From positions 3,006,501 to 3,070,500 of the forward strand of contig NZ_CP022121.1 in assembly GCF_002224645.1 (NCBI RefSeq): DNA of 64,000 nucleotides, given 5' to 3'. Of this stretch, positions 1 to 64,000 are shown piece by piece. How positions within the stretch are numbered: position 1 is the first letter of the stretch; the number at the start of each line of letters is the position of its first letter. The translations under genes were made by a program, and so were the position numbers. This DNA comes from Dehalobacterium formicoaceticum (lineage in GTDB: Bacteria > Bacillota > Dehalobacteriia > Dehalobacteriales > Dehalobacteriaceae). The notes beneath the pieces are model-generated. The model was not told the DNA's origin. It ran no database searches and saw nothing but the letters and a program-made list of their open reading frames with translations.

Positions 1-238
1 AATGGTGTTCGCACATGGAATATAAAGGGATATCCTTTACCAGGATCATTTCCTCATGTTTTTCATCGCAAAATTGTACCTTTAAATGCTCTCTCGCATC
101 TTCTGTTAAGCCGCTGAAAATTTCCTCGTACATGCGGGCTACTCTTTTTGGTGTGTTCACCAATCCTTCTCTTTCCGGATCTTCTCCGATCGCTTCAATG
201 ATCTCTCTCACTGCTCTTTCTATCCGTGCTTTATCCAT
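1..238 (-). CDS. folE: GTP cyclohydrolase I, N-terminal part (cut by window edge)
   Basis: This is the first 79 codons of GTP cyclohydrolase I, which makes dihydroneopterin triphosphate from GTP, the entry step for folate and for QueD. I read it by translating the minus strand: the protein starts [13 protein letters not shown] and reaches the conserved CEHH zinc-site motif at the window edge. A ribosome site AAAGGA precedes the ATG at 238. It follows queE by 14 bases, so queD-queE-folE look like one operon that supplies GTP-derived pterin for queuosine synthesis. The C-terminal half lies outside the window. Confidence 0.9.
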
Positions 239-252
239 TTCATTTATCCTTT

Positions 253-990
253 CTACAGTAAATTTAAAATTTTATGAGTTTGTGGAATCACTCTGACATT
301 TTTTAAAGCAGTTCCAAAATAATCCTGGATCTGTATATATTTCCCCGGAATCATCTCCCGCACCCTATTAACAGGAGTAACCGGTTGTAAAACCAAAGGA
401 ATCCCTGGATCAGCCTTTGCCATCAGCTTCATGATTTGCTCCAGCTCTTCCTGGGTGGTATTTTCAGTCAACACCACCTTCACATATAGCTCTTTTTCTA
501 AAGCAATATTGATAAATTCTTCCTGATCATGCCAACAGGCATAGTTGGTCACACTGGGCAGTTTGATGTCCATACTGATAATATCAAGATAGGGCAGCAG
601 CTTGCTTAAATTTTTCGGTAAGGTACCGTTGGTCTCAAGAAACACGGGACATCTGCCCCTGAACAAAGGAAGAAACTCTGCTAAAAAATCAGCTTGCAGC
701 AACGGCTCTCCCCCTGTCAGACTAAGGGAATGATGGATTTCCGGCTTCAGCTGCAGCACAATTTTCAGCAGCTCTTCCGGCGCAACCGGGTTTCGATAAT
801 ATTCAAAACGGCTTGTCCCAGGATCCATTTCTACAGGGAATTTCTCCCGATAGCCTGCAGTGGAGTCATTGGTGTCACAGTAGCTGCAATGGAGATTGCA
901 TCCCGTAAAACGAAGAAAAATCTGCCGCACACCAACATAAAGACCTTCCCCTTGAATGGAAGAAAAGATTTCATGCAAGGTTCCTTTCAT
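253..990 (-). CDS. queE: 7-carboxy-7-deazaguanine synthase (radical SAM)
   Basis: QueE converts 6-carboxytetrahydropterin to 7-carboxy-7-deazaguanine in preQ0/queuosine synthesis. The 245-residue protein has the QueE-type cluster motif CNLHCSYC with cysteines 31, 35 and 38 (C-x3-C-x2-C) close to the N terminus, and the [10 protein letters not shown] stretch that contacts SAM. The ATG at 990 has a GGAGG seven bases upstream. It lies 12 bases after queD and just before folE, which supports the pathway call. No queC or queF is seen in the window, so the last steps are encoded elsewhere. Confidence 0.93.
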
Positions 991-1002
991 CCGGGCACCT
1001 CC

Positions 1003-1377
1003 TCATTCTTTTTCAAAATAAGCAGCTGCCGCTCCCGGGGATTCCCAAACGGTCACCCGGGATACCCAGACCGGATAATTACTCAGGGCTTTGGACATCT
1101 CCTGAAAAATATAACAGCTAATATTTTCCGCAGTCGGATTCGTCTCATGAAAAGCTGTGAGTTCATTGATCAAAACATGATCCAAAGGATCTAAAACCTT
1201 CTTCAGTTCATTTTTGACCACAGAAAAATCAACTACCATCCCGGTTTTGTCTAAATCTTCTCCCTGAATTTTTATTTCTACCTGCCAGGTATGACCATGG
1301 ATCTTGGCACATTTGCCCTGATATTCTTTTAAAAAATGAGCAGCATCAAAATGATCCTGTACAGAAATTTCAAACAT
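1003..1377 (-). CDS. queD: 6-carboxy-5,6,7,8-tetrahydropterin synthase
   Basis: QueD turns dihydroneopterin triphosphate into 6-carboxytetrahydropterin. The 124-residue protein is full length for the family and shows the zinc ligands His14, His27 and His29 (DAAHFL and IHGHTW) and the catalytic Cys23. It is the first gene of the queD-queE-folE unit. The start ATG at 1377 follows GGAAGGA. A good promoter lies about 80 bases upstream. I looked for a preQ1 riboswitch in the leader and did not find a convincing one. Confidence 0.93.
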   Translation of the reverse strand: MFEISVQDHFDAAHFLKEYQGKCAKIHGHTWQVEIKIQGEDLDKTGMVVDFSVVKNELKKVLDPLDHVLINELTAFHETNPTAENISCYIFQEMSKALSNYPVWVSRVTVWESPGAAAAYFEKE

Positions 1378-1457
1378 ACAATTCCTTCCTCTATCATAAG
1401 ATTAATAATTCAAATATCAACAAAATCTTAAAAAAATTAACATAAAACACTTCTCTT

Positions 1458-1486
1458 ATTTTATGTATTTTATCCACATCAGTCAA
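1458..1486 (-). promoter_or_regulatory. Candidate sigma-A promoter for queD-queE-folE
   Basis: Read on the minus strand, TTGACT and TAAAAT are separated by exactly 17 bases. The site is about 80 bases upstream of queD, in an AT-rich gap. Match by eye only. Confidence 0.45.
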
Positions 1487-1606
1487 GCAAAACCAATCGA
1501 TTAGATATATATCTTAATACAAAGTTCTTGAAGGCAAATTTAAAAATCATAATTTCCATTTTTTCCGCATAGATTGTACAAATCAATTTATAAAGGAGGC
1601 CTTCCT

Positions 1607-1987
1607 TTGGCAATAAAAAACAAGCTTTCCTGTAACTTTCCAGGCAGATTGAATCCTATGCTTCGAGGTCTGATGATAACATATCTTCTGATCATTCTGC
1701 TCTCCTTATTGTCTGGTTTCGTTTTTTACTTCTCGCCATTAAATGAACAATGGATGCAGCCTTTAGGCGTGATCATTACCGCCGCCGCCTTGTTTTTCGG
1801 TGGCCGCATAGCTGCTCAAACCGCAGGAAATAAAGGGATGATCCACGGACTGACCATCGGGGTGACCTTTGTCATCATTTCCCTGCTCCTGTCTCTCGGC
1901 AGCGATATTTCCTGGTCTGCCCTGGCCATGAAAAGTGTCTATGCAGTACTGGCATCCATAATCGGCGGCATAACCGGGGTAAAATAA
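1607..1987 (+). CDS. TIGR04086-type small membrane protein
   Basis: A 126-residue integral membrane protein with about four hydrophobic segments, in the style of the TIGR04086/YrzE family found in spore-forming Firmicutes. Its function is not known. I place the start at the TTG at 1607, seven bases after a perfect AGGAGG (1594-1599); a longer frame opens at 1574 but its ATG lacks a ribosome site. It stands alone on the plus strand and is followed by a hairpin. The family name rests on overall pattern, not on a search. Confidence 0.72.
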   Translation: MAIKNKLSCNFPGRLNPMLRGLMITYLLIILLSLLSGFVFYFSPLNEQWMQPLGVIITAAALFFGGRIAAQTAGNKGMIHGLTIGVTFVIISLLLSLGSDISWSALAMKSVYAVLASIIGGITGVK

Positions 1988-2015
1988 TCATATTCAAAAT
2001 GGAATGATAGAAAAG

Positions 2016-2041
2016 AGAAGATGCGGAAAATCGCATCTTCT
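2016..2041 (+). terminator. Hairpin after the small membrane protein
   Basis: AGAAGATGCG and CGCATCTTCT form a perfect 10-bp stem with a six-base loop, 29 bases after the stop codon. The following T-run is short, so termination may be partial. Confidence 0.5.
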
Positions 2042-2124
2042 TATTGTCTGAGGGTTTTCTTTAAAATTTTTCTCAGGAAATCAGGTAATTTAATGAAATA
2101 TACGCGCACGGTCTTTCACGCCCC

Positions 2125-2158
2125 TTCAACTGAACTTAAAATATTCTATTCAGTTGAA
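2125..2158. terminator. Inverted repeat downstream of pssA
   Basis: TTCAACTGAA and TTCAGTTGAA are perfect 10-bp arms with a 14-base loop. On the plus strand it is followed by AGTTTTT; on the minus strand it lies 20 bases after the pssA stop. It may end transcription from either side. The rest of the 1988-2177 gap shows no gene. Confidence 0.35.
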
Positions 2159-2177
2159 AGTTTTTGGTGCCCAATTT

Positions 2178-2681
2178 TCATATTTTTGGTACCCTGAAGG
2201 TACAGATCATTAAAAATCCTAATATTGCTGTGATCAACAGCATAACCAGCGGGTTAATCATATGAGCAAATAAAAGTAAGAATGCCAGAAAACTTCCCGC
2301 TACCGTAATCGGTATCCCCTGATAATATCCGGATGTTGTGATGACATTGAAGCGGGCTAAACGAAGGGCTCCGGCAACAGCAAACCAAATAATCACTGCT
2401 AAACCGAGCCATTGATAATGCTCTAAACTTTGGGTATAAACTAGAATAGCAGGCGCAACTCCGAAGGAAACAACATCCGCCAGGGAATCCAGTTCCTTGC
2501 CAAAATTTGATGAAACATCTAATTTCCGGGCAACTTTTCCATCAAGTACATCCATGATCATCGCCAAAATAATAAAAATTGACGCGTCATAATATTGTTC
2601 CCACAATGTATTTAAAATTGCTAAAATTCCAAAAATTAAGTTCGCGATGGTAAATAATGAAGGGACAATGGTTAAACTCAT
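2178..2681 (-). CDS. pssA: CDP-diacylglycerol-serine O-phosphatidyltransferase
   Basis: PssA joins serine to CDP-diacylglycerol to give phosphatidylserine at the membrane. The 167-residue protein has the CDP-alcohol phosphotransferase signature (DVLDGKVAR, then GKELDSLAD about eight residues on) and several membrane helices. It is slightly shorter than the Bacillus enzyme. Its ATG overlaps the psd stop codon (2678-2681, ATGA), so the two genes are translationally coupled. Together they make phosphatidylethanolamine. Confidence 0.92.
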   Translation of the reverse strand: MSLTIVPSLFTIANLIFGILAILNTLWEQYYDASIFIILAMIMDVLDGKVARKLDVSSNFGKELDSLADVVSFGVAPAILVYTQSLEHYQWLGLAVIIWFAVAGALRLARFNVITTSGYYQGIPITVAGSFLAFLLLFAHMINPLVMLLITAILGFLMICTFRVPKI

Positions 2682-3313
2682 TCAGAACACCTTCCAATCA
2701 CCGACAATCCGCCTTTCACTTTACTCCCCTTTTGCACCGAAAGGTTATATTCCAAAGGCAGGTAAATTTCTGTACATGAACCAAATTTAATTAAACCGAA
2801 ACGTGCTCCCTGTGTAAGGTGATCACCTTCCTTTGACCAACATACAATGCGGCGGGCAACAAAACCTGTGATTTGGCACACCATAATCCTGGATCTTCCC
2901 GTATTTAAAACCAGATAATTTCTTTCATTGATCTCCGAGGCATGGCTCTTAAAAGCCGGGATAAACTTACCGGGCATATACTTAATTCTTTCTACTGTAC
3001 CCCGAACCGGAGCGCGATTAAAATGCACATTAAAAATGCTCAAAAATATGGAAACCTTCCAAACTTCCTCATTTAAGAACTCTGTTTCCTTCACCTTCGT
3101 AATCCCCATGACGACACCATCTGCAGGTGATAAAGCCGCATGCTCATCTAAAACAATTCTACGCTGGGGGTTACGAAAAAAGAAGAGTGTGAACAGAAAA
3201 AATATTCCGGGAATGATACTGAGCCATGGCTCAACCAAATATAATAACCAAATTAAAACTCCGCTCATCAAAAGAAAAGGAAAGGATTCTTTTGCGACGG
3301 GTAGATTATTCAT
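2678..3313 (-). CDS. psd: Phosphatidylserine decarboxylase proenzyme
   Basis: Psd decarboxylates phosphatidylserine to phosphatidylethanolamine using a pyruvoyl group made by self-cleavage. The 211-residue protein is of the short type, with two N-terminal hydrophobic segments and the GS cleavage pair in IKFGSCTEIYLP near the C terminus. I start it at the ATG at 3313, which follows GGGAGGG; the frame is open nine codons further but without a ribosome site. It is coupled to pssA by a four-base overlap. Confidence 0.92.
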   Translation of the reverse strand: MNNLPVAKESFPFLLMSGVLIWLLYLVEPWLSIIPGIFFLFTLFFFRNPQRRIVLDEHAALSPADGVVMGITKVKETEFLNEEVWKVSIFLSIFNVHFNRAPVRGTVERIKYMPGKFIPAFKSHASEINERNYLVLNTGRSRIMVCQITGFVARRIVCWSKEGDHLTQGARFGLIKFGSCTEIYLPLEYNLSVQKGSKVKGGLSVIGRCSE

Positions 3314-3382
3314 AGCCAATCCCTCCCTCTCAAAGGCCATTACTTATTCTATCATTTTTTCTTGACCGCAGGAAGGTAAACT

Positions 3383-6217
3383 TTACAGTTCCCCGCCTTT
3401 CTTATTTAACCATTGATGGATCGTTTCCGTCAATTCATTGGTTGTACCCACGACAGTGGTCATCCCGGGCAGAGACTTTAAAAAGGTCTTGCCATAATTT
3501 TTTTCGATAATCCTTTTATCCAGGATACAGAAAGCACCATAATCGGAATGGGAACGAATCAGCCGGCCAAAACCCTGTTTAAAACGGATAATCGCCTGGG
3601 GAAGACTGTAACGACGAAAACCGTTTAAACGGCGCTCTTTAAAGCGATCCAGACGCGCCGAAACAGTGGGTAAAGAAGGAGGCCAAAAAGGCAATTTCAC
3701 AATCACGACCAGGGATAATGCTTCCCCCACCACATCAATCCCTTCCCAAAAGCTATTCGCACCAAGCATGACACTGTGTTCATTATTTTTAAATCCTTCC
3801 AGAATGCGGTTTCTATTCCCGGTAACCCCGTGGGCATAGATGGTAATCCCCTCTTGTTTTAAAGGTCGATAAATTTGTTCATAAACTTGTTTCAATTGAT
3901 GATGAGAGGTAAATAGCACCAATGTTCTCCCTCTGGTTGCGGTAATCAGCTGCACCAAAGTTTTTGCCACATGATCAGTTAACAAAAAATCGGATGCAGC
4001 TCCCGGTTGCGGCAGATCTGAAATGATGCCTAATAACACTTGTTCCTGATAATTAAAAGGTGACGGCACTTTTAAAGTGTGTAAAGGAGCATCCCCTTGG
4101 CTTAAGCCAATGCTTTCGATAAAATAATCAAAACTGTTCTCGACGGTTAAGGTTGCCGAGGTCAAGATCACCGCCGATTTTGAGGCAAAAAGATATGATT
4201 GAAGCTGATCTTTCACCTCTACGGGAGAAATGTGAATCATGGGAAAGTATTGCTGTCCGCTGTATTCCACCCAGCTGACATATGACTCTTCCCTACCCGG
4301 GAGCAGAATCGTAAGGCTTTGGACTACCTGATGCATCTTCTCCATCAGTACCTTTAGTTCCTGAATTTCTTTAATCTCCATGCCAAATTCCGTTTCGATG
4401 ATTTGCGCCTTTTCTCCAATCTTCCCCATCAGCATGATAAGGTTTCTTAATTGCAGGCTTAAATTTTCTCCTGATGCTGAGATCCCCATCCAATGGTGAT
4501 GATTGCGGTGCTGGGGCAGAATGCGCAGGGTTTGAACATAGGTCTCGTTTTCAGACCAATGGGAGCCAAAATAATCTGAAAACATCTGAAAGAATTCCCT
4601 TAAGGAAGCTAAGCTTAATTCCACCCCTTCTTTTGCTTCCGTTAATACCTGAATCAATTCATCCTTGGTATCCTGGTCCAAACCGGTCCATTTATTAATT
4701 TTTGCCATGATCTGCTGTAAAATCCCGCCCGATCTGGTGAGATTACCCCGTTGCAGTTTTTGGAGCAGCCCCAGTAATTCATAATAATTAATGGCCAAGG
4801 AAAATTGTTTTTCCGCTTCCTGTTCCAGATGATGGGCCTCGTCAATAATTAAATATTTATAATCCGGTAAAATATTATCACCGACGACGGCATTGGCCAA
4901 TAGAAGGGAATGATTCACGATGACCAGCTGGGCTTGTTCTCCCATTTTCCTGGCCTGGGAAACAAAGCATTGTCCCCGATAAAAGCGGCATTTGGTATTA
5001 AAACAGGTTTCACTGCCGGCCGCCAGCCCTTTCCATTGACTCATTTCTTTTTTATTTAATGATAATTCATCAATATCCCCTGTTCTTGTATCCCGCGCCC
5101 AAAGTACCAATCGTCTGATTAAGGGCAGCAATTCCTCATTCGGTTCCTTAAAAAAATCTTCCCATTTCCTGAGACACAGGTAATGACCTCGGCCTTTGAT
5201 AATCGCAGCAGAAAAATCCCTGCCGGTGATTTCTTTAGCCAAAGGGATATCTTTTTTGATCAGCTGTTCCTGGAGATTAATGGTATGGGTACTTACTACC
5301 ACTTTGTGCCCTGACTTAACACTCCAAAGCACAGCCGGCAGCAAATAAGCAAGAGATTTCCCCGTACCTGTACCTGCCTCCACCACAAAACAACCGCCTT
5401 GATTAAATCGTGCCGCCACCCCTTGGGCCATTTCTTCCTGTTGAGAACGATAGCGAAAACCGGGGATGGCAGTATCAATACTGCCGCCAGGCTGCAACAG
5501 ATCGGTAATTTCCTGGGATTCCAAGCGAACCGATTCATTGATTTCTTTTGGTGTTTCTGCCCCGGGAAAGAAATCCTTGTTATTTACAGGCAGAAAAAAA
5601 TATGGAGATTTGATCTTTTCCTGAGGAAAATGACGCAGACGCCGGGCATATTCTTCTTTGATTAAATCTCCTAATGGGGTATTCTTCTTTTCATATAAAA
5701 AGTGCAATGATTCCAGAACAATCAGTTCCAGGCTCTTTAACGATTCACAGAGGTGGAGAAATAAATAAGCTGTCGCTCTGGCATCACCCAGGGCCCGATG
5801 GGCAGCCTGATGTTCGATGGCTAAAGACGTGGTTAAATCCCCTAAAGCAAAACTAGATTCATAGGGAAGCAGTATTTTTGCCATTTCGATGGTATCCAAT
5901 GAGGGAACACTTTCTTTGATATGAAAGGGCATAAAGCTTAAATCAAAGGAAATTTGATGCCCCACCAGCACCGACCCGGCAATAAAATCTTCTAATTGGG
6001 GAAGTACCTGAGAAAAAGATGGCATATCCCGCACCATTTGATCATCAATTCCTGTCAGTGCTACGATTTCTTCCGGAATACGCCCCTCCGGATGGACTAA
6101 GGTTGAAAACTCTTCACATAAAATGCCGTGGGAGATGCGCACCCCACCAATCTCAATGATCTCGTCTTTTTGACAGTCCAAGCCTGTTGTTTCAAGATCT
6201 AAAACGACAAAATCCAC
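3383..6217 (-). CDS. dinG: DinG-family helicase with N-terminal DnaQ-like exonuclease
   Basis: This 944-residue protein joins a DEDDh 3'-5' exonuclease domain (residues about 1-165, starting DFVVLDLETTG) to an XPD/DinG superfamily 2 helicase. The Walker A motif EAGTGTGKS lies near residue 280 and the DEAH box near 460. Four cysteines between them (about 348 and 404-418) fit a 4Fe-4S cluster. This layout is the usual Firmicutes DinG; in some species the helicase part is degenerate and acts as a nuclease, but here all motifs look intact. The start is GTG at 6217 behind AAGGAG. A role in DNA repair is inferred from the family. Confidence 0.93.
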   Translation of the reverse strand: MDFVVLDLETTGLDCQKDEIIEIGGVRISHGILCEEFSTLVHPEGRIPEEIVALTGIDDQMVRDMPSFSQVLPQLEDFIAGSVLVGHQISFDLSFMPFHIKESVPSLDTIEMAKILLPYESSFALGDLTTSLAIEHQAAHRALGDARATAYLFLHLCESLKSLELIVLESLHFLYEKKNTPLGDLIKEEYARRLRHFPQEKIKSPYFFLPVNNKDFFPGAETPKEINESVRLESQEITDLLQPGGSIDTAIPGFRYRSQQEEMAQGVAARFNQGGCFVVEAGTGTGKSLAYLLPAVLWSVKSGHKVVVSTHTINLQEQLIKKDIPLAKEITGRDFSAAIIKGRGHYLCLRKWEDFFKEPNEELLPLIRRLVLWARDTRTGDIDELSLNKKEMSQWKGLAAGSETCFNTKCRFYRGQCFVSQARKMGEQAQLVIVNHSLLLANAVVGDNILPDYKYLIIDEAHHLEQEAEKQFSLAINYYELLGLLQKLQRGNLTRSGGILQQIMAKINKWTGLDQDTKDELIQVLTEAKEGVELSLASLREFFQMFSDYFGSHWSENETYVQTLRILPQHRNHHHWMGISASGENLSLQLRNLIMLMGKIGEKAQIIETEFGMEIKEIQELKVLMEKMHQVVQSLTILLPGREESYVSWVEYSGQQYFPMIHISPVEVKDQLQSYLFASKSAVILTSATLTVENSFDYFIESIGLSQGDAPLHTLKVPSPFNYQEQVLLGIISDLPQPGAASDFLLTDHVAKTLVQLITATRGRTLVLFTSHHQLKQVYEQIYRPLKQEGITIYAHGVTGNRNRILEGFKNNEHSVMLGANSFWEGIDVVGEALSLVVIVKLPFWPPSLPTVSARLDRFKERRLNGFRRYSLPQAIIRFKQGFGRLIRSHSDYGAFCILDKRIIEKNYGKTFLKSLPGMTTVVGTTNELTETIHQWLNKKGGEL

Positions 6218-6275
6218 CCCATCAAACTCCTTTCCTCCTTTCTGTTTCTACAATTAAGGAAATATTCCTGCAAAA

Positions 6276-6303
6276 AACAGAAAATGCCCCCTGAGGAGGC
6301 ATC
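6276..6303 (-). terminator. Terminator of the biotin-decarboxylase operon
   Basis: ATGCCTCC pairs with GGGGGCAT (one bulge) 13 bases after the carrier-protein stop, followed on the minus strand by TTTTCTGTTTTTT. This separates the decarboxylase genes from dinG. Confidence 0.5.
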
Positions 6304-6315
6304 AACTAGACATCA

Positions 6316-6714
6316 TTATTTTAAGGTAAATAACAAATCCCCGGCCTGTACGCTGTCGCCTTTTTTTACATGAATCCCTTGAATGGTCCCGGCAAAGGGG
6401 GCCACGATTTCATTTTCCATTTTCATTGCTTCCACAATCAGCACCAGTTCATTAGTCTGAACATCTTGTCCTTCCTTTGCGATGACGTTCAAAATTGTGC
6501 CCGGCAGCGGACTGGTTACCTCATTGGCGGCACCGCTTGCGGCTGGTTTAGGTGCAGCGGGTTTCGTGGCAGCAGGCTGGGCAGGAGGTGCTTTCGGCAC
6601 ATCTGCCGCAATTTTTACCGGTGCCGGGCCGGCTGCATTTTGCCCTGCATTTTTAACTTCTTCTATCTCCACCTCAAAGGTTTCTCCATTCACGACGACA
6701 TGAAATTTTCTCAT
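6316..6714 (-). CDS. Biotin carboxyl carrier protein of a CoA-ester decarboxylase/carboxylase
   Basis: The 132-residue protein carries biotin on Lys98 in the EAMKMEN motif. Residues about 30-60 are an Ala/Pro-rich linker and the last 75 residues are the biotinyl domain. This is the gamma-subunit form found with MmdA-type carboxyltransferases. Its ATG overlaps the stop of the preceding delta-like gene by one base. It presumably shuttles CO2 for the carboxyltransferase encoded at 6968. Confidence 0.88.
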   Translation of the reverse strand: MRKFHVVVNGETFEVEIEEVKNAGQNAAGPAPVKIAADVPKAPPAQPAATKPAAPKPAASGAANEVTSPLPGTILNVIAKEGQDVQTNELVLIVEAMKMENEIVAPFAGTIQGIHVKKGDSVQAGDLLFTLK

Positions 6715-6932
6715 TAGCTATTTCCCCTTTCCAATATTCTCTGACGAGATAAAATAAGATCTGCTGTTCCTGCCATCGACCAACGAGACGCACGGCCGGA
6801 AACACGCTGAATCGATTTATATGTAAATTCAGAGGCTGGTTTTCCGATCATGGCACATAAGGAGGCAGTAATCGCTGCCACCACCGCCGGCGGTATTTCC
6901 GTCCCCTGATTTTTTGCTTTATCGAATGCCAA
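6714..6932 (-). CDS. Short OadG/MmdD-like delta subunit without a membrane anchor
   Basis: A 72-residue protein whose second half (IGKPASEFTYKSIQRV, then SRWSMAG and a final SRQR) looks like the C-terminal half of decarboxylase delta subunits. The usual N-terminal membrane helix and Pro/Ala linker are missing. I take the TTG at 6932 as start because AAAGGAGG lies eight bases upstream; an ATG at 6959 is in frame but the ribosome site would sit inside the gene. It lies between the carboxyltransferase and the carrier, where a delta subunit belongs. A soluble assembly or scaffold role is inference. Confidence 0.65.
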   Translation of the reverse strand: MAFDKAKNQGTEIPPAVVAAITASLCAMIGKPASEFTYKSIQRVSGRASRWSMAGTADLILSRQRILERGNS

Positions 6933-6967
6933 GGCATGTCCCTCCTTTGATGAATTCACTAATAATC

Positions 6968-8518
6968 TTATAACGGCATATTACCGTGCTTTTTACCCGG
7001 ACGGCTCTCCCGCTTCGTCATCAGGGATTCCAGGGATTTGATCAAATAATATCTGGTCTTTTCCGGTTCGATCACCATATCAGCAAGACCTCGGGCAGCC
7101 GCACAGTATGGATTGGAGAACTTCTCCTCATACTCACCGATCATTTCCTCACGCTTTTCATTGGGGTTTTCCGCCCCCTCGATTTCTTTACGGAAGACAA
7201 TATTGGCTGCCCCCTGGGCACCCATGACGGCAATTTGCGCACTGGGCCAGGCAATAGCCACATCCGCCCCTAAGGATTTGGCACACATGGCCAAATATGC
7301 ACCCCCATAGGCTTTGCGCGTAATGAGCTGAATTTTGGGCACTGTGGCTTCCGAATATGCATACAGGAGCTTCGCGCCATGGCGAATAATCCCCCCATGC
7401 TCTTGCTCTACCCCAGGAAGATAACCGGGGGTATCCACGATGGTCAAAAGAGGAATGCCAAAAGCATCACAAAAACGGATAAAGCGGCTGGCCTTGTCCG
7501 AGCAATTAATATCCAGGCAGCCGGCCATCACCTTGGGCTGGTTGGCGATGACCCCTACGGACATGCCGTTTAAGCGCATAAACCCGATGAGGATATTTTT
7601 TGCATAGTGGGGCTGGATTTCGAAGAACTCTCCGTCATCCGCCAAAGCAGTAATCACATCCATCATATTATAAGCTTTATTAGCATCATCCGGAACCACC
7701 GTTTCTAAAAGCTCGTCCATACGATCCGCCGGATCATTGGTGGGCACCAAAGGTACCGGATCTAAATTATTTAAGGGGAGATAGGTTAAGAGCTTTTTAA
7801 TCTGCCAAAAGCATTCATCTTCATCCGCGGCAAAGAAGTGGGCATTCCCGCTCATCTGATTATGGGCCAGAGCTCCTCCCAAAGATTCACCGCTGACCTC
7901 TTCCCCGGTAACAGCTTTGATCACCTGGGGACCGGTAATAAACATCTGACTGGTTTGATCCGTCATAAAGATAAAGTCGGTTAGGGCCGGTGAATAAACC
8001 GCCCCCCCGGCACATGGTCCCATAATCACAGAAATTTGAGGGATGACACCGGAAGCCATGGTATTTCTTTTAAAAATTTCCCCGTATCCATTTAAAGCAT
8101 CAATTCCTTCCTGGATCCTCGCTCCTCCCGAATCATTGATGCCGATAAAGGGTGCCCCCATCTTGATTGCTAAATCCATGACCTTACATATCTTTGCCGC
8201 ATGCATTTCACCAAGTGACCCGCCTAAAACCGTAAAATCCTGGGCATACAAATAGACCAGACGGCCCAAAATGGTGCCGTAACCCGTCACTACCCCCTCA
8301 CCGGGAGCATTCACATCCGCCATGCCGAACTCAGTGCCCCGATGCACGACAAACTGATCCAGCTCGACAAAGCTTCCTTGATCCAATAATTTCTCAATGC
8401 GCTCCCGAGCGGTGAACTTACCGCTTTGATGCTGCTTTTCAATTCTTTTAGGCCCTCCGCCGTTCAGGACCATCTCCCTTTTTTCTGATAACTTAGCCAA
8501 TTTTTCTTCTCTTGACAT
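6968..8518 (-). CDS. mmdA: Acyl-CoA carboxyltransferase subunit (methylmalonyl-CoA decarboxylase alpha / PccB-like)
   Basis: The 516-residue protein moves a carboxyl group between an acyl-CoA and biotin. It shows both carboxyltransferase halves, with GINDSGGARIQEG in the first and GGAYLAM in the second, and is of usual length. The start ATG at 8518 follows GGAGG by eight bases. Neighbours are a delta-like protein and a biotin carrier. No beta (Na+ pump) subunit and no biotin carboxylase is present here, so the sequence alone does not tell a Na+-pumping decarboxylase from a transcarboxylase. Confidence 0.9.
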   Translation of the reverse strand: MSREEKLAKLSEKREMVLNGGGPKRIEKQHQSGKFTARERIEKLLDQGSFVELDQFVVHRGTEFGMADVNAPGEGVVTGYGTILGRLVYLYAQDFTVLGGSLGEMHAAKICKVMDLAIKMGAPFIGINDSGGARIQEGIDALNGYGEIFKRNTMASGVIPQISVIMGPCAGGAVYSPALTDFIFMTDQTSQMFITGPQVIKAVTGEEVSGESLGGALAHNQMSGNAHFFAADEDECFWQIKKLLTYLPLNNLDPVPLVPTNDPADRMDELLETVVPDDANKAYNMMDVITALADDGEFFEIQPHYAKNILIGFMRLNGMSVGVIANQPKVMAGCLDINCSDKASRFIRFCDAFGIPLLTIVDTPGYLPGVEQEHGGIIRHGAKLLYAYSEATVPKIQLITRKAYGGAYLAMCAKSLGADVAIAWPSAQIAVMGAQGAANIVFRKEIEGAENPNEKREEMIGEYEEKFSNPYCAAARGLADMVIEPEKTRYYLIKSLESLMTKRESRPGKKHGNMPL

Positions 8519-8539
8519 CAATGAATCCTCCTGTATCTA

Positions 8540-9787
8540 CTAGTTTTCCCATCCTGCTAAATATTTCTTTTGTTGTTCCGTCAGATTATCTATTTTAACT
8601 CCCAGAGTATGTAATTTCATCGCCGCAACTTTTTGATCAATTTCCCGGGGAACTTCATAAACATGAGGAGACAGCTCGTCCCGATGTTCGAAGATATATT
8701 GCAAAGACAAAGCCTGAAGGGCAAAGGTCATATCCATAATTTCCGCCGGATGACCGTCTCCCGCGGCTAAATTCACTAAACGCCCCTCGGCCAGCAGGTA
8801 GATCTTTCTGCCATCCTTTAGAACATATTCCTCAATGTTGTTGCGCACCCTCAGCTTGGAGACAGCTAAGGCAGATAAATCTTTTTTGGAAACCTCCACA
8901 TCAAAATGACCGGCATTGGCAAGAATGGCCTGGTCTTTAATCACTGCCAGATGCTCCTTACGGATGACATCTACGTTCCCGGTCACAGTAATAAAGAAAT
9001 CCCCTAAGGGAGCGGCTTCTTCCATGGTCAGCACCGTGAATCCATCCATAATGGCTTCAATGGCCTTGATGGGATCAACCTCTGTGACAATCACCCGGGC
9101 ACCTAAGCCCTTCGCTCTCATGGCTACCCCTTTTCCGCACCAGCCATACCCGGCGACCACAACCGTCTTCCCTGCCACCACCAGATTAGTGGTACGATTA
9201 ATACCGTCCCAGACAGACTGACCGGTTCCGTAGCGGTTATCAAAGAGGTACTTGCAAAAGGCATCATTGACGGCAACCATGGGAAAGTTCAGGGTACCAT
9301 CTTTTTCCATGGCCCTTAAGCGTAGTATGCCCGTGGTTGTCTCTTCACATCCGCCAATAATCTCTGTCAGTTGTTGGGGTCGTTCTTTATGCAGGGTAGA
9401 TACCAAATCTCCCCCGTCGTCAATCACCAAATCAGGATGGAAGTCCAACCCTCGATGTAAATGCATTTTGTATTCTTCGTCCGTGGCATTATACCAGGCA
9501 TGAACCTGTATCCCGCTATCCACCAAGGCCGCCACCACATCATCCTGGGTTGATAAGGGATTACTGGCCACCATACAAACATCGGCGCCTCCTGCTTTGA
9601 TAACCTGGCCCAAGTAGCCGGTCTTCGCTTCTAAATGAAGGCAAATCACTACTTTCTTGCCGCGAAAAGGAAGCTCTTTCTCATAATTATTTTTAATCTG
9701 ATTAAGTAAAGGCATATGAGCTGCTACCCAATCCAGTTTTAATTGCCCCTGGGGGGCAAGATGAATGTCTCTAATCATTGATTCCAT
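8540..9787 (-). CDS. ahcY: S-adenosyl-L-homocysteine hydrolase
   Basis: AhcY splits S-adenosylhomocysteine to homocysteine and adenosine, removing the product of SAM-dependent methylation. The 415-residue protein has the NAD-binding stretch VVAGYGWCGKGVAMRAKGLG and the DDGGDL substrate-site motif, and is the short form without the roughly 40-residue insertion seen in some other bacteria. The ATG at 9787 has AGAAAGGA upstream. It follows the DUF3786 gene by 31 bases and precedes mmdA by 21 bases. Confidence 0.95.
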   Translation of the reverse strand: MESMIRDIHLAPQGQLKLDWVAAHMPLLNQIKNNYEKELPFRGKKVVICLHLEAKTGYLGQVIKAGGADVCMVASNPLSTQDDVVAALVDSGIQVHAWYNATDEEYKMHLHRGLDFHPDLVIDDGGDLVSTLHKERPQQLTEIIGGCEETTTGILRLRAMEKDGTLNFPMVAVNDAFCKYLFDNRYGTGQSVWDGINRTTNLVVAGKTVVVAGYGWCGKGVAMRAKGLGARVIVTEVDPIKAIEAIMDGFTVLTMEEAAPLGDFFITVTGNVDVIRKEHLAVIKDQAILANAGHFDVEVSKKDLSALAVSKLRVRNNIEEYVLKDGRKIYLLAEGRLVNLAAGDGHPAEIMDMTFALQALSLQYIFEHRDELSPHVYEVPREIDQKVAAMKLHTLGVKIDNLTEQQKKYLAGWEN

Positions 9788-9818
9788 AATTGATCTTCCT
9801 TTCTGATTCTAAGATATT

Positions 9819-10427
9819 CTAATGATTTTTGCTTTGCTTTAATTTCCCCACCAACATACCGCAGAGAAAAGCATAATCTTCGGTCGGCAAATAATCTCCC
9901 GCCGAGGCATCAAAAATAATATTTCCGTTAGCGGGAAACTCCTCGTCCGCCGCCCAAAGTACGAAGGTTACAGGGATGTTTGGCAAAGGATAAAAACAGT
10001 AACTGCTATCACCATAGGATTCTTGCATACCCCCGCACTTTTCCGCTGTAGTTTGGAAGGATGTTAAGTCATCACCGAATAAGGCGATGAGAGGCCGGAT
10101 ACATCGATTGGTAAAAGGTTCAATATAGATACTCCCCCCTGGGAGTTCCTTATAAGAAATTTTCTGATTGAGGATGGGACTGCCCCCGGCAAAGGTTAAA
10201 TAATGGAGTACCAGGATTCTTTCAATCAATCCCAGCTCTTTTCCCCCATTTTGTTCACGCAGGATCCCTTCCGGATAGGTCACCTCAACCGGTGTTCCCA
10301 AAAAACCCATGCTAAATTGACCTTCCTGAAATTCTGTGCCGGATTTCCATGCCATCTCCATGGGATTTTTGCTTTGAAATTCATCCAGCGCTTTTTTTAA
10401 TGTGACATCAAGATTAAAATTTCCCAA
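9819..10427 (-). CDS. DUF3786-like protein
   Basis: A 202-residue soluble protein of unknown function. The pattern (a central ELPGGSIYIEPF followed by NRCIRPLIALFG, and a C-terminal part with FLCGMLVGKL) resembles DUF3786 proteins of anaerobes. Three or four cysteines are scattered rather than in a clear cluster motif. Start is TTG at 10427 with GGAGG eight bases upstream. It heads the unit with ahcY and the carboxyltransferase genes. The family call is from memory of the pattern. Confidence 0.62.
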   Translation of the reverse strand: MGNFNLDVTLKKALDEFQSKNPMEMAWKSGTEFQEGQFSMGFLGTPVEVTYPEGILREQNGGKELGLIERILVLHYLTFAGGSPILNQKISYKELPGGSIYIEPFTNRCIRPLIALFGDDLTSFQTTAEKCGGMQESYGDSSYCFYPLPNIPVTFVLWAADEEFPANGNIIFDASAGDYLPTEDYAFLCGMLVGKLKQSKNH

Positions 10428-10476
10428 AATCCTTTCCTCCCCATATCATTATGACATATAAATATTAAAAATATAT

Positions 10477-10505
10477 TTGACTTCAAGGATCAATTAAGTT
10501 AAAAT
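10477..10505 (+). promoter_or_regulatory. Promoter of tRNA-Arg
   Basis: TTGACT, 17 bases, TAAAAT; the tRNA begins 24 bases after the -10 box. Confidence 0.6.
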
Positions 10506-10529
10506 TATTAAATGTTAGTATAGTTTCAT

Positions 10530-10605
10530 GCGCTCGTAGCTCAGGGGATAGAGTGACGGATTCCGATTCCGGAGGTCGCAGGTTCAAATCCTGCCGGGCG
10601 CGCCA
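10530..10605 (+). tRNA. tRNA-Arg (anticodon CCG)
   Basis: A full cloverleaf of 76 bases with encoded CCA. The acceptor GCGCTCG pairs with CGGGCGC (one G-T), and the loop TTCCGAT puts CCG at positions 34-36, so it reads CGG codons. The anticodon stem has one A-G mismatch at its outer pair and the D-stem ends in a G-T pair. Confidence 0.95.
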
Positions 10606-10620
10606 TTTTCCTTTCACATT

Positions 10621-10644
10621 AAAAAGCCGCATGGCTTTTTTTTA
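10621..10644 (+). terminator. Terminator of tRNA-Arg
   Basis: AAAAGCC, four-base loop GCAT, GGCTTTT followed by a long T-run, 16 bases after the tRNA. Confidence 0.75.
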
Positions 10645-10710
10645 TTTTATTAGCTAACTACTAATTACCAATCACTAACTACTAATAAAATTTTTAAGCC
10701 TTCAAACAAA

Positions 10711-10744
10711 GAACCGTCCCCTGTTCTACCCTGTTCTACTCCCT
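10711..10744. repeat. Dispersed GAACCGTCCCC-type repeat fragment
   Basis: The word GAACCGTCCCC with repeated CTGTTCTACC follows a run of TAACTACTAAT-like words (10645-10690). Related GTCCCC words occur at 44217, 47378 and 56003. This looks like a fragment of a REP-like family. The 10645-10742 gap holds nothing else. Confidence 0.4.
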
Positions 10745-11546
10745 AAAACAGACTATTATCGATTTCATCAAGAATATTTCTTCTGTCCTGCAAAACTGGC
10801 AGAATTTTTCTGATCCGATCAACTTCCTGCAAATCGATTTCCAGAACAACCAATTCTTCATCCTCGCTCCCTTCCTTGAGAATTTCGCCCCAAGGAGAAA
10901 CAATTAAGGAGTGTCCCGCATAACGATGACTTTCATTTTTACCGGCAGGATTGACACCAAGGACAAAAACCTGATTGTCCAATGCCCTGGACTGGCATAA
11001 AATGCTCCAATGCTCCATTCTTTCTACAGGCCATTGGGCAGGAACGACGATAAACTGTGCGCCTCTAAGTACTAAATTTCGTACTAATTCCGGAAACCTT
11101 AGGTCATAGCAGATCACAATTCCGGCCATCCCCCAGGGTGTCTCGATTAATCCCCATTCTTCTCCCGGTGCAAAATACCGGTCTTCCTGTAATCCGCCTG
11201 GGAAAAGGTGAATTTTTCGGTATTTCCCCACAACTTCACCTTTTTGATCGATTGCTGCACAGGTATTATAAACTTTTTGGTCCTTTTTTTCCGGGATTGT
11301 TCCCCCAAAAATAAAGATCTCATATTCCCGTGCCCATTTCTTCAGCGCAGAAATACATTTACCACGCAGGGATTGGGCTGTTTGATCAAAATGAGCACAA
11401 TCATATCCCGTATTCCATAACTCCGGTAATATGATCATATCCGCTTTTAATTGAGCAGCTGATTGAATATGTGCTCTGACCCGATCTAAATTTCCTTTCA
11501 AATCACCTGATTGGATATTCAATTGACTAAGGGCCACCGTAACCAT
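10743..11546 (-). CDS. Carbon-nitrogen hydrolase (nitrilase/omega-amidase type)
   Basis: A 267-residue member of the nitrilase superfamily with the full E-K-C triad: Glu42 in ILPELWNTG, Lys in YRKIHLFPGG near 112 and Cys in VICYDLRFPEL near 146. The DLRFPE form of the last motif resembles the omega-amidase/Nit2 branch, which removes omega-amides such as alpha-ketoglutaramate, but the substrate is not settled by sequence. It is convergent with the tRNA-Arg gene and stands 63 bases after the dnaC-like gene on the same strand. Confidence 0.87.
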   Translation of the reverse strand: MVTVALSQLNIQSGDLKGNLDRVRAHIQSAAQLKADMIILPELWNTGYDCAHFDQTAQSLRGKCISALKKWAREYEIFIFGGTIPEKKDQKVYNTCAAIDQKGEVVGKYRKIHLFPGGLQEDRYFAPGEEWGLIETPWGMAGIVICYDLRFPELVRNLVLRGAQFIVVPAQWPVERMEHWSILCQSRALDNQVFVLGVNPAGKNESHRYAGHSLIVSPWGEILKEGSEDEELVVLEIDLQEVDRIRKILPVLQDRRNILDEIDNSLF

Positions 11547-11609
11547 ATCAACTTGTCCTCCAGATCATTTTTCCTTTATAAGCCTCTTGACCCAAACATT
11601 TATCCATCA

Positions 11610-12398
11610 CTACCATTTGCGCATCGCAACCCGAATATCGACCTCCACATGCATTCGGTAAATTTTACAGATCTCAATAATTCGGGAAACAGTCCGTTCT
11701 CCAATCACTTCATTCATTTCTTCAATGGTTAAATTTGTGGTGATCACACAGGGTAACCCATGGTTCATCCGATAATTAATTAATGAAAAAATCTTATTTT
11801 GGGTCCATTCCGAATAATTATGGGCACCCAGATCATCCAAAATCAGGACTTCAGTATTGCGCGCTGCATTCATTAAATCTGCTTCACTGAATTCTCCTTG
11901 TTTTTGATAAGTCCCTCGAATATCATCCAGAAAATCGGGTACGACTAAAAACAAAACCTGTTTGTCGTGCTCCAAAAGAGCATTGGCGATAGCTCCGGCC
12001 AAAAAGGTCTTACCGCTGCCCACAGCACCGTTTAAAAGAATGCCCTGTCCCGTTTTTTCTTCCAAATATTGTGCCACAAACTTTTTCGCACCTTCCACTG
12101 CTTTCTCGGCCATGGCCCGATAAGTCGGACCATCCTTGTCCAGGCGCAGATGAGGGGAATAAAAGGCCAGATCGAACTGATCAAAGGTATGATGGGCCAA
12201 AAAAGGCGTCATATTCGCCGAGGCAAATCGTTTCATCACAGATCTTTGCTTGACGCAATGACATTGATAAGCCAGGTCTCCTTTAATAATAATACCCTGA
12301 TCCTGACAAAGGTGACAACGTACTTTTTTGACATCTGAAGGGGTATCCGGTCGAACTTTTAGATAATGACGGTTTAAATATTGAGAAATTTTATCCAT
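11610..12398 (-). CDS. DnaC/DnaI-like helicase loader ATPase
   Basis: A 262-residue AAA+ ATPase of the DnaC/IstB group. The N-terminal part has a zinc-type CHLC...CHC motif (residues about 28-48), the Walker A GAVGSGKTFLA lies near 125 and Walker B LILDDLGAH near 190. Its gene follows dnaD by 14 bases, and it is not next to a transposase, so a replication role is likelier than IstB. It would load the replicative helicase at the origin or at restart sites. Confidence 0.85.
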   Translation of the reverse strand: MDKISQYLNRHYLKVRPDTPSDVKKVRCHLCQDQGIIIKGDLAYQCHCVKQRSVMKRFASANMTPFLAHHTFDQFDLAFYSPHLRLDKDGPTYRAMAEKAVEGAKKFVAQYLEEKTGQGILLNGAVGSGKTFLAGAIANALLEHDKQVLFLVVPDFLDDIRGTYQKQGEFSEADLMNAARNTEVLILDDLGAHNYSEWTQNKIFSLINYRMNHGLPCVITTNLTIEEMNEVIGERTVSRIIEICKIYRMHVEVDIRVAMRKW

Positions 12399-12412
12399 CA
12401 GAGCATGTTCCT

Positions 12413-13141
12413 TTACAATTCATATAGATCATCAAAATTTTTCATGCTTTTTTTCGGGTAGATCGTTTTCTTGACTGCTTTTTTATTCTTATTCATTTTG
12501 TGATTTTCAAAAGCGATCACTTCATGGACGGTACGAATATTTGATTTTTTCCATTCCAACAGAATGCGATCGATATAATTAAGATTATACACCCCTCTGA
12601 GCACTGTTCTTTTCAGCGCCTCCAACACCAGATCCGCATCAAACCCAAGCTGCTCCAACCACTCCATGATTTTATCATTTTCAATCGGTGTCAAAGGACG
12701 TCCAAATTCTTTCTCGATGGAGGATAAAACAACTTTAAATTTCTGTGCTTGATCAGGGGATCTGAGATCCTGATCTTGAGTTTGATTCTTTTTAGCCATC
12801 TCCAGGGCCCAAATATCAACCATTCTATCATATAAACCATCTAAAAAATAGCGCGGTACCATTTGACCCGATATTTGTACATTTTCAACGACAATCAAGC
12901 TTTTTTCCATCAAAGATGCTAAATTTTGTTTTACAACAGCTTCTCCCATATTGAGTGTCCTGGCAATCTCCTTCACAGAAAGGGTGCCATAATTACCAAT
13001 CATAATTAACTGAATGATAAAGACTAATTCTTTCTCTGTTAAGTCTAAATCACGATAGTTTTTTAATATTAGGTTAGGCACATGGGTGCTCTCAGCGTGT
13101 ACACTAAAAAAACATCTTTTTTCCCATTTATTTTCTATCAC
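12413..13141 (-). CDS. dnaD: DnaD-domain primosome protein
   Basis: The 242-residue protein has an N-terminal winged-helix part (residues about 35-100) and a C-terminal DnaD/DnaB2 domain (about 125-205) with the conserved FGRPLTPIE, YNLNYIDRIL and a following Trp. Such proteins remodel DNA at the origin and help load the helicase. The start is GTG at 13141 after GTGAGG with short spacing. It is coupled to the loader ATPase gene downstream. Confidence 0.86.
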   Translation of the reverse strand: MIENKWEKRCFFSVHAESTHVPNLILKNYRDLDLTEKELVFIIQLIMIGNYGTLSVKEIARTLNMGEAVVKQNLASLMEKSLIVVENVQISGQMVPRYFLDGLYDRMVDIWALEMAKKNQTQDQDLRSPDQAQKFKVVLSSIEKEFGRPLTPIENDKIMEWLEQLGFDADLVLEALKRTVLRGVYNLNYIDRILLEWKKSNIRTVHEVIAFENHKMNKNKKAVKKTIYPKKSMKNFDDLYEL

Positions 13142-13203
13142 ATTTCCTCACCTATCCATCCTTCATAAATTAATTTCCCCGCCAAACCCTGAAGAGCATG
13201 GAT

Positions 13204-14652
13204 TCAGGCTTTTTTCCAAACCTCAGGTAAAAATAAAACTAATACTGTAAAAATTTCTAACCGTCCTAATAACATCAGAAAACAAAGCATCCATTTACCC
13301 GCCCCCGGTATATGGGCAAAATTTCCTGATGGACCCACATCCCCCAAACCAAATCCCACGTTACTTAATGACGAAATAACCGACGTCAAAGATTCAACCA
13401 TATCCAGGCCCAGTGCACCCATCACCGCCGTGCCGATAAAAAAAATCGTGATATACAAAAAGAAAAATTGCAAAGTATTAAGCACAATGTTTTCCGGAAC
13501 TATTTTATGACCGATTTTTAAATATTTGATGCTTCTAGGATGAATTAGTCTGAATATTTCTACCCAGGTGTGTTTGATCAGAATCAGCAGCCGTCCTACT
13601 TTGATTGCGCCTCCCGTAGAGCCGGAACACCCCCCGACAAACATGATTAACAGCAACATAATTTTGGAAAAGACCGGCCATTGGTTAAAGTCCACCGAGG
13701 CATAACCTGTGGTTGTAAGCATGGATACAACTTGAAAAGCTGCCATCCGAAGGGTTTCTTCCACCCCGCCCGGCTGGTTTCTCATTAAATCAAGAAAAAC
13801 CAGGAGCACTCCTGTTAATGTAATCAGCAAATATAAGCGAAACTCTTCATTTTTCCAGAAAACAAAGGTTCTTTTATAAATACTTTGATAAAACAAGGCT
13901 AAATTGGCCCCGGCGGCAAACATAAAAAAAGTTATCATCCATTGAATATAAGAACTGTCATAGTACCCAATATTTTGGCTTTTCGTGGAGAAACCGCCTG
14001 TGGCCATGGTTCCGAAAGCGTGACATAGAGAATCAAAGAAATTCATGCCACCTAAGAGCAATAAGATCATCAACGTCAAGGATAAAATGACATAGGTAGC
14101 CCAGAGGATTTTTGCCGAATCCTGAATCCGGGGTTTAATTTTCTCGGCCAGCCGGCCGCCGGGCGCTTCTGCTTTAAACATTTGCAGCCCGCCCCCTCCA
14201 ATTTGCGAGAGCAATGCGACAAATAAAAGCATAAATCCCATCCCGCCCAACCAATGGGTCAAACAGCGCCAAAACACAATCCCATGGGAAAGCACCTCAA
14301 TATTGCCCAATACACTGGCTCCGGTGGTGGTAAACCCGGACATCGTCTCAAAAAAAGCATCTGTAAAAGATGTTAAGGTTCCGGTGAACAGATAAGGCAA
14401 AGCCCCGAAAAGGGATGCCATGATCCATCCTAAAGTCACGATGGCAAAACCTTCCCTTTGCCGGATAGTTTCTTTGGATTTGAGAAAAAAGCACAGCAAC
14501 CCGCCGGCCAAAATGGTGCTCATCATGGCATAAAAAAGGCCCAGGACATCTTTTTCGTGATAATACAAGGACCATAACAGGGGAAATACCATGCACCCCC
14601 CGATAATTAAGAGTATCTTGCCTAAAATGCTAAAAACCAATTGAAACCGCAC
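13204..14652 (-). CDS. trkH: Trk/Ktr potassium uptake channel subunit
   Basis: The 482-residue membrane protein has the four-repeat SKT channel fold: filter-type segments TTTGAS, TGGFST, TTTGYA and SNVGFG are visible in order. It carries K+ into the cell with TrkA as gate. The start is GTG at 14652, eight bases after GGAGG. It lies 18 bases downstream of trkA on the same strand. Confidence 0.93.
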   Translation of the reverse strand: MRFQLVFSILGKILLIIGGCMVFPLLWSLYYHEKDVLGLFYAMMSTILAGGLLCFFLKSKETIRQREGFAIVTLGWIMASLFGALPYLFTGTLTSFTDAFFETMSGFTTTGASVLGNIEVLSHGIVFWRCLTHWLGGMGFMLLFVALLSQIGGGGLQMFKAEAPGGRLAEKIKPRIQDSAKILWATYVILSLTLMILLLLGGMNFFDSLCHAFGTMATGGFSTKSQNIGYYDSSYIQWMITFFMFAAGANLALFYQSIYKRTFVFWKNEEFRLYLLITLTGVLLVFLDLMRNQPGGVEETLRMAAFQVVSMLTTTGYASVDFNQWPVFSKIMLLLIMFVGGCSGSTGGAIKVGRLLILIKHTWVEIFRLIHPRSIKYLKIGHKIVPENIVLNTLQFFFLYITIFFIGTAVMGALGLDMVESLTSVISSLSNVGFGLGDVGPSGNFAHIPGAGKWMLCFLMLLGRLEIFTVLVLFLPEVWKKA

Positions 14653-14670
14653 CGGTGCATCCTCCGAAAC

Positions 14671-16005
14671 TTAAGAAAAGAATTTCTCTATTTTTTGACT
14701 GTAGTTAGGCAACGTAAATATAATGACCCGATCTCCCGACAATATTATATCATGCCCGCCGGGTACAATCACCTTATTATCCCGCACCAAAGCACCGATA
14801 ATTGCCCCCGCGGGAAAAGCGATGTCTTTTAATGCTTTCCCCCGGTGCCGATAGGTTTCCGGCACAATAAATTCTGTGATTTCAGCTTCTGTATCATCAA
14901 GCAAGGTAACGGATATCACCTTACCCTTTCTGACAAACCCCAGGATGGCTCCGGCGGTTAATTTGCGCGGACTCACTACCCGGTCAATCCCTACTTTTTC
15001 TACCAATGGATTATAATCCGATCGGCGGATTTGAGCAATGGTTTTTTTTGCGCCTAAATGTTTCGCTAAGAGCGTTACTAATAAATTTAACTTATCGTCC
15101 CCCGTCAAAGCAACAAATAAATCTGTCGCACCGATATTTTCGTCCTCCAATAATTGGAGATCAGCACCATCCCCATGAATCACAAGGCTGTGATTCAACC
15201 GTTCCGCTAGAAATTGACAGCGCGCTAAGTCTTTCTCAATGATTTTGACGTGGACATGGGCATTTTCAAATTGTTGGGCCAGATAAAAGCCGCCTCTGCC
15301 TCCTCCTAAAATCGCCACGTTTTCCACCTCCTTGTGGCGTTGACCGAAAATTTCTTCGATTTTCCTCATTTCATGGGTCTGAGCTAAAATAAATACCTTA
15401 TCCTCAAGTTTTAATTTTTCTTTGCCCCGGGGTATCACCACCTTGCCATCCCGTAAAATAGCTACAATCAAAAAAGGATGCGGACTGCTCAGATCCTTTA
15501 ATGCGGTTCCGGCAACCTTCGTATCAGGCTTGATTTCCAGTTCTAATAACTGAATTTTTCCATCAGCAAAATACTCCGCGTTCTTGGCTTCCGCATTGGC
15601 TGCCAAACGGGCAATGGCCATGGCCGTGACTCTTTCCGGATTAATGATCAGATCAATCCCTAGAGCTTCCTTATGGGTCAAATGATCCAAATCCACATAT
15701 TCAGGATTACGCACCCGCGCAATGGTACGTTTCACTCCAAGTGACCTGGCTACAAGACAGGAGACAATATTCAATTCATCTGCTTCTGTGACCGCCGCCA
15801 ATAATTCCGCACCTTCCGCCCCGGCTTCCATCAGAACAGAAGGGCTGGCCCCATTCCCACTTAGAACCTGGACGTCCAAATGTTCCGCAACCGTGTCCAG
15901 CCTTTCCCCGATCCGGTCGATGACGACGACATCATGTTCCTCCTGAGAGAGCATTTGGGCAATGCTGAAGCCCACCTTGCCTGCACCGATAATGATTGCT
16001 CTCAA
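14671..16005 (-). CDS. trkA: Trk system regulatory subunit with two RCK domains
   Basis: TrkA is the cytoplasmic nucleotide-binding ring that gates TrkH. The 444-residue protein has two tandem RCK_N/RCK_C halves with Rossmann motifs GAGKVG (residues 8-13) and GGGRGG (about 235), which is the double-length TrkA form rather than the single KtrA. The start is TTG at 16005, eight bases after CAGGAGG. It heads the trkA-trkH pair and is divergent from the P-loop/Asp23 gene. Confidence 0.93.
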   Translation of the reverse strand: MRAIIIGAGKVGFSIAQMLSQEEHDVVVIDRIGERLDTVAEHLDVQVLSGNGASPSVLMEAGAEGAELLAAVTEADELNIVSCLVARSLGVKRTIARVRNPEYVDLDHLTHKEALGIDLIINPERVTAMAIARLAANAEAKNAEYFADGKIQLLELEIKPDTKVAGTALKDLSSPHPFLIVAILRDGKVVIPRGKEKLKLEDKVFILAQTHEMRKIEEIFGQRHKEVENVAILGGGRGGFYLAQQFENAHVHVKIIEKDLARCQFLAERLNHSLVIHGDGADLQLLEDENIGATDLFVALTGDDKLNLLVTLLAKHLGAKKTIAQIRRSDYNPLVEKVGIDRVVSPRKLTAGAILGFVRKGKVISVTLLDDTEAEITEFIVPETYRHRGKALKDIAFPAGAIIGALVRDNKVIVPGGHDIILSGDRVIIFTLPNYSQKIEKFFS

Positions 16006-16224
16006 AAAAATTACCTCCTGTTTTACTACTATTAGATCCCGTTACAGGTCCTGTTTATCCTAAGGATAACTTCGACATGAGAAAATTTATTCCTACTCTG
16101 ATTAATTCGTATCATCATAAAATTTATGTTATTATGTTATTACAGTTCAAACACTCATATGGAGCAAAGGAAGCTTCATTCGCGTTAAGAACTTGCTTCA
16201 TATCGATAACAAGGGAGTTGACTT

Positions 16225-17106
16225 ATGCATACCATTGCTTTTATTGGCTCCAGCGGCACAGGGAAAAGCCACCATGCCATTGTGATTGCCCAGGAATACA
16301 ATACAGATATGATTATAGATGACGGACTGTTAATTCAGGGCAGCCGGATCTTAGCCGGTACTTCGGCAAAACAGGCGCCCACCAAAGTAGGCGCTATCAA
16401 AACTGCCCTTTTTACGGAGGATGATCATGCGGCAGAAGTAAAAAATAAGATTAAGGAATGTCAGCCCTCCAGCATTCTGATTCTGGGCACCTCCCTTTCC
16501 ATGACAGAAAAAATAGCTGCCCGGCTTGATCTGCCCCAGCCCGGCGTCATCATTCACATTGAAGACGTGGTAGCACCGGAAAGTATCTCAAAAGCAAAAT
16601 TTATCAGGGAAAAGTATGGCACCCATGTTGTTCCTGCGCCCACTGTTGAGGTAAAACGAAGATTTTCAGGGAATTTTTTTAACCCGATCCGTACCCTTTT
16701 TCACAAAAACACTTCGGATCATCTGCCCTCTGCCTCCAAGCACATGTGGGTTGAACAAACGCAGGTACGTCCAACCTTCAGTTCCATGGGAAAATTCTAT
16801 ATTGCCAATAATGTCATCATCGACATCATTAAACATATAACCGCAGATGTTACCGGTCTGGACCGGGTGGTGAAATCCTCCATAGAAAATTCTGATCTGG
16901 GCATTCACCTGCATATATACGTTTCGCTAATTTATGGTTATGTACTTCCAGACGTCATGACCCGTCTGCAGCAAATCACCCAGGAAAAGATTGACGAAAT
17001 CACCTCATTGAACGTTTTATCAGTGAATATTCATGCCGTCAAATTGGTGCTGCCAAAAATTAATCCTGATCTCAAAGACAGTTTAAAGAGCCTTCCCTCA
17101 GTTTGA
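16225..17106 (+). CDS. P-loop ATPase fused to an Asp23/Gls24 domain
   Basis: A 293-residue protein with two parts. Residues 1 to about 160 form a nucleotide-binding fold with Walker A GSSGTGKS (8-15) and a likely Walker B ILILGTS. Residues about 195-285 match the Asp23/Gls24 (DUF322) pattern: an early NNVIIDIIKHIT helix, a central LHIYVSLIYGYVLPDV strand and the closing VNIHAVKLVLP. Asp23 proteins act at the cell envelope in Firmicutes; the ATPase part may regulate this. It stands alone on the plus strand with GGGAG ahead of the ATG. The function is unknown. Confidence 0.72.
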   Translation: MHTIAFIGSSGTGKSHHAIVIAQEYNTDMIIDDGLLIQGSRILAGTSAKQAPTKVGAIKTALFTEDDHAAEVKNKIKECQPSSILILGTSLSMTEKIAARLDLPQPGVIIHIEDVVAPESISKAKFIREKYGTHVVPAPTVEVKRRFSGNFFNPIRTLFHKNTSDHLPSASKHMWVEQTQVRPTFSSMGKFYIANNVIIDIIKHITADVTGLDRVVKSSIENSDLGIHLHIYVSLIYGYVLPDVMTRLQQITQEKIDEITSLNVLSVNIHAVKLVLPKINPDLKDSLKSLPSV

Positions 17107-17127
17107 TGAGGCAGGCTCTTTTTTCTT
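17085..17127 (+). terminator. Terminator of the P-loop/Asp23 gene
   Basis: AAAGAGCCT and AGGCTCTTT form the outer stem, with CCTCA/TGAGG inside, followed by TTTTCTTT. The hairpin includes the stop codon. Confidence 0.65.
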
Positions 17128-17145
17128 TAAAATGCTCTTTTCATC

Positions 17146-18711
17146 TTAACCAATCTTTTTAATATAATCCCTGATCTGGGATAATTTCGATGTTAATTCA
17201 CTGCGCAGCATGGGCTGGAGAAGCTCCATAATTTGATCGTAAACATCATTGGGATATTCCAAAGGTCTCGGTTCCCAGCCGCAAACACTGGTCATAGGTT
17301 CTTTTCCTTCCAGCTCATAGCCCTCGCCCATGCTGGGCACAATGGCCTGAGCCTGATATTTTTCTTTCAGAATCTGAGCAAAATGCTCAGTTCCCTTTTC
17401 TTCCCCATGGGTTAAGAAGATGTACTCCGGGATCTTTTTAAATCCGTCCAGCCAATGCACCAATTCTTTTTGATCGGCATGAGCGGAGTAGCCTTCCAGC
17501 ATCAAAATCCGAGCTTTGACAACGACTTCCTCGCCATGAATTTTAACCTTTTTGGCACCGTCCACAATACGGCGGCCCAAGGTTCCTTCGGCTTGATAAC
17601 CGACAAAGATCACCGTACATTCTCTGCGCCAGAGATTGTGTTTAAGATGATGCTTAATGCGTCCTGCTTCTGCCATGCCGCTGGCAGAGATGATTAAAGC
17701 TCCGCTTTTAATCTTATTCAATGCCATGGATTCTTCGGCTGTATGAGAGTAATTGAGGTTTTTCAGATGGAAAGGACATCCCTGCCTTTCCTCCATGAAT
17801 TCCTTCGTTTCTTCATCAAAATACTGGGGATGTTTGCAAAAAATTTCTGTCGCTGCGATGGCTAAAGGGCTGTCAACATAAATGGATTGAGGATTGATTT
17901 TCCCATCGTCCATCAAGCGATTCAAAGTATATAACAGATCCTGGGTGCGATCCACGGCAAAAGCGGGAATGATAACATTACCGCCCCGTTGAAAGGTTTC
18001 ATTAATCGCTTGGGCCATGCGTTCATCATTATCTATGGGATCATCATGAAAGCGATCCCCATAGGTGGTTTCCAACACCAGGTAATTTGCTTCCTGAACG
18101 ATATAGGGATCATTTAAAATCGGTTGATTGCTTCTGCCTAAATCACCGGATAAGACCATCTTTTTAACTTGTTCGTTTTCTTCATAAACTAATTCCAGGA
18201 TCGAAGATCCTAAAATATGGCCGGCATCCCGAAAAGTTATTTTGATCCCCGGAGCAGGTTCAAATTCAAGGTTGTATGGTCTCTTCTCAAAAAAGCGGAC
18301 ACATGCTTCCGCATCTTGGGCCGTATAAATCGGCGTCAGTTCTTTTCCTCCGGACCGGCGTGCTTTTTTGTTCTTTCGTTCAACTTCCGATTCCTGAATA
18401 TAACCGCTGTCCGGGAGCATGATCTTGCATAATTCCACCGTCCCTGAGGTCCCATATGTTGGACCGGAAAAACCCGATTTATAAAGTTTGGGTAAAAGAC
18501 CGCTGTGGTCAATATGGGCATGGGTTAAGAGAACAAAATCAATCTCTCCGGGGTTAAAAGGAAATTCCCGGTAATTGTGTTCTTCTAAACTTTTGCTGCC
18601 TTGAAACATCCCGCAATCAATTAAAAATTTAGTCTGTTGGTGCTCCAATAAATAGCATGATCCTGTTACTACCCGTGCCGCTCCAAGAAATGAAATTTTA
18701 ATTTTTGCCAC
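17146..18711 (-). CDS. Beta-CASP metallo-beta-lactamase RNase-like hydrolase
   Basis: A 521-residue metallo-beta-lactamase fold protein with the zinc motif THAHIDHSG near residue 55, the beta-CASP insert and the C-terminal GYSAHADQ and THGEE motifs of the CPSF/YsiF-type RNA-specificity family. It is expected to cut RNA. I start it at the GTG at 18711, where GGAG lies five bases ahead and the protein begins like its family (KISFLGAARVVTGSCYL); an in-frame GTG at 18735 would add eight residues. It follows the aminotransferase gene by 48 bases and may be read from the same T-box leader. Confidence 0.86.
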   Translation of the reverse strand: MAKIKISFLGAARVVTGSCYLLEHQQTKFLIDCGMFQGSKSLEEHNYREFPFNPGEIDFVLLTHAHIDHSGLLPKLYKSGFSGPTYGTSGTVELCKIMLPDSGYIQESEVERKNKKARRSGGKELTPIYTAQDAEACVRFFEKRPYNLEFEPAPGIKITFRDAGHILGSSILELVYEENEQVKKMVLSGDLGRSNQPILNDPYIVQEANYLVLETTYGDRFHDDPIDNDERMAQAINETFQRGGNVIIPAFAVDRTQDLLYTLNRLMDDGKINPQSIYVDSPLAIAATEIFCKHPQYFDEETKEFMEERQGCPFHLKNLNYSHTAEESMALNKIKSGALIISASGMAEAGRIKHHLKHNLWRRECTVIFVGYQAEGTLGRRIVDGAKKVKIHGEEVVVKARILMLEGYSAHADQKELVHWLDGFKKIPEYIFLTHGEEKGTEHFAQILKEKYQAQAIVPSMGEGYELEGKEPMTSVCGWEPRPLEYPNDVYDQIMELLQPMLRSELTSKLSQIRDYIKKIG

Positions 18712-18759
18712 CCCCGCTCCATCTCCGGCAGTCACCTTAAGAATGACAGCAGCATTCCT

Positions 18760-19959
18760 TTAATTGTGACAGTCCTGGAGAGATGTTGTTATTCGCTTGG
18801 AAACAAACCGTTCCATTCTGTCCATCGCCAGAGTGATTTTTTTGATGGAAGAAGCATAAGAGCAACGCAGAAATCCTTCTCCGCAATCGGCAAAAGCACT
18901 ACCTGGTACGACAGCCACTTTTTCCTCCTTCAGCAATGCACCGGCGAATTCCTCAGAACTTAAACCGGTGTTTTGAATGGAAGGAAAAATATAGAATGCA
19001 CCCTTTGGTTCAAAAACTTCCAGACCCATATCCTGCATTCTTTTATAAATGATTCTCCTTCTTTGGTCATATTCCTCCCTCATACGATCAACTTCTTTCC
19101 GGCAGGAACGAAAGGCTTCGATCGCTGCCTTTTGACCCATGATCGGTGCACAAAGCATGGTATATTGGTGTATTTTGACCATATTCTCAATGAAATCTTC
19201 ATGGGCGCAGAGATAACCAATCCGCCAGCCCGTCATGGCAAAGGCTTTGGACATGCCGTTGATCAGGATGGTTCGGTCCCGCATCTCCGGCAAGGAGGCA
19301 ATACAGGTGTGCACCCCGTCATAGGTTAACTCGGCATAGATTTCATCAGAAACAACGATCAAATTATGTTTGACAATGACTTTGCAAAGGGCCGCTAATT
19401 CCTCCCCGGTCATTACCGCTCCGGTAGGATTATTGGGATAGCTTAAGATAATGGCCTTGGTCTTTGGCGTAATATAGGTCTCCAGCATTTGGGGAGTTAG
19501 CTTAAATTCATTTTCCACGGTGGTAGGTATCACCATTGGAATGGCACCGGTCAGAGCCACACATGGCTTATAGGACACATAGCAAGGTTCAGGAATTAAA
19601 ACCTCATCTCCCGGAGAACAAATTGTTCTCAAGGCAATGTCTACCGCTTCACTGGCGCCCACCGTGACGATGATTTCTTTTTTTTCATCGTAAGCAACAC
19701 CAAATCTTTGATCCAGATATTGAGCAATCTCATAACGAAGTTCCGGCAGGCCATAATTGGATGTATACATAGTATAGCCCTTTTCCAGAGAGTAGACACA
19801 GGCTTCCCGCACATGCCAGGGAGATACAAAATCCGGTTCTCCAACCCCTAAAGAGATCACATCTTTCATTTCTGTTACAAGATCAAAAAATTTTCTGATC
19901 CCCGATGGGGGAAGATCCCTCACCCCGGGGGTGATAAAATCCTGAGGATTGAAGCTCAT
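18760..19959 (-). CDS. Class I PLP aminotransferase, possibly alanine aminotransferase
   Basis: A 399-residue fold-type I aminotransferase of the aspartate-aminotransferase Ib group, with SYPNNPTGA and the PLP lysine in GMSKAFAMTGWRIGY. Class alone does not fix the substrate. The gene overlaps the preceding lrp gene (ATGA at 19956-19959), and the shared leader is a T-box whose specifier appears to be GCC, an alanine codon. This favours alanine formation from pyruvate, which is inference. Confidence 0.88.
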   Translation of the reverse strand: MSFNPQDFITPGVRDLPPSGIRKFFDLVTEMKDVISLGVGEPDFVSPWHVREACVYSLEKGYTMYTSNYGLPELRYEIAQYLDQRFGVAYDEKKEIIVTVGASEAVDIALRTICSPGDEVLIPEPCYVSYKPCVALTGAIPMVIPTTVENEFKLTPQMLETYITPKTKAIILSYPNNPTGAVMTGEELAALCKVIVKHNLIVVSDEIYAELTYDGVHTCIASLPEMRDRTILINGMSKAFAMTGWRIGYLCAHEDFIENMVKIHQYTMLCAPIMGQKAAIEAFRSCRKEVDRMREEYDQRRRIIYKRMQDMGLEVFEPKGAFYIFPSIQNTGLSSEEFAGALLKEEKVAVVPGSAFADCGEGFLRCSYASSIKKITLAMDRMERFVSKRITTSLQDCHN

Positions 19960-20450
19960 GGGCTGACCAGCTCCCTTCGGTCCTCATATTCATCTTCATA
20001 AACAACACCCGCCACCTTGTATCTTTTTAAAACAAAGTGGGTACTGGTGCCTAAGACCCCATCAATACTGGAAAGCTTCTGAGAAACGAATGAAGCTACT
20101 TCCTTCATGCTCTTTCCTTCAATGGAAACAGAAAGATCATAATCTCCGGAAATCAATGATACGGAACGCACTTCGGGAAAGCGGTAAATTCTCTGGGCCA
20201 CCGCGTCAAAACCAACTTCCCTTTGAGGTGCAACTTTGACATCAATAATGGCTACCGACTCCTCCAAGCCCGCCTTTTCCCAATTTACCACAGCAGAATA
20301 TTTTAAGATGATTTTTTCGTCTTCTAATTCCCTGATGATCTCTTCTACTTCTGAGGCACTGAGATCCACCATGACTGCCAATTGTTCGAAAGGAATTCTG
20401 CCATTGGACTCTAAAATTTTCAAGATCTTTTCTCTCATATTCTCTCTCAT
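19956..20450 (-). CDS. Lrp/AsnC-family regulator
   Basis: A 164-residue Lrp-type protein with an N-terminal winged helix (residues about 1-60) and a C-terminal RAM ligand domain (VRSVSLISGDYDLSVSIEG). I start it at the ATG at 20450, seven bases after GGAGG; two further in-frame ATGs lie upstream of that ribosome site. It is co-translated with the aminotransferase and lies directly under the T-box, so it likely senses an amino acid linked to that enzyme. Confidence 0.87.
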   Translation of the reverse strand: MRENMREKILKILESNGRIPFEQLAVMVDLSASEVEEIIRELEDEKIILKYSAVVNWEKAGLEESVAIIDVKVAPQREVGFDAVAQRIYRFPEVRSVSLISGDYDLSVSIEGKSMKEVASFVSQKLSSIDGVLGTSTHFVLKRYKVAGVVYEDEYEDRRELVSP

Positions 20451-20474
20451 ATCATACCCTCCATTCATCAAATT

Positions 20475-20715
20475 AAAAGCCCCTCATCCCGGTAAAGGGA
20501 CGAGAGGCTTATGCTCGTGGTACCACCCTAATTCATCGTATCAAAGAAAATTCCCTGAAACGAAGCTTTGAGTCAGATAACGGTTTTACCCGAAAAGAAC
20601 TAATCGGCGGCTGCCTTTCATTCTTCCCCTCCGGGGCGGCTGTTCAGATGATTTGCCTGCCGGTTTTCCACCATCCCCGGCTCTCTGCCAGTGCTGCCTC
20701 ATCTTACTTTTCCCT
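20475..20715 (-). promoter_or_regulatory. T-box riboswitch, predicted alanine specificity
   Basis: The minus strand has the conserved T-box word GGGTGGTACCACG (20516-20528) and then a terminator stem with arms of about 14 bases (20475-20510) ending in TTTT. Upstream is stem I with an AGAGAGCCGG region. Aligning the specifier loop with the tyrS T-box of this window (TAC then ATCCCGGAG) gives GCC then GCCCCGGAG, so the specifier at 20638-20640 would be GCC, alanine. Uncharged tRNA-Ala would open the leader for lrp and the aminotransferase. Confidence 0.82.
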
Positions 20716-20786
20716 GTCATTGGGTTTGAATATGCAATTTTGAATTATTTTATCACCCGGTCCCAGGGATGTCAATTAATTTTCTG

Positions 20787-22361
20787 TTATTTTTTGTCTG
20801 CTGCAGGTGCATCCTTTTGAGTTTCCGTTAAGCCCAAACGTTCCGCAGAGTGATCTTTCCCGGTATAGAAGTTAATCCAGGAAGATGTCTGGTGCAGATC
20901 CCAGTTGCAGGGAGCAATCTTATAGGTGTCTAACTGATCTTCCTGACCGTAATCCTTCAAGCGGGAATAAACACGCACATAAATACATTTCTTTTCATTG
21001 GGATAAACTTCACACCAGCCGTTAAAACTGCCCCCGCATGCTCCGTTACGCTGATTTTTGGGACATTGGGACATGGGGCAAACATAAGCAATATCCATGA
21101 GGGCACAGTCGCCGCAGTCTTTGCAATCATAGAGCATTACCTTTGCCAGATGCTCTATGGTATGATAAGGCCGTTCCAAACTCTTCCCATCCACCTTTTT
21201 GGAAACATTTTTCATCAGTCCAAAGAAATTCTTGCCCGGTTCAAACATCATGCTATGAACAAGTCGTGAAATACGATAGGTGAATTCCACTTCCGTGTCC
21301 AAAGGACGTCCTTTCCGCTGCGTGGGTATTTCTGTATTCAAGCCGGTTTTGTAATCCTTTTCGTAATAGTAGAAACCGTTATCCATGGGGAAGTCAAATT
21401 CTGGTAAAAGGTCCATCCAATTGGCACTTAATTCTTCCCCTTTATCAATAATATATTCTACCTGTTCATATTTAATGTTATGTCCGCCGATATGAACGCC
21501 GGCATAACCCATTCCTTTCATGAAAGCATACATCTTAGCAGCTCTGAGCAGACGTTCTGCTGCGCCCTTATCCTCAGCCTGTCGTTCTTCATCCAGTTTT
21601 GCCAGCAGCTTGTCCGTCACAACACATCCGGGCAGTTGGTTCTGATTCATAATGCGCGCTGCTCCGTAAGGAAGAATATAAATGTTGCCTACCACAGGTA
21701 CATCAAGATTATTCAGTTTCATAAATTGAATCAATTCATGGAATTTCCTGGCATCAAAACCTAATTGAGGCACAATAAACTGGGCTCCGGAAGCCACTTT
21801 TTTCTTTAACTTATAATACTGAACCATTTGTTCTGCTTCGTTGGCTTTAAAGGGTGATACGGCGGCACCGGCAAAGAAATCACTGGCCTGGTGCTTGATC
21901 ATTCCTTTCATCCCCGGATACTCCAAACCATTGTTCATATCACGAATCAGAGATAAGACATGTGTGGGATCAAGGTCAAAAACAGGTTTAGGTCTGCCTT
22001 CAAAGCCGGATACAGGATAATCACCGGTCATCACCAAAAGATTGCGTACACCTGCCCGATCCAGGGCATAAAGCTGACTCTCCATTTGGTTACGGTTTTT
22101 ATCTTTGCAAGTAAAATGCACCAAAGGCTCAATACCTTTTTTCAAAATTTCTTCACCCAGATAATCAGCCATCATTGCCGGATTGCCACCGGGATTATCC
22201 GTAATCGTTAACGCGTGTACCTTACCACCTTTAGCAGCTGCTTCTGCTGCTGCCAATGCACTTTCTTGAGATTTTTCTCTGGAACCTCTGCCCGGAACCA
22301 ATTCCCAGGTGACAGACATAGTATTGGGATCCAGTAATGATTTTTTAAAACGATTTTCCAC
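20787..22361 (-). CDS. metF: Methylenetetrahydrofolate reductase, MetF-MetV fusion
   Basis: The 524-residue protein has an N-terminal MetF barrel (about 1-310; TWELVPGRG, LTITDNPGGNP, MTGDYP) that reduces methylene-THF to methyl-THF. The C-terminal part carries a MetV-type cysteine block (about 420-475) beginning CKDCGDC, with CPMSQCPK, CGGSFNGWC and a final KKC. MetF and MetV are separate subunits in several acetogens. The start is GTG at 22361 behind AAGGAGG. It lies on the acs strand, about 310 bases after acsE, and supplies its methyl-THF. Confidence 0.9.
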   Translation of the reverse strand: MENRFKKSLLDPNTMSVTWELVPGRGSREKSQESALAAAEAAAKGGKVHALTITDNPGGNPAMMADYLGEEILKKGIEPLVHFTCKDKNRNQMESQLYALDRAGVRNLLVMTGDYPVSGFEGRPKPVFDLDPTHVLSLIRDMNNGLEYPGMKGMIKHQASDFFAGAAVSPFKANEAEQMVQYYKLKKKVASGAQFIVPQLGFDARKFHELIQFMKLNNLDVPVVGNIYILPYGAARIMNQNQLPGCVVTDKLLAKLDEERQAEDKGAAERLLRAAKMYAFMKGMGYAGVHIGGHNIKYEQVEYIIDKGEELSANWMDLLPEFDFPMDNGFYYYEKDYKTGLNTEIPTQRKGRPLDTEVEFTYRISRLVHSMMFEPGKNFFGLMKNVSKKVDGKSLERPYHTIEHLAKVMLYDCKDCGDCALMDIAYVCPMSQCPKNQRNGACGGSFNGWCEVYPNEKKCIYVRVYSRLKDYGQEDQLDTYKIAPCNWDLHQTSSWINFYTGKDHSAERLGLTETQKDAPAADKK

Positions 22362-22673
22362 TTTATTTCCTCCTTACTACAAGTAATAATCAATTTATTA
22401 TCCATTGTACCATAAACATATCTATAAATAATGCGGTAAATTTTTTCTAAATCCTCTTTTTTTAATCTTTTTTTTTAAATAATTTAAATATTCTTTTCCT
22501 TGATAAGAAAGCCCCTCTGATCATCATAATTTTTTACTATCCCTATGTTCCAGACTTAGTGCGCAAGGCAAGCAGGTTCTTGAGGCAGATGGAGTTTTTG
22601 AAGGCAGGATCAAGTTTTGGAAATTTGAAAAGCCCCTCCTTGCGGATGGGGCTTTTTATTCTATGGGTCTGTT
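22362..22673 (-). other. Gap between acsE and metF with terminator
   Basis: At 22631-22661 a hairpin with arms AAAAGCCCC/GGGGCTTTT closes the acs unit; it has T-runs on both strands. A second copy of the word GGGGCTTTC, read on the minus strand, lies at about 22505-22515. No gene was seen in between. metF therefore probably has its own promoter. Confidence 0.55.
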
Positions 22674-23462
<789 letters not shown>

Positions 23463-23498
23463 TCAGACAAACCTCCTTATTTTATTATTTGGGAAAAT

Positions 23499-24464
23499 TT
23501 ATTTTGTTTCCATTAACTGTTCAATATGTTTCTTTGTTGCTTGCACAGCCTGAGGATGTCTCATGCAGAGGATATCTGCGCCCCCTTGAATTAAAGCAGC
23601 AGATGTCATGGCTTCCCATGCCGGACCTCTTTCGGCTTGAATACCCCATTGGGGGAAGTCTTCTTCACTGGCCCATGCTTCTTTTGCTCTCCATGCTTCA
23701 AATCCTACGGTAACAATCATCGGCATTGCCAACATCTTGTCGCTTTGCAAGGCACCCATGCGACCGCGTTCCATAATCGAGTACACATATTCAATTCCAT
23801 AACCCAGACCGGCAATCATGGGATCGATAACAATGCGATCAGTAGGCATATTCATTTCAGTGATCAGGATATTCAACTGTTTGCAGATGTTAATATCAAG
23901 GGGAGATCTGGCAATAATGGAATGCCCTCCGCCTAAACATGCTGCCACAAGAGATTTATAGTCTTCTTGTTCCGCTACACCAAGAAGTAAATTTTCCCCT
24001 GCCGCTTCTTCGGCAACCTTGGCCATCACATCATGGTCTTTTTCCAAATCTCCGCAACCCACTACGATTAAAGGAACACTGACAGCGGCTAAAATATCTT
24101 TTACTGTCTTGGCACATTCTTCAGGCGATTTATTCGCTCCATCGGGATCTGCCCCATCCAGTGCCACATAGATAACATCCGCACCCCATTCTTCAACACA
24201 TTTTTTTGCCCAGAGTGCAGGGTCTTTCACTACATCACCCAAATCTTTCATTAAAGCTTCCGGCCAGCTGGGTTCAATGTCAACAACCTCCATAGCGATA
24301 ATAGGACGATTGGGCATTGATCCTTCATAATGCTGAAAAGGCAAGGTTGCTTCTCCGCCAACTGTAATACTGACAGAACGAGTTCCTCCTTGTTCCTTGG
24401 TGGCCCCGAGCACAACTGATCCTACCTGACTGGCATATCTTTCCTTTAAAAGTTGTACAGCCAT
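23499..24464 (-). CDS. acsD: Corrinoid iron-sulfur protein, small subunit
   Basis: The 321-residue small subunit forms a TIM-barrel heterodimer with AcsC and helps bind the cobamide that carries the methyl group. The stretches [20 protein letters not shown] and [13 protein letters not shown] fit the family. It has AGAAAGGAG ahead of the ATG and lies 36 bases upstream of acsE. Confidence 0.93.
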
Positions 24465-24502
24465 TGCAAACGCTCCTTTCTATATCTTTCAATATTTAAC
24501 CA

Positions 24503-25255
24503 TTAAAATCCTGCTTTTTCTAAAATTTCGTAAACAGCTTTTACAGCCGGTGATTCGGCGGGTAACTCATACAAGGGCTTTCCCGAGGCATCAAACTGGA
24601 GCACATTTTCGTCGTAGGGTATCCATCCAATCATTTCCAATCTCGTCTCCCCAATAGCAGGTTTTAGTTCTTCCATGATCTCCGGAGTTCCTTTGGTAAC
24701 GATTAAATGTGTTTTCCCTATTTTTGATTTCAGCTTTTGCACCAATTCTCCCAGCCTGCCTGCCGTACGAATACCTCTCACGGAAGCATCACTGATCACG
24801 AAGAGCTGATCCACATCCTTAAGGATTCCCCGGCTGATATGCTCCATACCGGCTTCGTTGTCAGTCATCATATAATCATAGTTTTTTTCCAGCAGTTCCA
24901 TATACTTGCGCAGCAGATCATTGGGATAACAATAGCATCCCGGTCCCTGAGGACCTCCCATGGCCAAAAGATCCACCTTTTTTGTTTCAACCAGGGATTG
25001 CTGCAATTTATACTCAATAAAGGTCTCTTTGGTCATACCTACCGGCAGTGCCTTCGGATCCTTCGTTTGTTCAATTAATTGAGAAATTGTGGTGGCAACT
25101 TCCATCCCCAACGCCTCGTTTAAGTTTGCGTTAGGATCTGCATCCACTGCCAAAACTGTGCCACGATTCTTTTCAATCAGGTACCGGATTGCCAAGGCAG
25201 AAAATGTAGTTTTTCCGGTACCTCCTTTGCCGACAACTGCAATATGTGTTGACAT
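24503..25255 (-). CDS. acsF: CooC/AcsF-type nickel-insertion ATPase (second copy)
   Basis: A 250-residue MinD-type ATPase with the deviant Walker A GKGGTGKTT, the DADPNAN switch and the CYC pair of CooC proteins (GCYCYPND). Its place between acsV and acsD is that of AcsF, the acetyl-CoA synthase maturation factor in Moorella; sequence alone does not separate AcsF from CooC. I start it at the ATG at 25255; the frame is open to a TTG at 25267 but no ribosome site supports that. Confidence 0.85.
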   Translation of the reverse strand: MSTHIAVVGKGGTGKTTFSALAIRYLIEKNRGTVLAVDADPNANLNEALGMEVATTISQLIEQTKDPKALPVGMTKETFIEYKLQQSLVETKKVDLLAMGGPQGPGCYCYPNDLLRKYMELLEKNYDYMMTDNEAGMEHISRGILKDVDQLFVISDASVRGIRTAGRLGELVQKLKSKIGKTHLIVTKGTPEIMEELKPAIGETRLEMIGWIPYDENVLQFDASGKPLYELPAESPAVKAVYEILEKAGF

Positions 25256-25280
25256 AACAATTACCAACCACCTATCCTAA

Positions 25281-27176
25281 TCATATTTGAACGGAAGGAA
25301 ACAAAGAAAAATCCGTATGAGGTAAAAACAAAGCGGAAACATATTCATCCATAAAAGCATTCCCAATGGAAAGCTCCAGGTATGTCATGCTGCGGCCAAT
25401 TTCCTCAGCATACCGGAAGGCTTCCTTGGATAACAGTGCTAATTGAGCTCCTTTTAAGGAACTATTCCCAATAAACTCATATTTTTCTGCAGGAAGATCC
25501 GGCAGAAGACCGATGCGCACAGAGTCAGGAACATTTAAATAATTGCCAAATCCACCGGCGATTAATATTTTATCAATCGCTTCAATAGGCATGTCTGCCA
25601 TGCTTAACATAATTCTTACCCCGGCAAAAATTGCCCCTTTGGCACGAATCAAGTTTTTAATATCACTTTCCGTAATCACAATGTCCTGATCAATACCGGA
25701 CTCTGCCGCAAAAGCCAAAATAAACTCAGGGCCATCGTCCCCCCTTTTGATTCTGGGGATATCCAAATCCTGCATTTTGCCGGAGCGGTCAATAATCCCG
25801 GCTTCTCTTAGTTTCGATAAACAATCGATCAATCCGGAACCACAAATCCCTACCGGCGGGGTATCTCCAATGGTCTTATAAGCTACATGATAGGTCTCCT
25901 TGTCAATGGCTACCCGTTCAATGGCTCCGGCCATAGCCCGCATCCCATAGGCGATACCGCCTCCTTCAAAGGCCGGTCCCGCAGAACAGGCACAACACAT
26001 TAACCAATCTTGGTTCCCTAATACCATTTCACCATTGGTGCCGATATCAACGAAAAGAGTCAGCTCTTCATGCTTGGCAACCTCAGCCACCAAAGTGCCC
26101 GAAACAATGTCTCCGCCCACATAGCTTGCCACCGCGGGAAAACTTAATACCATTCCTTCAGGATTGATGCTTAGTCCCAGGTCCTTAGCTTTTACAATTG
26201 GGTACTGACTTGCTGCAGGAATATATGGCTCCAAACGGATATACTTGGGGCTGATGCCCAAAAACAATTGGCTCATTGTCGTATTCCCTGCAACAACAGC
26301 CACAGGAATCTCTTCCATACTGATATCTTGTTCTTCAAAAATTTTATTTAACAAATCATTGATCGTTTCCATAACGACCTGTTGTAATTTTTCCGTGCCG
26401 TTATTTTCATCCGCATATACAATACGGGTAATCACGTCATCACCAAAATCCGCTTGCCGGTTATAGGTACCTTGTCTGGCCACAACCGCTCCGGATGATA
26501 AATCAATGAGGGTTACAGCGATGGTGGTCGTGCCCACATCAATGGCAACCCCATAGGCAGGAGCATCATCTTGTCCCGATGTCACCCGTACGATTTCCTG
26601 ACCTTCTTCCAGATCGGCAATGGTAACTGTTATTTTCCAGTCGCCCGCGCGCAAAATGTCAGGCAGTGTCTTTAATACTGCGTTGGAGACGGTTAATCTC
26701 TCCGTTGCCATATGCTTCTTTAATTCTGTGATTAATCGAGCGTAATCGCTGGCATTTTCCGTCAAAGTGGGCGGGGGTAATTCCAGAGATATTTTTTTTG
26801 CTAACGCATTTAAAGGAAAATCCCCTAAAATATCTAGTTTGCCTTCTGAAACAATCCCTTCCTGTTGATCATCCAGGAAAACCTGATGCTCGTGGAGGCG
26901 AAATTCCATAGGAATTTCCACACTGAGATCACTTTCCACCATAGCATTGCAGGCCAAGATATAGCCTTGCTCCTTGAGATCCTTGGGAATATTCCCCTGT
27001 CCCCCGGATATCTTTCCCTCAGTTACTTTTACGGTACATTTTCCGCAGGTACCTTTGCCACCACAGGTACTTTTTACATGAATACCTGCCTGCCGTGCCG
27101 CTTCCAGCAGTGAGATGCCGGCATCCACTTCAACTTTAATGTCATCCGGTAAAAAAACCACAGAATATTTTTCCAT
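25281..27176 (-). CDS. acsV: Reductive activator of the corrinoid iron-sulfur protein
   Basis: The 631-residue protein has an N-terminal 2Fe-2S ferredoxin domain (CGGKGTCGKC, then a distant Cys in ILACNAM), a linker, and a C-terminal ASKHA-type ATPase part with GVAIDVGTTTIAVTL, ADFGDDVITR and IAGGFGNYL. Such RACo proteins use ATP to reduce inactive Co(II) corrinoid back to Co(I). The ATG at 27176 has AAGGAG six bases ahead; the frame runs 26 codons further back into acsC without a ribosome site. It sits 10 bases after acsC. Confidence 0.92.
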   Translation of the reverse strand: MEKYSVVFLPDDIKVEVDAGISLLEAARQAGIHVKSTCGGKGTCGKCTVKVTEGKISGGQGNIPKDLKEQGYILACNAMVESDLSVEIPMEFRLHEHQVFLDDQQEGIVSEGKLDILGDFPLNALAKKISLELPPPTLTENASDYARLITELKKHMATERLTVSNAVLKTLPDILRAGDWKITVTIADLEEGQEIVRVTSGQDDAPAYGVAIDVGTTTIAVTLIDLSSGAVVARQGTYNRQADFGDDVITRIVYADENNGTEKLQQVVMETINDLLNKIFEEQDISMEEIPVAVVAGNTTMSQLFLGISPKYIRLEPYIPAASQYPIVKAKDLGLSINPEGMVLSFPAVASYVGGDIVSGTLVAEVAKHEELTLFVDIGTNGEMVLGNQDWLMCCACSAGPAFEGGGIAYGMRAMAGAIERVAIDKETYHVAYKTIGDTPPVGICGSGLIDCLSKLREAGIIDRSGKMQDLDIPRIKRGDDGPEFILAFAAESGIDQDIVITESDIKNLIRAKGAIFAGVRIMLSMADMPIEAIDKILIAGGFGNYLNVPDSVRIGLLPDLPAEKYEFIGNSSLKGAQLALLSKEAFRYAEEIGRSMTYLELSIGNAFMDEYVSALFLPHTDFSLFPSVQI

Positions 27177-27186
27177 CTTATACTCC

Positions 27187-28530
27187 TTAAGAAGTAAAAT
27201 TCGCTCGTGCGAAAGGAGAAATACCGGCAGATTCTCTTGGTCCCACGATGACATTCCAGCCGGAATCTTCCTTTAATTTTGCGGCAATTACGGCGACATA
27301 TCCGGGAATAACGACATTACGGTGATTGACTTTATTCTCAATACCCAATTCCTTCATTACTTCGGCTACTCTGTCTCCGCCAAACTTACCGGCAGCCCAG
27401 GCAGTCAAAACGGATGTTCCATCTGTGTCCACCGGAATAATGTAGGAAGGAATCTTGCTGGATTCGACTTCGCCTTCTACGCTGTAATAGGAAAGGGAGA
27501 AATTTGTTGTGATATATACCGGTGAATTTTCATTCACAGCACCAACTTCATAAATTTTAGATTCTACTTGAATTGGCTTTTGCGGGTCGGTATAAAGATT
27601 TTGTCTCCAGGAAAGGAGGGGCAGGATAAATTGTTTTTCTGTTGTTCTGAGCACGACCAAGCTGGCATATTTGGAAACATAAGCCTGAGCCTGCATTACT
27701 TCATCCAAAGGAGCTTCTTCACTGGTAAAGGCCATTACAGGAAAACCAAAGGTTCGGAATTTTTTCTTAATGGCCATTCTTCTCAGTTGGGTGAGATCAG
27801 CTACCACATCAACGGTGTTTCTGCTGCCGGGATCAAGTACCAATTCTTTATATCCCAGTGCCACAACCTTGTTCACCACATCTTCCAATTCGTCAAGGTT
27901 GGAGCCTTTCACAGCTAAAGGAGCCTCATATTTTTGTGCCACAGCCGTCATGGCTTCGTAATTGTCAGCAGTTGCGGCATAAATGAGAGGTTTTCTGGCG
28001 GTAACAGCTTCGACAGCCTTCTCCATAGCGGCAGCATCTTCAGACATTAAAATTAAAGCAAAATCAGCTGCATCGGCAGCTTTTTTTACCGCAGCCGCAA
28101 AAGTATCCGCGTTACCGGAAGTATTTTTTACGGCAATAAAATCTACCGTATAATGCAGACCAACCCGGTCAAATTCCAAACCCTTGATTGCTTCCAATTT
28201 TGCCGCGAAAGCAGCCTCATCTAAATTATCTTCTACTTCAAAAGCGATACCGGTAGGATGATAGAAGGTCTTATCATGACGGAACATGACGGTTTCATCA
28301 CCTAATTCAACGGTTTTGCTGTCTCCCGCACCGATTTTGATTAACTTGATAGGAGGAGCAGAAGCAGATCCTAAATTTTCTTTTGCTTCTTCAGAAACAT
28401 AAGGGCAAGCATCCAAGGTAGCCTTTCCTGCTGCCAAAGCCATGGCAAAGGCTAGACATGTGGGTACGCCACATTCACCACAGTTTTTCTTGGGAAGCTC
28501 TTTAAAAATTGCTAAACCAGTTAAGCCCAT
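27187..28530 (-). CDS. acsC: Corrinoid iron-sulfur protein, large subunit
   Basis: The 447-residue large subunit carries the 4Fe-4S cluster in its N-terminal domain (NCGECGVPTC and a later ACPY cysteine), then a TIM barrel and a C-terminal B12-binding domain. It accepts the methyl group from AcsE and gives it to AcsB. AAAGGAG precedes the ATG. It is separated from acsB by 204 bases with a strong hairpin, the largest gap inside the unit. Confidence 0.94.
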   Translation of the reverse strand: MGLTGLAIFKELPKKNCGECGVPTCLAFAMALAAGKATLDACPYVSEEAKENLGSASAPPIKLIKIGAGDSKTVELGDETVMFRHDKTFYHPTGIAFEVEDNLDEAAFAAKLEAIKGLEFDRVGLHYTVDFIAVKNTSGNADTFAAAVKKAADAADFALILMSEDAAAMEKAVEAVTARKPLIYAATADNYEAMTAVAQKYEAPLAVKGSNLDELEDVVNKVVALGYKELVLDPGSRNTVDVVADLTQLRRMAIKKKFRTFGFPVMAFTSEEAPLDEVMQAQAYVSKYASLVVLRTTEKQFILPLLSWRQNLYTDPQKPIQVESKIYEVGAVNENSPVYITTNFSLSYYSVEGEVESSKIPSYIIPVDTDGTSVLTAWAAGKFGGDRVAEVMKELGIENKVNHRNVVIPGYVAVIAAKLKEDSGWNVIVGPRESAGISPFARANFTS

Positions 28531-28688
28531 TCAACACAACTCCTTTCTTTTTTGAACAAAAATTGACTCGACTCAATTGACATATGCAGCCAGGGATATT
28601 TTTAAGATAAATTCAATTAAGTCCATCTATGTATGCATTTCGGGATTCTCCTTAAATGGTTTCCTTCAGAATCCAAAATATGCATGAT

Positions 28689-28716
28689 CCGGCAAGAGGA
28701 AAAATCCTCTCGCCGG
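28689..28716. other. Strong intercistronic hairpin between acsB and acsC
   Basis: CCGGCAAGAGGA and TCCTCTCGCCGG form a 12-bp stem with one mismatch and a four-A loop. It begins 18 bases after the acsB stop. There is no T-run on the minus strand, so an RNA-stability or processing role is more likely than full termination. Confidence 0.5.
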
Positions 28717-28734
28717 ACTTAAGACCTGTATTTT

Positions 28735-30912
28735 TTAGAGCATGAACTCCATGGCAAGTGCCGGGTGACCTTTTTCTTCCAGGAAAGGCATGATTTCTTC
28801 TGAAGTTATACCAACTGTTTCATCGGCAATTTTATCAATAAAGTCTTCACCCAATCCCTCTTCAACACTTCGTTTTACAAAGTCTTCCCGAATAAATTCT
28901 TTTAACTCTTTGGGCATCCAGACAATTCTGGCGATCCCGCCATCCGCCGGGATGAACTTTTTACTTACCAGGTAGGTTCGTCCGATCCCCATAAATCCTG
29001 GTGTCTGCACCCCGCCGCCGCAAGAACCGGCCAAGGTGGAGAAGGTCATCCCGCTGGGTGTCATGCCTGTATGCTCACGAGTCGTAATCATAATACCATT
29101 ACATTCCGGCACAATGGCCATAATGGCCTCGAAGCAGCCGCAGGAAGTCATGGGTCGATCCATCATTGTATATAGATTCACTTCTTCCAATGAGCGATTG
29201 GAATTGATGTAGACATATTCGTTACAGCTTTGATACATGCCTTTTACCTCATCAATGGCAGGACCTTTTAAAATAGGCTGATTCGGTCCTTTCGGATTGA
29301 TTTCGAAGGAGGCTTTGGAATCCAGCCAGCTCACTGCACCACAGAGGCCGACACGTTCCGGCGTTACAATACAAACATGGTTCGGTGCAAAGGATTGGCA
29401 CAGGAGACAGGAGTAGAAGGTATCCGTGGAATCGTCTGTCAGTTCACGCATACGGTCATCACGTTTTGTATAGATTTTCCGTGCCTCTTTATGCATTTCG
29501 GAAACCTTATCCGGTTCTGTATAAAAGGTGACTTGCACCCGGTCCACAATGGCGGGAAATTCTGCTTTAAACTTGGCAATCAACAGATCACCATAATGTT
29601 TAAACATAAACCCTTTTTCCGCTGCTTCTTTACTGATGCGCAGCCAGCAAAGGTCTCTTTGGGCTACGTGCCACAGACCTTCTCCGTAGTTAATGAAGTA
29701 GTGAATACGACGCTCCAGAACGCCTTCAAAGTCTTCCTGCATCTTGCGGCCGTAAATATCGACGACAATGCCTAAAGGAACCTTATCTCCTTCCTTAAAG
29801 CTGTCAATCTCCGGACCGACCACGGTAATTTTACCGTCTTCCACGTCTTCGGCACCCATCATACGCACCAATTCAAAGGCTTCCGTTTTGCCGCCGCCCA
29901 TTTCAATATAGGTATCGGCTTTCCGAATGGTTTCTCCTTCAAATGCAGGACCATGATTAATGGGAATATCAATTTCAATATTGGTCATTTTAATGCCGCG
30001 GACTTCCATGGCAATCTTAACTATTTTGTCATAATCAGGCTCGGAAATATACCAATCCGGTATCATTTCATCTTCCGCTAAGGGCTGATCTGTAATAATG
30101 GGGAACCCAAGATAAATACAACCAAGTTCAGCGGCAGTTTTGACTTCATCTCTTTCTCCTAAATGGAGCACGAAAGCCATAACCCGCCGTCTTTGATAAT
30201 CTCTTTGCTCTTCCGTTAATCCCGGTTGAATCCCCCCGAACATCAACCCTGCACGCAGAGCATAGTTGGCGGCATGAACCACTTGGGTAAAGTTACCCAG
30301 GGGATAAGCGATATAATCCAGACCTAATTTAACGTTTACTTCCATTAATTGTTCAATAATTTCATCACAAAGGAACATCATCATCCCTTTGCTTTGCAGA
30401 TCATTGACGATTTTTTTGGCCAATTCCGGCGTTTTGGCCCGACCTAAAATCACAGCCTCTCCGGGAATCGTCCAGTCCACCATTTTAATTCCGTATTTTC
30501 TAACCACCGGGTCACCGATGAATCCGGTCCAAGGTTCCACAGTGGGATTCCCCTCAATATATCTTAAAGCTTCGATAATTTCAGCTGCATATACAGTTGC
30601 CTCACCGGCTAATCTGGCGTTTTCAAAGGTTAACTCTTCCTTGATTTGATCCCTTTTTTTGTTCAGGATAGCCGGTAATTCACCTAGTTTGGTGATCCCT
30701 TCACCACTTAAACAACGGATTACAGGAAGGTAATATGCAGTGTCAGGATACTGCACCAATTGCTCCGGACCATATTTTTGAATGGCCTGAGTTAAAAGAA
30801 TTTCGGCATAACTGGTGGCAATCACAGCACCGTCATAAGCTTCTTTAAATAATTTCTTGGGCTCTTTGCCTTCTTGAATTGCACCTTCATAAATCTGATC
30901 AAAATTAGACAT
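28735..30912 (-). CDS. acsB: Acetyl-CoA synthase
   Basis: AcsB condenses a methyl group, CO and CoA to acetyl-CoA at the nickel A-cluster. The 725-residue protein has the cluster ligands in the pattern C-x2-C-x8-C-x9-C (CLLCQSF to RVGLCG) and the CGC pair (SCGCFEA) that holds the distal nickel. Length and motifs match the Moorella enzyme. The ATG has GAAAGGAGG ahead. It follows cooS by 31 bases, with which it forms the bifunctional complex. Confidence 0.96.
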   Translation of the reverse strand: MSNFDQIYEGAIQEGKEPKKLFKEAYDGAVIATSYAEILLTQAIQKYGPEQLVQYPDTAYYLPVIRCLSGEGITKLGELPAILNKKRDQIKEELTFENARLAGEATVYAAEIIEALRYIEGNPTVEPWTGFIGDPVVRKYGIKMVDWTIPGEAVILGRAKTPELAKKIVNDLQSKGMMMFLCDEIIEQLMEVNVKLGLDYIAYPLGNFTQVVHAANYALRAGLMFGGIQPGLTEEQRDYQRRRVMAFVLHLGERDEVKTAAELGCIYLGFPIITDQPLAEDEMIPDWYISEPDYDKIVKIAMEVRGIKMTNIEIDIPINHGPAFEGETIRKADTYIEMGGGKTEAFELVRMMGAEDVEDGKITVVGPEIDSFKEGDKVPLGIVVDIYGRKMQEDFEGVLERRIHYFINYGEGLWHVAQRDLCWLRISKEAAEKGFMFKHYGDLLIAKFKAEFPAIVDRVQVTFYTEPDKVSEMHKEARKIYTKRDDRMRELTDDSTDTFYSCLLCQSFAPNHVCIVTPERVGLCGAVSWLDSKASFEINPKGPNQPILKGPAIDEVKGMYQSCNEYVYINSNRSLEEVNLYTMMDRPMTSCGCFEAIMAIVPECNGIMITTREHTGMTPSGMTFSTLAGSCGGGVQTPGFMGIGRTYLVSKKFIPADGGIARIVWMPKELKEFIREDFVKRSVEEGLGEDFIDKIADETVGITSEEIMPFLEEKGHPALAMEFML

Positions 30913-30943
30913 ACTCTTCCTCCTTTCAATCGCAATTCATCTA

Positions 30944-32971
30944 TTAATAATTTTCACATAATTGAGTTTCGTATTTTTCGGCAGTCTTTTTATGAATGCC
31001 CAGTTTCCATGTGCGATTATCAAGGGATGCCAGCAATTTTGCGGCAGCCACCATGGGATCGGTTTCAAAAATGAAGTATCCACCGTACACATCACTGGCA
31101 ATCTGAGTAGCAATGCCAAATACCAAAGGACTTCCTTCAATGGGCGGCATGGTGCCAACATGAGTGGGATAACCCATAGCCACAGCACCGGCACCGATGG
31201 AAACAGCCTTTTCACTCATGGCTTCAGGCGCACTGGCCACAAAAGGTACCTTAGGCGTGTCAACATTCAATTGTTTTGCCATCAGCGTGCTCAAATCGTG
31301 GGCGCGGGAATTATCTACGCAGGATCCCATATGGAAGACCAAAGGCAGTCCATCTGTCAATTTATCCTGATTGGCATCCGCCAATCTCTTCAAGAAGTTC
31401 TTTAATCCTTCACCTGCATATTCTTCAATTGCTTCAGGAGCCATCATGCCTGCCTTGGCCAAAGCCTGTGCAGAACATCCGGTCGTCACTACGAAGACAT
31501 TGTTTTTGGTTAATTCCCTGGCAATGGTTAAATGGTTGTTATCATGGACGGATTCCAGATTATTACAACCGCAAAGGAGAGCAACCCCGGCAAGCTCACC
31601 GGCTTCTACAGCATCAGTCAGTACCTTAATGGGCGTTTCCGGATTGATGGCAGCAAGGAGTTCCACTATTGCTTCCACGCTAAAACCGGCAATGACCTTA
31701 CTCTTAATTTGAGGAATGTCACATACCATGCCTTGTCTGTTTTTATATCCTTCAATGGCCAAACGGATAACTGCTTTGGCGCTTTCCACGGCATGCTCTT
31801 CATCAAAAGCAAAATGATGGGCGCCTGGTATTTTTGAGATATCCATCGTAGTCACAATTTTCGTATGGAAGCATTCCGCTACTGCTTGTACGCTGGGCAT
31901 AATACACTGTACATCTACGACCATCACGTCAACAGCACCGGTCATAATGGCCAGTTCCTGAGAGGAGAAGTTAGTGGCAATGGGAACACCGGACCGCATC
32001 AGTACTTCGTTACCGGTACAGCAGATACCGGAAAGTTGAATACCGGTTGCCCCGGCTGCTTTCGCTTCGGCTTCCATTTCCTTAGCCACATTAACCACCG
32101 TCTGACTTAAGATGGGATTGTGACCATGGACAATCACGTTGACTTTATCTTCTTTGATCACACCCAAATTCGCTTCGGTCACCACAGGTTTGGGGGTGCC
32201 AAATAAAACATCCGATAAATCGGTGGAAATATGCATACCGACATAGTCGGCTAAACCGCATTTCAAACCGCCGAAAATAATGTTAACCGGATCCGCATCC
32301 GTACCGATATGAGTCTGGTGCAGTAAAGACACCACAGACCGATCGATAGCGGTAGGGGCAATACAGCAATCGGCAAATTTCTTGTTTCTGCCGTCCGTAA
32401 TAGTCGTTCTTAACCAGGTACAAGGTTCATCAGTTTGGCGGCCGAAATCCTCCAAGGCTGCTTTTGATACTTCAACAGCCAGTTCGTTCTCAGTCTTTCC
32501 TTCGGCACTGATGCCGATTCTTTCTGCAACTCTATTTAATTTTTCCACATCGGTAACCTTAAAATCAGCAAGCTTGCCTTCTGCTGCATGGAGCAGGGCA
32601 TGAACGATGTGTCTGCCGTGGTCAGAGTGAGCGGAAGCGCCCCCTGCCATCATGCGCGCGATATTTCTGGCAACAATGGTATAGGCAGTAGCACCGCAGA
32701 TTCCTTTACTTCCGGGTCCATCACCCGGTTTAATGCGGCAAGGGCCCTGGAAACAGATGCGGCAGCAAATTCCTTCATAACCAAAAGCGCACTGGGGCTG
32801 CTGGGCAGCAAAGCGATCATAAGAAGAGATTAAATTCTGATCTTTTGCCTTTTCCAGCATATACAAAGCAGCAGGATCCACGGAACGCATAATGTCTTTG
32901 GGATCCTTGATCCGTTCCTTTCTAGGTACGGATGGGGTCGATTGTAGAGTTGTTTCTCTAAATCTTGGCAT
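30944..32971 (-). CDS. cooS: Carbon monoxide dehydrogenase, catalytic subunit
   Basis: This 675-residue Ni-Fe CO dehydrogenase (AcsA in acetogens) reduces CO2 to CO for AcsB. The N-terminal cysteines for clusters D and B are visible (CAFGYEGICCRICFQGPC, then GICG), along with HSDHGRH and later cysteines of the C-cluster (LSGICCTGNE, LLCGCNN, TGCSAQ, GSCVDN). It is preceded by AAGGAGG and placed between cooC and acsB. Confidence 0.96.
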   Translation of the reverse strand: MPRFRETTLQSTPSVPRKERIKDPKDIMRSVDPAALYMLEKAKDQNLISSYDRFAAQQPQCAFGYEGICCRICFQGPCRIKPGDGPGSKGICGATAYTIVARNIARMMAGGASAHSDHGRHIVHALLHAAEGKLADFKVTDVEKLNRVAERIGISAEGKTENELAVEVSKAALEDFGRQTDEPCTWLRTTITDGRNKKFADCCIAPTAIDRSVVSLLHQTHIGTDADPVNIIFGGLKCGLADYVGMHISTDLSDVLFGTPKPVVTEANLGVIKEDKVNVIVHGHNPILSQTVVNVAKEMEAEAKAAGATGIQLSGICCTGNEVLMRSGVPIATNFSSQELAIMTGAVDVMVVDVQCIMPSVQAVAECFHTKIVTTMDISKIPGAHHFAFDEEHAVESAKAVIRLAIEGYKNRQGMVCDIPQIKSKVIAGFSVEAIVELLAAINPETPIKVLTDAVEAGELAGVALLCGCNNLESVHDNNHLTIARELTKNNVFVVTTGCSAQALAKAGMMAPEAIEEYAGEGLKNFLKRLADANQDKLTDGLPLVFHMGSCVDNSRAHDLSTLMAKQLNVDTPKVPFVASAPEAMSEKAVSIGAGAVAMGYPTHVGTMPPIEGSPLVFGIATQIASDVYGGYFIFETDPMVAAAKLLASLDNRTWKLGIHKKTAEKYETQLCENY

Positions 32972-33056
32972 ACTTTAAACCTCCTTCATCAACATATACA
33001 TTAAGTTTTGTGAAATAGCTACAAACATGAACTGTTGATACACACACTCACTTACT

Positions 33057-33818
33057 TTAGTTAATCTGCCTGATTAAATTGTTAAATACGAAATCCATGT
33101 CCTGTTCAAATACTTTTGCGTCTTCTTTTGGCGCCAGGCCCAAAGCTGCATCCAACATTGCTTCATTGTAACTGACAAAGCCCAAAATATCTTCTGGTAT
33201 TAAATGTTTATTAAGGAATTCCTGCTCTTCCAACCGGCGAATCTTATTGCCAATATACTTGACATTTTTGATTTCTAACTCGTGGGCTAGCTTCGTCACT
33301 ACCTGGGCTGTCTGCACACTGACAAGGGTAGGTTCCGTAACTACAACAATGACATCTACCCCCTGGGAAGTTCCTCTGGTAAGATGTTCAATACCCGCCC
33401 CCATATCAAGAACGACGACATCTTTATTATCAAGGAGCAGAGCGTTCATTAAAGAATTTAAAAAAGAGTTCTCCCTACAATAACAGGAAGATCCGCCCTG
33501 CTTCACTGCCCCCATTTTAAAGAACCTAATGTTTCCCAAACGAATCGCATATTCATCTAAAACATCGTCCACATTTGGGTTAAGAGAATAAAATGCCCCT
33601 CCCCCTTCGCTTTTGCCGGCGATAACCTCTCTCATATCTACAATTGGTTTAAGATTTTGGATATCCTGGCTTTCGATTCCTAAAACCGTGCCTAGACTAA
33701 GATCCGGATCCGCATCCACTGCGTATACCTGATATCCTTCTGCTGCAAATTTTTTGACAATGTAAGCAGAAATCGTTGTTTTTCCTACGCCGCCTTTTCC
33801 AGAAACAGCAATCTTCAA
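33057..33818 (-). CDS. cooC: CO dehydrogenase nickel-insertion ATPase
   Basis: The 253-residue MinD-type ATPase has Walker A GKGGVGKTT, the DADPDLSLG switch and the CooC CYC pair (SCYCREN) that binds metal between two monomers. I take the TTG at 33818 as start because the protein then begins MKIAVSGKGG as in its family and GAGG lies nine bases upstream; a GTG at 33833 is the other choice. It is the first gene of the acs unit and lies 85 bases before cooS. Confidence 0.9.
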   Translation of the reverse strand: MKIAVSGKGGVGKTTISAYIVKKFAAEGYQVYAVDADPDLSLGTVLGIESQDIQNLKPIVDMREVIAGKSEGGGAFYSLNPNVDDVLDEYAIRLGNIRFFKMGAVKQGGSSCYCRENSFLNSLMNALLLDNKDVVVLDMGAGIEHLTRGTSQGVDVIVVVTEPTLVSVQTAQVVTKLAHELEIKNVKYIGNKIRRLEEQEFLNKHLIPEDILGFVSYNEAMLDAALGLAPKEDAKVFEQDMDFVFNNLIRQIN

Positions 33819-33904
33819 CTGATATCGCCTCACTTCATTGAGTTCTGGTTCCGTGCTGATTCATTAAAACTCTTTAAATAACCATAATAATCAAAATTTC
33901 TGAA

Positions 33905-33950
33905 TATTATTATAGCACAAAATTATATCAAGCAAGGAATTCAATTAATT
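33905..33950 (-). promoter_or_regulatory. Possible promoter region of the acs unit
   Basis: Two TATAAT words on the minus strand (33909-33914 and 33922-33927) lie 90-110 bases upstream of cooC in an AT-rich gap, with TTGAAT words beyond. No clear -35 at ideal spacing. Nothing else was seen in 33834-34110. Confidence 0.3.
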
Positions 33951-34110
33951 ATATTATTCAAAACTTTTACTTATAGATTGATGAATAACTAACTTATCAC
34001 ACTTGACACATTACGTGCTTTTATCCTTCTATATCCATTAGTTCATTTATTCACAAGATTAAGATGTTGCGAAATGTTTGATATATTGCTTTTAAAAAAA
34101 TCCTTTCCGA

Positions 34111-34737
34111 TTATGGCTTTACGGCATCCAATAATTGATTTAACTGATCCAGGTTTGATCTGATATATTGACCGCCCATTTCAGCTTGCATCTTGACATT
34201 CTCCTTCTGAGTCTCATTTAAACCGGCAAAGGAATCCTTAGATACTCTTTGGCAAACTTCAACAGCTTTTTCCAGGACTTGCTGCATGTCTTCCATTTCC
34301 CCATTATTAATATCCGGTACAATCTCCCATTTCCCATCCTTTTGCTTTAATGTCAGGATAGATAAAACCGGCTGTTCCGGATTATTTTCAAGAATGTGGA
34401 CTGCTCCAACAACCCCAAACTCTCCCGTGACAGTTGAAGGAAATAGCTTGACTAACCTGGCCTCTGCAAAACCGCTTCCTTCCATATACGCCTTAAATTG
34501 TTCCTTCATATCTTCACTCCGAGCATCTTCAGAAAACAGCAGAACCATAGTGTCATATGCTTTTTGATCCAATAAGCGATAATAAGAATCTATGGTATTA
34601 GTTGGGTTGTCTTGCCGTACGACAATACCGGAGGCGGGATCTTTCCAAATCGCGTTCACGGCACCACCGGCAGGTATCCCGACAGTAACCAACACGATAA
34701 TTTGCACAATAAAAATTCCAACAATCAATTTTTTCAC
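34111..34737 (-). CDS. Secreted NTF2/SnoaL-like protein of unknown function
   Basis: A 208-residue protein with an N-terminal hydrophobic segment (residues about 4-22) that looks like a signal peptide or anchor; no lipobox cysteine follows. The middle (DSYYRLLDQKAYDTMVLLFS to the tryptophan in KDGKWEIVP) has the pattern of NTF2-like domains. The start is GTG at 34737 after AAGGAGG. It is monocistronic between the acs unit and a tRNA cluster. I do not recognise a specific family. Confidence 0.65.
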   Translation of the reverse strand: MKKLIVGIFIVQIIVLVTVGIPAGGAVNAIWKDPASGIVVRQDNPTNTIDSYYRLLDQKAYDTMVLLFSEDARSEDMKEQFKAYMEGSGFAEARLVKLFPSTVTGEFGVVGAVHILENNPEQPVLSILTLKQKDGKWEIVPDINNGEMEDMQQVLEKAVEVCQRVSKDSFAGLNETQKENVKMQAEMGGQYIRSNLDQLNQLLDAVKP

Positions 34738-34884
34738 TGAACTTTAACCTCCTTAATTAAAATTAATCCGAAAATGAAAAAAACAAAGAAAACCTAGAAT
34801 GTCCCTTTGAAATATTCACCTCCCGCAGAACCATTCATCTTATTTTCTATTATTTATAAATTGTTGTCAACTGTAAATTCTTTA

Positions 34885-34913
34885 TTGACTTCTTCTCTGG
34901 TTTTAGATATAAT
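34885..34913 (+). promoter_or_regulatory. Promoter of tRNA-Pro and tRNA-Gln
   Basis: TTGACT, 17 bases, TATAAT, 11 bases before the tRNA-Pro gene. Confidence 0.65.
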
Positions 34914-34924
34914 AAATTCTGCTG

Positions 34925-35001
34925 CGGGACGTAGCGCAGCTTGGTAGCGTACCTGATTTGGGATCAGGTGGTCGCAGGTTCAAATCCTGTCGTCCCGACC
35001 A
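34925..35001 (+). tRNA. tRNA-Pro (anticodon TGG)
   Basis: A 77-base cloverleaf with encoded CCA; acceptor CGGGACG/CGTCCCG and anticodon stem CCTGA/TCAGG with loop TTTGGGA give TGG. Confidence 0.95.
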
Positions 35002-35007
35002 TGTCAA

Positions 35008-35082
35008 TGGGGTGTAGCCAAACGGCAAGGCAGCGGTCTCTGGATCCGCCATGTGTTGGTTCGAATCCAGCCACCCCAGCCA
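35008..35082 (+). tRNA. tRNA-Gln (anticodon CTG)
   Basis: A 75-base cloverleaf with encoded CCA, six bases after tRNA-Pro. Acceptor TGGGGTG pairs with CACCCCA. The loop CTCTGGA gives anticodon CTG, which reads CAG. The innermost anticodon stem pair is a T-T mismatch. Confidence 0.9.
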
Positions 35083-35087
35083 AAAAG

Positions 35088-35125
35088 AACAAGAGATCAG
35101 ATAACAATATCTGATCTCTTGTTTT
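35088..35125 (+). terminator. Terminator of the Pro-Gln tRNA pair
   Basis: AACAAGAGATCAGAT and ATCTGATCTCTTGTT form a perfect 15-bp stem, then TTATCTTT. Confidence 0.75.
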
Positions 35126-35227
35126 ATCTTTACATGTTTAACCGGACATGTTTAACCGGCAATTCAATTCCCATTGCACGAAAAATAAAGGCACAAAAAA
35201 TAAATCTTTAAGGTTTATGCAATTTCC

Positions 35228-35256
35228 TTGATTTTTTATTTTCTCTATGTTATATT
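35228..35256 (+). promoter_or_regulatory. Promoter of tRNA-Leu
   Basis: TTGATT, 17 bases, TATATT, 12 bases before the tRNA. Confidence 0.55.
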
Positions 35257-35268
35257 ATTTCTTGTGAT

Positions 35269-35354
35269 GCGGCAGTGGCGGAATTGGCAGACGCGCTAGA
35301 TTCAGGTTCTAGTGGTGAACAGCCGTGGGGGTTCAAGTCCCTTCTGCCGCACCA
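35269..35354 (+). tRNA. tRNA-Leu (anticodon CAG)
   Basis: An 86-base class II tRNA with a variable arm and encoded CCA. Acceptor GCGGCAG/CTGCCGC; stem CTAGA/TCTAG with loop TTCAGGT gives CAG, reading CTG. Confidence 0.95.
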
Positions 35355-35372
35355 AACATACATAACATAAAC

Positions 35373-35418
35373 AAGGGTTTACCGGATAAAACGTATGTTT
35401 TCTCGGTAAACCCTTTTT
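35373..35418 (+). terminator. Terminator of tRNA-Leu
   Basis: AAGGGTTTACCG and CGGTAAACCCTT form a 12-bp stem followed by TTT. A degraded copy of its loop and right arm lies at about 36945-36980. Confidence 0.7.
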
Positions 35419-35575
35419 AATTGAAATCAAACATATGCCTGATTTTTGACCCCAAATTTATCTTAAGTTATTACAAGGAGTTTAAGCCTGTTATTATGAC
35501 TTTCACTAATAGAAATGTTGTAGTATAATTGCCTTAGTATTTCTTAGTTTAAGTCAAAGGTTGGTGGAATTAGGA

Positions 35576-35701
35576 ATGGGCGACTATTTAATAGGATTAA
35601 CGATTGCTGTAATTATATTAATGATTAATAAATTCATAAAAGAAAAGCTAAAAAAAGAAGTAAATCGGTTAGTGTATTTTGAAAAAGATGATTTATCATA
35701 A
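35576..35701 (+). CDS. Small membrane protein, 41 residues
   Basis: A short frame with one hydrophobic segment (residues about 4-19, IGLTIAVIILMI) followed by a charged tail rich in Lys and Glu. A GTGGAATTAGGA stretch lies before the ATG and a TATAAT word about 50 bases upstream. A hairpin follows the stop. The build (short helix plus charged tail) is common for real small proteins, but there is no homology evidence. Confidence 0.4.
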   Translation: MGDYLIGLTIAVIILMINKFIKEKLKKEVNRLVYFEKDDLS

Positions 35702-35713
35702 CCTTAAAAATAA

Positions 35714-35735
35714 TGGCTTGGGTTTATACCCAAGC
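35714..35735. terminator. Hairpin after the 41-residue frame
   Basis: GGCTTGGGT and ACCCAAGCC form a perfect 9-bp stem with a four-base loop; the T-run is missing. Confidence 0.35.
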
Positions 35736-35778
35736 CAAGTAAGATAAAATATAAATAGCCCTTTTAATACATACCCGT

Positions 35779-35810
35779 AATTTATCCGATAACTAACTGC
35801 CACTAATACC
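35779..35810. repeat. Copy 1 of an exact 32-bp intergenic repeat
   Basis: The 32 bases are found again, in the opposite orientation, at 50887-50918. The surrounding gap 35702-35990 also has a hairpin with 11-bp arms AACTTGCTAAG/CTTAGCAAGTT (35834-35862). No gene is supported in the gap. Confidence 0.7.
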
Positions 35811-35990
35811 CCCGCTTCTTGACGCAAGTTCATAACTTGCTAAGTGGTTATCTTAGCAAGTTTTAGAACTGCTGCGGTGGGATAAGTGGCATTAAGTTCC
35901 TGGATAACGATTTCTAAGCATCGGATGAAGTAAAAACTCCACCTGATGCCAAGAACTCTGTTTATGCAATTGTGTATTAGAAGGGTTTTT

Positions 35991-36665
35991 TTAACTTTCA
36001 GATGCAGCTTTTTTGGCAACTTCCCTGCGTAAGTATACCATATACCCAAATACCATGAGAGAGATAACAGCCAGTGCTGCCCACTTTTGAAGGGGGATTG
36101 ACAGAGATGTATATATCCCAATATACCCAAATAAAATGAATATCGCTCCTGAAAATAATTTGACAGATCTTTCTGGGATCTTCTTACCCATGACTACACC
36201 TATAACAATCCCTATTATGTTTGATACCATCATCCCAGCGGTAGATGCCAATAAAACCGTGAAAATATTTTGATATTTAGCAGCCAGTGCAATTGTAGCT
36301 AATTGAGTCTTGTCCCCCATTTCGGCAATAAAAAACGCGATAAATACAGTCAAAAACGGATTAAAATAATCTTTTTTATCTTCCCCTTCAAGAGTATCCC
36401 CCCTAAAAGTCCATAGACCAAAAAAGACAAATGATATGGCGGCAAGTAATTGTATTGTAGACATAGGAATCAATCTAGTTAGGTAACCCCCAAGTATAAC
36501 AGCAAATAAATGATTAAATACCGTTGCCCCAAATACAGCTGCTAAAACAGTTCTGGCCTTGAATCTAGTGGCAAATGCCATCCCTAATAGTTGGGTTTTA
36601 TCCCCCATCTCACCTAGAACCACAACTAAAAAAGATGTGATTAACGCATCAAAATCAGTAATCAT
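35991..36665 (-). CDS. TMEM165/GDT1-family manganese exporter
   Basis: The 224-residue membrane protein has six hydrophobic segments in two halves, each with the family motif E-x-G-D-K-T (GEMGDKTQLL near residue 20 and AEMGDKTQLA near 115). GDT1 proteins move Mn2+ or Ca2+; the bacterial members studied export Mn2+. The yybP-ykoY riboswitch upstream supports manganese. The ATG at 36665 has AAAGGAG ahead. Confidence 0.9.
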   Translation of the reverse strand: MITDFDALITSFLVVVLGEMGDKTQLLGMAFATRFKARTVLAAVFGATVFNHLFAVILGGYLTRLIPMSTIQLLAAISFVFFGLWTFRGDTLEGEDKKDYFNPFLTVFIAFFIAEMGDKTQLATIALAAKYQNIFTVLLASTAGMMVSNIIGIVIGVVMGKKIPERSVKLFSGAIFILFGYIGIYTSLSIPLQKWAALAVISLMVFGYMVYLRREVAKKAASES

Positions 36666-36746
36666 GATAAATCAACTCCTTTGTTACAATTAAATAATTT
36701 ATAAATAATTTATTTTGAAACAATTAAATACATTGCACCCCCCAGT

Positions 36747-36885
36747 AAAAAATCAAAGACCTTTAGGCACATTAAAATGTGCCTAAAGGTCTCGTTAAGC
36801 AGAATAAACATACTGCCGTTTTTTGCCAGGTCCAAATGACCAGTATGTTGACAAAAAACTCACAACTACTCCCCTTTAGGAGAAT
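36747..36885 (-). promoter_or_regulatory. yybP-ykoY manganese riboswitch with terminator
   Basis: The minus strand begins with the conserved AAAGGGGAGTAG and returns to TTAACGAGACCTTT, the two halves of the Mn2+ site in this riboswitch class. The second half merges into a terminator stem (36757-36792, arms AGACCTTTAGGCACATT and its complement) followed by a T-run. High Mn2+ should stop terminator formation and switch on the exporter gene. Confidence 0.85.
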
Positions 36886-36909
36886 ATAAGATTATAGCTT
36901 ACTATAGAT

Positions 36910-36938
36910 ATATTACATGGTCCTATTATTAAAGTCAA
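36910..36938 (-). promoter_or_regulatory. Promoter of the Mn riboswitch transcript
   Basis: TTGACT, 17 bases, TAATAT on the minus strand, about 25 bases before the riboswitch core. A TATAAT at about 36890-36897 is an alternative -10. Confidence 0.5.
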
Positions 36939-37004
36939 TCTTTTTCGTATAAAAGCATGTTTTTCCGGTAAACCCTTTAAAATTAAATAATTTGATCACT
37001 CAAA

Positions 37005-37295
37005 TTATTCTTTCATAGTTTTTGCCTTTTCTTTCAGTTCTTTTGTTTTATCTTCTATTTGTTCTTTTACCGCTTCTGCTTTTTTGCCCGCTTTTTCAAG
37101 AACATCCTCTGATTTATCTTTTAGGGTTTCTGCTTTTTCCTTAACCTCTTCTAAAGCGTCTTCAGCTTTATCTTTTAAGGTTCCTGCTTTTTCCTTAGCT
37201 TCTTCAAAGGCGTCCTCAGCTTTGTCTTTTAAAATTTCTGCTTTCCCTTTGGCTTCACCGAATGCCTTCCCTATTTTATCCTTTAATTCACTCAT
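37005..37295 (-). CDS. LEA-like amphipathic helix repeat protein
   Basis: A 96-residue protein made almost only of Lys, Glu, Ala and Asp, with repeats of about 18 residues such as LKDKAEDALEEVKEKAET. It is predicted to be one long amphipathic helix, like LEA group 3 or YtxH/apolipoprotein-like stress proteins. No signal peptide. It is preceded by TAGGAGGG. A protective role under stress is inference from composition. Confidence 0.7.
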   Translation of the reverse strand: MSELKDKIGKAFGEAKGKAEILKDKAEDAFEEAKEKAGTLKDKAEDALEEVKEKAETLKDKSEDVLEKAGKKAEAVKEQIEDKTKELKEKAKTMKE

Positions 37296-37385
37296 AGCAA
37301 ACCCTCCTATTCTTGTTTATTGATTTTACATTACCCAAAAAGCATCCCTTTGTCAAGAAATTTCTACCAGCCTATAACCAATCTA

Positions 37386-40028
37386 TTATCTGTCAAAGTT
37401 AGTAACGACGGCAAGCTGGTTAATAATTTCCGTATTATCATCACTAGTATCAGCTTCAAACCAGATCTGGTCACCCGTACTGATGGAGCGAACGCCGGAG
37501 ATATAAAAAGGATCATCTCCGTCCCAGTAAAAATCCGTATAGTCATACATGATAGAGTCTTTATCGGTGTTAATCCAGGCGGTGGTACCGTCTGCCTTCC
37601 TGTATTCGATGGCATTGTCTATTTTATTCACAGAGACTACCTCATAGCAGGTAAAATCTTCATCCGGATCAAATGCGATGGTCTTTCCAATGAACTTGTT
37701 GCTGCGAATAGAATAGTCGTAAATGGCAAACTCAGCAGGAACAGTGCCTTTTATTTCATAATTTTGGGCTATGCCTTTCACGTCGATTTGAACCCAGGGA
37801 ACACCACTTTTCTTGTAGTTATCGACCACCAGGACATAATCAACAGCGCCAACGGGAGGGATATCATCATTCACATAAATGTACTTTACGGTGGTGCCTT
37901 TAAATTCCACGTAAGCTGAAGCAGCTGCACCAAGATCTTTCGCCCATTCAATCAAGTCACCGGCTTTGATTAATTCCGCCTTGTCATCGATGAATTCACC
38001 GGAATTAAATATCACGGTATCATCCTTAACGTTGAGCCAATTGCCGTCAACCTTGATTCTCTTGTTATCAATGTCGCCGTCTTGCAAGGAGACAATGTAT
38101 TTTTCATTGTTTTCGTCAATGTAATCACCCAAATTTGTGCTCTTGCCTGTGGTACTGGGAGAAACGATGATGTGGCCATCCAATTGAGCCAGAATGGTCA
38201 GATTGTTGATTTCATTATCTTCGTTAACATTAAATTTAATAAAATCATTAATGTTCACATCATTCTCATTGGAGCCTTCTTCTTGCGGGTAAATCAAATT
38301 TACCTTTGCCGTGTCAATTTTATATATGGCTTCAGTGCCCTCGGAGTTCAATACTTTGATCTCTGTGATGACGCGGCTGTCAGGGTTCAGATTGCAGATC
38401 TCTGTGATTACACCATAAATGGTGCCAGGTATTTCCTCCGGATCATCTTCGTCAGGAAGAAGATACTCAGTGCCGGGAATTTCGGAAATATTATTCATCT
38501 TGATCAATAGATTGACCCCATTACTGAGTTTTCGATTGTTATTATTGTTATTAAGGAAGATGACATAATCACCCCGTTTTATTTCTTGCAGGTCATCGGA
38601 AAATCGAGGATTCCCACCACCGGCAAACCAATCACTGTAATCATAAATTACGGTCCGATTATCTGCGTAATACCAGCGGTTGTTTATTTCAAATGCATTT
38701 GCCTCCGCGTCTGTATCCGTTACAAGGGCGTAGTGATTATCTGCTATAGAACCGCAGGATCCTTCCTCCCTGTATAAATCAGCACCTTCAGCAAATACAT
38801 CCGGCTCAAATAATACATGGTTGACATTTAGGATGTTGTTCAAAATCGAATACCCAACAAGAGAGTTTTCTGCCCAATCCCCAGGATTCTTTAACTCATA
38901 TGATTTTATGGTACCATTGGCATTAAGATCAATCCAATAATCATCGTTATTCATATATTTACCCAAAACCAGACCTTGCTGTGTTTCTAAAGCTATTTCT
39001 TCATAAATATACACATATTCAACGTATAAGCCTTTATCATTTAATTGTACATAGGCCCAAGGGGCTCGGTCTAAATCCTCAGCCCAGCGCAGGAAATCAC
39101 CCTTTTCCTGAACTATTGCTTCCGGATTGTCACTATCTGTACCTTTGCTGTAATATCCGTTGAAGATGATCGTTTCATCGGTGAAAGTGCGCCAGAAGCC
39201 ATCGACCTTGATTCTGCTATTATTCTTGTTGCCATCCTCGATTTGACATATGAATTTCATACTGTCTTCATCTATGTAATCACTCAGATCAGCGTCGATG
39301 ACATTTGGGGCTGCTATTGCTTCATCGCAGATAGTGGCTAAAATTTTCAATCCGTCAATTTCATTCCGGTCATTAACAGAAAACTTAATAAAATCATCCA
39401 CTTTAAGATCTGCTCTCCCGCCCGGGAGTGATTGATATAAGAGCTTCACCCTGTCTGTATCAAGCGAAAATATTGCCTCTTCTCCGCTTTCTGATAAAAC
39501 CTTAATCTGCTCAATTTCATCGGATATGATATTCTTTTTAACAACTTCCGTCACAACACCGTAATCCTCATGCAATTCCCCATTCGGAGGGGTGTCTTCC
39601 GGAATCTTGCCGATAACCACATTGACTGCATGCACCACATCAAATATATTGATTACTCCGTCATCGTTGGCATCAGCAGCTAATTTTTGGGCGGCTGTTG
39701 GCAGAACTTTCTCTTGGACAAAATTGATGATGGTGACGACGTCAAAAATATTGACTGCCCCGTCTCCGTTCACATCACATTTTTTTATATGATTTTGTGC
39801 CAAAATGCCGTTATCAGTATTGCCGAGAATATTCTGACTCATCGCATCTTTTAAAGCACCTGCGTTCAAAAGAATATTGATGTCGGTTCCGGCAGGAATA
39901 TGATTAACAAGCTGTGGTTCTGAGTTTTCTTTAGCCAGAACACTTCCGGAAAAAGAAAGAGTCAAAGCTAAAACCAGCAGGAAAAAAAGAAATATATCTC
40001 TCTCTTTTCCACACAACAATTTTTCCAA
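37386..40028 (-). CDS. Secreted beta-rich repeat protein with N-terminal dockerin
   Basis: An 880-residue exported protein. Residues about 7-35 form a signal peptide (FLFFLLVLALTLSFSG, cut near VLA-KE). Then come two type I dockerin EF-hand repeats (DVNGDGAVNIFDVV and DANDDGVINIFDVV, about 90-145). The rest is two long related halves, each with SEGTEAIYKIDT-like, DIDNKRIKVDGNW-like and WAKDLGA-like segments, so an internal duplication is likely. The start is TTG at 40028, seven bases after GAGGGGGAG. No cohesin is seen in the window; the function is unknown. Confidence 0.8.
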   Translation of the reverse strand: MEKLLCGKERDIFLFFLLVLALTLSFSGSVLAKENSEPQLVNHIPAGTDINILLNAGALKDAMSQNILGNTDNGILAQNHIKKCDVNGDGAVNIFDVVTIINFVQEKVLPTAAQKLAADANDDGVINIFDVVHAVNVVIGKIPEDTPPNGELHEDYGVVTEVVKKNIISDEIEQIKVLSESGEEAIFSLDTDRVKLLYQSLPGGRADLKVDDFIKFSVNDRNEIDGLKILATICDEAIAAPNVIDADLSDYIDEDSMKFICQIEDGNKNNSRIKVDGFWRTFTDETIIFNGYYSKGTDSDNPEAIVQEKGDFLRWAEDLDRAPWAYVQLNDKGLYVEYVYIYEEIALETQQGLVLGKYMNNDDYWIDLNANGTIKSYELKNPGDWAENSLVGYSILNNILNVNHVLFEPDVFAEGADLYREEGSCGSIADNHYALVTDTDAEANAFEINNRWYYADNRTVIYDYSDWFAGGGNPRFSDDLQEIKRGDYVIFLNNNNNNRKLSNGVNLLIKMNNISEIPGTEYLLPDEDDPEEIPGTIYGVITEICNLNPDSRVITEIKVLNSEGTEAIYKIDTAKVNLIYPQEEGSNENDVNINDFIKFNVNEDNEINNLTILAQLDGHIIVSPSTTGKSTNLGDYIDENNEKYIVSLQDGDIDNKRIKVDGNWLNVKDDTVIFNSGEFIDDKAELIKAGDLIEWAKDLGAAASAYVEFKGTTVKYIYVNDDIPPVGAVDYVLVVDNYKKSGVPWVQIDVKGIAQNYEIKGTVPAEFAIYDYSIRSNKFIGKTIAFDPDEDFTCYEVVSVNKIDNAIEYRKADGTTAWINTDKDSIMYDYTDFYWDGDDPFYISGVRSISTGDQIWFEADTSDDNTEIINQLAVVTNFDR

Positions 40029-40200
40029 TTTAATACTCCCCCTCAAATTATTTTATTTCTTTATTATTTTATCAATAACTACTAATAAATGACAGCCTTT
40101 TCTTACCAGATCTTTACATTTACGCAAACATTTAAGAAAGATTCACTCTTTCCCCCAAGAAAACCCGAATCTGCTTTTTAAAGAAAATGAAGTCCACTAC

Positions 40201-40237
40201 AACGAATAAAACCCGGTTTTCCCGGGTTTTATTCGTT
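40201..40237. terminator. Hairpin downstream of ric
   Basis: AACGAATAAAACCCGG and CCCGGGTTTTATTCGTT pair over about 16 bp, followed by a TTTC/TCTC-rich tract (40238-40262) up to the ric stop. Bidirectional. Confidence 0.55.
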
Positions 40238-40262
40238 CTTTCTTTCTCTCTTTCTCTCTTTC

Positions 40263-40562
40263 TTATGAATGATATGCTTTATCAGCACTTTCTAACATTT
40301 GATAGGTTGCAACATACGTTTCGCAGCCATCACTGGGGACAGCATAATTGCTTGTGATTTTACGCAGCTCGTTAAATTCTGCTGATAAATCAACTTGATC
40401 AGAACCGCCTTTTTGCACCTTAGTATTCATTTTTGCAAAAATATCACGAACCTGAGCCAATTCCGGATGATTGTTACCATGGACCTTTGCCAATACGGGG
40501 GTGTATGTTGCTAATGTCGGAAAGTGTTCTTTTATTACTTTAGAAAATGTTAAGTTAGACAT
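40263..40562 (-). CDS. ric: Ric-family iron-sulfur cluster repair protein (short form)
   Basis: The 99-residue protein fits the short Clostridia Ric family: TPVLAKVHGNNHPELAQVRDIF and LRKITSNYAVPSDGCE are its hallmarks. Ric/ScdA proteins give iron for repair of clusters damaged by nitric oxide or oxidants. Compared with full ScdA it lacks the later HxxxE di-iron ligands and the N-terminal DUF542 part, so the mechanism may differ. AAAGGAG precedes the ATG. The promoter has a CRP/FNR-type box. Confidence 0.78.
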   Translation of the reverse strand: MSNLTFSKVIKEHFPTLATYTPVLAKVHGNNHPELAQVRDIFAKMNTKVQKGGSDQVDLSAEFNELRKITSNYAVPSDGCETYVATYQMLESADKAYHS

Positions 40563-40615
40563 TCAAATTGCTCCTTTCCTGATCTTTCCTTTTATTATTC
40601 ATGTCATTTATATAT

Positions 40616-40657
40616 ATTATAGCTGTTTTTCTCAGAAAATAACTTGACATAGATCAA
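40616..40657 (-). promoter_or_regulatory. CRP/FNR-type box and promoter of ric
   Basis: The palindrome TTGATCTATGTCAA (40644-40657, minus strand) is centred 29.5 bp before a TATAAT (40616-40621), which places it at -41.5, the usual activator position. It resembles FNR and HcpR sites. Confidence 0.6.
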
Positions 40658-40691
40658 AATAAATCAATTTTTTAAAAAACTTGATTTATTT
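40657..40691. repeat. Perfect inverted repeat in the ric/DUF6448 gap
   Basis: AAATAAATCAA and TTGATTTATTT are perfect 11-bp arms with a 13-base AT-only centre apart from one C. It touches the FNR-type box and may be a second operator or a bidirectional terminator. Confidence 0.5.
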
Positions 40692-40716
40692 GCTTAAACC
40701 AAACCTTCTCTTGCAG

Positions 40717-40745
40717 TTGACCAAGCAGAATTTCCTTGGTATAAT
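40717..40745 (+). promoter_or_regulatory. Promoter of the DUF6448 gene
   Basis: TTGACC, 17 bases, TATAAT, about 90 bases before the start codon. Confidence 0.6.
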
Positions 40746-40838
40746 TAGCTATAAGTTTGTATAATTAAATAGTTATATGCAACTTATGCCGATACGGCGG
40801 TACTGTACAGTAAAAGCAATATTCAGGGAGGTAGAAAA

Positions 40839-41426
40839 ATGGGAATTGTATTATTTGCGGGAATGATAATATTGATCGGACTTATTTTGGCTCTAATGCC
40901 TCGGAAGGCCAGTGCACATTGTGACACAATGGACGGTCCGGCAGTAAAGGATGGAAAGGTCGCATTAGAAACCGGAAACATCAACTACGCTTATAAGTGG
41001 ATTTTTGAGGAATACGAAGAAGAACTGAAGGGGATCTTCGACTTAAGCCGCAAGGTTCGCACCTTGAGCACCGAAGCTCAGGAAGTCGCAGACCGCTGGT
41101 TTTTGGAGAACTTTGTCAGAATCCACCGCGCAGGAGAAGGCGCCTCTTATGATGGCCTGAAGCCTTCCGGAACCGTTTTAGACCCTAAAGTGGTTGCTGC
41201 AGATGAAAGTATCGAAAAAGGCAATATGTCTTCTTTGAAGGGATTGGTAACTGAGGAAGAGTACCATGCCCTGGAAGAAAAATTTAACAAAGCGATTGCA
41301 CTCAAAAGCTTTGATATCAATGATGTAAAAGCTGCCAGAGCATATGTTGAAGCTTATGTTACATTCTTTAAGATGGCAGAAGGGGAAGAACACAGCCACC
41401 ATCATGGTCATGCCCATGGTCATTAA
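40839..41426 (+). CDS. DUF6448-like exported protein with His-rich tail
   Basis: The 195-residue protein has an N-terminal membrane/signal segment (about 3-22) and then AHCDTMDGPAVKDGKVALETGN, the typical start of DUF6448 proteins. The C terminus is His-rich (HSHHHGHAHGH) and may bind metal. Function is unknown. GGGAGG precedes the ATG. A hairpin and a broken metal-transporter gene follow. Confidence 0.72.
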   Translation: MGIVLFAGMIILIGLILALMPRKASAHCDTMDGPAVKDGKVALETGNINYAYKWIFEEYEEELKGIFDLSRKVRTLSTEAQEVADRWFLENFVRIHRAGEGASYDGLKPSGTVLDPKVVAADESIEKGNMSSLKGLVTEEEYHALEEKFNKAIALKSFDINDVKAARAYVEAYVTFFKMAEGEEHSHHHGHAHGH

Positions 41427-41470
41427 TACACAATCTCTTACATAAGTCATAAAAGGTAAGCAGAAAAATT

Positions 41471-41506
41471 AAGATACCTTCTTCATTGGAACGAAGAAGG
41501 TATCTT
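41471..41506 (+). terminator. Hairpin after DUF6448
   Basis: AAGATACCTTCTTC and GAAGAAGGTATCTT form a perfect 14-bp stem; the T-run is absent. Confidence 0.45.
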
Positions 41507-41531
41507 GCTATGGAAAGCAAAGGTAGGTATT

Positions 41532-41837
41532 ATGACAGATTTCTTACTTCGAATTTTTGTAAAGAACAGTGAAGAAACGAATAATCCTGATGTGCGAGGT
41601 CAAATCGGAACCTTGGCAAGTTGGACCGGAATTATCCTTAATATCTTATTGGTTGCAGGCAAAGGTACCGCCGGGATTATTTCAGGGAGTTTATCCGTAA
41701 TTGCAGACGGATTTAATAATTTGATGGACGCGGCAGGTTCTGTGGTGAATATTGAATTTTTAGACTATTACACAACTATTTATCTTTTTTGGCAGAAGAC
41801 TCCCATCCATATTTACCCTTCATTTCAACAAAGGTAA
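41532..41837 (+). pseudogene. Truncated cation diffusion facilitator gene
   Basis: From the ATG at 41532 about 75 residues match the N terminus of CDF metal transporters: VRGQIGTLASWTGIILNILLVAGKGTAGIISGSLSVIADGFNNLMDAAGSVV. Homology stops near 41755 and the frame runs on into sequence antisense to pcm. A full CDF protein has about 300 residues, so most of the gene was deleted. Only one membrane helix pair is left and a function is unlikely. Confidence 0.8.
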
Positions 41838-42381
41838 CCCGTAGTAAGGTTTCATCATGCATAGTACCATCACTATCTTTAGTAATCAATTTTAATTCCT
41901 GATTTCCTTGGGGTCCTACGGGAATAATCATTCTCCCTCCTGGCTTTAGTTGATTTACCAGCTCATCGGGTATTTTTTCCGCGGCCGCTGTGACCATTAT
42001 TCTGTCGTAGGGTGCATGCTCCTTCCAGCCTTCACTGCCATCGCCGATGGCAAAGAAAATGTTGGAATAGCCTAATTTACCCAGTCTCTCCATTGCCTTT
42101 TCCGATAGTTCTTTAATTCTTTCCATGGTAAAAACTGTCTGGGAGAATTCAGCCAGCAGAGCAGTTTGATAGCCGGATCCGGTGCCAATCTCCAATACCT
42201 TGCAGGTCTTATCCGGGTTCAGCTCCTCAGTCATTTTTAAGACTAAACTAGGCTGGGATATGGTTTGTTCATGTCCAATGGGTAGGGCTTGATCCATATG
42301 AGCATATTTTTTATTTTCATTATCGATGAAGTAAGATCGGTCCAGTGTACCGTAAAAAGCCAGTAGATCATGGTAATTCAT
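41776..42381 (-). CDS. pcm: Protein-L-isoaspartate O-methyltransferase
   Basis: Pcm methylates damaged isoaspartyl residues with SAM so that they can be repaired. The 201-residue protein has SQPSLVLKMTEEL, the SAM-binding VLEIGTGSGYQTALLA (about 78-93) and the closing PGGRMIIPVG. AAAGGAGG precedes the ATG. Its 3' end lies next to the break point of the CDF pseudogene, so the deletion may have brought them together. Confidence 0.92.
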   Translation of the reverse strand: MNYHDLLAFYGTLDRSYFIDNENKKYAHMDQALPIGHEQTISQPSLVLKMTEELNPDKTCKVLEIGTGSGYQTALLAEFSQTVFTMERIKELSEKAMERLGKLGYSNIFFAIGDGSEGWKEHAPYDRIMVTAAAEKIPDELVNQLKPGGRMIIPVGPQGNQELKLITKDSDGTMHDETLLRVTFVEMKGKYGWESSAKKDK

Positions 42382-42442
42382 ATTTTGCCCCTCCTTTTAC
42401 AATCACCGGTTTAATCTCTTGTTTAATCCCTTGTTTTAAATA

Positions 42443-43678
42443 TTAACCTTGGCTAGGCTTTAACAAAGCCTTATGGTAAGTTTTCTTCCCTTTACGTATT
42501 CTGATACCTTTCTCCAATTCAACTGAGGTAATATTATCGTCAATGGATTCAACCTTAGCATCATCAATAAAAACTCCCCCCTGCTGAATCAGACGCCTCG
42601 CTTCACTCTTAGAGGCTACTAAACCACAGGTCAACAACAAATCCACCACATTGATCACACCGTCATTCAAGTTCTCAGTTGTAATTTCAGTAGTAGGCAT
42701 ATGAGAATCATCCGAACCACCTGAAAAGAGAGCGTGTGAAGCAGTCTTTGCCTGTTGGGCTTCTTCTTCTCCGTGAATCAGCTTAGTCAGCTCAAATGCT
42801 AAAATTTCTTTAGCTTCGTTTAGCTGACTGCCCTCCCATTTGTCCATAGCATCAATCTGTTCAAGGGGTAAAAATGTCAGCATCCGAATGCACTTAAGGA
42901 CATCAGCATCATTAACATTGCGCCAGTACTGATAGAACTCAAAAGGAGAAGTTTTGTCAGGGTCAAGCCAAACAGCGCCCTTTGCCGTTTTGCCCATCTT
43001 ATTACCTTCAGAATTCATTAATAAGGTAATTGTCATCGCATATGCATCTTGGCCTAATTTACGACGAATTAATTCCGTACCGCCTAACATATTAGACCAC
43101 TGGTCATCGCCGCCAAACTGCATATTGCACCCGTAATTCTGGAACAGATAATAAAAATCATAGGACTGCATAATCATATAATTTAATTCCAGGAAGGACA
43201 GGCCCTTTTCCATGCGCTGCTTATAGCATTCGGCACGCAGCATATTATTTACAGAAAAATGTGCCCCAACTTCACGCAGTACTTCAAGATAATTCAGCTT
43301 TAAGAGCCAGTCAGCATTATTAACCATGATCGCCTTATCTTCACCGAATTCAATGAATCTTTCCATCTGTTTCTTGAAACATTCACAATTATGCTGAATT
43401 GTTTCAGGTGTCATCATCGAACGCAAGTCCGTTCGCCCGGAAGGGTCACCAATATAGCCGGTTCCGCCACCTAAAAGGACGATCGGTTTGTTTCCTGCCA
43501 TCTGTAAACGCTTCATGAGACATAAGGCCATAAAATGACCAACATGTAAAGAATCCGCAGTTGGGTCAAATCCAATATAAAATGTTGCTTTACCGTTATT
43601 AACCAGTTCTTTAATCTCTTCTTCATTGGTGACTTGGGCAATCAAACCACGGGCTTGCAATTCTTCATAAACTTTCAT
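42443..43678 (-). CDS. tyrS: Tyrosyl-tRNA synthetase
   Basis: The 411-residue class I enzyme has HVGH (HIGH motif) near residue 47, KMGKT (KMSKS motif) near 230 and a C-terminal S4 RNA-binding domain. It charges tRNA-Tyr. I start it at the ATG at 43678, eight bases after GAGGAG; the open frame runs back into the T-box leader. The leader contains a TAC specifier, which confirms the amino acid. Confidence 0.95.
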
Positions 43679-43708
43679 TCTAACGACTCCTCTGCAAATA
43701 TTAAAAAT

Positions 43709-43955
43709 AAAACGCCCCCTGCTCCACATGGAACAGAGGGCAGAAATTGCGGTACCACCTCTGACTCGAAAATTCCTCACAGAATTTCCCTTAATAAGTG
43801 CACATACACTCATACGCTTTATCGGGCGTACCCGTCAAACCCTACTATCAGTTCAGGCAGCGGCTCCGGGATGTAATTGGAATCAGTTTTTCTACAGCCT
43901 CCCACCAACCGGCTGTTCTCTGAAAAACAAAATACTGACCTACTTTTTCCCTTCA
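43709..43955 (-). promoter_or_regulatory. Tyrosine T-box riboswitch of tyrS
   Basis: The minus strand has the T-box word AGGTGGTACCGC (43749-43760), a terminator stem (43709-43742, GCCCTCTGTTCC/GGAGCAGGGGGC then TTTT) and a stem I with specifier TAC (43873-43875) followed by ATCCCGGAG. Uncharged tRNA-Tyr would favour the antiterminator. Confidence 0.93.
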
Positions 43956-44032
43956 TAGCTTTTTAATTATTATCATTAATCATATTACAATTCTAATTGA
44001 TAAAGCAGTAAAAGTAAAGTCATTAATGAAAA

Positions 44033-44200
44033 TCACTGTTTGGGTGTCTCGGGATCAGTTTTCTTGACACGGGAGAAATAAGGATGAAGCTCAGGCGGCG
44101 TTATCCCTTCTAACTTACAATCCTCACAGACCTTTAAGCCATTGTCTTCATAAATATCATCATGAGAAACTTCAGCTCCGCATTTTTCACATTTTTCCAT
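44033..44200 (-). CDS. Small zinc-ribbon protein, 55 residues
   Basis: A short gene with two CxxC pairs, CEKC near residues 4-7 and CEDC near 25-28, that would hold one zinc. A perfect AAGGAGG lies seven bases before the ATG at 44200. It lies downstream of the DUF134 gene, separated by a repeat, and upstream of the tyrS T-box. The function is unknown; similar ribbons are common. Confidence 0.7.
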   Translation of the reverse strand: MEKCEKCGAEVSHDDIYEDNGLKVCEDCKLEGITPPELHPYFSRVKKTDPETPKQ

Positions 44201-44216
44201 TCAGCATCCTCCTTAA

Positions 44217-44247
44217 GAGGGACAAGGTGCCTGTCCCCTTGTCCCGC
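44217..44247. repeat. GTCCCC-type dispersed repeat
   Basis: GGGACAAG and CTTGTCCC flank the word GTCCC, forming an imperfect hairpin like those at 47378 and 56003. Confidence 0.45.
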
Positions 44248-44253
44248 TACTAA

Positions 44254-44607
44254 TTAATTGGGGGGTTCCAAATCCACCATTTGTCTGCGGCAACCACGCC
44301 CGCAGCCTACCCGGTCACAGAGACGATATTCGCCGCCTTCAATCAACAATACCTTGCCGTTAACTAATGATTCAGCCAGCTTTTTTCTTGCTTCAAAATA
44401 AATGCCTTGAACAGTGGTACGAGCGACATTCATTTTTTTGGCACATTCTTCTTGAGTAAAACCCTCCAAATCGATCAGTCTAATTGTTTCGTATTCGTCA
44501 ACTGTCATATGCACATGATTATTCGCATCCGCAGGTAAATCAAGCGGTCCGAATTTACTACACTCGGGCAGAGAACAAACTTTTCTCCATTTTATCGGTC
44601 TTGCCAT
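44254..44607 (-). CDS. DUF134 DNA-binding-like protein
   Basis: The 117-residue protein starts [15 protein letters not shown] and has a sigma-70 region 4-like helix-turn-helix ([24 protein letters not shown], cut here to its core) near residues 45-70, typical of DUF134. The C terminus has [13 protein letters not shown], a possible metal site. It is divergent from a NifX-like gene, a common pairing in anaerobes, and may control it. Confidence 0.88.
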
Positions 44608-44831
44608 AAATCTCTCCTCTTTATTTTATCAAATTAGAAATATCCGAAGTGTCCTTTACGGTATACCGTTTGAGGGACAAGGGTTGGACAAGATATTTAT
44701 GACCCTGGTTTATGATTTATGATATTAACAGTTTTATTATATCGCATTTGGGGTATATGTCTATAATGTTTTTGATTTTAATACCGGATATAAGGGACAG
44801 AATGCGCAAGATTAGGATATGAACTGGGATA

Positions 44832-44884
44832 TTGACATATGATATAAATCCCATTATACTTTATGTAGTTTATGGCATATGCCA
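44832..44884 (+). promoter_or_regulatory. Promoter and palindromic operator of the NifX-like gene
   Basis: TTGACA (44832-44837), 17 bases, TATACT (44855-44860), then the perfect 12-bp palindrome TGGCATATGCCA (44873-44884) just after the expected start of transcription. Another 12-bp palindrome, ACGGTATACCGT, lies at 44658-44669 near the DUF134 start. The rest of 44608-44927 shows no gene. Confidence 0.6.
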
Positions 44885-44927
44885 ATTATAATTTTAATAA
44901 CATCAATAGAAAGCGAGGGCATGTAAC

Positions 44928-45314
44928 ATGAAAATTGCGGTGACATATGAAAATGGAGAGGTGTTTCAACACTTCGGACACACCGAAAGGTTTAAAATCT
45001 ATGATATTGAAAACGAAAAAATTACGGTAACCACGATTGTCAACACAAATGGCAGCGGTCACGGCGCACTTGCCGACATTCTTAAAAAGATAGGTGTTGA
45101 TACACTTATTTGCGGCGGTATCGGCGGAGGGGCAAAGAGGGCACTGGCTGAAGCGGGTATTAAGCTCTATGGTGGTGTCTCCGGCGATGCCGATAAGGCA
45201 GTAGATCAATTACTTTCGGGAGAATTGAAATTTGATTCAGATGCGACTTGCGACCATCACGGGGAACATCATGGGCACACCTGCGGCGAACAAAGATGTG
45301 GAGAGCATCATTAA
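44928..45314 (+). CDS. Dinitrogenase iron-molybdenum cofactor (NifX/NifB C-terminal)-like protein
   Basis: The 128-residue protein is a single NifX-type domain: MKIAVTYENGEVFQHFGHTERF at the start, then GHGALADILKKIGVDTLICGGIGGGA. The C terminus is His- and Cys-rich (HHGEHHGHTCGEQRCGEHH). Such lone proteins occur in many non-fixing anaerobes and are thought to bind metal clusters; no nif genes are seen here. It has its own strong promoter and a terminator. Confidence 0.88.
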   Translation: MKIAVTYENGEVFQHFGHTERFKIYDIENEKITVTTIVNTNGSGHGALADILKKIGVDTLICGGIGGGAKRALAEAGIKLYGGVSGDADKAVDQLLSGELKFDSDATCDHHGEHHGHTCGEQRCGEHH

Positions 45315-45337
45315 TCTGCAAAAATCTGCTAAAGAAT

Positions 45338-45377
45338 GAATGAAGGGGAGTGCAATCTCCCCTTCATTCTTATTTTT
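45338..45377 (+). terminator. Terminator of the NifX-like gene
   Basis: GAATGAAGGGGAG and CTCCCCTTCATTC form a perfect 13-bp stem, followed by TTATTTTT. Confidence 0.75.
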
Positions 45378-47235
45378 CACTGAGATATAAAGCATAGGGA
45401 TTCATCCAGTAATTAATGATGTCATTCGACGGATCAACATTGATATCGATATTGTTGATTACCAGCAACATTTTCAGCTCAGGAGTTTCTAATTTCAAAC
45501 TCATGTCATCGAAGGAGGGTACGTATTTTGCCGATTTTCCCGGTGGGTATTTTTTCGTAAGTCGGTCTAAATAATCATTCAAGTCCTGTTCAATTATCAC
45601 CCGTTCATCAAGCAGGATTTTTAATGTGGGTATATTATCTTTCTCGTTAATAATCCAATATATTTGATAGGTTCCCTTATCACCTTTCAAAGTGGTATAT
45701 CCCTCATCATTACCAGACCTGACATAGTATTCTCTTAGCAAGACAGACCATCGATAATCACTTATATCCACAGCCTCGGCGGGCAAGGTTAAGGAAAGGC
45801 CCAGGTATCCGCCCGGAACATCAACACCATCCGGTTCCGGCCAAGTCTGTTCAAAACCCATTTTTGCCTTAAAAATATCACTTCTACCCAGACTCTTGTC
45901 TAACCATGCAGGTAATTTGGCATCTTCGGAATAAGCCAAAAATAGGACGGCATCAGTAATTGACTCCCGTACTTTTTTGTCCGGCTCAGAAACAGCAGGC
46001 ACTATTTCACCATTTTGCAGCATCGCCTGTTCAGTTAATAGATTTTCCAGGCGGTTAACCTGAGCTGTTACCGGTAAAGCATGAGCTCCGATGATCGGTA
46101 ATACCCAAATTACTGCCAGAATACAGGTTAATGAAAAAATTACCGGATAAGCTTTGTCTTTGATCAGAATTAATAAAACAGCAGCTGCTGCAGTCAAAAT
46201 CCATAACAGGATAAAGGAATATTCTGTTATCTTTAGGCCTGATTTTTCCAGCTGGGTGAATAATGCCCAGGCTTCAAAGGCCAGGATAATTAGCGCTGCA
46301 ATGGGGTAAAACCTTCGGTAAAATTTTGCAAGCCCTGTTTCATGATGTGCCGTCATCATATGGAGCCAGATACCAACAATCGCAAATGAGGATGCGATGC
46401 CGGAAAGACGCACAAAGGAGGATCCCATGCCGCCCCATAGTGTTTTACCCGCCCAGATCAGAAGTACAGCGGTTAAAGCCAGAAAGATGGGGATCATGAT
46501 CGATCCAAACAGAACCTCAACGAAACGGGGCTGTTTTTGGGCAATTTCCCGATGAGGATCAATCCTATCCATACGGAAATCCGGGAAATAACCGATGAAA
46601 ATGGTAAATGCTAAAAATCCGGTCACTGTCCCAATATACATATAGACTTTGCTGCTCATTTGATGATAAAGCAAAGCCTGTACTGCCCCCGCCACCCCGG
46701 AAACACCGGCCATGATCACACTACCGTATATTAAAGCAATGAAAAAAGCTTTGTGCGTCATAAAGAAGGAACGGGAAAGGTCGGATTGTTCTTTGGGGAA
46801 ACCGGCCAGCATGATAAAAGCCAGAAAACTGACCAGAATGGCCGCTGTAACACGAGCAACAGCAAGCATTGAAAGAACACTAAAGCGGGATATATTCGGA
46901 TCGGGTGCAGCTTTGCCAAAAAAATAAAGCAAAAGAAAAGCCACCCCGGTTCCTGCAATACCAAGAAGATTGCTAAGATAAAAAGCTTTTTTATCTTTAA
47001 ATCGGCTCCAGGAAGCGGTGATAACTGCTAAACTGAAAATGGCTCCGAAGGCAAAAGACCAATGCAAGCAATTAAATAAGAAATTATAAGGTTCCTGTTG
47101 AGGCCAATCCAGTTCAATTCTGATAACCGTTACGATTGCAAAGGCCAGGGCATTCAGGATCGCAGCCGGAAAAACCTCAAATGCATGTGCGGCACCTTTT
47201 AAAGCAAGTGAAATTGATCGCGTAAAAGTAGTCAT
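45370..47235 (-). CDS. DUF4153-like membrane protein
   Basis: A 621-residue protein with about 12 hydrophobic segments in the first 390 residues and a soluble C-terminal domain of about 220 residues. The N terminus (SLALKGAAHAFEVFPAAIL) and layout fit DUF4153, a family of unknown function. I start it at the ATG at 47235, after AGAGGTG; an ATG at 47259 is also in frame but has no ribosome site. Its 3' end overlaps the terminator of the convergent NifX-like gene. Confidence 0.78.
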   Translation of the reverse strand: MTTFTRSISLALKGAAHAFEVFPAAILNALAFAIVTVIRIELDWPQQEPYNFLFNCLHWSFAFGAIFSLAVITASWSRFKDKKAFYLSNLLGIAGTGVAFLLLYFFGKAAPDPNISRFSVLSMLAVARVTAAILVSFLAFIMLAGFPKEQSDLSRSFFMTHKAFFIALIYGSVIMAGVSGVAGAVQALLYHQMSSKVYMYIGTVTGFLAFTIFIGYFPDFRMDRIDPHREIAQKQPRFVEVLFGSIMIPIFLALTAVLLIWAGKTLWGGMGSSFVRLSGIASSFAIVGIWLHMMTAHHETGLAKFYRRFYPIAALIILAFEAWALFTQLEKSGLKITEYSFILLWILTAAAAVLLILIKDKAYPVIFSLTCILAVIWVLPIIGAHALPVTAQVNRLENLLTEQAMLQNGEIVPAVSEPDKKVRESITDAVLFLAYSEDAKLPAWLDKSLGRSDIFKAKMGFEQTWPEPDGVDVPGGYLGLSLTLPAEAVDISDYRWSVLLREYYVRSGNDEGYTTLKGDKGTYQIYWIINEKDNIPTLKILLDERVIIEQDLNDYLDRLTKKYPPGKSAKYVPSFDDMSLKLETPELKMLLVINNIDINVDPSNDIINYWMNPYALYLSEK

Positions 47236-47377
47236 AATTTTCACCTCTTTTAATTTCATTATAATAGGAACGCTCCATTTGTAAAGAAATATTTAGGGTG
47301 CCATGCTTTCTGATCCATTTTCTTTAAATATTGAAGTACGAAATATATTTAACTGCATTACAACTGGTTAAAAATCA

Positions 47378-47406
47378 GGAAGCAAGAGAATCGTCCCCTT
47401 GCTTCC
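47378..47406. repeat. GTCCCC-type dispersed repeat
   Basis: GGAAGCAAG and CTTGCTTCC flank AGAATCGTCCC, so this forms a 9-bp hairpin close after the metallochaperone stop (minus strand) and may also end its transcript. Confidence 0.45.
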
Positions 47407-47417
47407 ATCCTGGCATC

Positions 47418-47645
47418 TTATTTTACTTTAGATTTAATAACATCGTAACCTAGTTTAGTAATTGCACCTTCTATATCTTCGATTGAGATCTTATCTTCAT
47501 CAAAATCCAGTTTTACTTTGCTTGAGTTAAATGATACTTTTGCAGAATCTTTATCGATACCATCTAAACCTTTAAGTGCACCTTCAATTTTTTGCATACA
47601 TGCCGGACATGTTAAAGTTTCTAATTGGATTGCTGCTGACTTCAT
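47418..47645 (-). CDS. Heavy-metal-associated (HMA) domain metallochaperone
   Basis: The 75-residue CopZ-like protein has the metal motif TCPACMQKIE near residues 12-21 and the usual ferredoxin-like fold length. The Cys pair binds Cu(I) or another soft metal. I start it at the ATG at 47645 after GAGGGG. It lies 138 bases downstream of the P-type ATPase, which has no HMA domain of its own, so it may deliver metal to it. Confidence 0.87.
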   Translation of the reverse strand: MKSAAIQLETLTCPACMQKIEGALKGLDGIDKDSAKVSFNSSKVKLDFDEDKISIEDIEGAITKLGYDVIKSKVK

Positions 47646-47724
47646 ACTATAATCCCCTCTCATTAATTATTTTTGGTTGAGTTTTCTTAGACTTTTTCTT
47701 ATTACTCTTATTTCTTGTAGCTTA

Positions 47725-47765
47725 ATTATAATCTATTTCACTAAATAATGCTCTGATTTAGTCAA
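47725..47765 (-). promoter_or_regulatory. Promoter and operator-like repeat of the metallochaperone
   Basis: TATAAT (47725-47730) is preceded by the inverted repeat ACTAAAT/ATTTAGT (47740-47762, nine-base spacer), which covers the -35 region. A TTGAC half-site (47761-47765) lies 28.5 bp from the -10. Confidence 0.4.
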
Positions 47766-47783
47766 GTTTTTACTTTTTTGATC

Positions 47784-49637
47784 TTATCTCAGTTTATAAC
47801 GTAATAATCTCATCCCGTTTAGAATAACTGCTAAGATACTGCCTTCGTGCACCAACATTCCTATTGACATATTCATCCATTCACTGAATAATAAACTGGC
47901 CAGCAATACTAATACAACGCCTACCGCAATAAAAATGTTTTGCTTCATATTTCTGGCCGTAGCTTTTGTTAAGCCCAGAGCGTGGGGTAAACGACTAAAA
48001 TCTGAATTCATTAAAACAACATCTGATGTTTCAATAGCAACGTCGGTACCACTTCCCATGGCGATACCGATATTTGCCAATGCTAGTGAAGGACTGTCAT
48101 TAACACCATCGCCGATGAAAGCAACTTTCTGACCTTTTTCTTCAATCAACTTCCTGACGTACGCTGCTTTATCTTCAGGTAACATATTGCCATGAGCCTC
48201 GGTTAAGCCCAACTCACGACTAACCACGTCAACAGTTCCCTGGTTGTCGCCTGATAGCATTACCAGGTTCTTTACTCCTAATTTCTTTAGCTTCTGAAGA
48301 TCTTCTTTAACGCCCGGACGTATCCGGTCACGTACCCCCATCAACACTTTCAGCTCTCCATCTACAGCGGTTAATACCAGTGAGTTTCCGTTTTTTTCGA
48401 AACGTTCAACATCGGATCTCGTTTTTTCATTAATTTCAATATCTTCTCTTTCCATTAGGGCAAGATTACCTACCGCAACTTTGTGCCCATTGACACTTGC
48501 GACAATTCCGCCGCCTTTGACAACCTCCGTATTTTCAACCGGTGAGAATGTGGTTGCACCAATTTCCTCTAATACTGCTTTTGCTAAGGGGTGATCTGAT
48601 TCACGTTCCACGCTGGCAAGATATCCTAATGCTTCATCAATATTATCGCCATAATATTCTTTTTCTGCAACCGAAGGATTTCCTACAGTTAGGGTACCCG
48701 TTTTATCGAATATCATGGTATCCAATCTGCTGAAATCACTGATTACTTCACTGCCTTTTAGTAATATTCCATGACGGGCCCCATTTCCGATACCGGCAAC
48801 GTTTGATACCGGTACCCCGATAACTAAAGCACCTGGACAACCCAGCACCAGAATAGTAATTGCCAGCTCAATATCCCGGGTGAATAACCATACGATGAAA
48901 GCCAGCACCAGAACTGCCGGTGTATAATATTTCGCGAAACGGTCTATGAAACGCTCTGCTTCTGATTTTGAGTCTTGTGCTTCCTCGACCAGTTCAATGA
49001 TTTTACCAAATGTTGTGTCTTCACCTACACGGTCTGCAACAATTTGGATCGTTCCATTATCTAAGATGGTACCGGCAAATACATTGGAACCTTTATCCTT
49101 GCCCACGGGGAGAGATTCTCCTGTAATACTTGCTTCATTAATACTGCCTTCACCGGTCAAAACTGTACCGTCAACAGGAACCTTGGCCCCGGTTTTGACA
49201 AGTAAAACATCACCTTCGTCAACATCATCCACTTCAACTTCTACGAACTCTCCATTTTCCATTTGTTTTAGTGCACTTTCCGGTGCCATATCAGTTAATT
49301 CTTTTATGGCTGAACGGGTTTTATTTAAGGTGCGTTGCTCTAAAAAAGCGCCGAATAAGAATAGAAATGTAACAATTGCCGACTCTTCATAGCTCTGAAT
49401 TAATAACGCCCCAATAACAGCGATTGTAACTAAAACATCAATACTAACTACTTTTACGCGTAAAGCCTGATAAGCTTGGATGGCAATAGGTGCTGCACCC
49501 AGTATGGAGGCAATTACCAATGACCAAACAAAGATATCCATATTGCCTACTGTCCATAAGTTAATAAATGCGGTGGCAATTAAAACACCACTGATTAATG
49601 TGATTAGGTTTTTATTCTTTAAAATATAGCGCTGCAT
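47784..49637 (-). CDS. Heavy-metal P1B-type ATPase with a CPG membrane motif
   Basis: A 617-residue metal pump with the phosphorylation site DKTGTLT, the TGES actuator motif, the HP motif (ESDHPLAKAV) and GDGVNDSP. The sixth membrane helix carries CPG (VLGCPGALVIG) where most family members have CPC, CPH or SPC. No N-terminal HMA domain is present. I start it at the ATG at 49637 behind GGAGGAGG. The metal cannot be told from sequence; the box upstream and the separate chaperone suggest stress-linked export. Confidence 0.87.
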   Translation of the reverse strand: MQRYILKNKNLITLISGVLIATAFINLWTVGNMDIFVWSLVIASILGAAPIAIQAYQALRVKVVSIDVLVTIAVIGALLIQSYEESAIVTFLFLFGAFLEQRTLNKTRSAIKELTDMAPESALKQMENGEFVEVEVDDVDEGDVLLVKTGAKVPVDGTVLTGEGSINEASITGESLPVGKDKGSNVFAGTILDNGTIQIVADRVGEDTTFGKIIELVEEAQDSKSEAERFIDRFAKYYTPAVLVLAFIVWLFTRDIELAITILVLGCPGALVIGVPVSNVAGIGNGARHGILLKGSEVISDFSRLDTMIFDKTGTLTVGNPSVAEKEYYGDNIDEALGYLASVERESDHPLAKAVLEEIGATTFSPVENTEVVKGGGIVASVNGHKVAVGNLALMEREDIEINEKTRSDVERFEKNGNSLVLTAVDGELKVLMGVRDRIRPGVKEDLQKLKKLGVKNLVMLSGDNQGTVDVVSRELGLTEAHGNMLPEDKAAYVRKLIEEKGQKVAFIGDGVNDSPSLALANIGIAMGSGTDVAIETSDVVLMNSDFSRLPHALGLTKATARNMKQNIFIAVGVVLVLLASLLFSEWMNMSIGMLVHEGSILAVILNGMRLLRYKLR

Positions 49638-49709
49638 GTCTCCTCCTCCTCTCCTTCTTTCATTTATTTTTTTGTTTTTACTGAACGAGTTCACTTATCT
49701 TGTATGTAC

Positions 49710-49751
49710 ATTTTAGCACGACTTTCATGAAAAACATTTGACCTGCGTCAA
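49710..49751 (-). promoter_or_regulatory. CRP/FNR-type box and promoter of the metal ATPase
   Basis: TTGACGCAGGTCAA (49738-49751, minus strand) has perfect 5-bp arms and is centred 29.5 bp before TAAAAT (49710-49715), placing it at -41.5. This is the same geometry as at ric. The rest of 49638-49982 is AT-rich and shows no gene. Confidence 0.6.
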
Positions 49752-49982
49752 TAAGTTGAAATTAATTTACATAACTATTCAATTAACTGCACAGAGAGGC
49801 TTCTTGCATTTGTTTTTGTTTGTATTATATGGGAAAAAAGAATATAATAAGTTTAATCATATCATATCATTACAAAAAGAATTATAATCATCAAAAAAAG
49901 CAAAACAGTTGATTTTTTTAAAAAGAGGCAATCAAAATAAGATGTACGCCGAAGAATTGATCTAAGCGCAAAGGAGCATAAG

Positions 49983-50834
49983 ATGAACATGAAGAAAATA
50001 ATTGGGGATAAAAGATTGGTCGTGCTTGCGGCCCTGGTTTTCGCCATGATTTCCGCTTGGGGGCGAGGCAATGAACTGGCCTTTTTAGGGATCGGCTTTT
50101 ATATGATTTGCTTCGTCCTGGTATTCAAAAATCATCAAAGAGCATCGCTCTTTTTGTGGTTTGCCCTGGGGGTACACGTGATCCTGACCGGTTATTCCCT
50201 TTGGACCTGGCAGCGCTTCGGTATCGTCCCCTGTCATTATTGTTTACTGGCCGCCGGTTTTGTCTTCCTGGCCTCCATGTTTTGGTGGAAAAGGTCTGCT
50301 GCTCTGCTGCCTCTCCTGCTGATGCTTATGGTCTGGTATAACTGGGACGGATTATTTTATCCGCCGCTGCCCACCGTTCTCCAGGAAACCACCGAAGGGG
50401 GAGAAAATCAGGATGACCAAAAATTGGTATCAGATCTGAATAAATCTGAACAAGAGCAAAAGACAGAGGCAACACCGGCACCGGGGGCTCAGGCAAAAGA
50501 GAATTCGAAAAAGGCTTCAGCAAAGATTGCAGAATCTGAAAAAATCGAGCAAGGGACCGAAGGTTCATCTGCGGATCTAACAAGGCAACCTGCTCCGAAA
50601 AAAGCGCCGGAAAAACAAACCGCTCACCAACCTTCTGCAATGCCTTCTCAAGGAAGCGCAGCATCAAGCCCCAATAAAGTTGATGAAGTTGATAAGGCTG
50701 ATAAACCGGCTGCCCCGGATACTTCCGCCCAGATCGGGGCTGCAGCCCCGCCTGCAGCAAATGAGAGTATAGACGACTTGACCGCCGAGTTTGAAGAACT
50801 GCCTGCGGAAGTGCCCAAAACTGCCTCGGGCTGA
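49983..50834 (+). CDS. Membrane protein with CHYC motif and Ala/Pro/Lys-rich tail
   Basis: A 283-residue protein with about five membrane helices in the first 115 residues, including a CxxC (IVPCHYCLL) at a helix start, a placement that recalls DsbB/VKOR-type thiol proteins. The last 160 residues are low-complexity, rich in Ala, Pro, Lys, Glu and Ser. It is more GC-rich than its surroundings. AAAGGAG precedes the ATG. I do not recognise a family; a redox role is only a guess. Confidence 0.6.
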   Translation: MNMKKIIGDKRLVVLAALVFAMISAWGRGNELAFLGIGFYMICFVLVFKNHQRASLFLWFALGVHVILTGYSLWTWQRFGIVPCHYCLLAAGFVFLASMFWWKRSAALLPLLLMLMVWYNWDGLFYPPLPTVLQETTEGGENQDDQKLVSDLNKSEQEQKTEATPAPGAQAKENSKKASAKIAESEKIEQGTEGSSADLTRQPAPKKAPEKQTAHQPSAMPSQGSAASSPNKVDEVDKADKPAAPDTSAQIGAAAPPAANESIDDLTAEFEELPAEVPKTASG

Positions 50835-51144
50835 GGTAAATGTGAAAATTGATTCCCGTGGGGATCATCAGATAAACAGAGATCTTGGTATTAGTGGCAG
50901 TTAGTTATCGGATAAATTTTAATAAGCTGGTATTATCACCTGAGGGAATGGAAGTAAGTAAGCAGAAATGTAAACAGAACTGCATCCCTTAATAAGATAG
51001 TTTCAGTAGTTTCCGTACACCATTCTGTCTCCGGTCTACTGTCTACTGTCTAGCTTAAAGTGATGCAGTTCTATATAAAGTGCTCTCTTAATCTTTGCTG
51101 CTAGTATTTGCTACTAATCTTTACTGCTTTTAATGCTTACTCTT
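50835..51144. other. Gene-free gap with repeats
   Basis: It contains the 32-bp repeat at 50887-50918 and short tandem words GTCTACT (about 51035-51055). No gene or clear promoter was found. Confidence 0.5.
50887..50918. repeat. Copy 2 of the exact 32-bp intergenic repeat
   Basis: Identical over 32 bases to 35779-35810 in reverse orientation; the similarity stops at both ends. Confidence 0.7.
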
Positions 51145-52575
51145 CTATTTCATTAACTCCTGACTTCTCCGCTCAATGAAAGCGCAAAGCTCTTTGTCCA
51201 ATGCCTCATCCAAATGGGGAACTTCATATTCGGCTAAGATTTTCTGCCATCTTTCTTTGGCACGGGTATTGGTATCCTTACGGCCGTCAGCATCCCAAGC
51301 TTCATAACCCATACGGTCACTCAGATCGGGCATTCTTAGCTCCTGGCGATGTTTTTCCAGGGTGCTGGCCTGGTAGAGGAAGTGTCCCCCTGGGCCGACT
51401 TCTTTGATATCATTTAAAGCAAACATTTCATCGCTAAAGTCATAGCCTTTCCTGTATTTTAGAACCATACCGGCAATTTCATCATCCATGACGAATTTCT
51501 CAAAGGAGAAAGCAGTGTAATAATGCATGATACCGGCGGCATGAAGCACATAGTTAATACCGGAGATGGCGGCGGACATCAAAACCATCATGGCTTCGTA
51601 ACCGGCTTGGGCATCTACAGTTTTGCTGTCATTCAGTCCTCCGCCCCCACGGCTGGGTACACCATAGAATCGAGCCATTTGGGCACTCGCGGCGGTATAA
51701 AGAGCTGTTTCCGCGTTGCCGATGGAAAGGCTCACTGTTCTCATATCAGCAGGGCCGGAAGTGGAACCGTAAATGACAGGGGCTCCCGGATTGATACATT
51801 GGGTTAAAACGATCCCGGCCAAAACCTCTGCATTTTGCAGGGTTATGGTACCGGCCATAGTGGCAGGCCCGGTGGAACCGGACATGACCAATGAAGAAAT
51901 CAAATTGACCTGACCGGCGGCGGCATAAGTCATCATTGCGGCCAGCATGCGATCGTCATATTTTAAAGGGGTGATGGAATTGATTAAGGTAATCAGCGCC
52001 GGATTCTTTTTGAGAATATCACGACCGCCAAAAAGCATAGATGCCATTTCAATGGAGTCTTGGGCGCCCATTTCCCCATAAGCGCTGCCCATAAAATTCT
52101 TATCGGCATTTTTGATATGGCTGTAGATCATTTTTAAGTGCTTGATTTCATCCGGGACGTCGTTGGGTTCACACACATTGCCTCCGGTGGCTTGGATGTT
52201 GGTGCTGGCTCCTGCTAGTTTAACAATGTTATCGTAGTCATTCATGTTAGAATAACGTCTGTTGCCATTGGCTTCATAAATATAAGGGGGTCCATAAGAA
52301 GGGGTGAAAATAATATCCCTATGGTTGCATTGGACGTTTTTTTCCGGATTTCTCGCATGAAGGGTAAAGGAGGCCGGTGCTTTTTGCACCATTTCCTCAA
52401 CGAATGATCTTTGGAAATATACCCGATGTCCTTCTATCCTTTGACCCCACTCCTTAAAGATGGCAATGGCCGGATCATAGGTGAATTCTACCCCTACTGT
52501 TTCTAAAATTTCCATGGTTTTTTCGTGGATTTGAGAAACTTCTTCCTTTGTTAAAACATCGAATTTAGGTATCAT
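51145..52575 (-). CDS. MttB-family methyltransferase without pyrrolysine (glycine betaine type)
   Basis: The 476-residue protein belongs to the trimethylamine methyltransferase (MttB) superfamily: a TIM barrel with VGVEFTYDPAIAIF near the start, FTPSYGPPYIYEANG and GGGGLNDSKTVDAQAGYEA. There is no in-frame TAG, so it has no pyrrolysine. Non-pyrrolysine members such as MtgB of Desulfitobacterium demethylate glycine betaine to a corrinoid protein. The BCCT transporter just upstream fits that substrate, but carnitine, proline betaine or similar are possible. No corrinoid protein gene lies beside it. Confidence 0.87.
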   Translation of the reverse strand: MIPKFDVLTKEEVSQIHEKTMEILETVGVEFTYDPAIAIFKEWGQRIEGHRVYFQRSFVEEMVQKAPASFTLHARNPEKNVQCNHRDIIFTPSYGPPYIYEANGNRRYSNMNDYDNIVKLAGASTNIQATGGNVCEPNDVPDEIKHLKMIYSHIKNADKNFMGSAYGEMGAQDSIEMASMLFGGRDILKKNPALITLINSITPLKYDDRMLAAMMTYAAAGQVNLISSLVMSGSTGPATMAGTITLQNAEVLAGIVLTQCINPGAPVIYGSTSGPADMRTVSLSIGNAETALYTAASAQMARFYGVPSRGGGGLNDSKTVDAQAGYEAMMVLMSAAISGINYVLHAAGIMHYYTAFSFEKFVMDDEIAGMVLKYRKGYDFSDEMFALNDIKEVGPGGHFLYQASTLEKHRQELRMPDLSDRMGYEAWDADGRKDTNTRAKERWQKILAEYEVPHLDEALDKELCAFIERRSQELMK

Positions 52576-52627
52576 GATAAATCTCCTTTCAAATAATTAT
52601 TTTATTTAAGATCAAGGGATGACAAAC

Positions 52628-54124
52628 TTAAATTTTTTCCGTTCTTAATGCTTTGATAATCGAATAGCACATAAAGAGCATCACAAACATAAAGGGAAAT
52701 GCCGCTACAATGGATACTGTCTGTAAAATGGATAAGATGGTAGATCCGCCGGCAATAATTAAAATGATAGTCACCGCGCCCTGGGCAATACCCCAAGCGG
52801 TACGGGAATTTTTGCTGGGATTCATACTGCCGTTAGACGTAAGCATCGCCAAAACATAGGTTGCGGAATCCGCTGCCCCCACGAAACATGCCAAGATCAG
52901 AATAATGGCTAAGGGACCGGTCAGGGCATAAAGGGGTAACTGCTGCAAGGTGGCGAATAAACCGGTGGTATAATCGGCACCGACGGCTGCTTGGATGGCA
53001 CCCCCGCTGATCGCATCTAAATTAAAGGCTGCGCCTCCATATATGGACAGCCAGATGAAACCAAAGCCGGCCGGCAGTAACATCACCGATAAAAGAAACT
53101 CCCGAATGCTCCGTCCTTTGGAAACACGGGCAACAAATTGCCCCACGAAGGGAGCCCAGGCAATCCACCATGCCCAATAAAAAACAGTCCAACCTTGGAT
53201 AAAGGATTCATTTTCCATCCACAGGCTTTGTTGGATCAGATTGCCAAAATAACCTCCAGTGGTATTAGTGAAAATATTTAAAATGAATACCGTCCCCCCA
53301 AAAATGAAGAGAAAGACCATAAAGGCTACTGAGAGCCAAACCTTGAAGTTAGCCACCATCTGCATGGCTTTATGCAAACCGGAAACGGTAGCCACGGTGA
53401 AAATCACGGTAATCACGGCGATGACAATTGAGGTCACCAGAGTGTTGTTCTCAATGCCCCAAATGTTGTTCAGTCCCCCGACAATTTGCCCGGCACCTAA
53501 TCCCAGACTGGTGGCAACCCCGAAGATAGTTGCAAAAACAGCTAGAATATCGATGGTTTTTCCGATGGGTCCATGGATTCTGTCACCCAAAAGGGGTTCA
53601 AAGGAGGAACTGATCAGGAAAGGCAAACCTTTTCTAAATTGGAAATAAGCTAAGGCCAAACCACCAGTGGCGAAAATGGCCCAAGGATGAATGCCCCAAT
53701 GAAAGAACACGGTCCGCATGGCTTCGTACATCGCAGCTGTTGTTCCCGGTTCTGCGGAAGGGGGCGAAAGAAAATGCATGATCGGCTCAGAAATGGACCA
53801 AAAGACCAGGCCGATGCCCATTCCGCCGCCGAAAAGCATGGCAAACCACTGAAAATTACTGAATTCCGGTTTGTCATCATCTTGGCCCAGTTTGATTTTG
53901 CCATAAGGGCTGATGGCCAAACCCAAAGCAAAAAGGACAAAAAAGCTAACAGAAATCAGATAAAGCCAGCCGAATTTTGCCGTTAAGAAGCCAAATAACC
54001 AAGATGAGCCGCTGCTCAGCTGATCAGGAAAAAGGATCCCAAAGATGACGAAAGCGACAGTGATTGCCCCTGAGATTATCAGAACTTCTTTCCCGCCTTT
54101 GCTTTGTTGTGTCTGTTGTGTCAC
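52628..54124 (-). CDS. BCCT-family betaine/carnitine/choline transporter
   Basis: A 498-residue membrane protein with 12 helices and the BCCT motifs GMGIGLVFWSISEP and the Trp-rich WTVFYWAWWIAWAPFVG. The glycine-rich GMGIG form resembles the Na+-coupled betaine carriers. The start is GTG at 54124 behind GGGGG. It is 52 bases ahead of the methyltransferase and follows a sigma-54 promoter, so it most likely imports the substrate of that enzyme. Confidence 0.92.
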   Translation of the reverse strand: MTQQTQQSKGGKEVLIISGAITVAFVIFGILFPDQLSSGSSWLFGFLTAKFGWLYLISVSFFVLFALGLAISPYGKIKLGQDDDKPEFSNFQWFAMLFGGGMGIGLVFWSISEPIMHFLSPPSAEPGTTAAMYEAMRTVFFHWGIHPWAIFATGGLALAYFQFRKGLPFLISSSFEPLLGDRIHGPIGKTIDILAVFATIFGVATSLGLGAGQIVGGLNNIWGIENNTLVTSIVIAVITVIFTVATVSGLHKAMQMVANFKVWLSVAFMVFLFIFGGTVFILNIFTNTTGGYFGNLIQQSLWMENESFIQGWTVFYWAWWIAWAPFVGQFVARVSKGRSIREFLLSVMLLPAGFGFIWLSIYGGAAFNLDAISGGAIQAAVGADYTTGLFATLQQLPLYALTGPLAIILILACFVGAADSATYVLAMLTSNGSMNPSKNSRTAWGIAQGAVTIILIIAGGSTILSILQTVSIVAAFPFMFVMLFMCYSIIKALRTEKI

Positions 54125-54184
54125 AATATTACCCCCTTTTTTATTTTAATCAATTTAATAATTGCTTACCTATGCCTATATCTA

Positions 54185-54202
54185 TAGCAAAAGACATGCC
54201 AA
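54185..54202 (-). promoter_or_regulatory. Sigma-54 promoter of the BCCT-methyltransferase operon
   Basis: The minus strand reads TTGGCATGTCTTTTGCTA: GG at -24 and GC at -12 with ten bases between, close to TGGCAC-N5-TTGC. It lies about 60 bases before the transporter start, and the next gene upstream encodes a sigma-54 activator. Confidence 0.78.
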
Positions 54203-54266
54203 GATATCTTTGCCCTTCATAAAAAACATAGCGCCATGATAAAAGTGAGTTCTACTAAGGGAAATA

Positions 54267-54305
54267 ACCAGAGGTCCATCTGGTCCGATAGATTTAAACC
54301 TATCG
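54267..54305. promoter_or_regulatory. Candidate upstream activator sites
   Basis: Two inverted repeats stand side by side: ACCAGA/TCTGGT (54267-54284) and CGATAG/CTATCG (54286-54305), 70-110 bases upstream of the sigma-54 promoter, the usual distance for enhancer sites. Confidence 0.45.
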
Positions 54306-54396
54306 ATGAATCATGCAAAAAGCAAAAAAAGATCAAAAAATCATGCATAATGTTGAATATTTTGCTCTAATAAAAAAAGATGGCAAAATAAAAGAT

Positions 54397-54434
54397 AAAA
54401 AGATACCCACCTGAAAAAGATGGGTATCTTTTGC
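54397..54434 (-). terminator. Terminator of the sigma-54 activator gene
   Basis: AAAAGATACCCA and TGGGTATCTTTT flank an eleven-base loop, with T-runs on both strands. It isolates the regulator gene from the operon it is thought to control. Confidence 0.65.
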
Positions 54435-54483
54435 TTTTTGACCATTTAGCTTTTATGCTTTTTAGGGGATTGATAATTTTTAT

Positions 54484-55974
54484 TCACTTCAGTCCGAATT
54501 TTTTCATGCGATAAACCAGGGTTTGCCGGGAAAGTCCTAGCTCCCGGGCGCTTTTGCTAACATTACCTTGATTTTTGGTTAAGGTCTGCACAATGGTTTC
54601 CTTTTCCTTCTGGCGAATGGTGCCCAAGAGACTATTCTCCTCCGGCTCTTGTTTTAAGAATTTACTTTTGGGGATATTGATCTTTTCAATGTCATCATCC
54701 AAAGGATAAAAATTCTGATCTAAAGAAAAAGTATTTGTCGGATGAGTATTTGTTGATTCTTCTTTTAAATAGAAGGGCAAATGTTTCTCTTTAATTGTCA
54801 TTTCGTCATCATTCACCAGATTCATGGCACATTCAATACAGTATTTTAGCTGGCGTACATTACCGGGCCAAGGGTAATCTAAGAAAAAGGTGGTCACCTC
54901 GTCTTCCATCGCCAGGATTTTTTTCTTATACCTGACGTTGTATAGGGAAATAAAATGGTGAGCTAAAAGAAAAATATCACTTTTTCTTTCTAAGAGAGAA
55001 GGAATCAAAATATTTATCACCGCCAGGCGGTAAAATAGATCTTCCCGGATTTGCTGTTTTTGAATTGCTTCTCTGGGAAAGACATTGCAGCTGCTGATGA
55101 TCCTGGTATCGATTTTAATTTTTTCATTGCTTCCCAAAGGGGTCACATATTTCTCTTCCAACACCCGCAATAATTTGGCCTGGGAAGAAAGGGGCATGGA
55201 ATTGATTTCATCCAAAAACAAAGTGCCTCCGCTGGCCTGTTCAAAAAGTCCTTTACGTTCTGTGGCCCCGGTGTAAACCCCTTTTACCGTGCCAAAAAGA
55301 AGTCCTTCCAACAAGGTTTCGGGAATGGCGGCGCAGTTAATGGCTAAAAAGGTAGCATCCTTTCGATTACTCGCGGAATGAATACTTTGGGCAAACAATT
55401 CTTTTCCTGTACCGGTCAGCCCGCAGAGAAAAATGGGAGAATCACTTTGGGCGGCATTGTAGGCCAGATTTTTGCATTCTTTAAGCACTGGGTGCTCCCC
55501 GATGATATCATTAAAGGTATAAAGCTTCCCTTCTTTTCCGCTTTTCTCTGGTATATCCTCCTGGTAACCAAAGAGCTGTTTCTGCAGTTCAATGTTTTTT
55601 TCAATAGTTGCTTTTAATTTGGTCACGTCTTTTTGAATGGAAAAGGCCCCCCAAGTGCCGTCCGGTAACTCTATCGGAAAGGTATTGCAGATTTGATAAA
55701 CCTCCCGGTTATTCACATAATAGCGAAAGGTATGATCGTGAAGAGGTTTTCTGCCCGCAGCCACGGTTAGGAGGGGACTTTGATCCGTATCCAGGCCGTA
55801 AAGCTCCGAAACGGTATGCCCTTCGGCTTCTTCCAGAGAATAACCGTCTAGTTTTTCCGCAGCCTGATTCATAAAAAGCATGACCCCACGATCATCAATA
55901 AAATAAACCGCATCGCTTAGATGATCGAAAATTTCTCTTAAGGTGTCGTGGGTTTTAAAAAAATCTTTTTCCAT
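54484..55974 (-). CDS. PAS-domain sigma-54-dependent activator
   Basis: The 496-residue protein has an N-terminal PAS domain (about 10-115), a central AAA+ sigma-54 activation domain with Walker A GLTGTGKE (usually GESGTGKE), the loop GVYTGA in place of GAFTGA and the GGTLFLDEIN Walker B, and a C-terminal Fis-type helix-turn-helix (NVSKSARELGLSRQTLVYRM). I start it at the ATG at 55974 after AGAAGGG. It most likely drives the transporter-methyltransferase operon, perhaps with the PAS domain sensing the substrate or redox state. Confidence 0.9.
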   Translation of the reverse strand: MEKDFFKTHDTLREIFDHLSDAVYFIDDRGVMLFMNQAAEKLDGYSLEEAEGHTVSELYGLDTDQSPLLTVAAGRKPLHDHTFRYYVNNREVYQICNTFPIELPDGTWGAFSIQKDVTKLKATIEKNIELQKQLFGYQEDIPEKSGKEGKLYTFNDIIGEHPVLKECKNLAYNAAQSDSPIFLCGLTGTGKELFAQSIHSASNRKDATFLAINCAAIPETLLEGLLFGTVKGVYTGATERKGLFEQASGGTLFLDEINSMPLSSQAKLLRVLEEKYVTPLGSNEKIKIDTRIISSCNVFPREAIQKQQIREDLFYRLAVINILIPSLLERKSDIFLLAHHFISLYNVRYKKKILAMEDEVTTFFLDYPWPGNVRQLKYCIECAMNLVNDDEMTIKEKHLPFYLKEESTNTHPTNTFSLDQNFYPLDDDIEKINIPKSKFLKQEPEENSLLGTIRQKEKETIVQTLTKNQGNVSKSARELGLSRQTLVYRMKKFGLK

Positions 55975-56002
55975 AATCGACATCCCTTCTAAGTATACTT
56001 TC

Positions 56003-56048
56003 ACGGGAATCACGGGGATGGGGGAATCACGGGGACGGTTCTTCTGCT
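56003..56048. repeat. GTCCCC-type dispersed repeat, doubled
   Basis: GGGAATCACGGGGA occurs twice, followed by CGGTTCTTCTGCTTCCC; on the other strand this contains AGAACCGTCCCC as at 10711. Confidence 0.45.
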
Positions 56049-56106
56049 TCCCTGCTGAGGTTAAATATCTTGGGATCTGCTAGCCTTGCGAGTTAATGTA
56101 ACTTCC

Positions 56107-57042
56107 CTAAAACATATTTCGTTTAATTAGAAACATAACACTTAAAACCGAAAGGACTAATGAAATGCTCAACACAATAAAAAAACCGTGAGGTGAATTT
56201 TGAAAAGGGATTTGCACATTCATTCCGAAAAAACTGGCTACCATAGTGGGAAGTGCCAGTACAATGGTAATTGACGCTAAAAACTTCATGACAATATTTA
56301 AGTTATTTGAAATAATAGAGGCAAATGCATCCATCATCCCGCTTAAAATGTTGCTATAGATATCAGCCATTTCAATAGCCTGTTTGTTTTCTATAATAAC
56401 ATCTTCCAATAAATCTTGGTCTTCTTCGTACATTTTTAAGGTTTTACCTCTCAGCAATTTTTCCATTACTTTTTCATTGGACCTTAAAGAGGTGGTAAAA
56501 TAAACCAAGCTTTTCTCTAAATCCAACAAACGGATTAGTTCCTTGTTCCTCATGGATTTTTGAAGTTCATACTCAATTTCGTCGGTTTTTTTGTTAATTT
56601 CCCTCAGATATTTTAGGTAAAGGTTTGCAGTTTTTTGCATGATTTGGAAGACAAACCTTGTTTTCTTAAAAGTTGCCAGTCCTTTAATTTTTCCCTGGGC
56701 GAATTCTTTTAATATGTCAATAGGCTGCAAACAGATGGTAACAAAATAATCTTCAGTCAATACAATTCCTAAGGGGAAGGTGTCATAAATCAGATCCTTC
56801 TTGTGAAACGCCGGGACATTTATAATAATCAATACCTGATTATTGTCTTCAATTTCTACACGGGGCAGTTCTTCATCGTCCAAAGGATACTTCAAAAAAT
56901 CATAATATATTCCTGTGTTTTGAGCCACCGTCTGCAATTCTTCTTCTGATGGATTAACCAGATTGATCCAAGAACCTTTTTCCATATCATTAGTTGATAA
57001 ACACACAATATTATCGTTTCTGCTTTGAAATATTGTTAACAT
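56107..57042 (-). CDS. corA: CorA-family magnesium transporter
   Basis: A 311-residue CorA/MIT family channel with a large cytoplasmic domain (about 1-245), two C-terminal helices and the GMN selectivity motif in FFGMNVQIPF near residue 278. It moves Mg2+ (or related ions) into the cell. Its ribosome site AGGAGG and start codon are locked in a perfect 14-bp inverted repeat, preceded by a short leader gene, so translation is probably regulated. Confidence 0.92.
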   Translation of the reverse strand: MLTIFQSRNDNIVCLSTNDMEKGSWINLVNPSEEELQTVAQNTGIYYDFLKYPLDDEELPRVEIEDNNQVLIIINVPAFHKKDLIYDTFPLGIVLTEDYFVTICLQPIDILKEFAQGKIKGLATFKKTRFVFQIMQKTANLYLKYLREINKKTDEIEYELQKSMRNKELIRLLDLEKSLVYFTTSLRSNEKVMEKLLRGKTLKMYEEDQDLLEDVIIENKQAIEMADIYSNILSGMMDAFASIISNNLNIVMKFLASITIVLALPTMVASFFGMNVQIPFQNSPHGFFIVLSISLVLSVLSVMFLIKRNMF

Positions 57043-57105
57043 TATTAACCTCCTTTACTGAGGAGGTTAATAATACAGGGTGATCTGTATGGTTAACCTC
57101 CTATT
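57041..57105 (-). promoter_or_regulatory. Mutually exclusive hairpins controlling corA translation
   Basis: On the minus strand the anti-Shine-Dalgarno TTAACCTCCT (57061-57070) can pair with an upstream AGGAGGTTAA (57093-57102, closing an inner ATACAG/CTGTAT stem) or with the true ribosome site downstream (57041-57054 with 57061-57074, 14 bp). Only one can form. The first frees corA, the second blocks it. Confidence 0.7.
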
Positions 57106-57150
57106 CCTAGCATAAAATATACATCTACTATCCGCAGGGTCACTGTCCAT
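57067..57150 (-). CDS. Leader peptide of corA, 27 residues
   Basis: A short gene starting at the ATG at 57150, seven bases after a perfect GGAGG. The peptide begins MDSDPADSR (three Asp and one Pro in the first seven) and continues with Arg-rich and then aromatic residues. Its stop codon (57067-57069) lies inside the anti-Shine-Dalgarno segment 25 bases before corA. Acidic, proline-containing starts are known from MgtL, where low Mg2+ makes the ribosome fall apart. That link is inference. Confidence 0.6.
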   Translation of the reverse strand: MDSDPADSRCIFYARNRRLTIQITLYY

Positions 57151-57224
57151 ACAATCACCTCCAAAATTATATTCACTATAAAGAGTGATCCTTATTCCCC
57201 TCTCGTAACAAGGCTAACAGCTTT

Positions 57225-57233
57225 ATTATAGCA
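57225..57233 (-). promoter_or_regulatory. Extended -10 promoter of the leader-corA transcript
   Basis: The minus strand reads TGCTATAAT, a TGn-extended -10, about 68 bases before the leader start; no good -35 is seen. Confidence 0.45.
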
Positions 57234-57327
57234 TGCTGTAAGTACAAAGTATCCTATGACTCGCCACCTGAAAAAATTTTTAGTTCCGGTAAGATAAAAT
57301 AAGTAGCAATTGGTACCTATATCTTTC

Positions 57328-58269
57328 TTATTTTGAACTCTTTGCCACAACACGGGGTGACGGACGATAAGAACTAATACCCATATCTTTTTTTGTTTCT
57401 TTGCCATCCTTAGTTATAATTACCCATGAATGAACGCTGATTCCCGGAGAACCTTCAAATATTTCCTTTTCCGTTCCCTCTGGAAGTAAAGGATCATTTA
57501 TCTTCTCCGTCCAACTGGGTGTCTTTTTTAAAACCTGATGCACCCATCTGACTTTGGGTGCGGGAACAGAGCCGTATAATGCCAAATAAAGCGTACCTTC
57601 CTGGTTCTCAGCCCAAATCAAGATAGGTGCACCGGTAGTATTCTTAAATTTAAAGTCTTTGGTACCATAAGATATTGTAGCATCCTGGCCTGGGGGCACA
57701 TAAGGTACAGTCATGGAATGGGGTAATCTTTCCACAACCTCTTGATCTGCCGAAACTACCACATTATAAAGTACAGAGGCAATTTTACAAACTCCCCCGC
57801 CAATGGTAGAAACAATTTGTCCGTCACTATACATTGGGCCCGGTTTAAAACCATTTTCCACTGTACGCCTGCCAATTCTCTGATTTAAAGAAAACACCTC
57901 TCCAGGCTTAACCACAGCACCGGCCAAATAATCCGCGGCCAGGGAAATATTATCACGTTCATGAAGGATAGGATCAGGTAATGTGGCTTGATAACTTGAT
58001 AGCCTTACAGGAGTATTATTATCCCTCTTTGCCTGAAGGAATTTAGGATTATTTTCCCATATCAACGTCGATTCGTTAATTTTCTTTTTTTCTCTTTTTT
58101 CTCTACTTGATTCGTCAACTTCCTTTTTTTCTATCTGTTTTGGTACTTCCGTCTGTTTTGGTACTTCCGTCTTTTTGGTGTTATCCGGTTTCTTTACCGG
58201 GGCACAACCACTTAGCACTAAAGAAACTATAATTAAAAAACTGAAAAAACTGAAATATAACTTTTTCAT
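57328..58269 (-). CDS. VanW-family lipoprotein
   Basis: The 313-residue protein has a lipoprotein signal (SLVLSGCAP, lipid on Cys), a charged Lys/Glu linker, and a VanW domain with FSLNQRIGRRT, TIGGGVCKIASVLYN and PHSMTVPYVPPGQDATISYG. VanW domains are of unknown function and are linked to the envelope. I start it at the ATG at 58269 eight bases after GGGGG. A related VanW gene and a deacetylase lie upstream. No vanHAX genes are present, so this is not evidence of vancomycin resistance. Confidence 0.88.
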   Translation of the reverse strand: MKKLYFSFFSFLIIVSLVLSGCAPVKKPDNTKKTEVPKQTEVPKQIEKKEVDESSREKREKKKINESTLIWENNPKFLQAKRDNNTPVRLSSYQATLPDPILHERDNISLAADYLAGAVVKPGEVFSLNQRIGRRTVENGFKPGPMYSDGQIVSTIGGGVCKIASVLYNVVVSADQEVVERLPHSMTVPYVPPGQDATISYGTKDFKFKNTTGAPILIWAENQEGTLYLALYGSVPAPKVRWVHQVLKKTPSWTEKINDPLLPEGTEKEIFEGSPGISVHSWVIITKDGKETKKDMGISSYRPSPRVVAKSSK

Positions 58270-58377
58270 AGGCAATACCCCCTTAAATTGAACATTTCAA
58301 ATTTATATTTCCCCTTTCATAACCCGATGAATCCGGAAAAATTTCTCTAAAAAATATTTAGCGATAAAAAAGCAAGA

Positions 58378-58398
58378 GGCATCCCTTAAGAGGATGCC
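58378..58398 (-). terminator. Hairpin between deacetylase and VanW genes
   Basis: GGCATCC and GGATGCC form a 7-bp stem, followed on the minus strand by TCTTGCTTTTTT. Confidence 0.5.
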
Positions 58399-58432
58399 CT
58401 AAACATAAAGATGACTCACTGATAAACACATT

Positions 58433-59239
58433 TTAGATTTTCCAGAAACTAAATTTTAATTCCAGGACAAACAGCAGTCGTCCCCAAAAGCCTCCATGCA
58501 TCTCTTTAACAGACATACGGCGGATTCTGAATAAATCTGTTTTCCCATAGACATTGGTACCTGGGGAACTTGTAAAAGCAGCTTTATAACCGGCCTTTTG
58601 CACCAATTCCACAGCATTTTGATGCAAACTGCCAAAGGGATAAGCAAAATAATCAATATTTGTTTTCAAATGCTTTTCTAAAACATCCTTAGATGCTGTC
58701 AATTCATAGATGGCTTTTTCTTGGGAAATTTTCGTGATATTTAAATGGTGTACAGTGTGGTCCTGAAAGGAAACACCCTCCTTTTGCATTGTTTCCATTT
58801 GGGACCAATTCAACAATTTCATGCTTTGTACTCTTTCCCTATCCCATGAATTTGTTCCCCCGATTTCTCCTGTGGGAATAAAAATTGTGGCCGGGTAATG
58901 ATACTTTCTTAGAACTGGTAAGGCAAAGGTTAAATTATCTTCATATCCATCATCAAAGGTAATAGCAACAGACTTAAAAGGCAATTTGCTGCCGTTTTTA
59001 AGATAGTCAACAGCTTTGTCCAGTGTGACAACATGATATCCTGCTTTTTTCAGGTAGTTCATTTGCCAGGCTAATTCTTGCGGATAAACTCTAATCAGTT
59101 TCTCCGAAGAAGATTTATCATTATTAACAGCATGATAATGAAGTATCATAACACCCCGATGTAAGTTATTTATCGCCAGAAACAAAATCAAAATTAAAAA
59201 TACAAAACCAAAAATCCAAACACTTTTTCTGTGTACCAT
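58433..59239 (-). CDS. Polysaccharide deacetylase, membrane-anchored
   Basis: The 268-residue protein has one N-terminal membrane anchor (about 6-24) and a NodB/CE4 domain with the metal motif TFDDGYEDN near residue 95 and a second motif with HTVHHLN near 160. It is expected to remove acetyl groups from peptidoglycan or another glycan outside the cell. I take the ATG at 59239, seven bases after AGGGG. It lies between the two VanW genes. Confidence 0.87.
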   Translation of the reverse strand: MVHRKSVWIFGFVFLILILFLAINNLHRGVMILHYHAVNNDKSSSEKLIRVYPQELAWQMNYLKKAGYHVVTLDKAVDYLKNGSKLPFKSVAITFDDGYEDNLTFALPVLRKYHYPATIFIPTGEIGGTNSWDRERVQSMKLLNWSQMETMQKEGVSFQDHTVHHLNITKISQEKAIYELTASKDVLEKHLKTNIDYFAYPFGSLHQNAVELVQKAGYKAAFTSSPGTNVYGKTDLFRIRRMSVKEMHGGFWGRLLFVLELKFSFWKI

Positions 59240-59441
59240 AAACATACCCCTATCTTTATCATAAGATAAAATGGTCGAATTTTTATACTTTGCACGTGCA
59301 CTTATTTAGTATGTCATCTTTCCCAAATACCAAATCATGCCTATATATGGAAAGTGCAAGCTGCAGCTTTCTTAAAACCAGCCGCCTCCAAAAGGCTGAT
59401 TTCATTCACCTAAGTAATATAGGGTTATATTTGACGGTTAA

Positions 59442-60293
59442 TTACCGGCCTTTTTCAATTATTTCAGGCAATGCATCATAGTAGTTTTTACCCAGTTCTT
59501 TAATTTTTGTTTCACCGTCCGGATATTCTATCGTAATCCAAGACTTGACAACTAAACCGTCCTGGCCTGTGACAAGCAGCCTTTCTGTGCCTTTTCCCAG
59601 GTTTTCGTTATACCGATAAACTATCCAATACTTAATTCTTTTTAATTCTTGATGGTGCCATGTTACCTGGGGCGGGATTTCTTGTCCATAGAATGCCATA
59701 TATAAGGTATTTCCTACAGTTTCCGCCCAAATAACAATAGGCCCTCCGGTATTGTTTAAAAAACGTATATCTTTTACCCCATAGCTTACGGTGGCATCCT
59801 GTCCTGGCGGGACATATGGAACGGTCATGGAATGATTATAACGTTCATATACCGGTAAATTGCTTAAAATAGCAAGATTATATAATACGGAAGCAATTTT
59901 ACACACGCCCCCACCGGTAGATGTGACAATTTTTGTCCCTTTGTACATAGGTCCTGACTGATAGCCGTTAGCAGATGTGTAAGGGCCGATTTCCCTATTT
60001 TGAGAAAAAACTTTGCCGTCTGGAATCATTGTTCCTGCCAACTTGTCTGCTGCAAGACCGACATTGTTCATTTCTCCGGGCAGAGGCTCTTTTAAAGTGG
60101 CCTGATATTTTGCCATTAAGACCATGTTTTTATTTTCACTAATCATTTGGCGAAATTGGGGGGCATCATTCCAAGGAAGGGGTTGACTATAGATTATGCC
60201 TTGTCTCCAATAATCGGGGGGATAGTCATCCGGACTGGTAATTTCCGCAGAACTAGACCTCATTACAGGGTAAGCGTCAAATACTACCCACAT
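59442..60293 (-). pseudogene. VanW-family gene, main part, cut by IS66
   Basis: The frame encodes a VanW domain (FSQNREIGPYTS, TSTGGGVCKIASVLYN, HSMTVPYVPPGQDATVSYG) close to the other VanW protein. Its first nine residues (MWVVFDAYP) are read from the terminal repeat of IS66, so the true N terminus is missing. The lost part, a signal peptide, lies beyond the element at 62787-62857. A shortened protein without export signal could still be made from the ATG in the repeat. Confidence 0.88.
60262..60269. repeat. Target-site duplication, left copy
   Basis: ATTACAGG stands directly before the left end of IS66 and again directly after the right end (62787-62794). Eight bases is the IS66 norm. Confidence 0.95.
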
Positions 60294-60353
60294 ATTCTTT
60301 TGAATCTAGCTATGAGATAATGTCTCCATGATAACTATAAGGAGGCCTGCTCA

Positions 60354-60671
60354 TTGACCAAAGTTGAAAAGTGCCAAATGTGGAAATCCAGGGTGAATGA
60401 ATTTAAATCGAGTGGCCAAACGGCTACAGCATGGTGCACAGCACATGAATTGAAGATCAATCAGCTGCGCTACTGGATGCGTAAGTTTAAGTCAGAAAGC
60501 AAGTCAGCAGAGAAGAAAATGCAGTGGCTTTCCGTGGAGATCGGCGGGTTAGAAGTAAGCGAACCTCAAGAAGCTTTGCCCGTTCGTGTAGGCAAAGCAA
60601 CTATTGAAGTGCGTCCGGGATTCAATCCCAAACTTCTCTCTGATGTCGTTAAGACGCTATCAGTTATTTGA
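60354..60671 (+). CDS. tnpA: IS66 accessory protein TnpA
   Basis: The 105-residue protein has the IS66 TnpA pattern: an N-terminal helix-turn-helix with WKSRVNEFKSSGQTATAWC and INQLRYWMRKF, then a beta-type C-terminal part. The start is TTG at 60354, eight bases after AAGGAGG. It is read inward from the left end and its 3' end overlaps the 3' end of tnpC by 12 bases. Confidence 0.88.
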   Translation: MTKVEKCQMWKSRVNEFKSSGQTATAWCTAHELKINQLRYWMRKFKSESKSAEKKMQWLSVEIGGLEVSEPQEALPVRVGKATIEVRPGFNPKLLSDVVKTLSVI

Positions 60672-62252
60672 AGAAACTTTGCAGGATTCCGGAAGCGTGT
60701 CCGACCATGGGAGCAAAGCATCCAGTTGAGCCATATTTCCCAAGTCAATGTTGGGCAACTTCTCAAATAGATACGTCAAATAATGAAAAGGGCTCAGATG
60801 GTTGGCCTTTGCCGTCTCAATCATGCTGTAGATGATTGCACTGGCCGTAGCACCCTTCGGAGTGTTACTGAAGAGGAAGTTTTTTCTTCCGATTACGAAA
60901 GGCTTGATGGCTCGTTCTGCTCGGTTATTACTGATTTCCAGCCGACCATCAAGCAAGAACGCGCACAGTTTATCCCACTGCTTCAGGCTGTAATCAATGG
61001 CTTTTCCTAAAGCACTTTTCGGAAGAACCTGTCTTTTCTTCGTTCTTAACCAGGCTTCGAAGACATCAAGAACCGGTTTGCTTTGTTCCAAACGCTTGTC
61101 GTATCGCTCGTCAGCATCCAGATCCTTGAACCCTTGCTCTAGGTGAAAAAGCTGGTTACAATAATCCAGCCCTTCTTTCGCAACAGAAGATGTCTGGTCG
61201 GAGCCTTTTGGCAAGGCTTTGAGTGCATCAGAAAAATACCTTCTGGCATGAGCGAAGCAACCGACCGGTTTGACACCTGGAATGCCGTTATACCCTATAT
61301 AGCCATCAGTATGCAAATATCCATTAAAACCGTCAAGCATGTTTTGCGGATGCTTACTGGCTCTGGTCGTACGATAGTCATAAAGATAGATCGGCACATC
61401 CGTATGACCTGTAGCATACAGCCACATATATGATTTGTTAGCGGCTGTTCTTCCTTCTTCACGCAGCACTTGCAATATCGTTTCATCCGCATGTAAAATC
61501 TCATGCTCAATTAGCTTGGTATGCATGCGGTTGTACAGATGAACAAGCCAATCATTCGCACCGTGAATCATCCAGTTGGCCATTGTTTGGCGAGATAAAT
61601 CAATACCAAAGTGTTTGAATTGCTGCTCCTGCCGGTAAAGCGGAACAGCTAAAGTATATTTTCGATCCATCACAAACGCCATTAAAGACGGTGAGACAAA
61701 GCTACCCGGAAGCACAGGGGCAGGCATGGGTGCAGTGATCACCGGCGTGGAGATGTCATTTTTCTCACAGTTACGGCATGTATATACGTGTCGCACGTGT
61801 TTGACTACCTTAACCTGAGCTGGAATAACCTTGATCTCCTTTCGGATTTCTTTACTCATCTGATGTAAATGCTCACCACACTGTGGGCAAGTTTGTGCTT
61901 CATCCGATAAGGGGTATTCCACAGTCTCTACGGGAAGATCATCAAGCATTTTGTCGTTCTTGCCCTTGGTCTTGCGTCTTTTATATGTAATTTCCTCAAC
62001 CGTTGGTTCAGATGCCTTAGGATCGGCTTCTTGTTCCGCTTCATCGAAGAAACTTAATTGATCTGGATTGGTTTTCTCGCTGGATGCACCGAATCGCCGC
62101 TTCTGGCTTAAAAGGAACTGTTCTTCGTACCATTTCAGCTTAGCGGACAACTCTTCGATTTGGTGCTCTTGAACAGAAATTTTGTCCTTAAGACTTTGTA
62201 TATGTTCATCCGTTTGAGGATGGTTTGCGTCTGATTCAGTTATGTTTTCCAT
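60660..62252 (-). CDS. tnpC: IS66 transposase TnpC
   Basis: The 530-residue DDE transposase has an N-terminal coiled region, a zinc-ribbon (CPQCGEHL, then CRNC), the catalytic part with HADETIL and LHTDGYIGYN, and the C-terminal NNRAERAIKPFVIGRKNFLF with the last acidic residue. Length and motifs look intact, so the element may be active. Confidence 0.94.
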   Translation of the reverse strand: MENITESDANHPQTDEHIQSLKDKISVQEHQIEELSAKLKWYEEQFLLSQKRRFGASSEKTNPDQLSFFDEAEQEADPKASEPTVEEITYKRRKTKGKNDKMLDDLPVETVEYPLSDEAQTCPQCGEHLHQMSKEIRKEIKVIPAQVKVVKHVRHVYTCRNCEKNDISTPVITAPMPAPVLPGSFVSPSLMAFVMDRKYTLAVPLYRQEQQFKHFGIDLSRQTMANWMIHGANDWLVHLYNRMHTKLIEHEILHADETILQVLREEGRTAANKSYMWLYATGHTDVPIYLYDYRTTRASKHPQNMLDGFNGYLHTDGYIGYNGIPGVKPVGCFAHARRYFSDALKALPKGSDQTSSVAKEGLDYCNQLFHLEQGFKDLDADERYDKRLEQSKPVLDVFEAWLRTKKRQVLPKSALGKAIDYSLKQWDKLCAFLLDGRLEISNNRAERAIKPFVIGRKNFLFSNTPKGATASAIIYSMIETAKANHLSPFHYLTYLFEKLPNIDLGNMAQLDALLPWSDTLPESCKVSSNN

Positions 62253-62324
62253 GGCTTTATTATATCATTTTTCGCTAATGAAAGATAGCCAAAAACCGCA
62301 TAGAATCAAGGTTTTTCGCAGTTT

Positions 62325-62687
62325 TTATATGATGATTCTCTCGCTTATTTCCGGATTGGCACTTGCCTGATGAAGGGGTAAACCATCGAGCAGCCATCGA
62401 AATTCTCGCTGGCTGACAGCAAGTGACTGGCTATTGCCATCTGGCCACTGAAAGTGTCCTTTCTCGAGGCGCTTGTAATGGAGCCAGAATCCATCGCCAC
62501 CCCATTCTAGGACTTTGACTTTGTCCTTTTTGCGATTACAAAAGACAAAAAGATGCCTAGAGAATGGATCCAAGCGGAAATGCTCTTGCACGATTACAGC
62601 CAAGCCATCGATAGACTTGCGAAGATCCGTTGCGCCGGCTGCAAGATAAACCGTGTCTACTCGGCCTAACATCATAGCCACACTCAC
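62325..62687 (-). CDS. tnpB: IS66 accessory protein TnpB
   Basis: The 120-residue protein is the IS66 Orf2 type: VYLAAGATDLRKSIDGL, LFVFCNRKKDKVKVLEWGGDGFWL. It is the first gene from the right end and lies 72 bases upstream of tnpC. The start may be the GTG at 62687 or one of the GTG/ATG codons within the next four. Confidence 0.93.
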   Translation of the reverse strand: MSVAMMLGRVDTVYLAAGATDLRKSIDGLAVIVQEHFRLDPFSRHLFVFCNRKKDKVKVLEWGGDGFWLHYKRLEKGHFQWPDGNSQSLAVSQREFRWLLDGLPLHQASANPEISERIII

Positions 62688-62786
62688 TTCCTTGTGATTG
62701 TCATGGAGGAGGTTTTGTCCCTCTTTTCGAATTCATTATCTCATAGTAAGAAAAGGACGAATATGTGGGTTTGATTTGACGCTTAC

Positions 62787-62794
62787 ATTACAGG
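62787..62794. repeat. Target-site duplication, right copy
   Basis: ATTACAGG, identical to the left copy. Confidence 0.95.
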
Positions 62795-62857
62795 AGAAAA
62801 AAGTAAAAATGTAGTGGTTAAGATGAGCATAAGCAGGGATTGGATAATTCTTCTCAT
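62787..62857 (-). pseudogene. VanW-family gene, 5' fragment with signal peptide
   Basis: From the ATG at 62857 the frame reads MRRIIQSLLMLILTTTFLLF, a signal peptide, and runs into the target duplication. Joining it across one copy of the duplication to 60261 continues as SPVMRSSSAEI in frame, giving a protein of about 296 residues. A GGGAG lies ten bases before the start. The gap from here to 63124 shows no other gene. Confidence 0.82.
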
Positions 62858-63124
62858 TATTAATATTCTCCCGAAAAATAAATTAATTTTTAACCTAAAT
62901 TCCCGAAAATTTTAGCTTTGTTTTGTCTGCGCTAATTTAATGGAGAATTTAGGCCTTAATTAGTATTCCAATATTAATTTCCTCCAAACTTGAAATATTT
63001 AACATCTTTTTATCACATCTTTTAATTCTTTTCGTCCAATAATATCAAGAATTTCTGGAATGGTTTGTTTCAGGAAGAATATTAATAGCATTAGTAACAA
63101 ACATTTATGAGGGATGGATGAATT

Positions 63125-63553
63125 TTGTATACCTTTTTACTTGCACTTTTTGGAGCGATATGTTGGGGAATTGCCCCAGCGTTTGGAAAAATAGGTTTAA
63201 GAGGAATTCATCCAATGGATGGCCTGGCGGCAAGAACATTAATTACATTGCTGCTGGTAGGAACTTGGGCAGGGTTTAGCGGTAGCCTGTTTCGACTACA
63301 TTCTATACCTTCCCGGGCTTGGTTTTTTCTAGCTATAGAAGCATTTTTTGCGACCTTTGCCGGTGATTTAGCATATTATGCAGCCATAAAATGGGGTAAT
63401 ATCGGCAATACATCCTTGGTATTATCCGTTTCGCCAATAATCACCTTACTCATAGGCTGGTTTTTTATGGGGGAAAGTATCTCATTTTTAGAAACTTTAG
63501 GTGCTTTTTTTATTTTGACCGGACTGATTTTGGTGGCATCCAATTCACTGTAG
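63125..63553 (+). CDS. Half-size EamA/DMT-type transporter
   Basis: A 142-residue membrane protein with five hydrophobic segments and one EamA repeat (FGAICWGIAPAFGKIGL at the start, FFMGESISFLETLGAFFILTGLILV at the end, the latter typical for the repeat close). Most DMT exporters have two repeats in about 300 residues; single-repeat proteins of about 140 residues exist and may form dimers. The start is TTG at 63125 with a GAGGG further upstream. The substrate is unknown. Confidence 0.8.
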   Translation: MYTFLLALFGAICWGIAPAFGKIGLRGIHPMDGLAARTLITLLLVGTWAGFSGSLFRLHSIPSRAWFFLAIEAFFATFAGDLAYYAAIKWGNIGNTSLVLSVSPIITLLIGWFFMGESISFLETLGAFFILTGLILVASNSL

Positions 63554-63755
63554 CAAGCACTTGTGCCATATCGATTTATTTCATCAAATTCACCCTTCCA
63601 TTGGGCGAACCTTCCCCTTGCATACACCCTTGCATATAATTGTTTTTCTTTTCGCTCAAGCTTTTGCTACACTTATCACGGCTGATCATATATAATAAAT
63701 ATGTTTGACAGCACATCTATCGTGTTACATATTAAATCAGGGAGGGAAAAAGCTT

Positions 63756-64000
63756 ATGTACGATAATATTATCGAGACTATTGGCCGCACGCCAATCGTT
63801 AAGATAAATAAATTAAACCCCAAACCACACATTCCGCTTTACGCCATGTTAGAGGGCTTTAACCCCACAGGGAGCATTAAAGATCGTATTGCAATAAAAA
63901 TGATTGAACAGGCTGAGGCTTGCGGCGCTCTCACACCTGGCAAAACCATTATTGAACCCACCTCAGGCAACACAGGGATTGGGTTGGCGATGATCGGTGC
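63756..64000 (+). CDS. cysK: Cysteine synthase, N-terminal part (cut by window edge)
   Basis: The first 81 residues are visible, translated from the ATG at 63756 behind GGAGGG. They show [10 protein letters not shown], the PLP lysine in NPTGSIKDR (near residue 42) and the phosphate-binding PTSGNTG, all typical of O-acetylserine sulfhydrylase and its close relatives (cystathionine beta-synthase type). The rest lies outside the window, so CysK versus CysM-like is not settled. Confidence 0.85.

Follow-up and report, generated by a model that had tools for sequence, protein, structure and literature searches.

Sensing of Mg2+ through the instability of translating ribosomes is known so far from a few enteric leaders. 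In MgtL, the leader peptide of enteric mgtA, an acidic-proline start (EPDP) is followed by basic residues, and low Mg2+ leads to early ribosome loss, according to PMC11282234, which cites Chadani 2017. The MgtQ peptide of Salmonella mgtB, which has 8 aa and is encoded inside an operon, carries Asp2 and Glu5 along with proline near its start, and its RNA forms either stems 1:2 and 3:4, with the target ribosome-binding site (RBS) hidden in 3:4, or stem 2:3 (PMC8092293). The enteric corA gene has a leader ORF as well, CorL, with a UUG start and few acidic or proline residues; it acts through Rho, with Mg2+-dependent expression (PMC11552253). The gamma-proteobacterial corA motif is a structured RNA (PMC6429828). 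In Mycobacterium tuberculosis, an M-box is found together with an upstream ORF, and the M-box-controlled uORF2 of mycobacteria keeps its N-terminus, with Pro invariant at position 7 (PMC12810186); this uORF2 may belong to the kind of Mg2+ leader described below. A full-text search of the literature, covering few subscription papers and no bioRxiv preprints, returned Mg2+ leader peptides in enterics only and no description of the Bacillota family treated here. The preliminary description of this locus knew of no such design for a corA of the Clostridia.

The window analyzed here is a stretch of 64,000 nucleotides from Dehalobacterium formicoaceticum. It holds a corA gene and, in the leader of this Mg2+ transporter gene, a short ORF with a Shine-Dalgarno (SD) sequence of its own:

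57162-57156, minus strand: SD of the leader, GGAGGTG, read from the sequence
57150-57067, minus strand: leader ORF of 27 codons and a stop, MDSDPADSRCIFYARNRRLTIQITLYY, from the ORF and its translation, with an N-terminus kept in relatives
57136..57147, minus strand: leader codons 2-5, Asp-Ser-Asp-Pro, the acidic-proline motif, from conservation in relatives
57042-56107, minus strand: corA, a CorA-family Mg2+ transporter of 311 aa (Pfam PF01544, E=6e-58; CorA matches in the PDB)

The corA product scores 197 bits against a PF01544 cut-off of 27 in Pfam. The 27-codon leader and its strong ribosome site are present as first described, and the gap from the leader stop to the corA start is 24 nt rather than the 25 bases originally given. 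As in MgtL and MgtQ, acidic and proline residues stand in the first leader codons and are conserved. An Rfam search of the window at E<=1 gave no family, the M-box included, apart from one meaningless chance match, and the corA leader of the window contains no intrinsic terminator. Like CorL, the window leader is an ORF that precedes corA; with its ATG start, different peptide, different RNA fold and lack of an Rfam match, it is neither a CorL nor the gamma-proteobacterial corA motif. Further upstream of corA, on the minus strand, are two mutually similar long ORFs (57328-58275 and 59442-60293) that look VanW-like by eye.

The conservation of the leader was followed in corA loci gathered from public genome contigs and a further genome set, 157 in all after removal of redundancy and mostly from Bacillota. 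With a leader taken as an SD-preceded ORF starting M[DE]xxP no more than 300 nt from corA, a motif defined after seeing examples, 67 of the 157 upstream regions have one, whereas dinucleotide shuffles gave 1.46 on average and never more than 4. Upstream of corA such ORFs occur at 1.44 per kb and in the remaining DNA of these loci at 0.023 per kb, a 60-fold difference. Within the window's class, nearly all genomes with this corA carry an M[DE]xxP leader, and the starts include MDGDPSK, MEGDPGS, MDGSPSSDYH and MEADPKY. It is the peptide that is kept: the leaders use every one of the four Pro codons, either Asp codon and either ATG or GTG as start, and the proline is at residue 5 in 54 leaders, residue 4 in 8 and residue 6 in 5, so that lengths change by whole codons. 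Residues 2-6 hold a mean of 1.8 acidic residues; past residue 8, acidic residues make up 4% and basic ones about 20%. In Bacillaceae the corA leaders have the form M..S.xNEPEPEYSGE or NEPDP, again with synonymous changes, and in eight of them (L047, L051, L054, L058, L067, L081, L021 and L024) NEPEP or NEPDP (or AEPEP) at about residues 7-11 replaces M-D-x-D-P. The check on relatives that had been suggested for the leader thus came out in its favor, and the leader is almost certainly real and conserved. A recognizable leader is absent in 90 of the 157 corA loci. These include the second corA paralogue in the genome of the window (L001 / L245, C1:1141964), which is without a leader of this type, as well as L007 and L014, which are close relatives. 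L007, L014 and the likewise close corA relatives L010-L013 (Desulfosporosinus) have neither a recognizable leader nor an M-box, which may reflect loss or another control.

The RNA between the leader SD and the corA start can be divided into four segments:

57159-57147, minus strand: region 1, leader SD and start, GGTGATTGTATGG, paired with 57092-57079 in the minimum-energy fold
57102-57093, minus strand: region 2a, the decoy, AGGAGGTTAA, a 10-nt perfect complement of anti-SD positions 57070-57061
57092-57079, minus strand: region 2b, CCATACAGATCACC, the complement of region 1
57078-57061, minus strand: region 3, CTGTATTATTAACCTCCT, with the anti-SD and overlapping the leader stop codon, from the sequence and a shuffle test
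57074-57061, minus strand: the anti-SD, ATTATTAACCTCCT, a 14-nt perfect complement of 57054-57041
57054-57041, minus strand: region 4, corA SD plus the A and T of the start codon, forming a 14-bp perfect blocking stem with 57074-57061

Both partners of the anti-SD, the decoy and the corA SD with its start, are as the preliminary description gave them, and 0/5000 shuffles of the leader part produced either match. The decoy hairpin is lengthened by ATACAG (57090-57085) in region 2b, which pairs with CTGTAT (57078-57073), and the whole hairpin (57102-57085 with 57078-57061) is an alternative to the minimum-energy fold. The latter holds 1:2, the leader SD and start with the late leader, together with 3:4, the anti-SD with the corA SD. 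The 1:2 helix was missing from the preliminary description, and its decoy-only design therefore becomes a four-segment one. In terms of predicted folding, the region is a four-segment attenuator, 1:2 and 3:4 versus 2:3, with the target RBS within 3:4 as in MgtQ; the pairings are present in the window, and swap tests over the 67 leader loci bear on them as well. Unlike the enterobacterial MgtQ, the window leader stands at the head of the corA transcript and extends as far as the anti-SD, and its region 2 includes a copy of the SD that can act as a decoy.

Because the late part of the leader cannot be aligned between species, covariation could not be read from a plain DNA alignment, and the pairing of each locus's own segment was instead compared with its pairing to segments from other loci. 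For 1:2, the own late leader gave a mean of -20.9 kcal/mol versus -15.9 for foreign ones (p=2e-11), and the tests gave p=2e-6 for 3:4 and p=7e-5 for 2:3; the loci are related by descent, and these values therefore overstate independence. The bases between SD and start pair as CG, AT, TA or GC depending on the species, which means all Watson-Crick types occur. The stems are thus kept as matched pairings, as the check on relatives had asked. The window leader RNA also folds more strongly than its shuffles (z-score -4.9), and this strong structure, together with the M-box riboswitches found nearby in relatives, would fit an RNA that itself sensed Mg2+ or another ligand, with the ORF incidental. 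Such a riboswitch-like reading is improbable, given that conservation is at the level of the peptide, with synonymous codons, whole-codon length changes and GTG or ATG starts, and that the helix sequences vary freely between species with no Rfam match.

The output of the leader is not always an SD hairpin. In L017, L018 and L123, segment pair 3:4 is an intrinsic terminator instead, and the decoy in the leader is complementary to the terminator's 5' arm. These cases favor an MgtL-like transcriptional control, in which leader translation would expose or hide a Rho site or terminator and the SD pairing would be secondary. However, terminator-like hairpins are found in just 4 of the 67 leaders and the window has none, and control of this kind as the main mode is distinctly unlikely.

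Fold prediction also shows how strongly the window RNA leans to one side. At equilibrium the decoy stem has P about 0 and only the OFF fold is seen. With segment 1 covered, the corA SD is open just 0.02 and the decoy stem is still not reached; with a ribosome on the last leader codons (26-28), access to the SD rises from 0.02 to 0.69-0.73. Thermodynamic switching in the window is thus not supported: without a ribosome near the end of the leader, the RNA stays mostly in the OFF fold. Given this equilibrium, the predicted ON state must be kinetic, arising co-transcriptionally while the corA SD has yet to be made; otherwise, on the same folding model, a ribosome positioned on the leader stop codon may open corA. 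Across loci, covering segment 1 increased predicted corA SD access in 30 and decreased it in 5 (p=9e-7), and covering the mid-leader had a weaker effect (p=0.003), with both p-values again overstating independence through common descent. The original proposal that a decoy stem opens corA at low Mg2+ therefore stands only in part: the decoy pairing exists and is matched within loci, but it is not populated at equilibrium.

The rise in access at codons 26-28 is also the main point in favor of translational coupling, in which a ribosome at the leader stop would cover the anti-SD and open the corA SD, making full translation of the leader the ON condition. The overlap of the leader stop codon with the anti-SD and the short stop-to-corA gaps in many relatives fit this as well. 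However, combined with a Mg2+-sensitive early motif, coupling would yield less importer under Mg2+ shortage, opposite to what homeostasis calls for, and it needs neither the decoy nor the 1:2 helix, yet both are conserved above swapped controls. Coupling is therefore unlikely, if somewhat less so than transcriptional control.

The reading preferred here is that the translated leader probably serves as a Mg2+-responsive gauge for corA in the manner of MgtL and MgtQ, acting mainly by sequestration of the SD, and it is likely, by analogy and with marginally more confidence, that it does so by ribosome drop-off on early codons. The proposed Mg2+-sensitive, ribosome-destabilizing stretch is Asp-Ser-Asp-Pro at codons 2-5, modeled on MgtQ (PMC8092293) and MgtL (PMC11282234). 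By the same models, Met-Asp-Ser-Asp-Pro would make ribosomes fall off or stall at low Mg2+. Segment 1 is the leader SD and start, segment 2 the late leader and decoy, segment 3 the anti-SD, which overlaps the leader stop, and segment 4 the corA SD. When Mg2+ is ample, ribosomes would run through segment 2, 3:4 would pair and corA translation would be blocked. Without ribosomes, 1:2 and 3:4 would both form, and corA would again be OFF. When Mg2+ is low, ribosomes would linger in segment 1 or abort there again and again, so that segment 2 is free to capture segment 3 during transcription; with 2:3 formed, segment 4 would be open and corA translated. We infer this direction of control. With the leader start codon lost, corA would stay OFF under the four-segment design and would be ON if the decoy were simply left free.

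The best reading by analogy is that the leader works like MgtL and MgtQ, a likeness drawn from features rather than from descent. With MgtL it shares its place as a short ORF before a Mg2+ transporter gene, an acidic-proline start followed by basic residues, and alternative RNA folds, and EPDP closely resembles the NEPEP and NEPDP of the Bacillaceae. It differs from MgtL in phylum and transporter families, in acting mainly through SD sequestration and in a motif that is usually M-D/E-x-D/G-P. With MgtQ it has in common the acidic and proline residues near the start of a short ORF, besides the arrangement of stems. The earlier idea of an MgtL-like leader switching the corA ribosome site holds up in its acidic-proline start, in its matched stems and in the recurrence of the leader on unrelated Mg2+ transporters; what it missed was the fourth segment.

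The M-box (RF00380) governs the same transporter genes, and in relatives, including the closest (L004 and L005), M-box aptamers recognized by Rfam stand directly upstream of the leader. As an explanation for the window it was rejected, with no aptamer found there. In the 157 corA loci, 17 have both a leader and a complete M-box, 50 a leader only, 8 an M-box only and 82 neither. Where both are present, a separate terminator stands between the M-box and the leader SD, and the two are therefore tandem modules, the leader being the second, past the M-box terminator. The series of M-box, M-box terminator and leader attenuator upstream of corA is seen in L004, L005, L008, L009, L121 and L126. The 17 leader-bearing loci with an M-box directly upstream might suggest that the leader is merely the riboswitch's expression platform. 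This reading has next to no probability and was rejected, since the M-box has its own terminator ahead of the leader SD and 50 leader loci, the window included, have no M-box. Because two relatives of the same family have an M-box, we infer that it was likely lost in the window's lineage.

The same leader is found on other Mg2+ importers. A sequence-only search for an SD followed by ATG-GA-N4-GNN-CC in 300 Bacillota genomes gave 24 matches: 5 corA leaders, 3 leaders starting MDAGP... before another gene, and a remainder that was mostly chance-like. By Pfam, the gene behind the MDAGP... leaders encodes a protein with MgtE_N and CBS domains; next to it downstream is an Nramp gene, whose best solved relative by far is EleNRMT (7qia) at 413 bits, with MntH next at 103 bits. 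NRMT genes of the EleNRMT kind are Mg2+ importers under M-box control (PMC4072509). The leader precedes 13 of 22 non-redundant MgtE_N/CBS-NRMT operons (0.42 in shuffles) and 13 of 40 full-length mgtE genes (1.06 in shuffles). The operons that have it include L211, L213, L215, L221, L223, L229, L237 and L239, among others, often behind an M-box. The window genome's own mgtE has one too:

L244:1017-1085 (C1, about 1250316): leader of mgtE, MDSDPGGRNKKLNKKQLPGALI, starting MDSDPGGR

Its region contains a decoy CCAGGAG, an anti-SD CAATAACTCCTGG and an SD AGGAGTTATTG, unrelated in sequence and equivalent to the corA design, and Rfam gave no M-box at this leader. Judged on these elements, mgtE is a second instance of the same leader design in the D. 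formicoaceticum genome.

Nothing points to Mg2+ as the cue more strongly than the use of one leader type by three importer families, and the leader very probably serves Mg2+ control. A short ORF with conserved Asp and Pro could also point to attenuation by Asp or Pro starvation, and the 1:2/3:4 versus 2:3 logic is that of trp-type attenuators. Here, however, the cue is not an amino acid and the output is mostly translational. Near their start the leaders contain a single Pro codon and between one and three acidic codons, with no runs, and their targets are three unrelated Mg2+ transporter families. Amino-acid attenuation, which is very improbable, was rejected on codon content and targets.

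Taken more broadly, and with somewhat less confidence than the gauge at corA itself, it is reasonably likely that Bacillota possess a widespread Mg2+ regulon based on nascent-peptide sensing, in which one class of M-(D/E)-x-(D/G)-P leaders would control CorA, MgtE and MgtE_N/CBS-NRMT importers. Its translational and terminator outputs would be interchangeable, and it would often follow an M-box and form a second Mg2+ checkpoint, with the M-box replaced in lineages like this one. The same signature on three unrelated Bacillota importer families suggests a general sensing principle, one either found twice or very old. The leader type would pair naturally with the M-box riboswitch or take its place, and would account for a set of unannotated small ORFs. 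It may also offer a simple test bed for how nascent acidic-proline peptides read cellular Mg2+.
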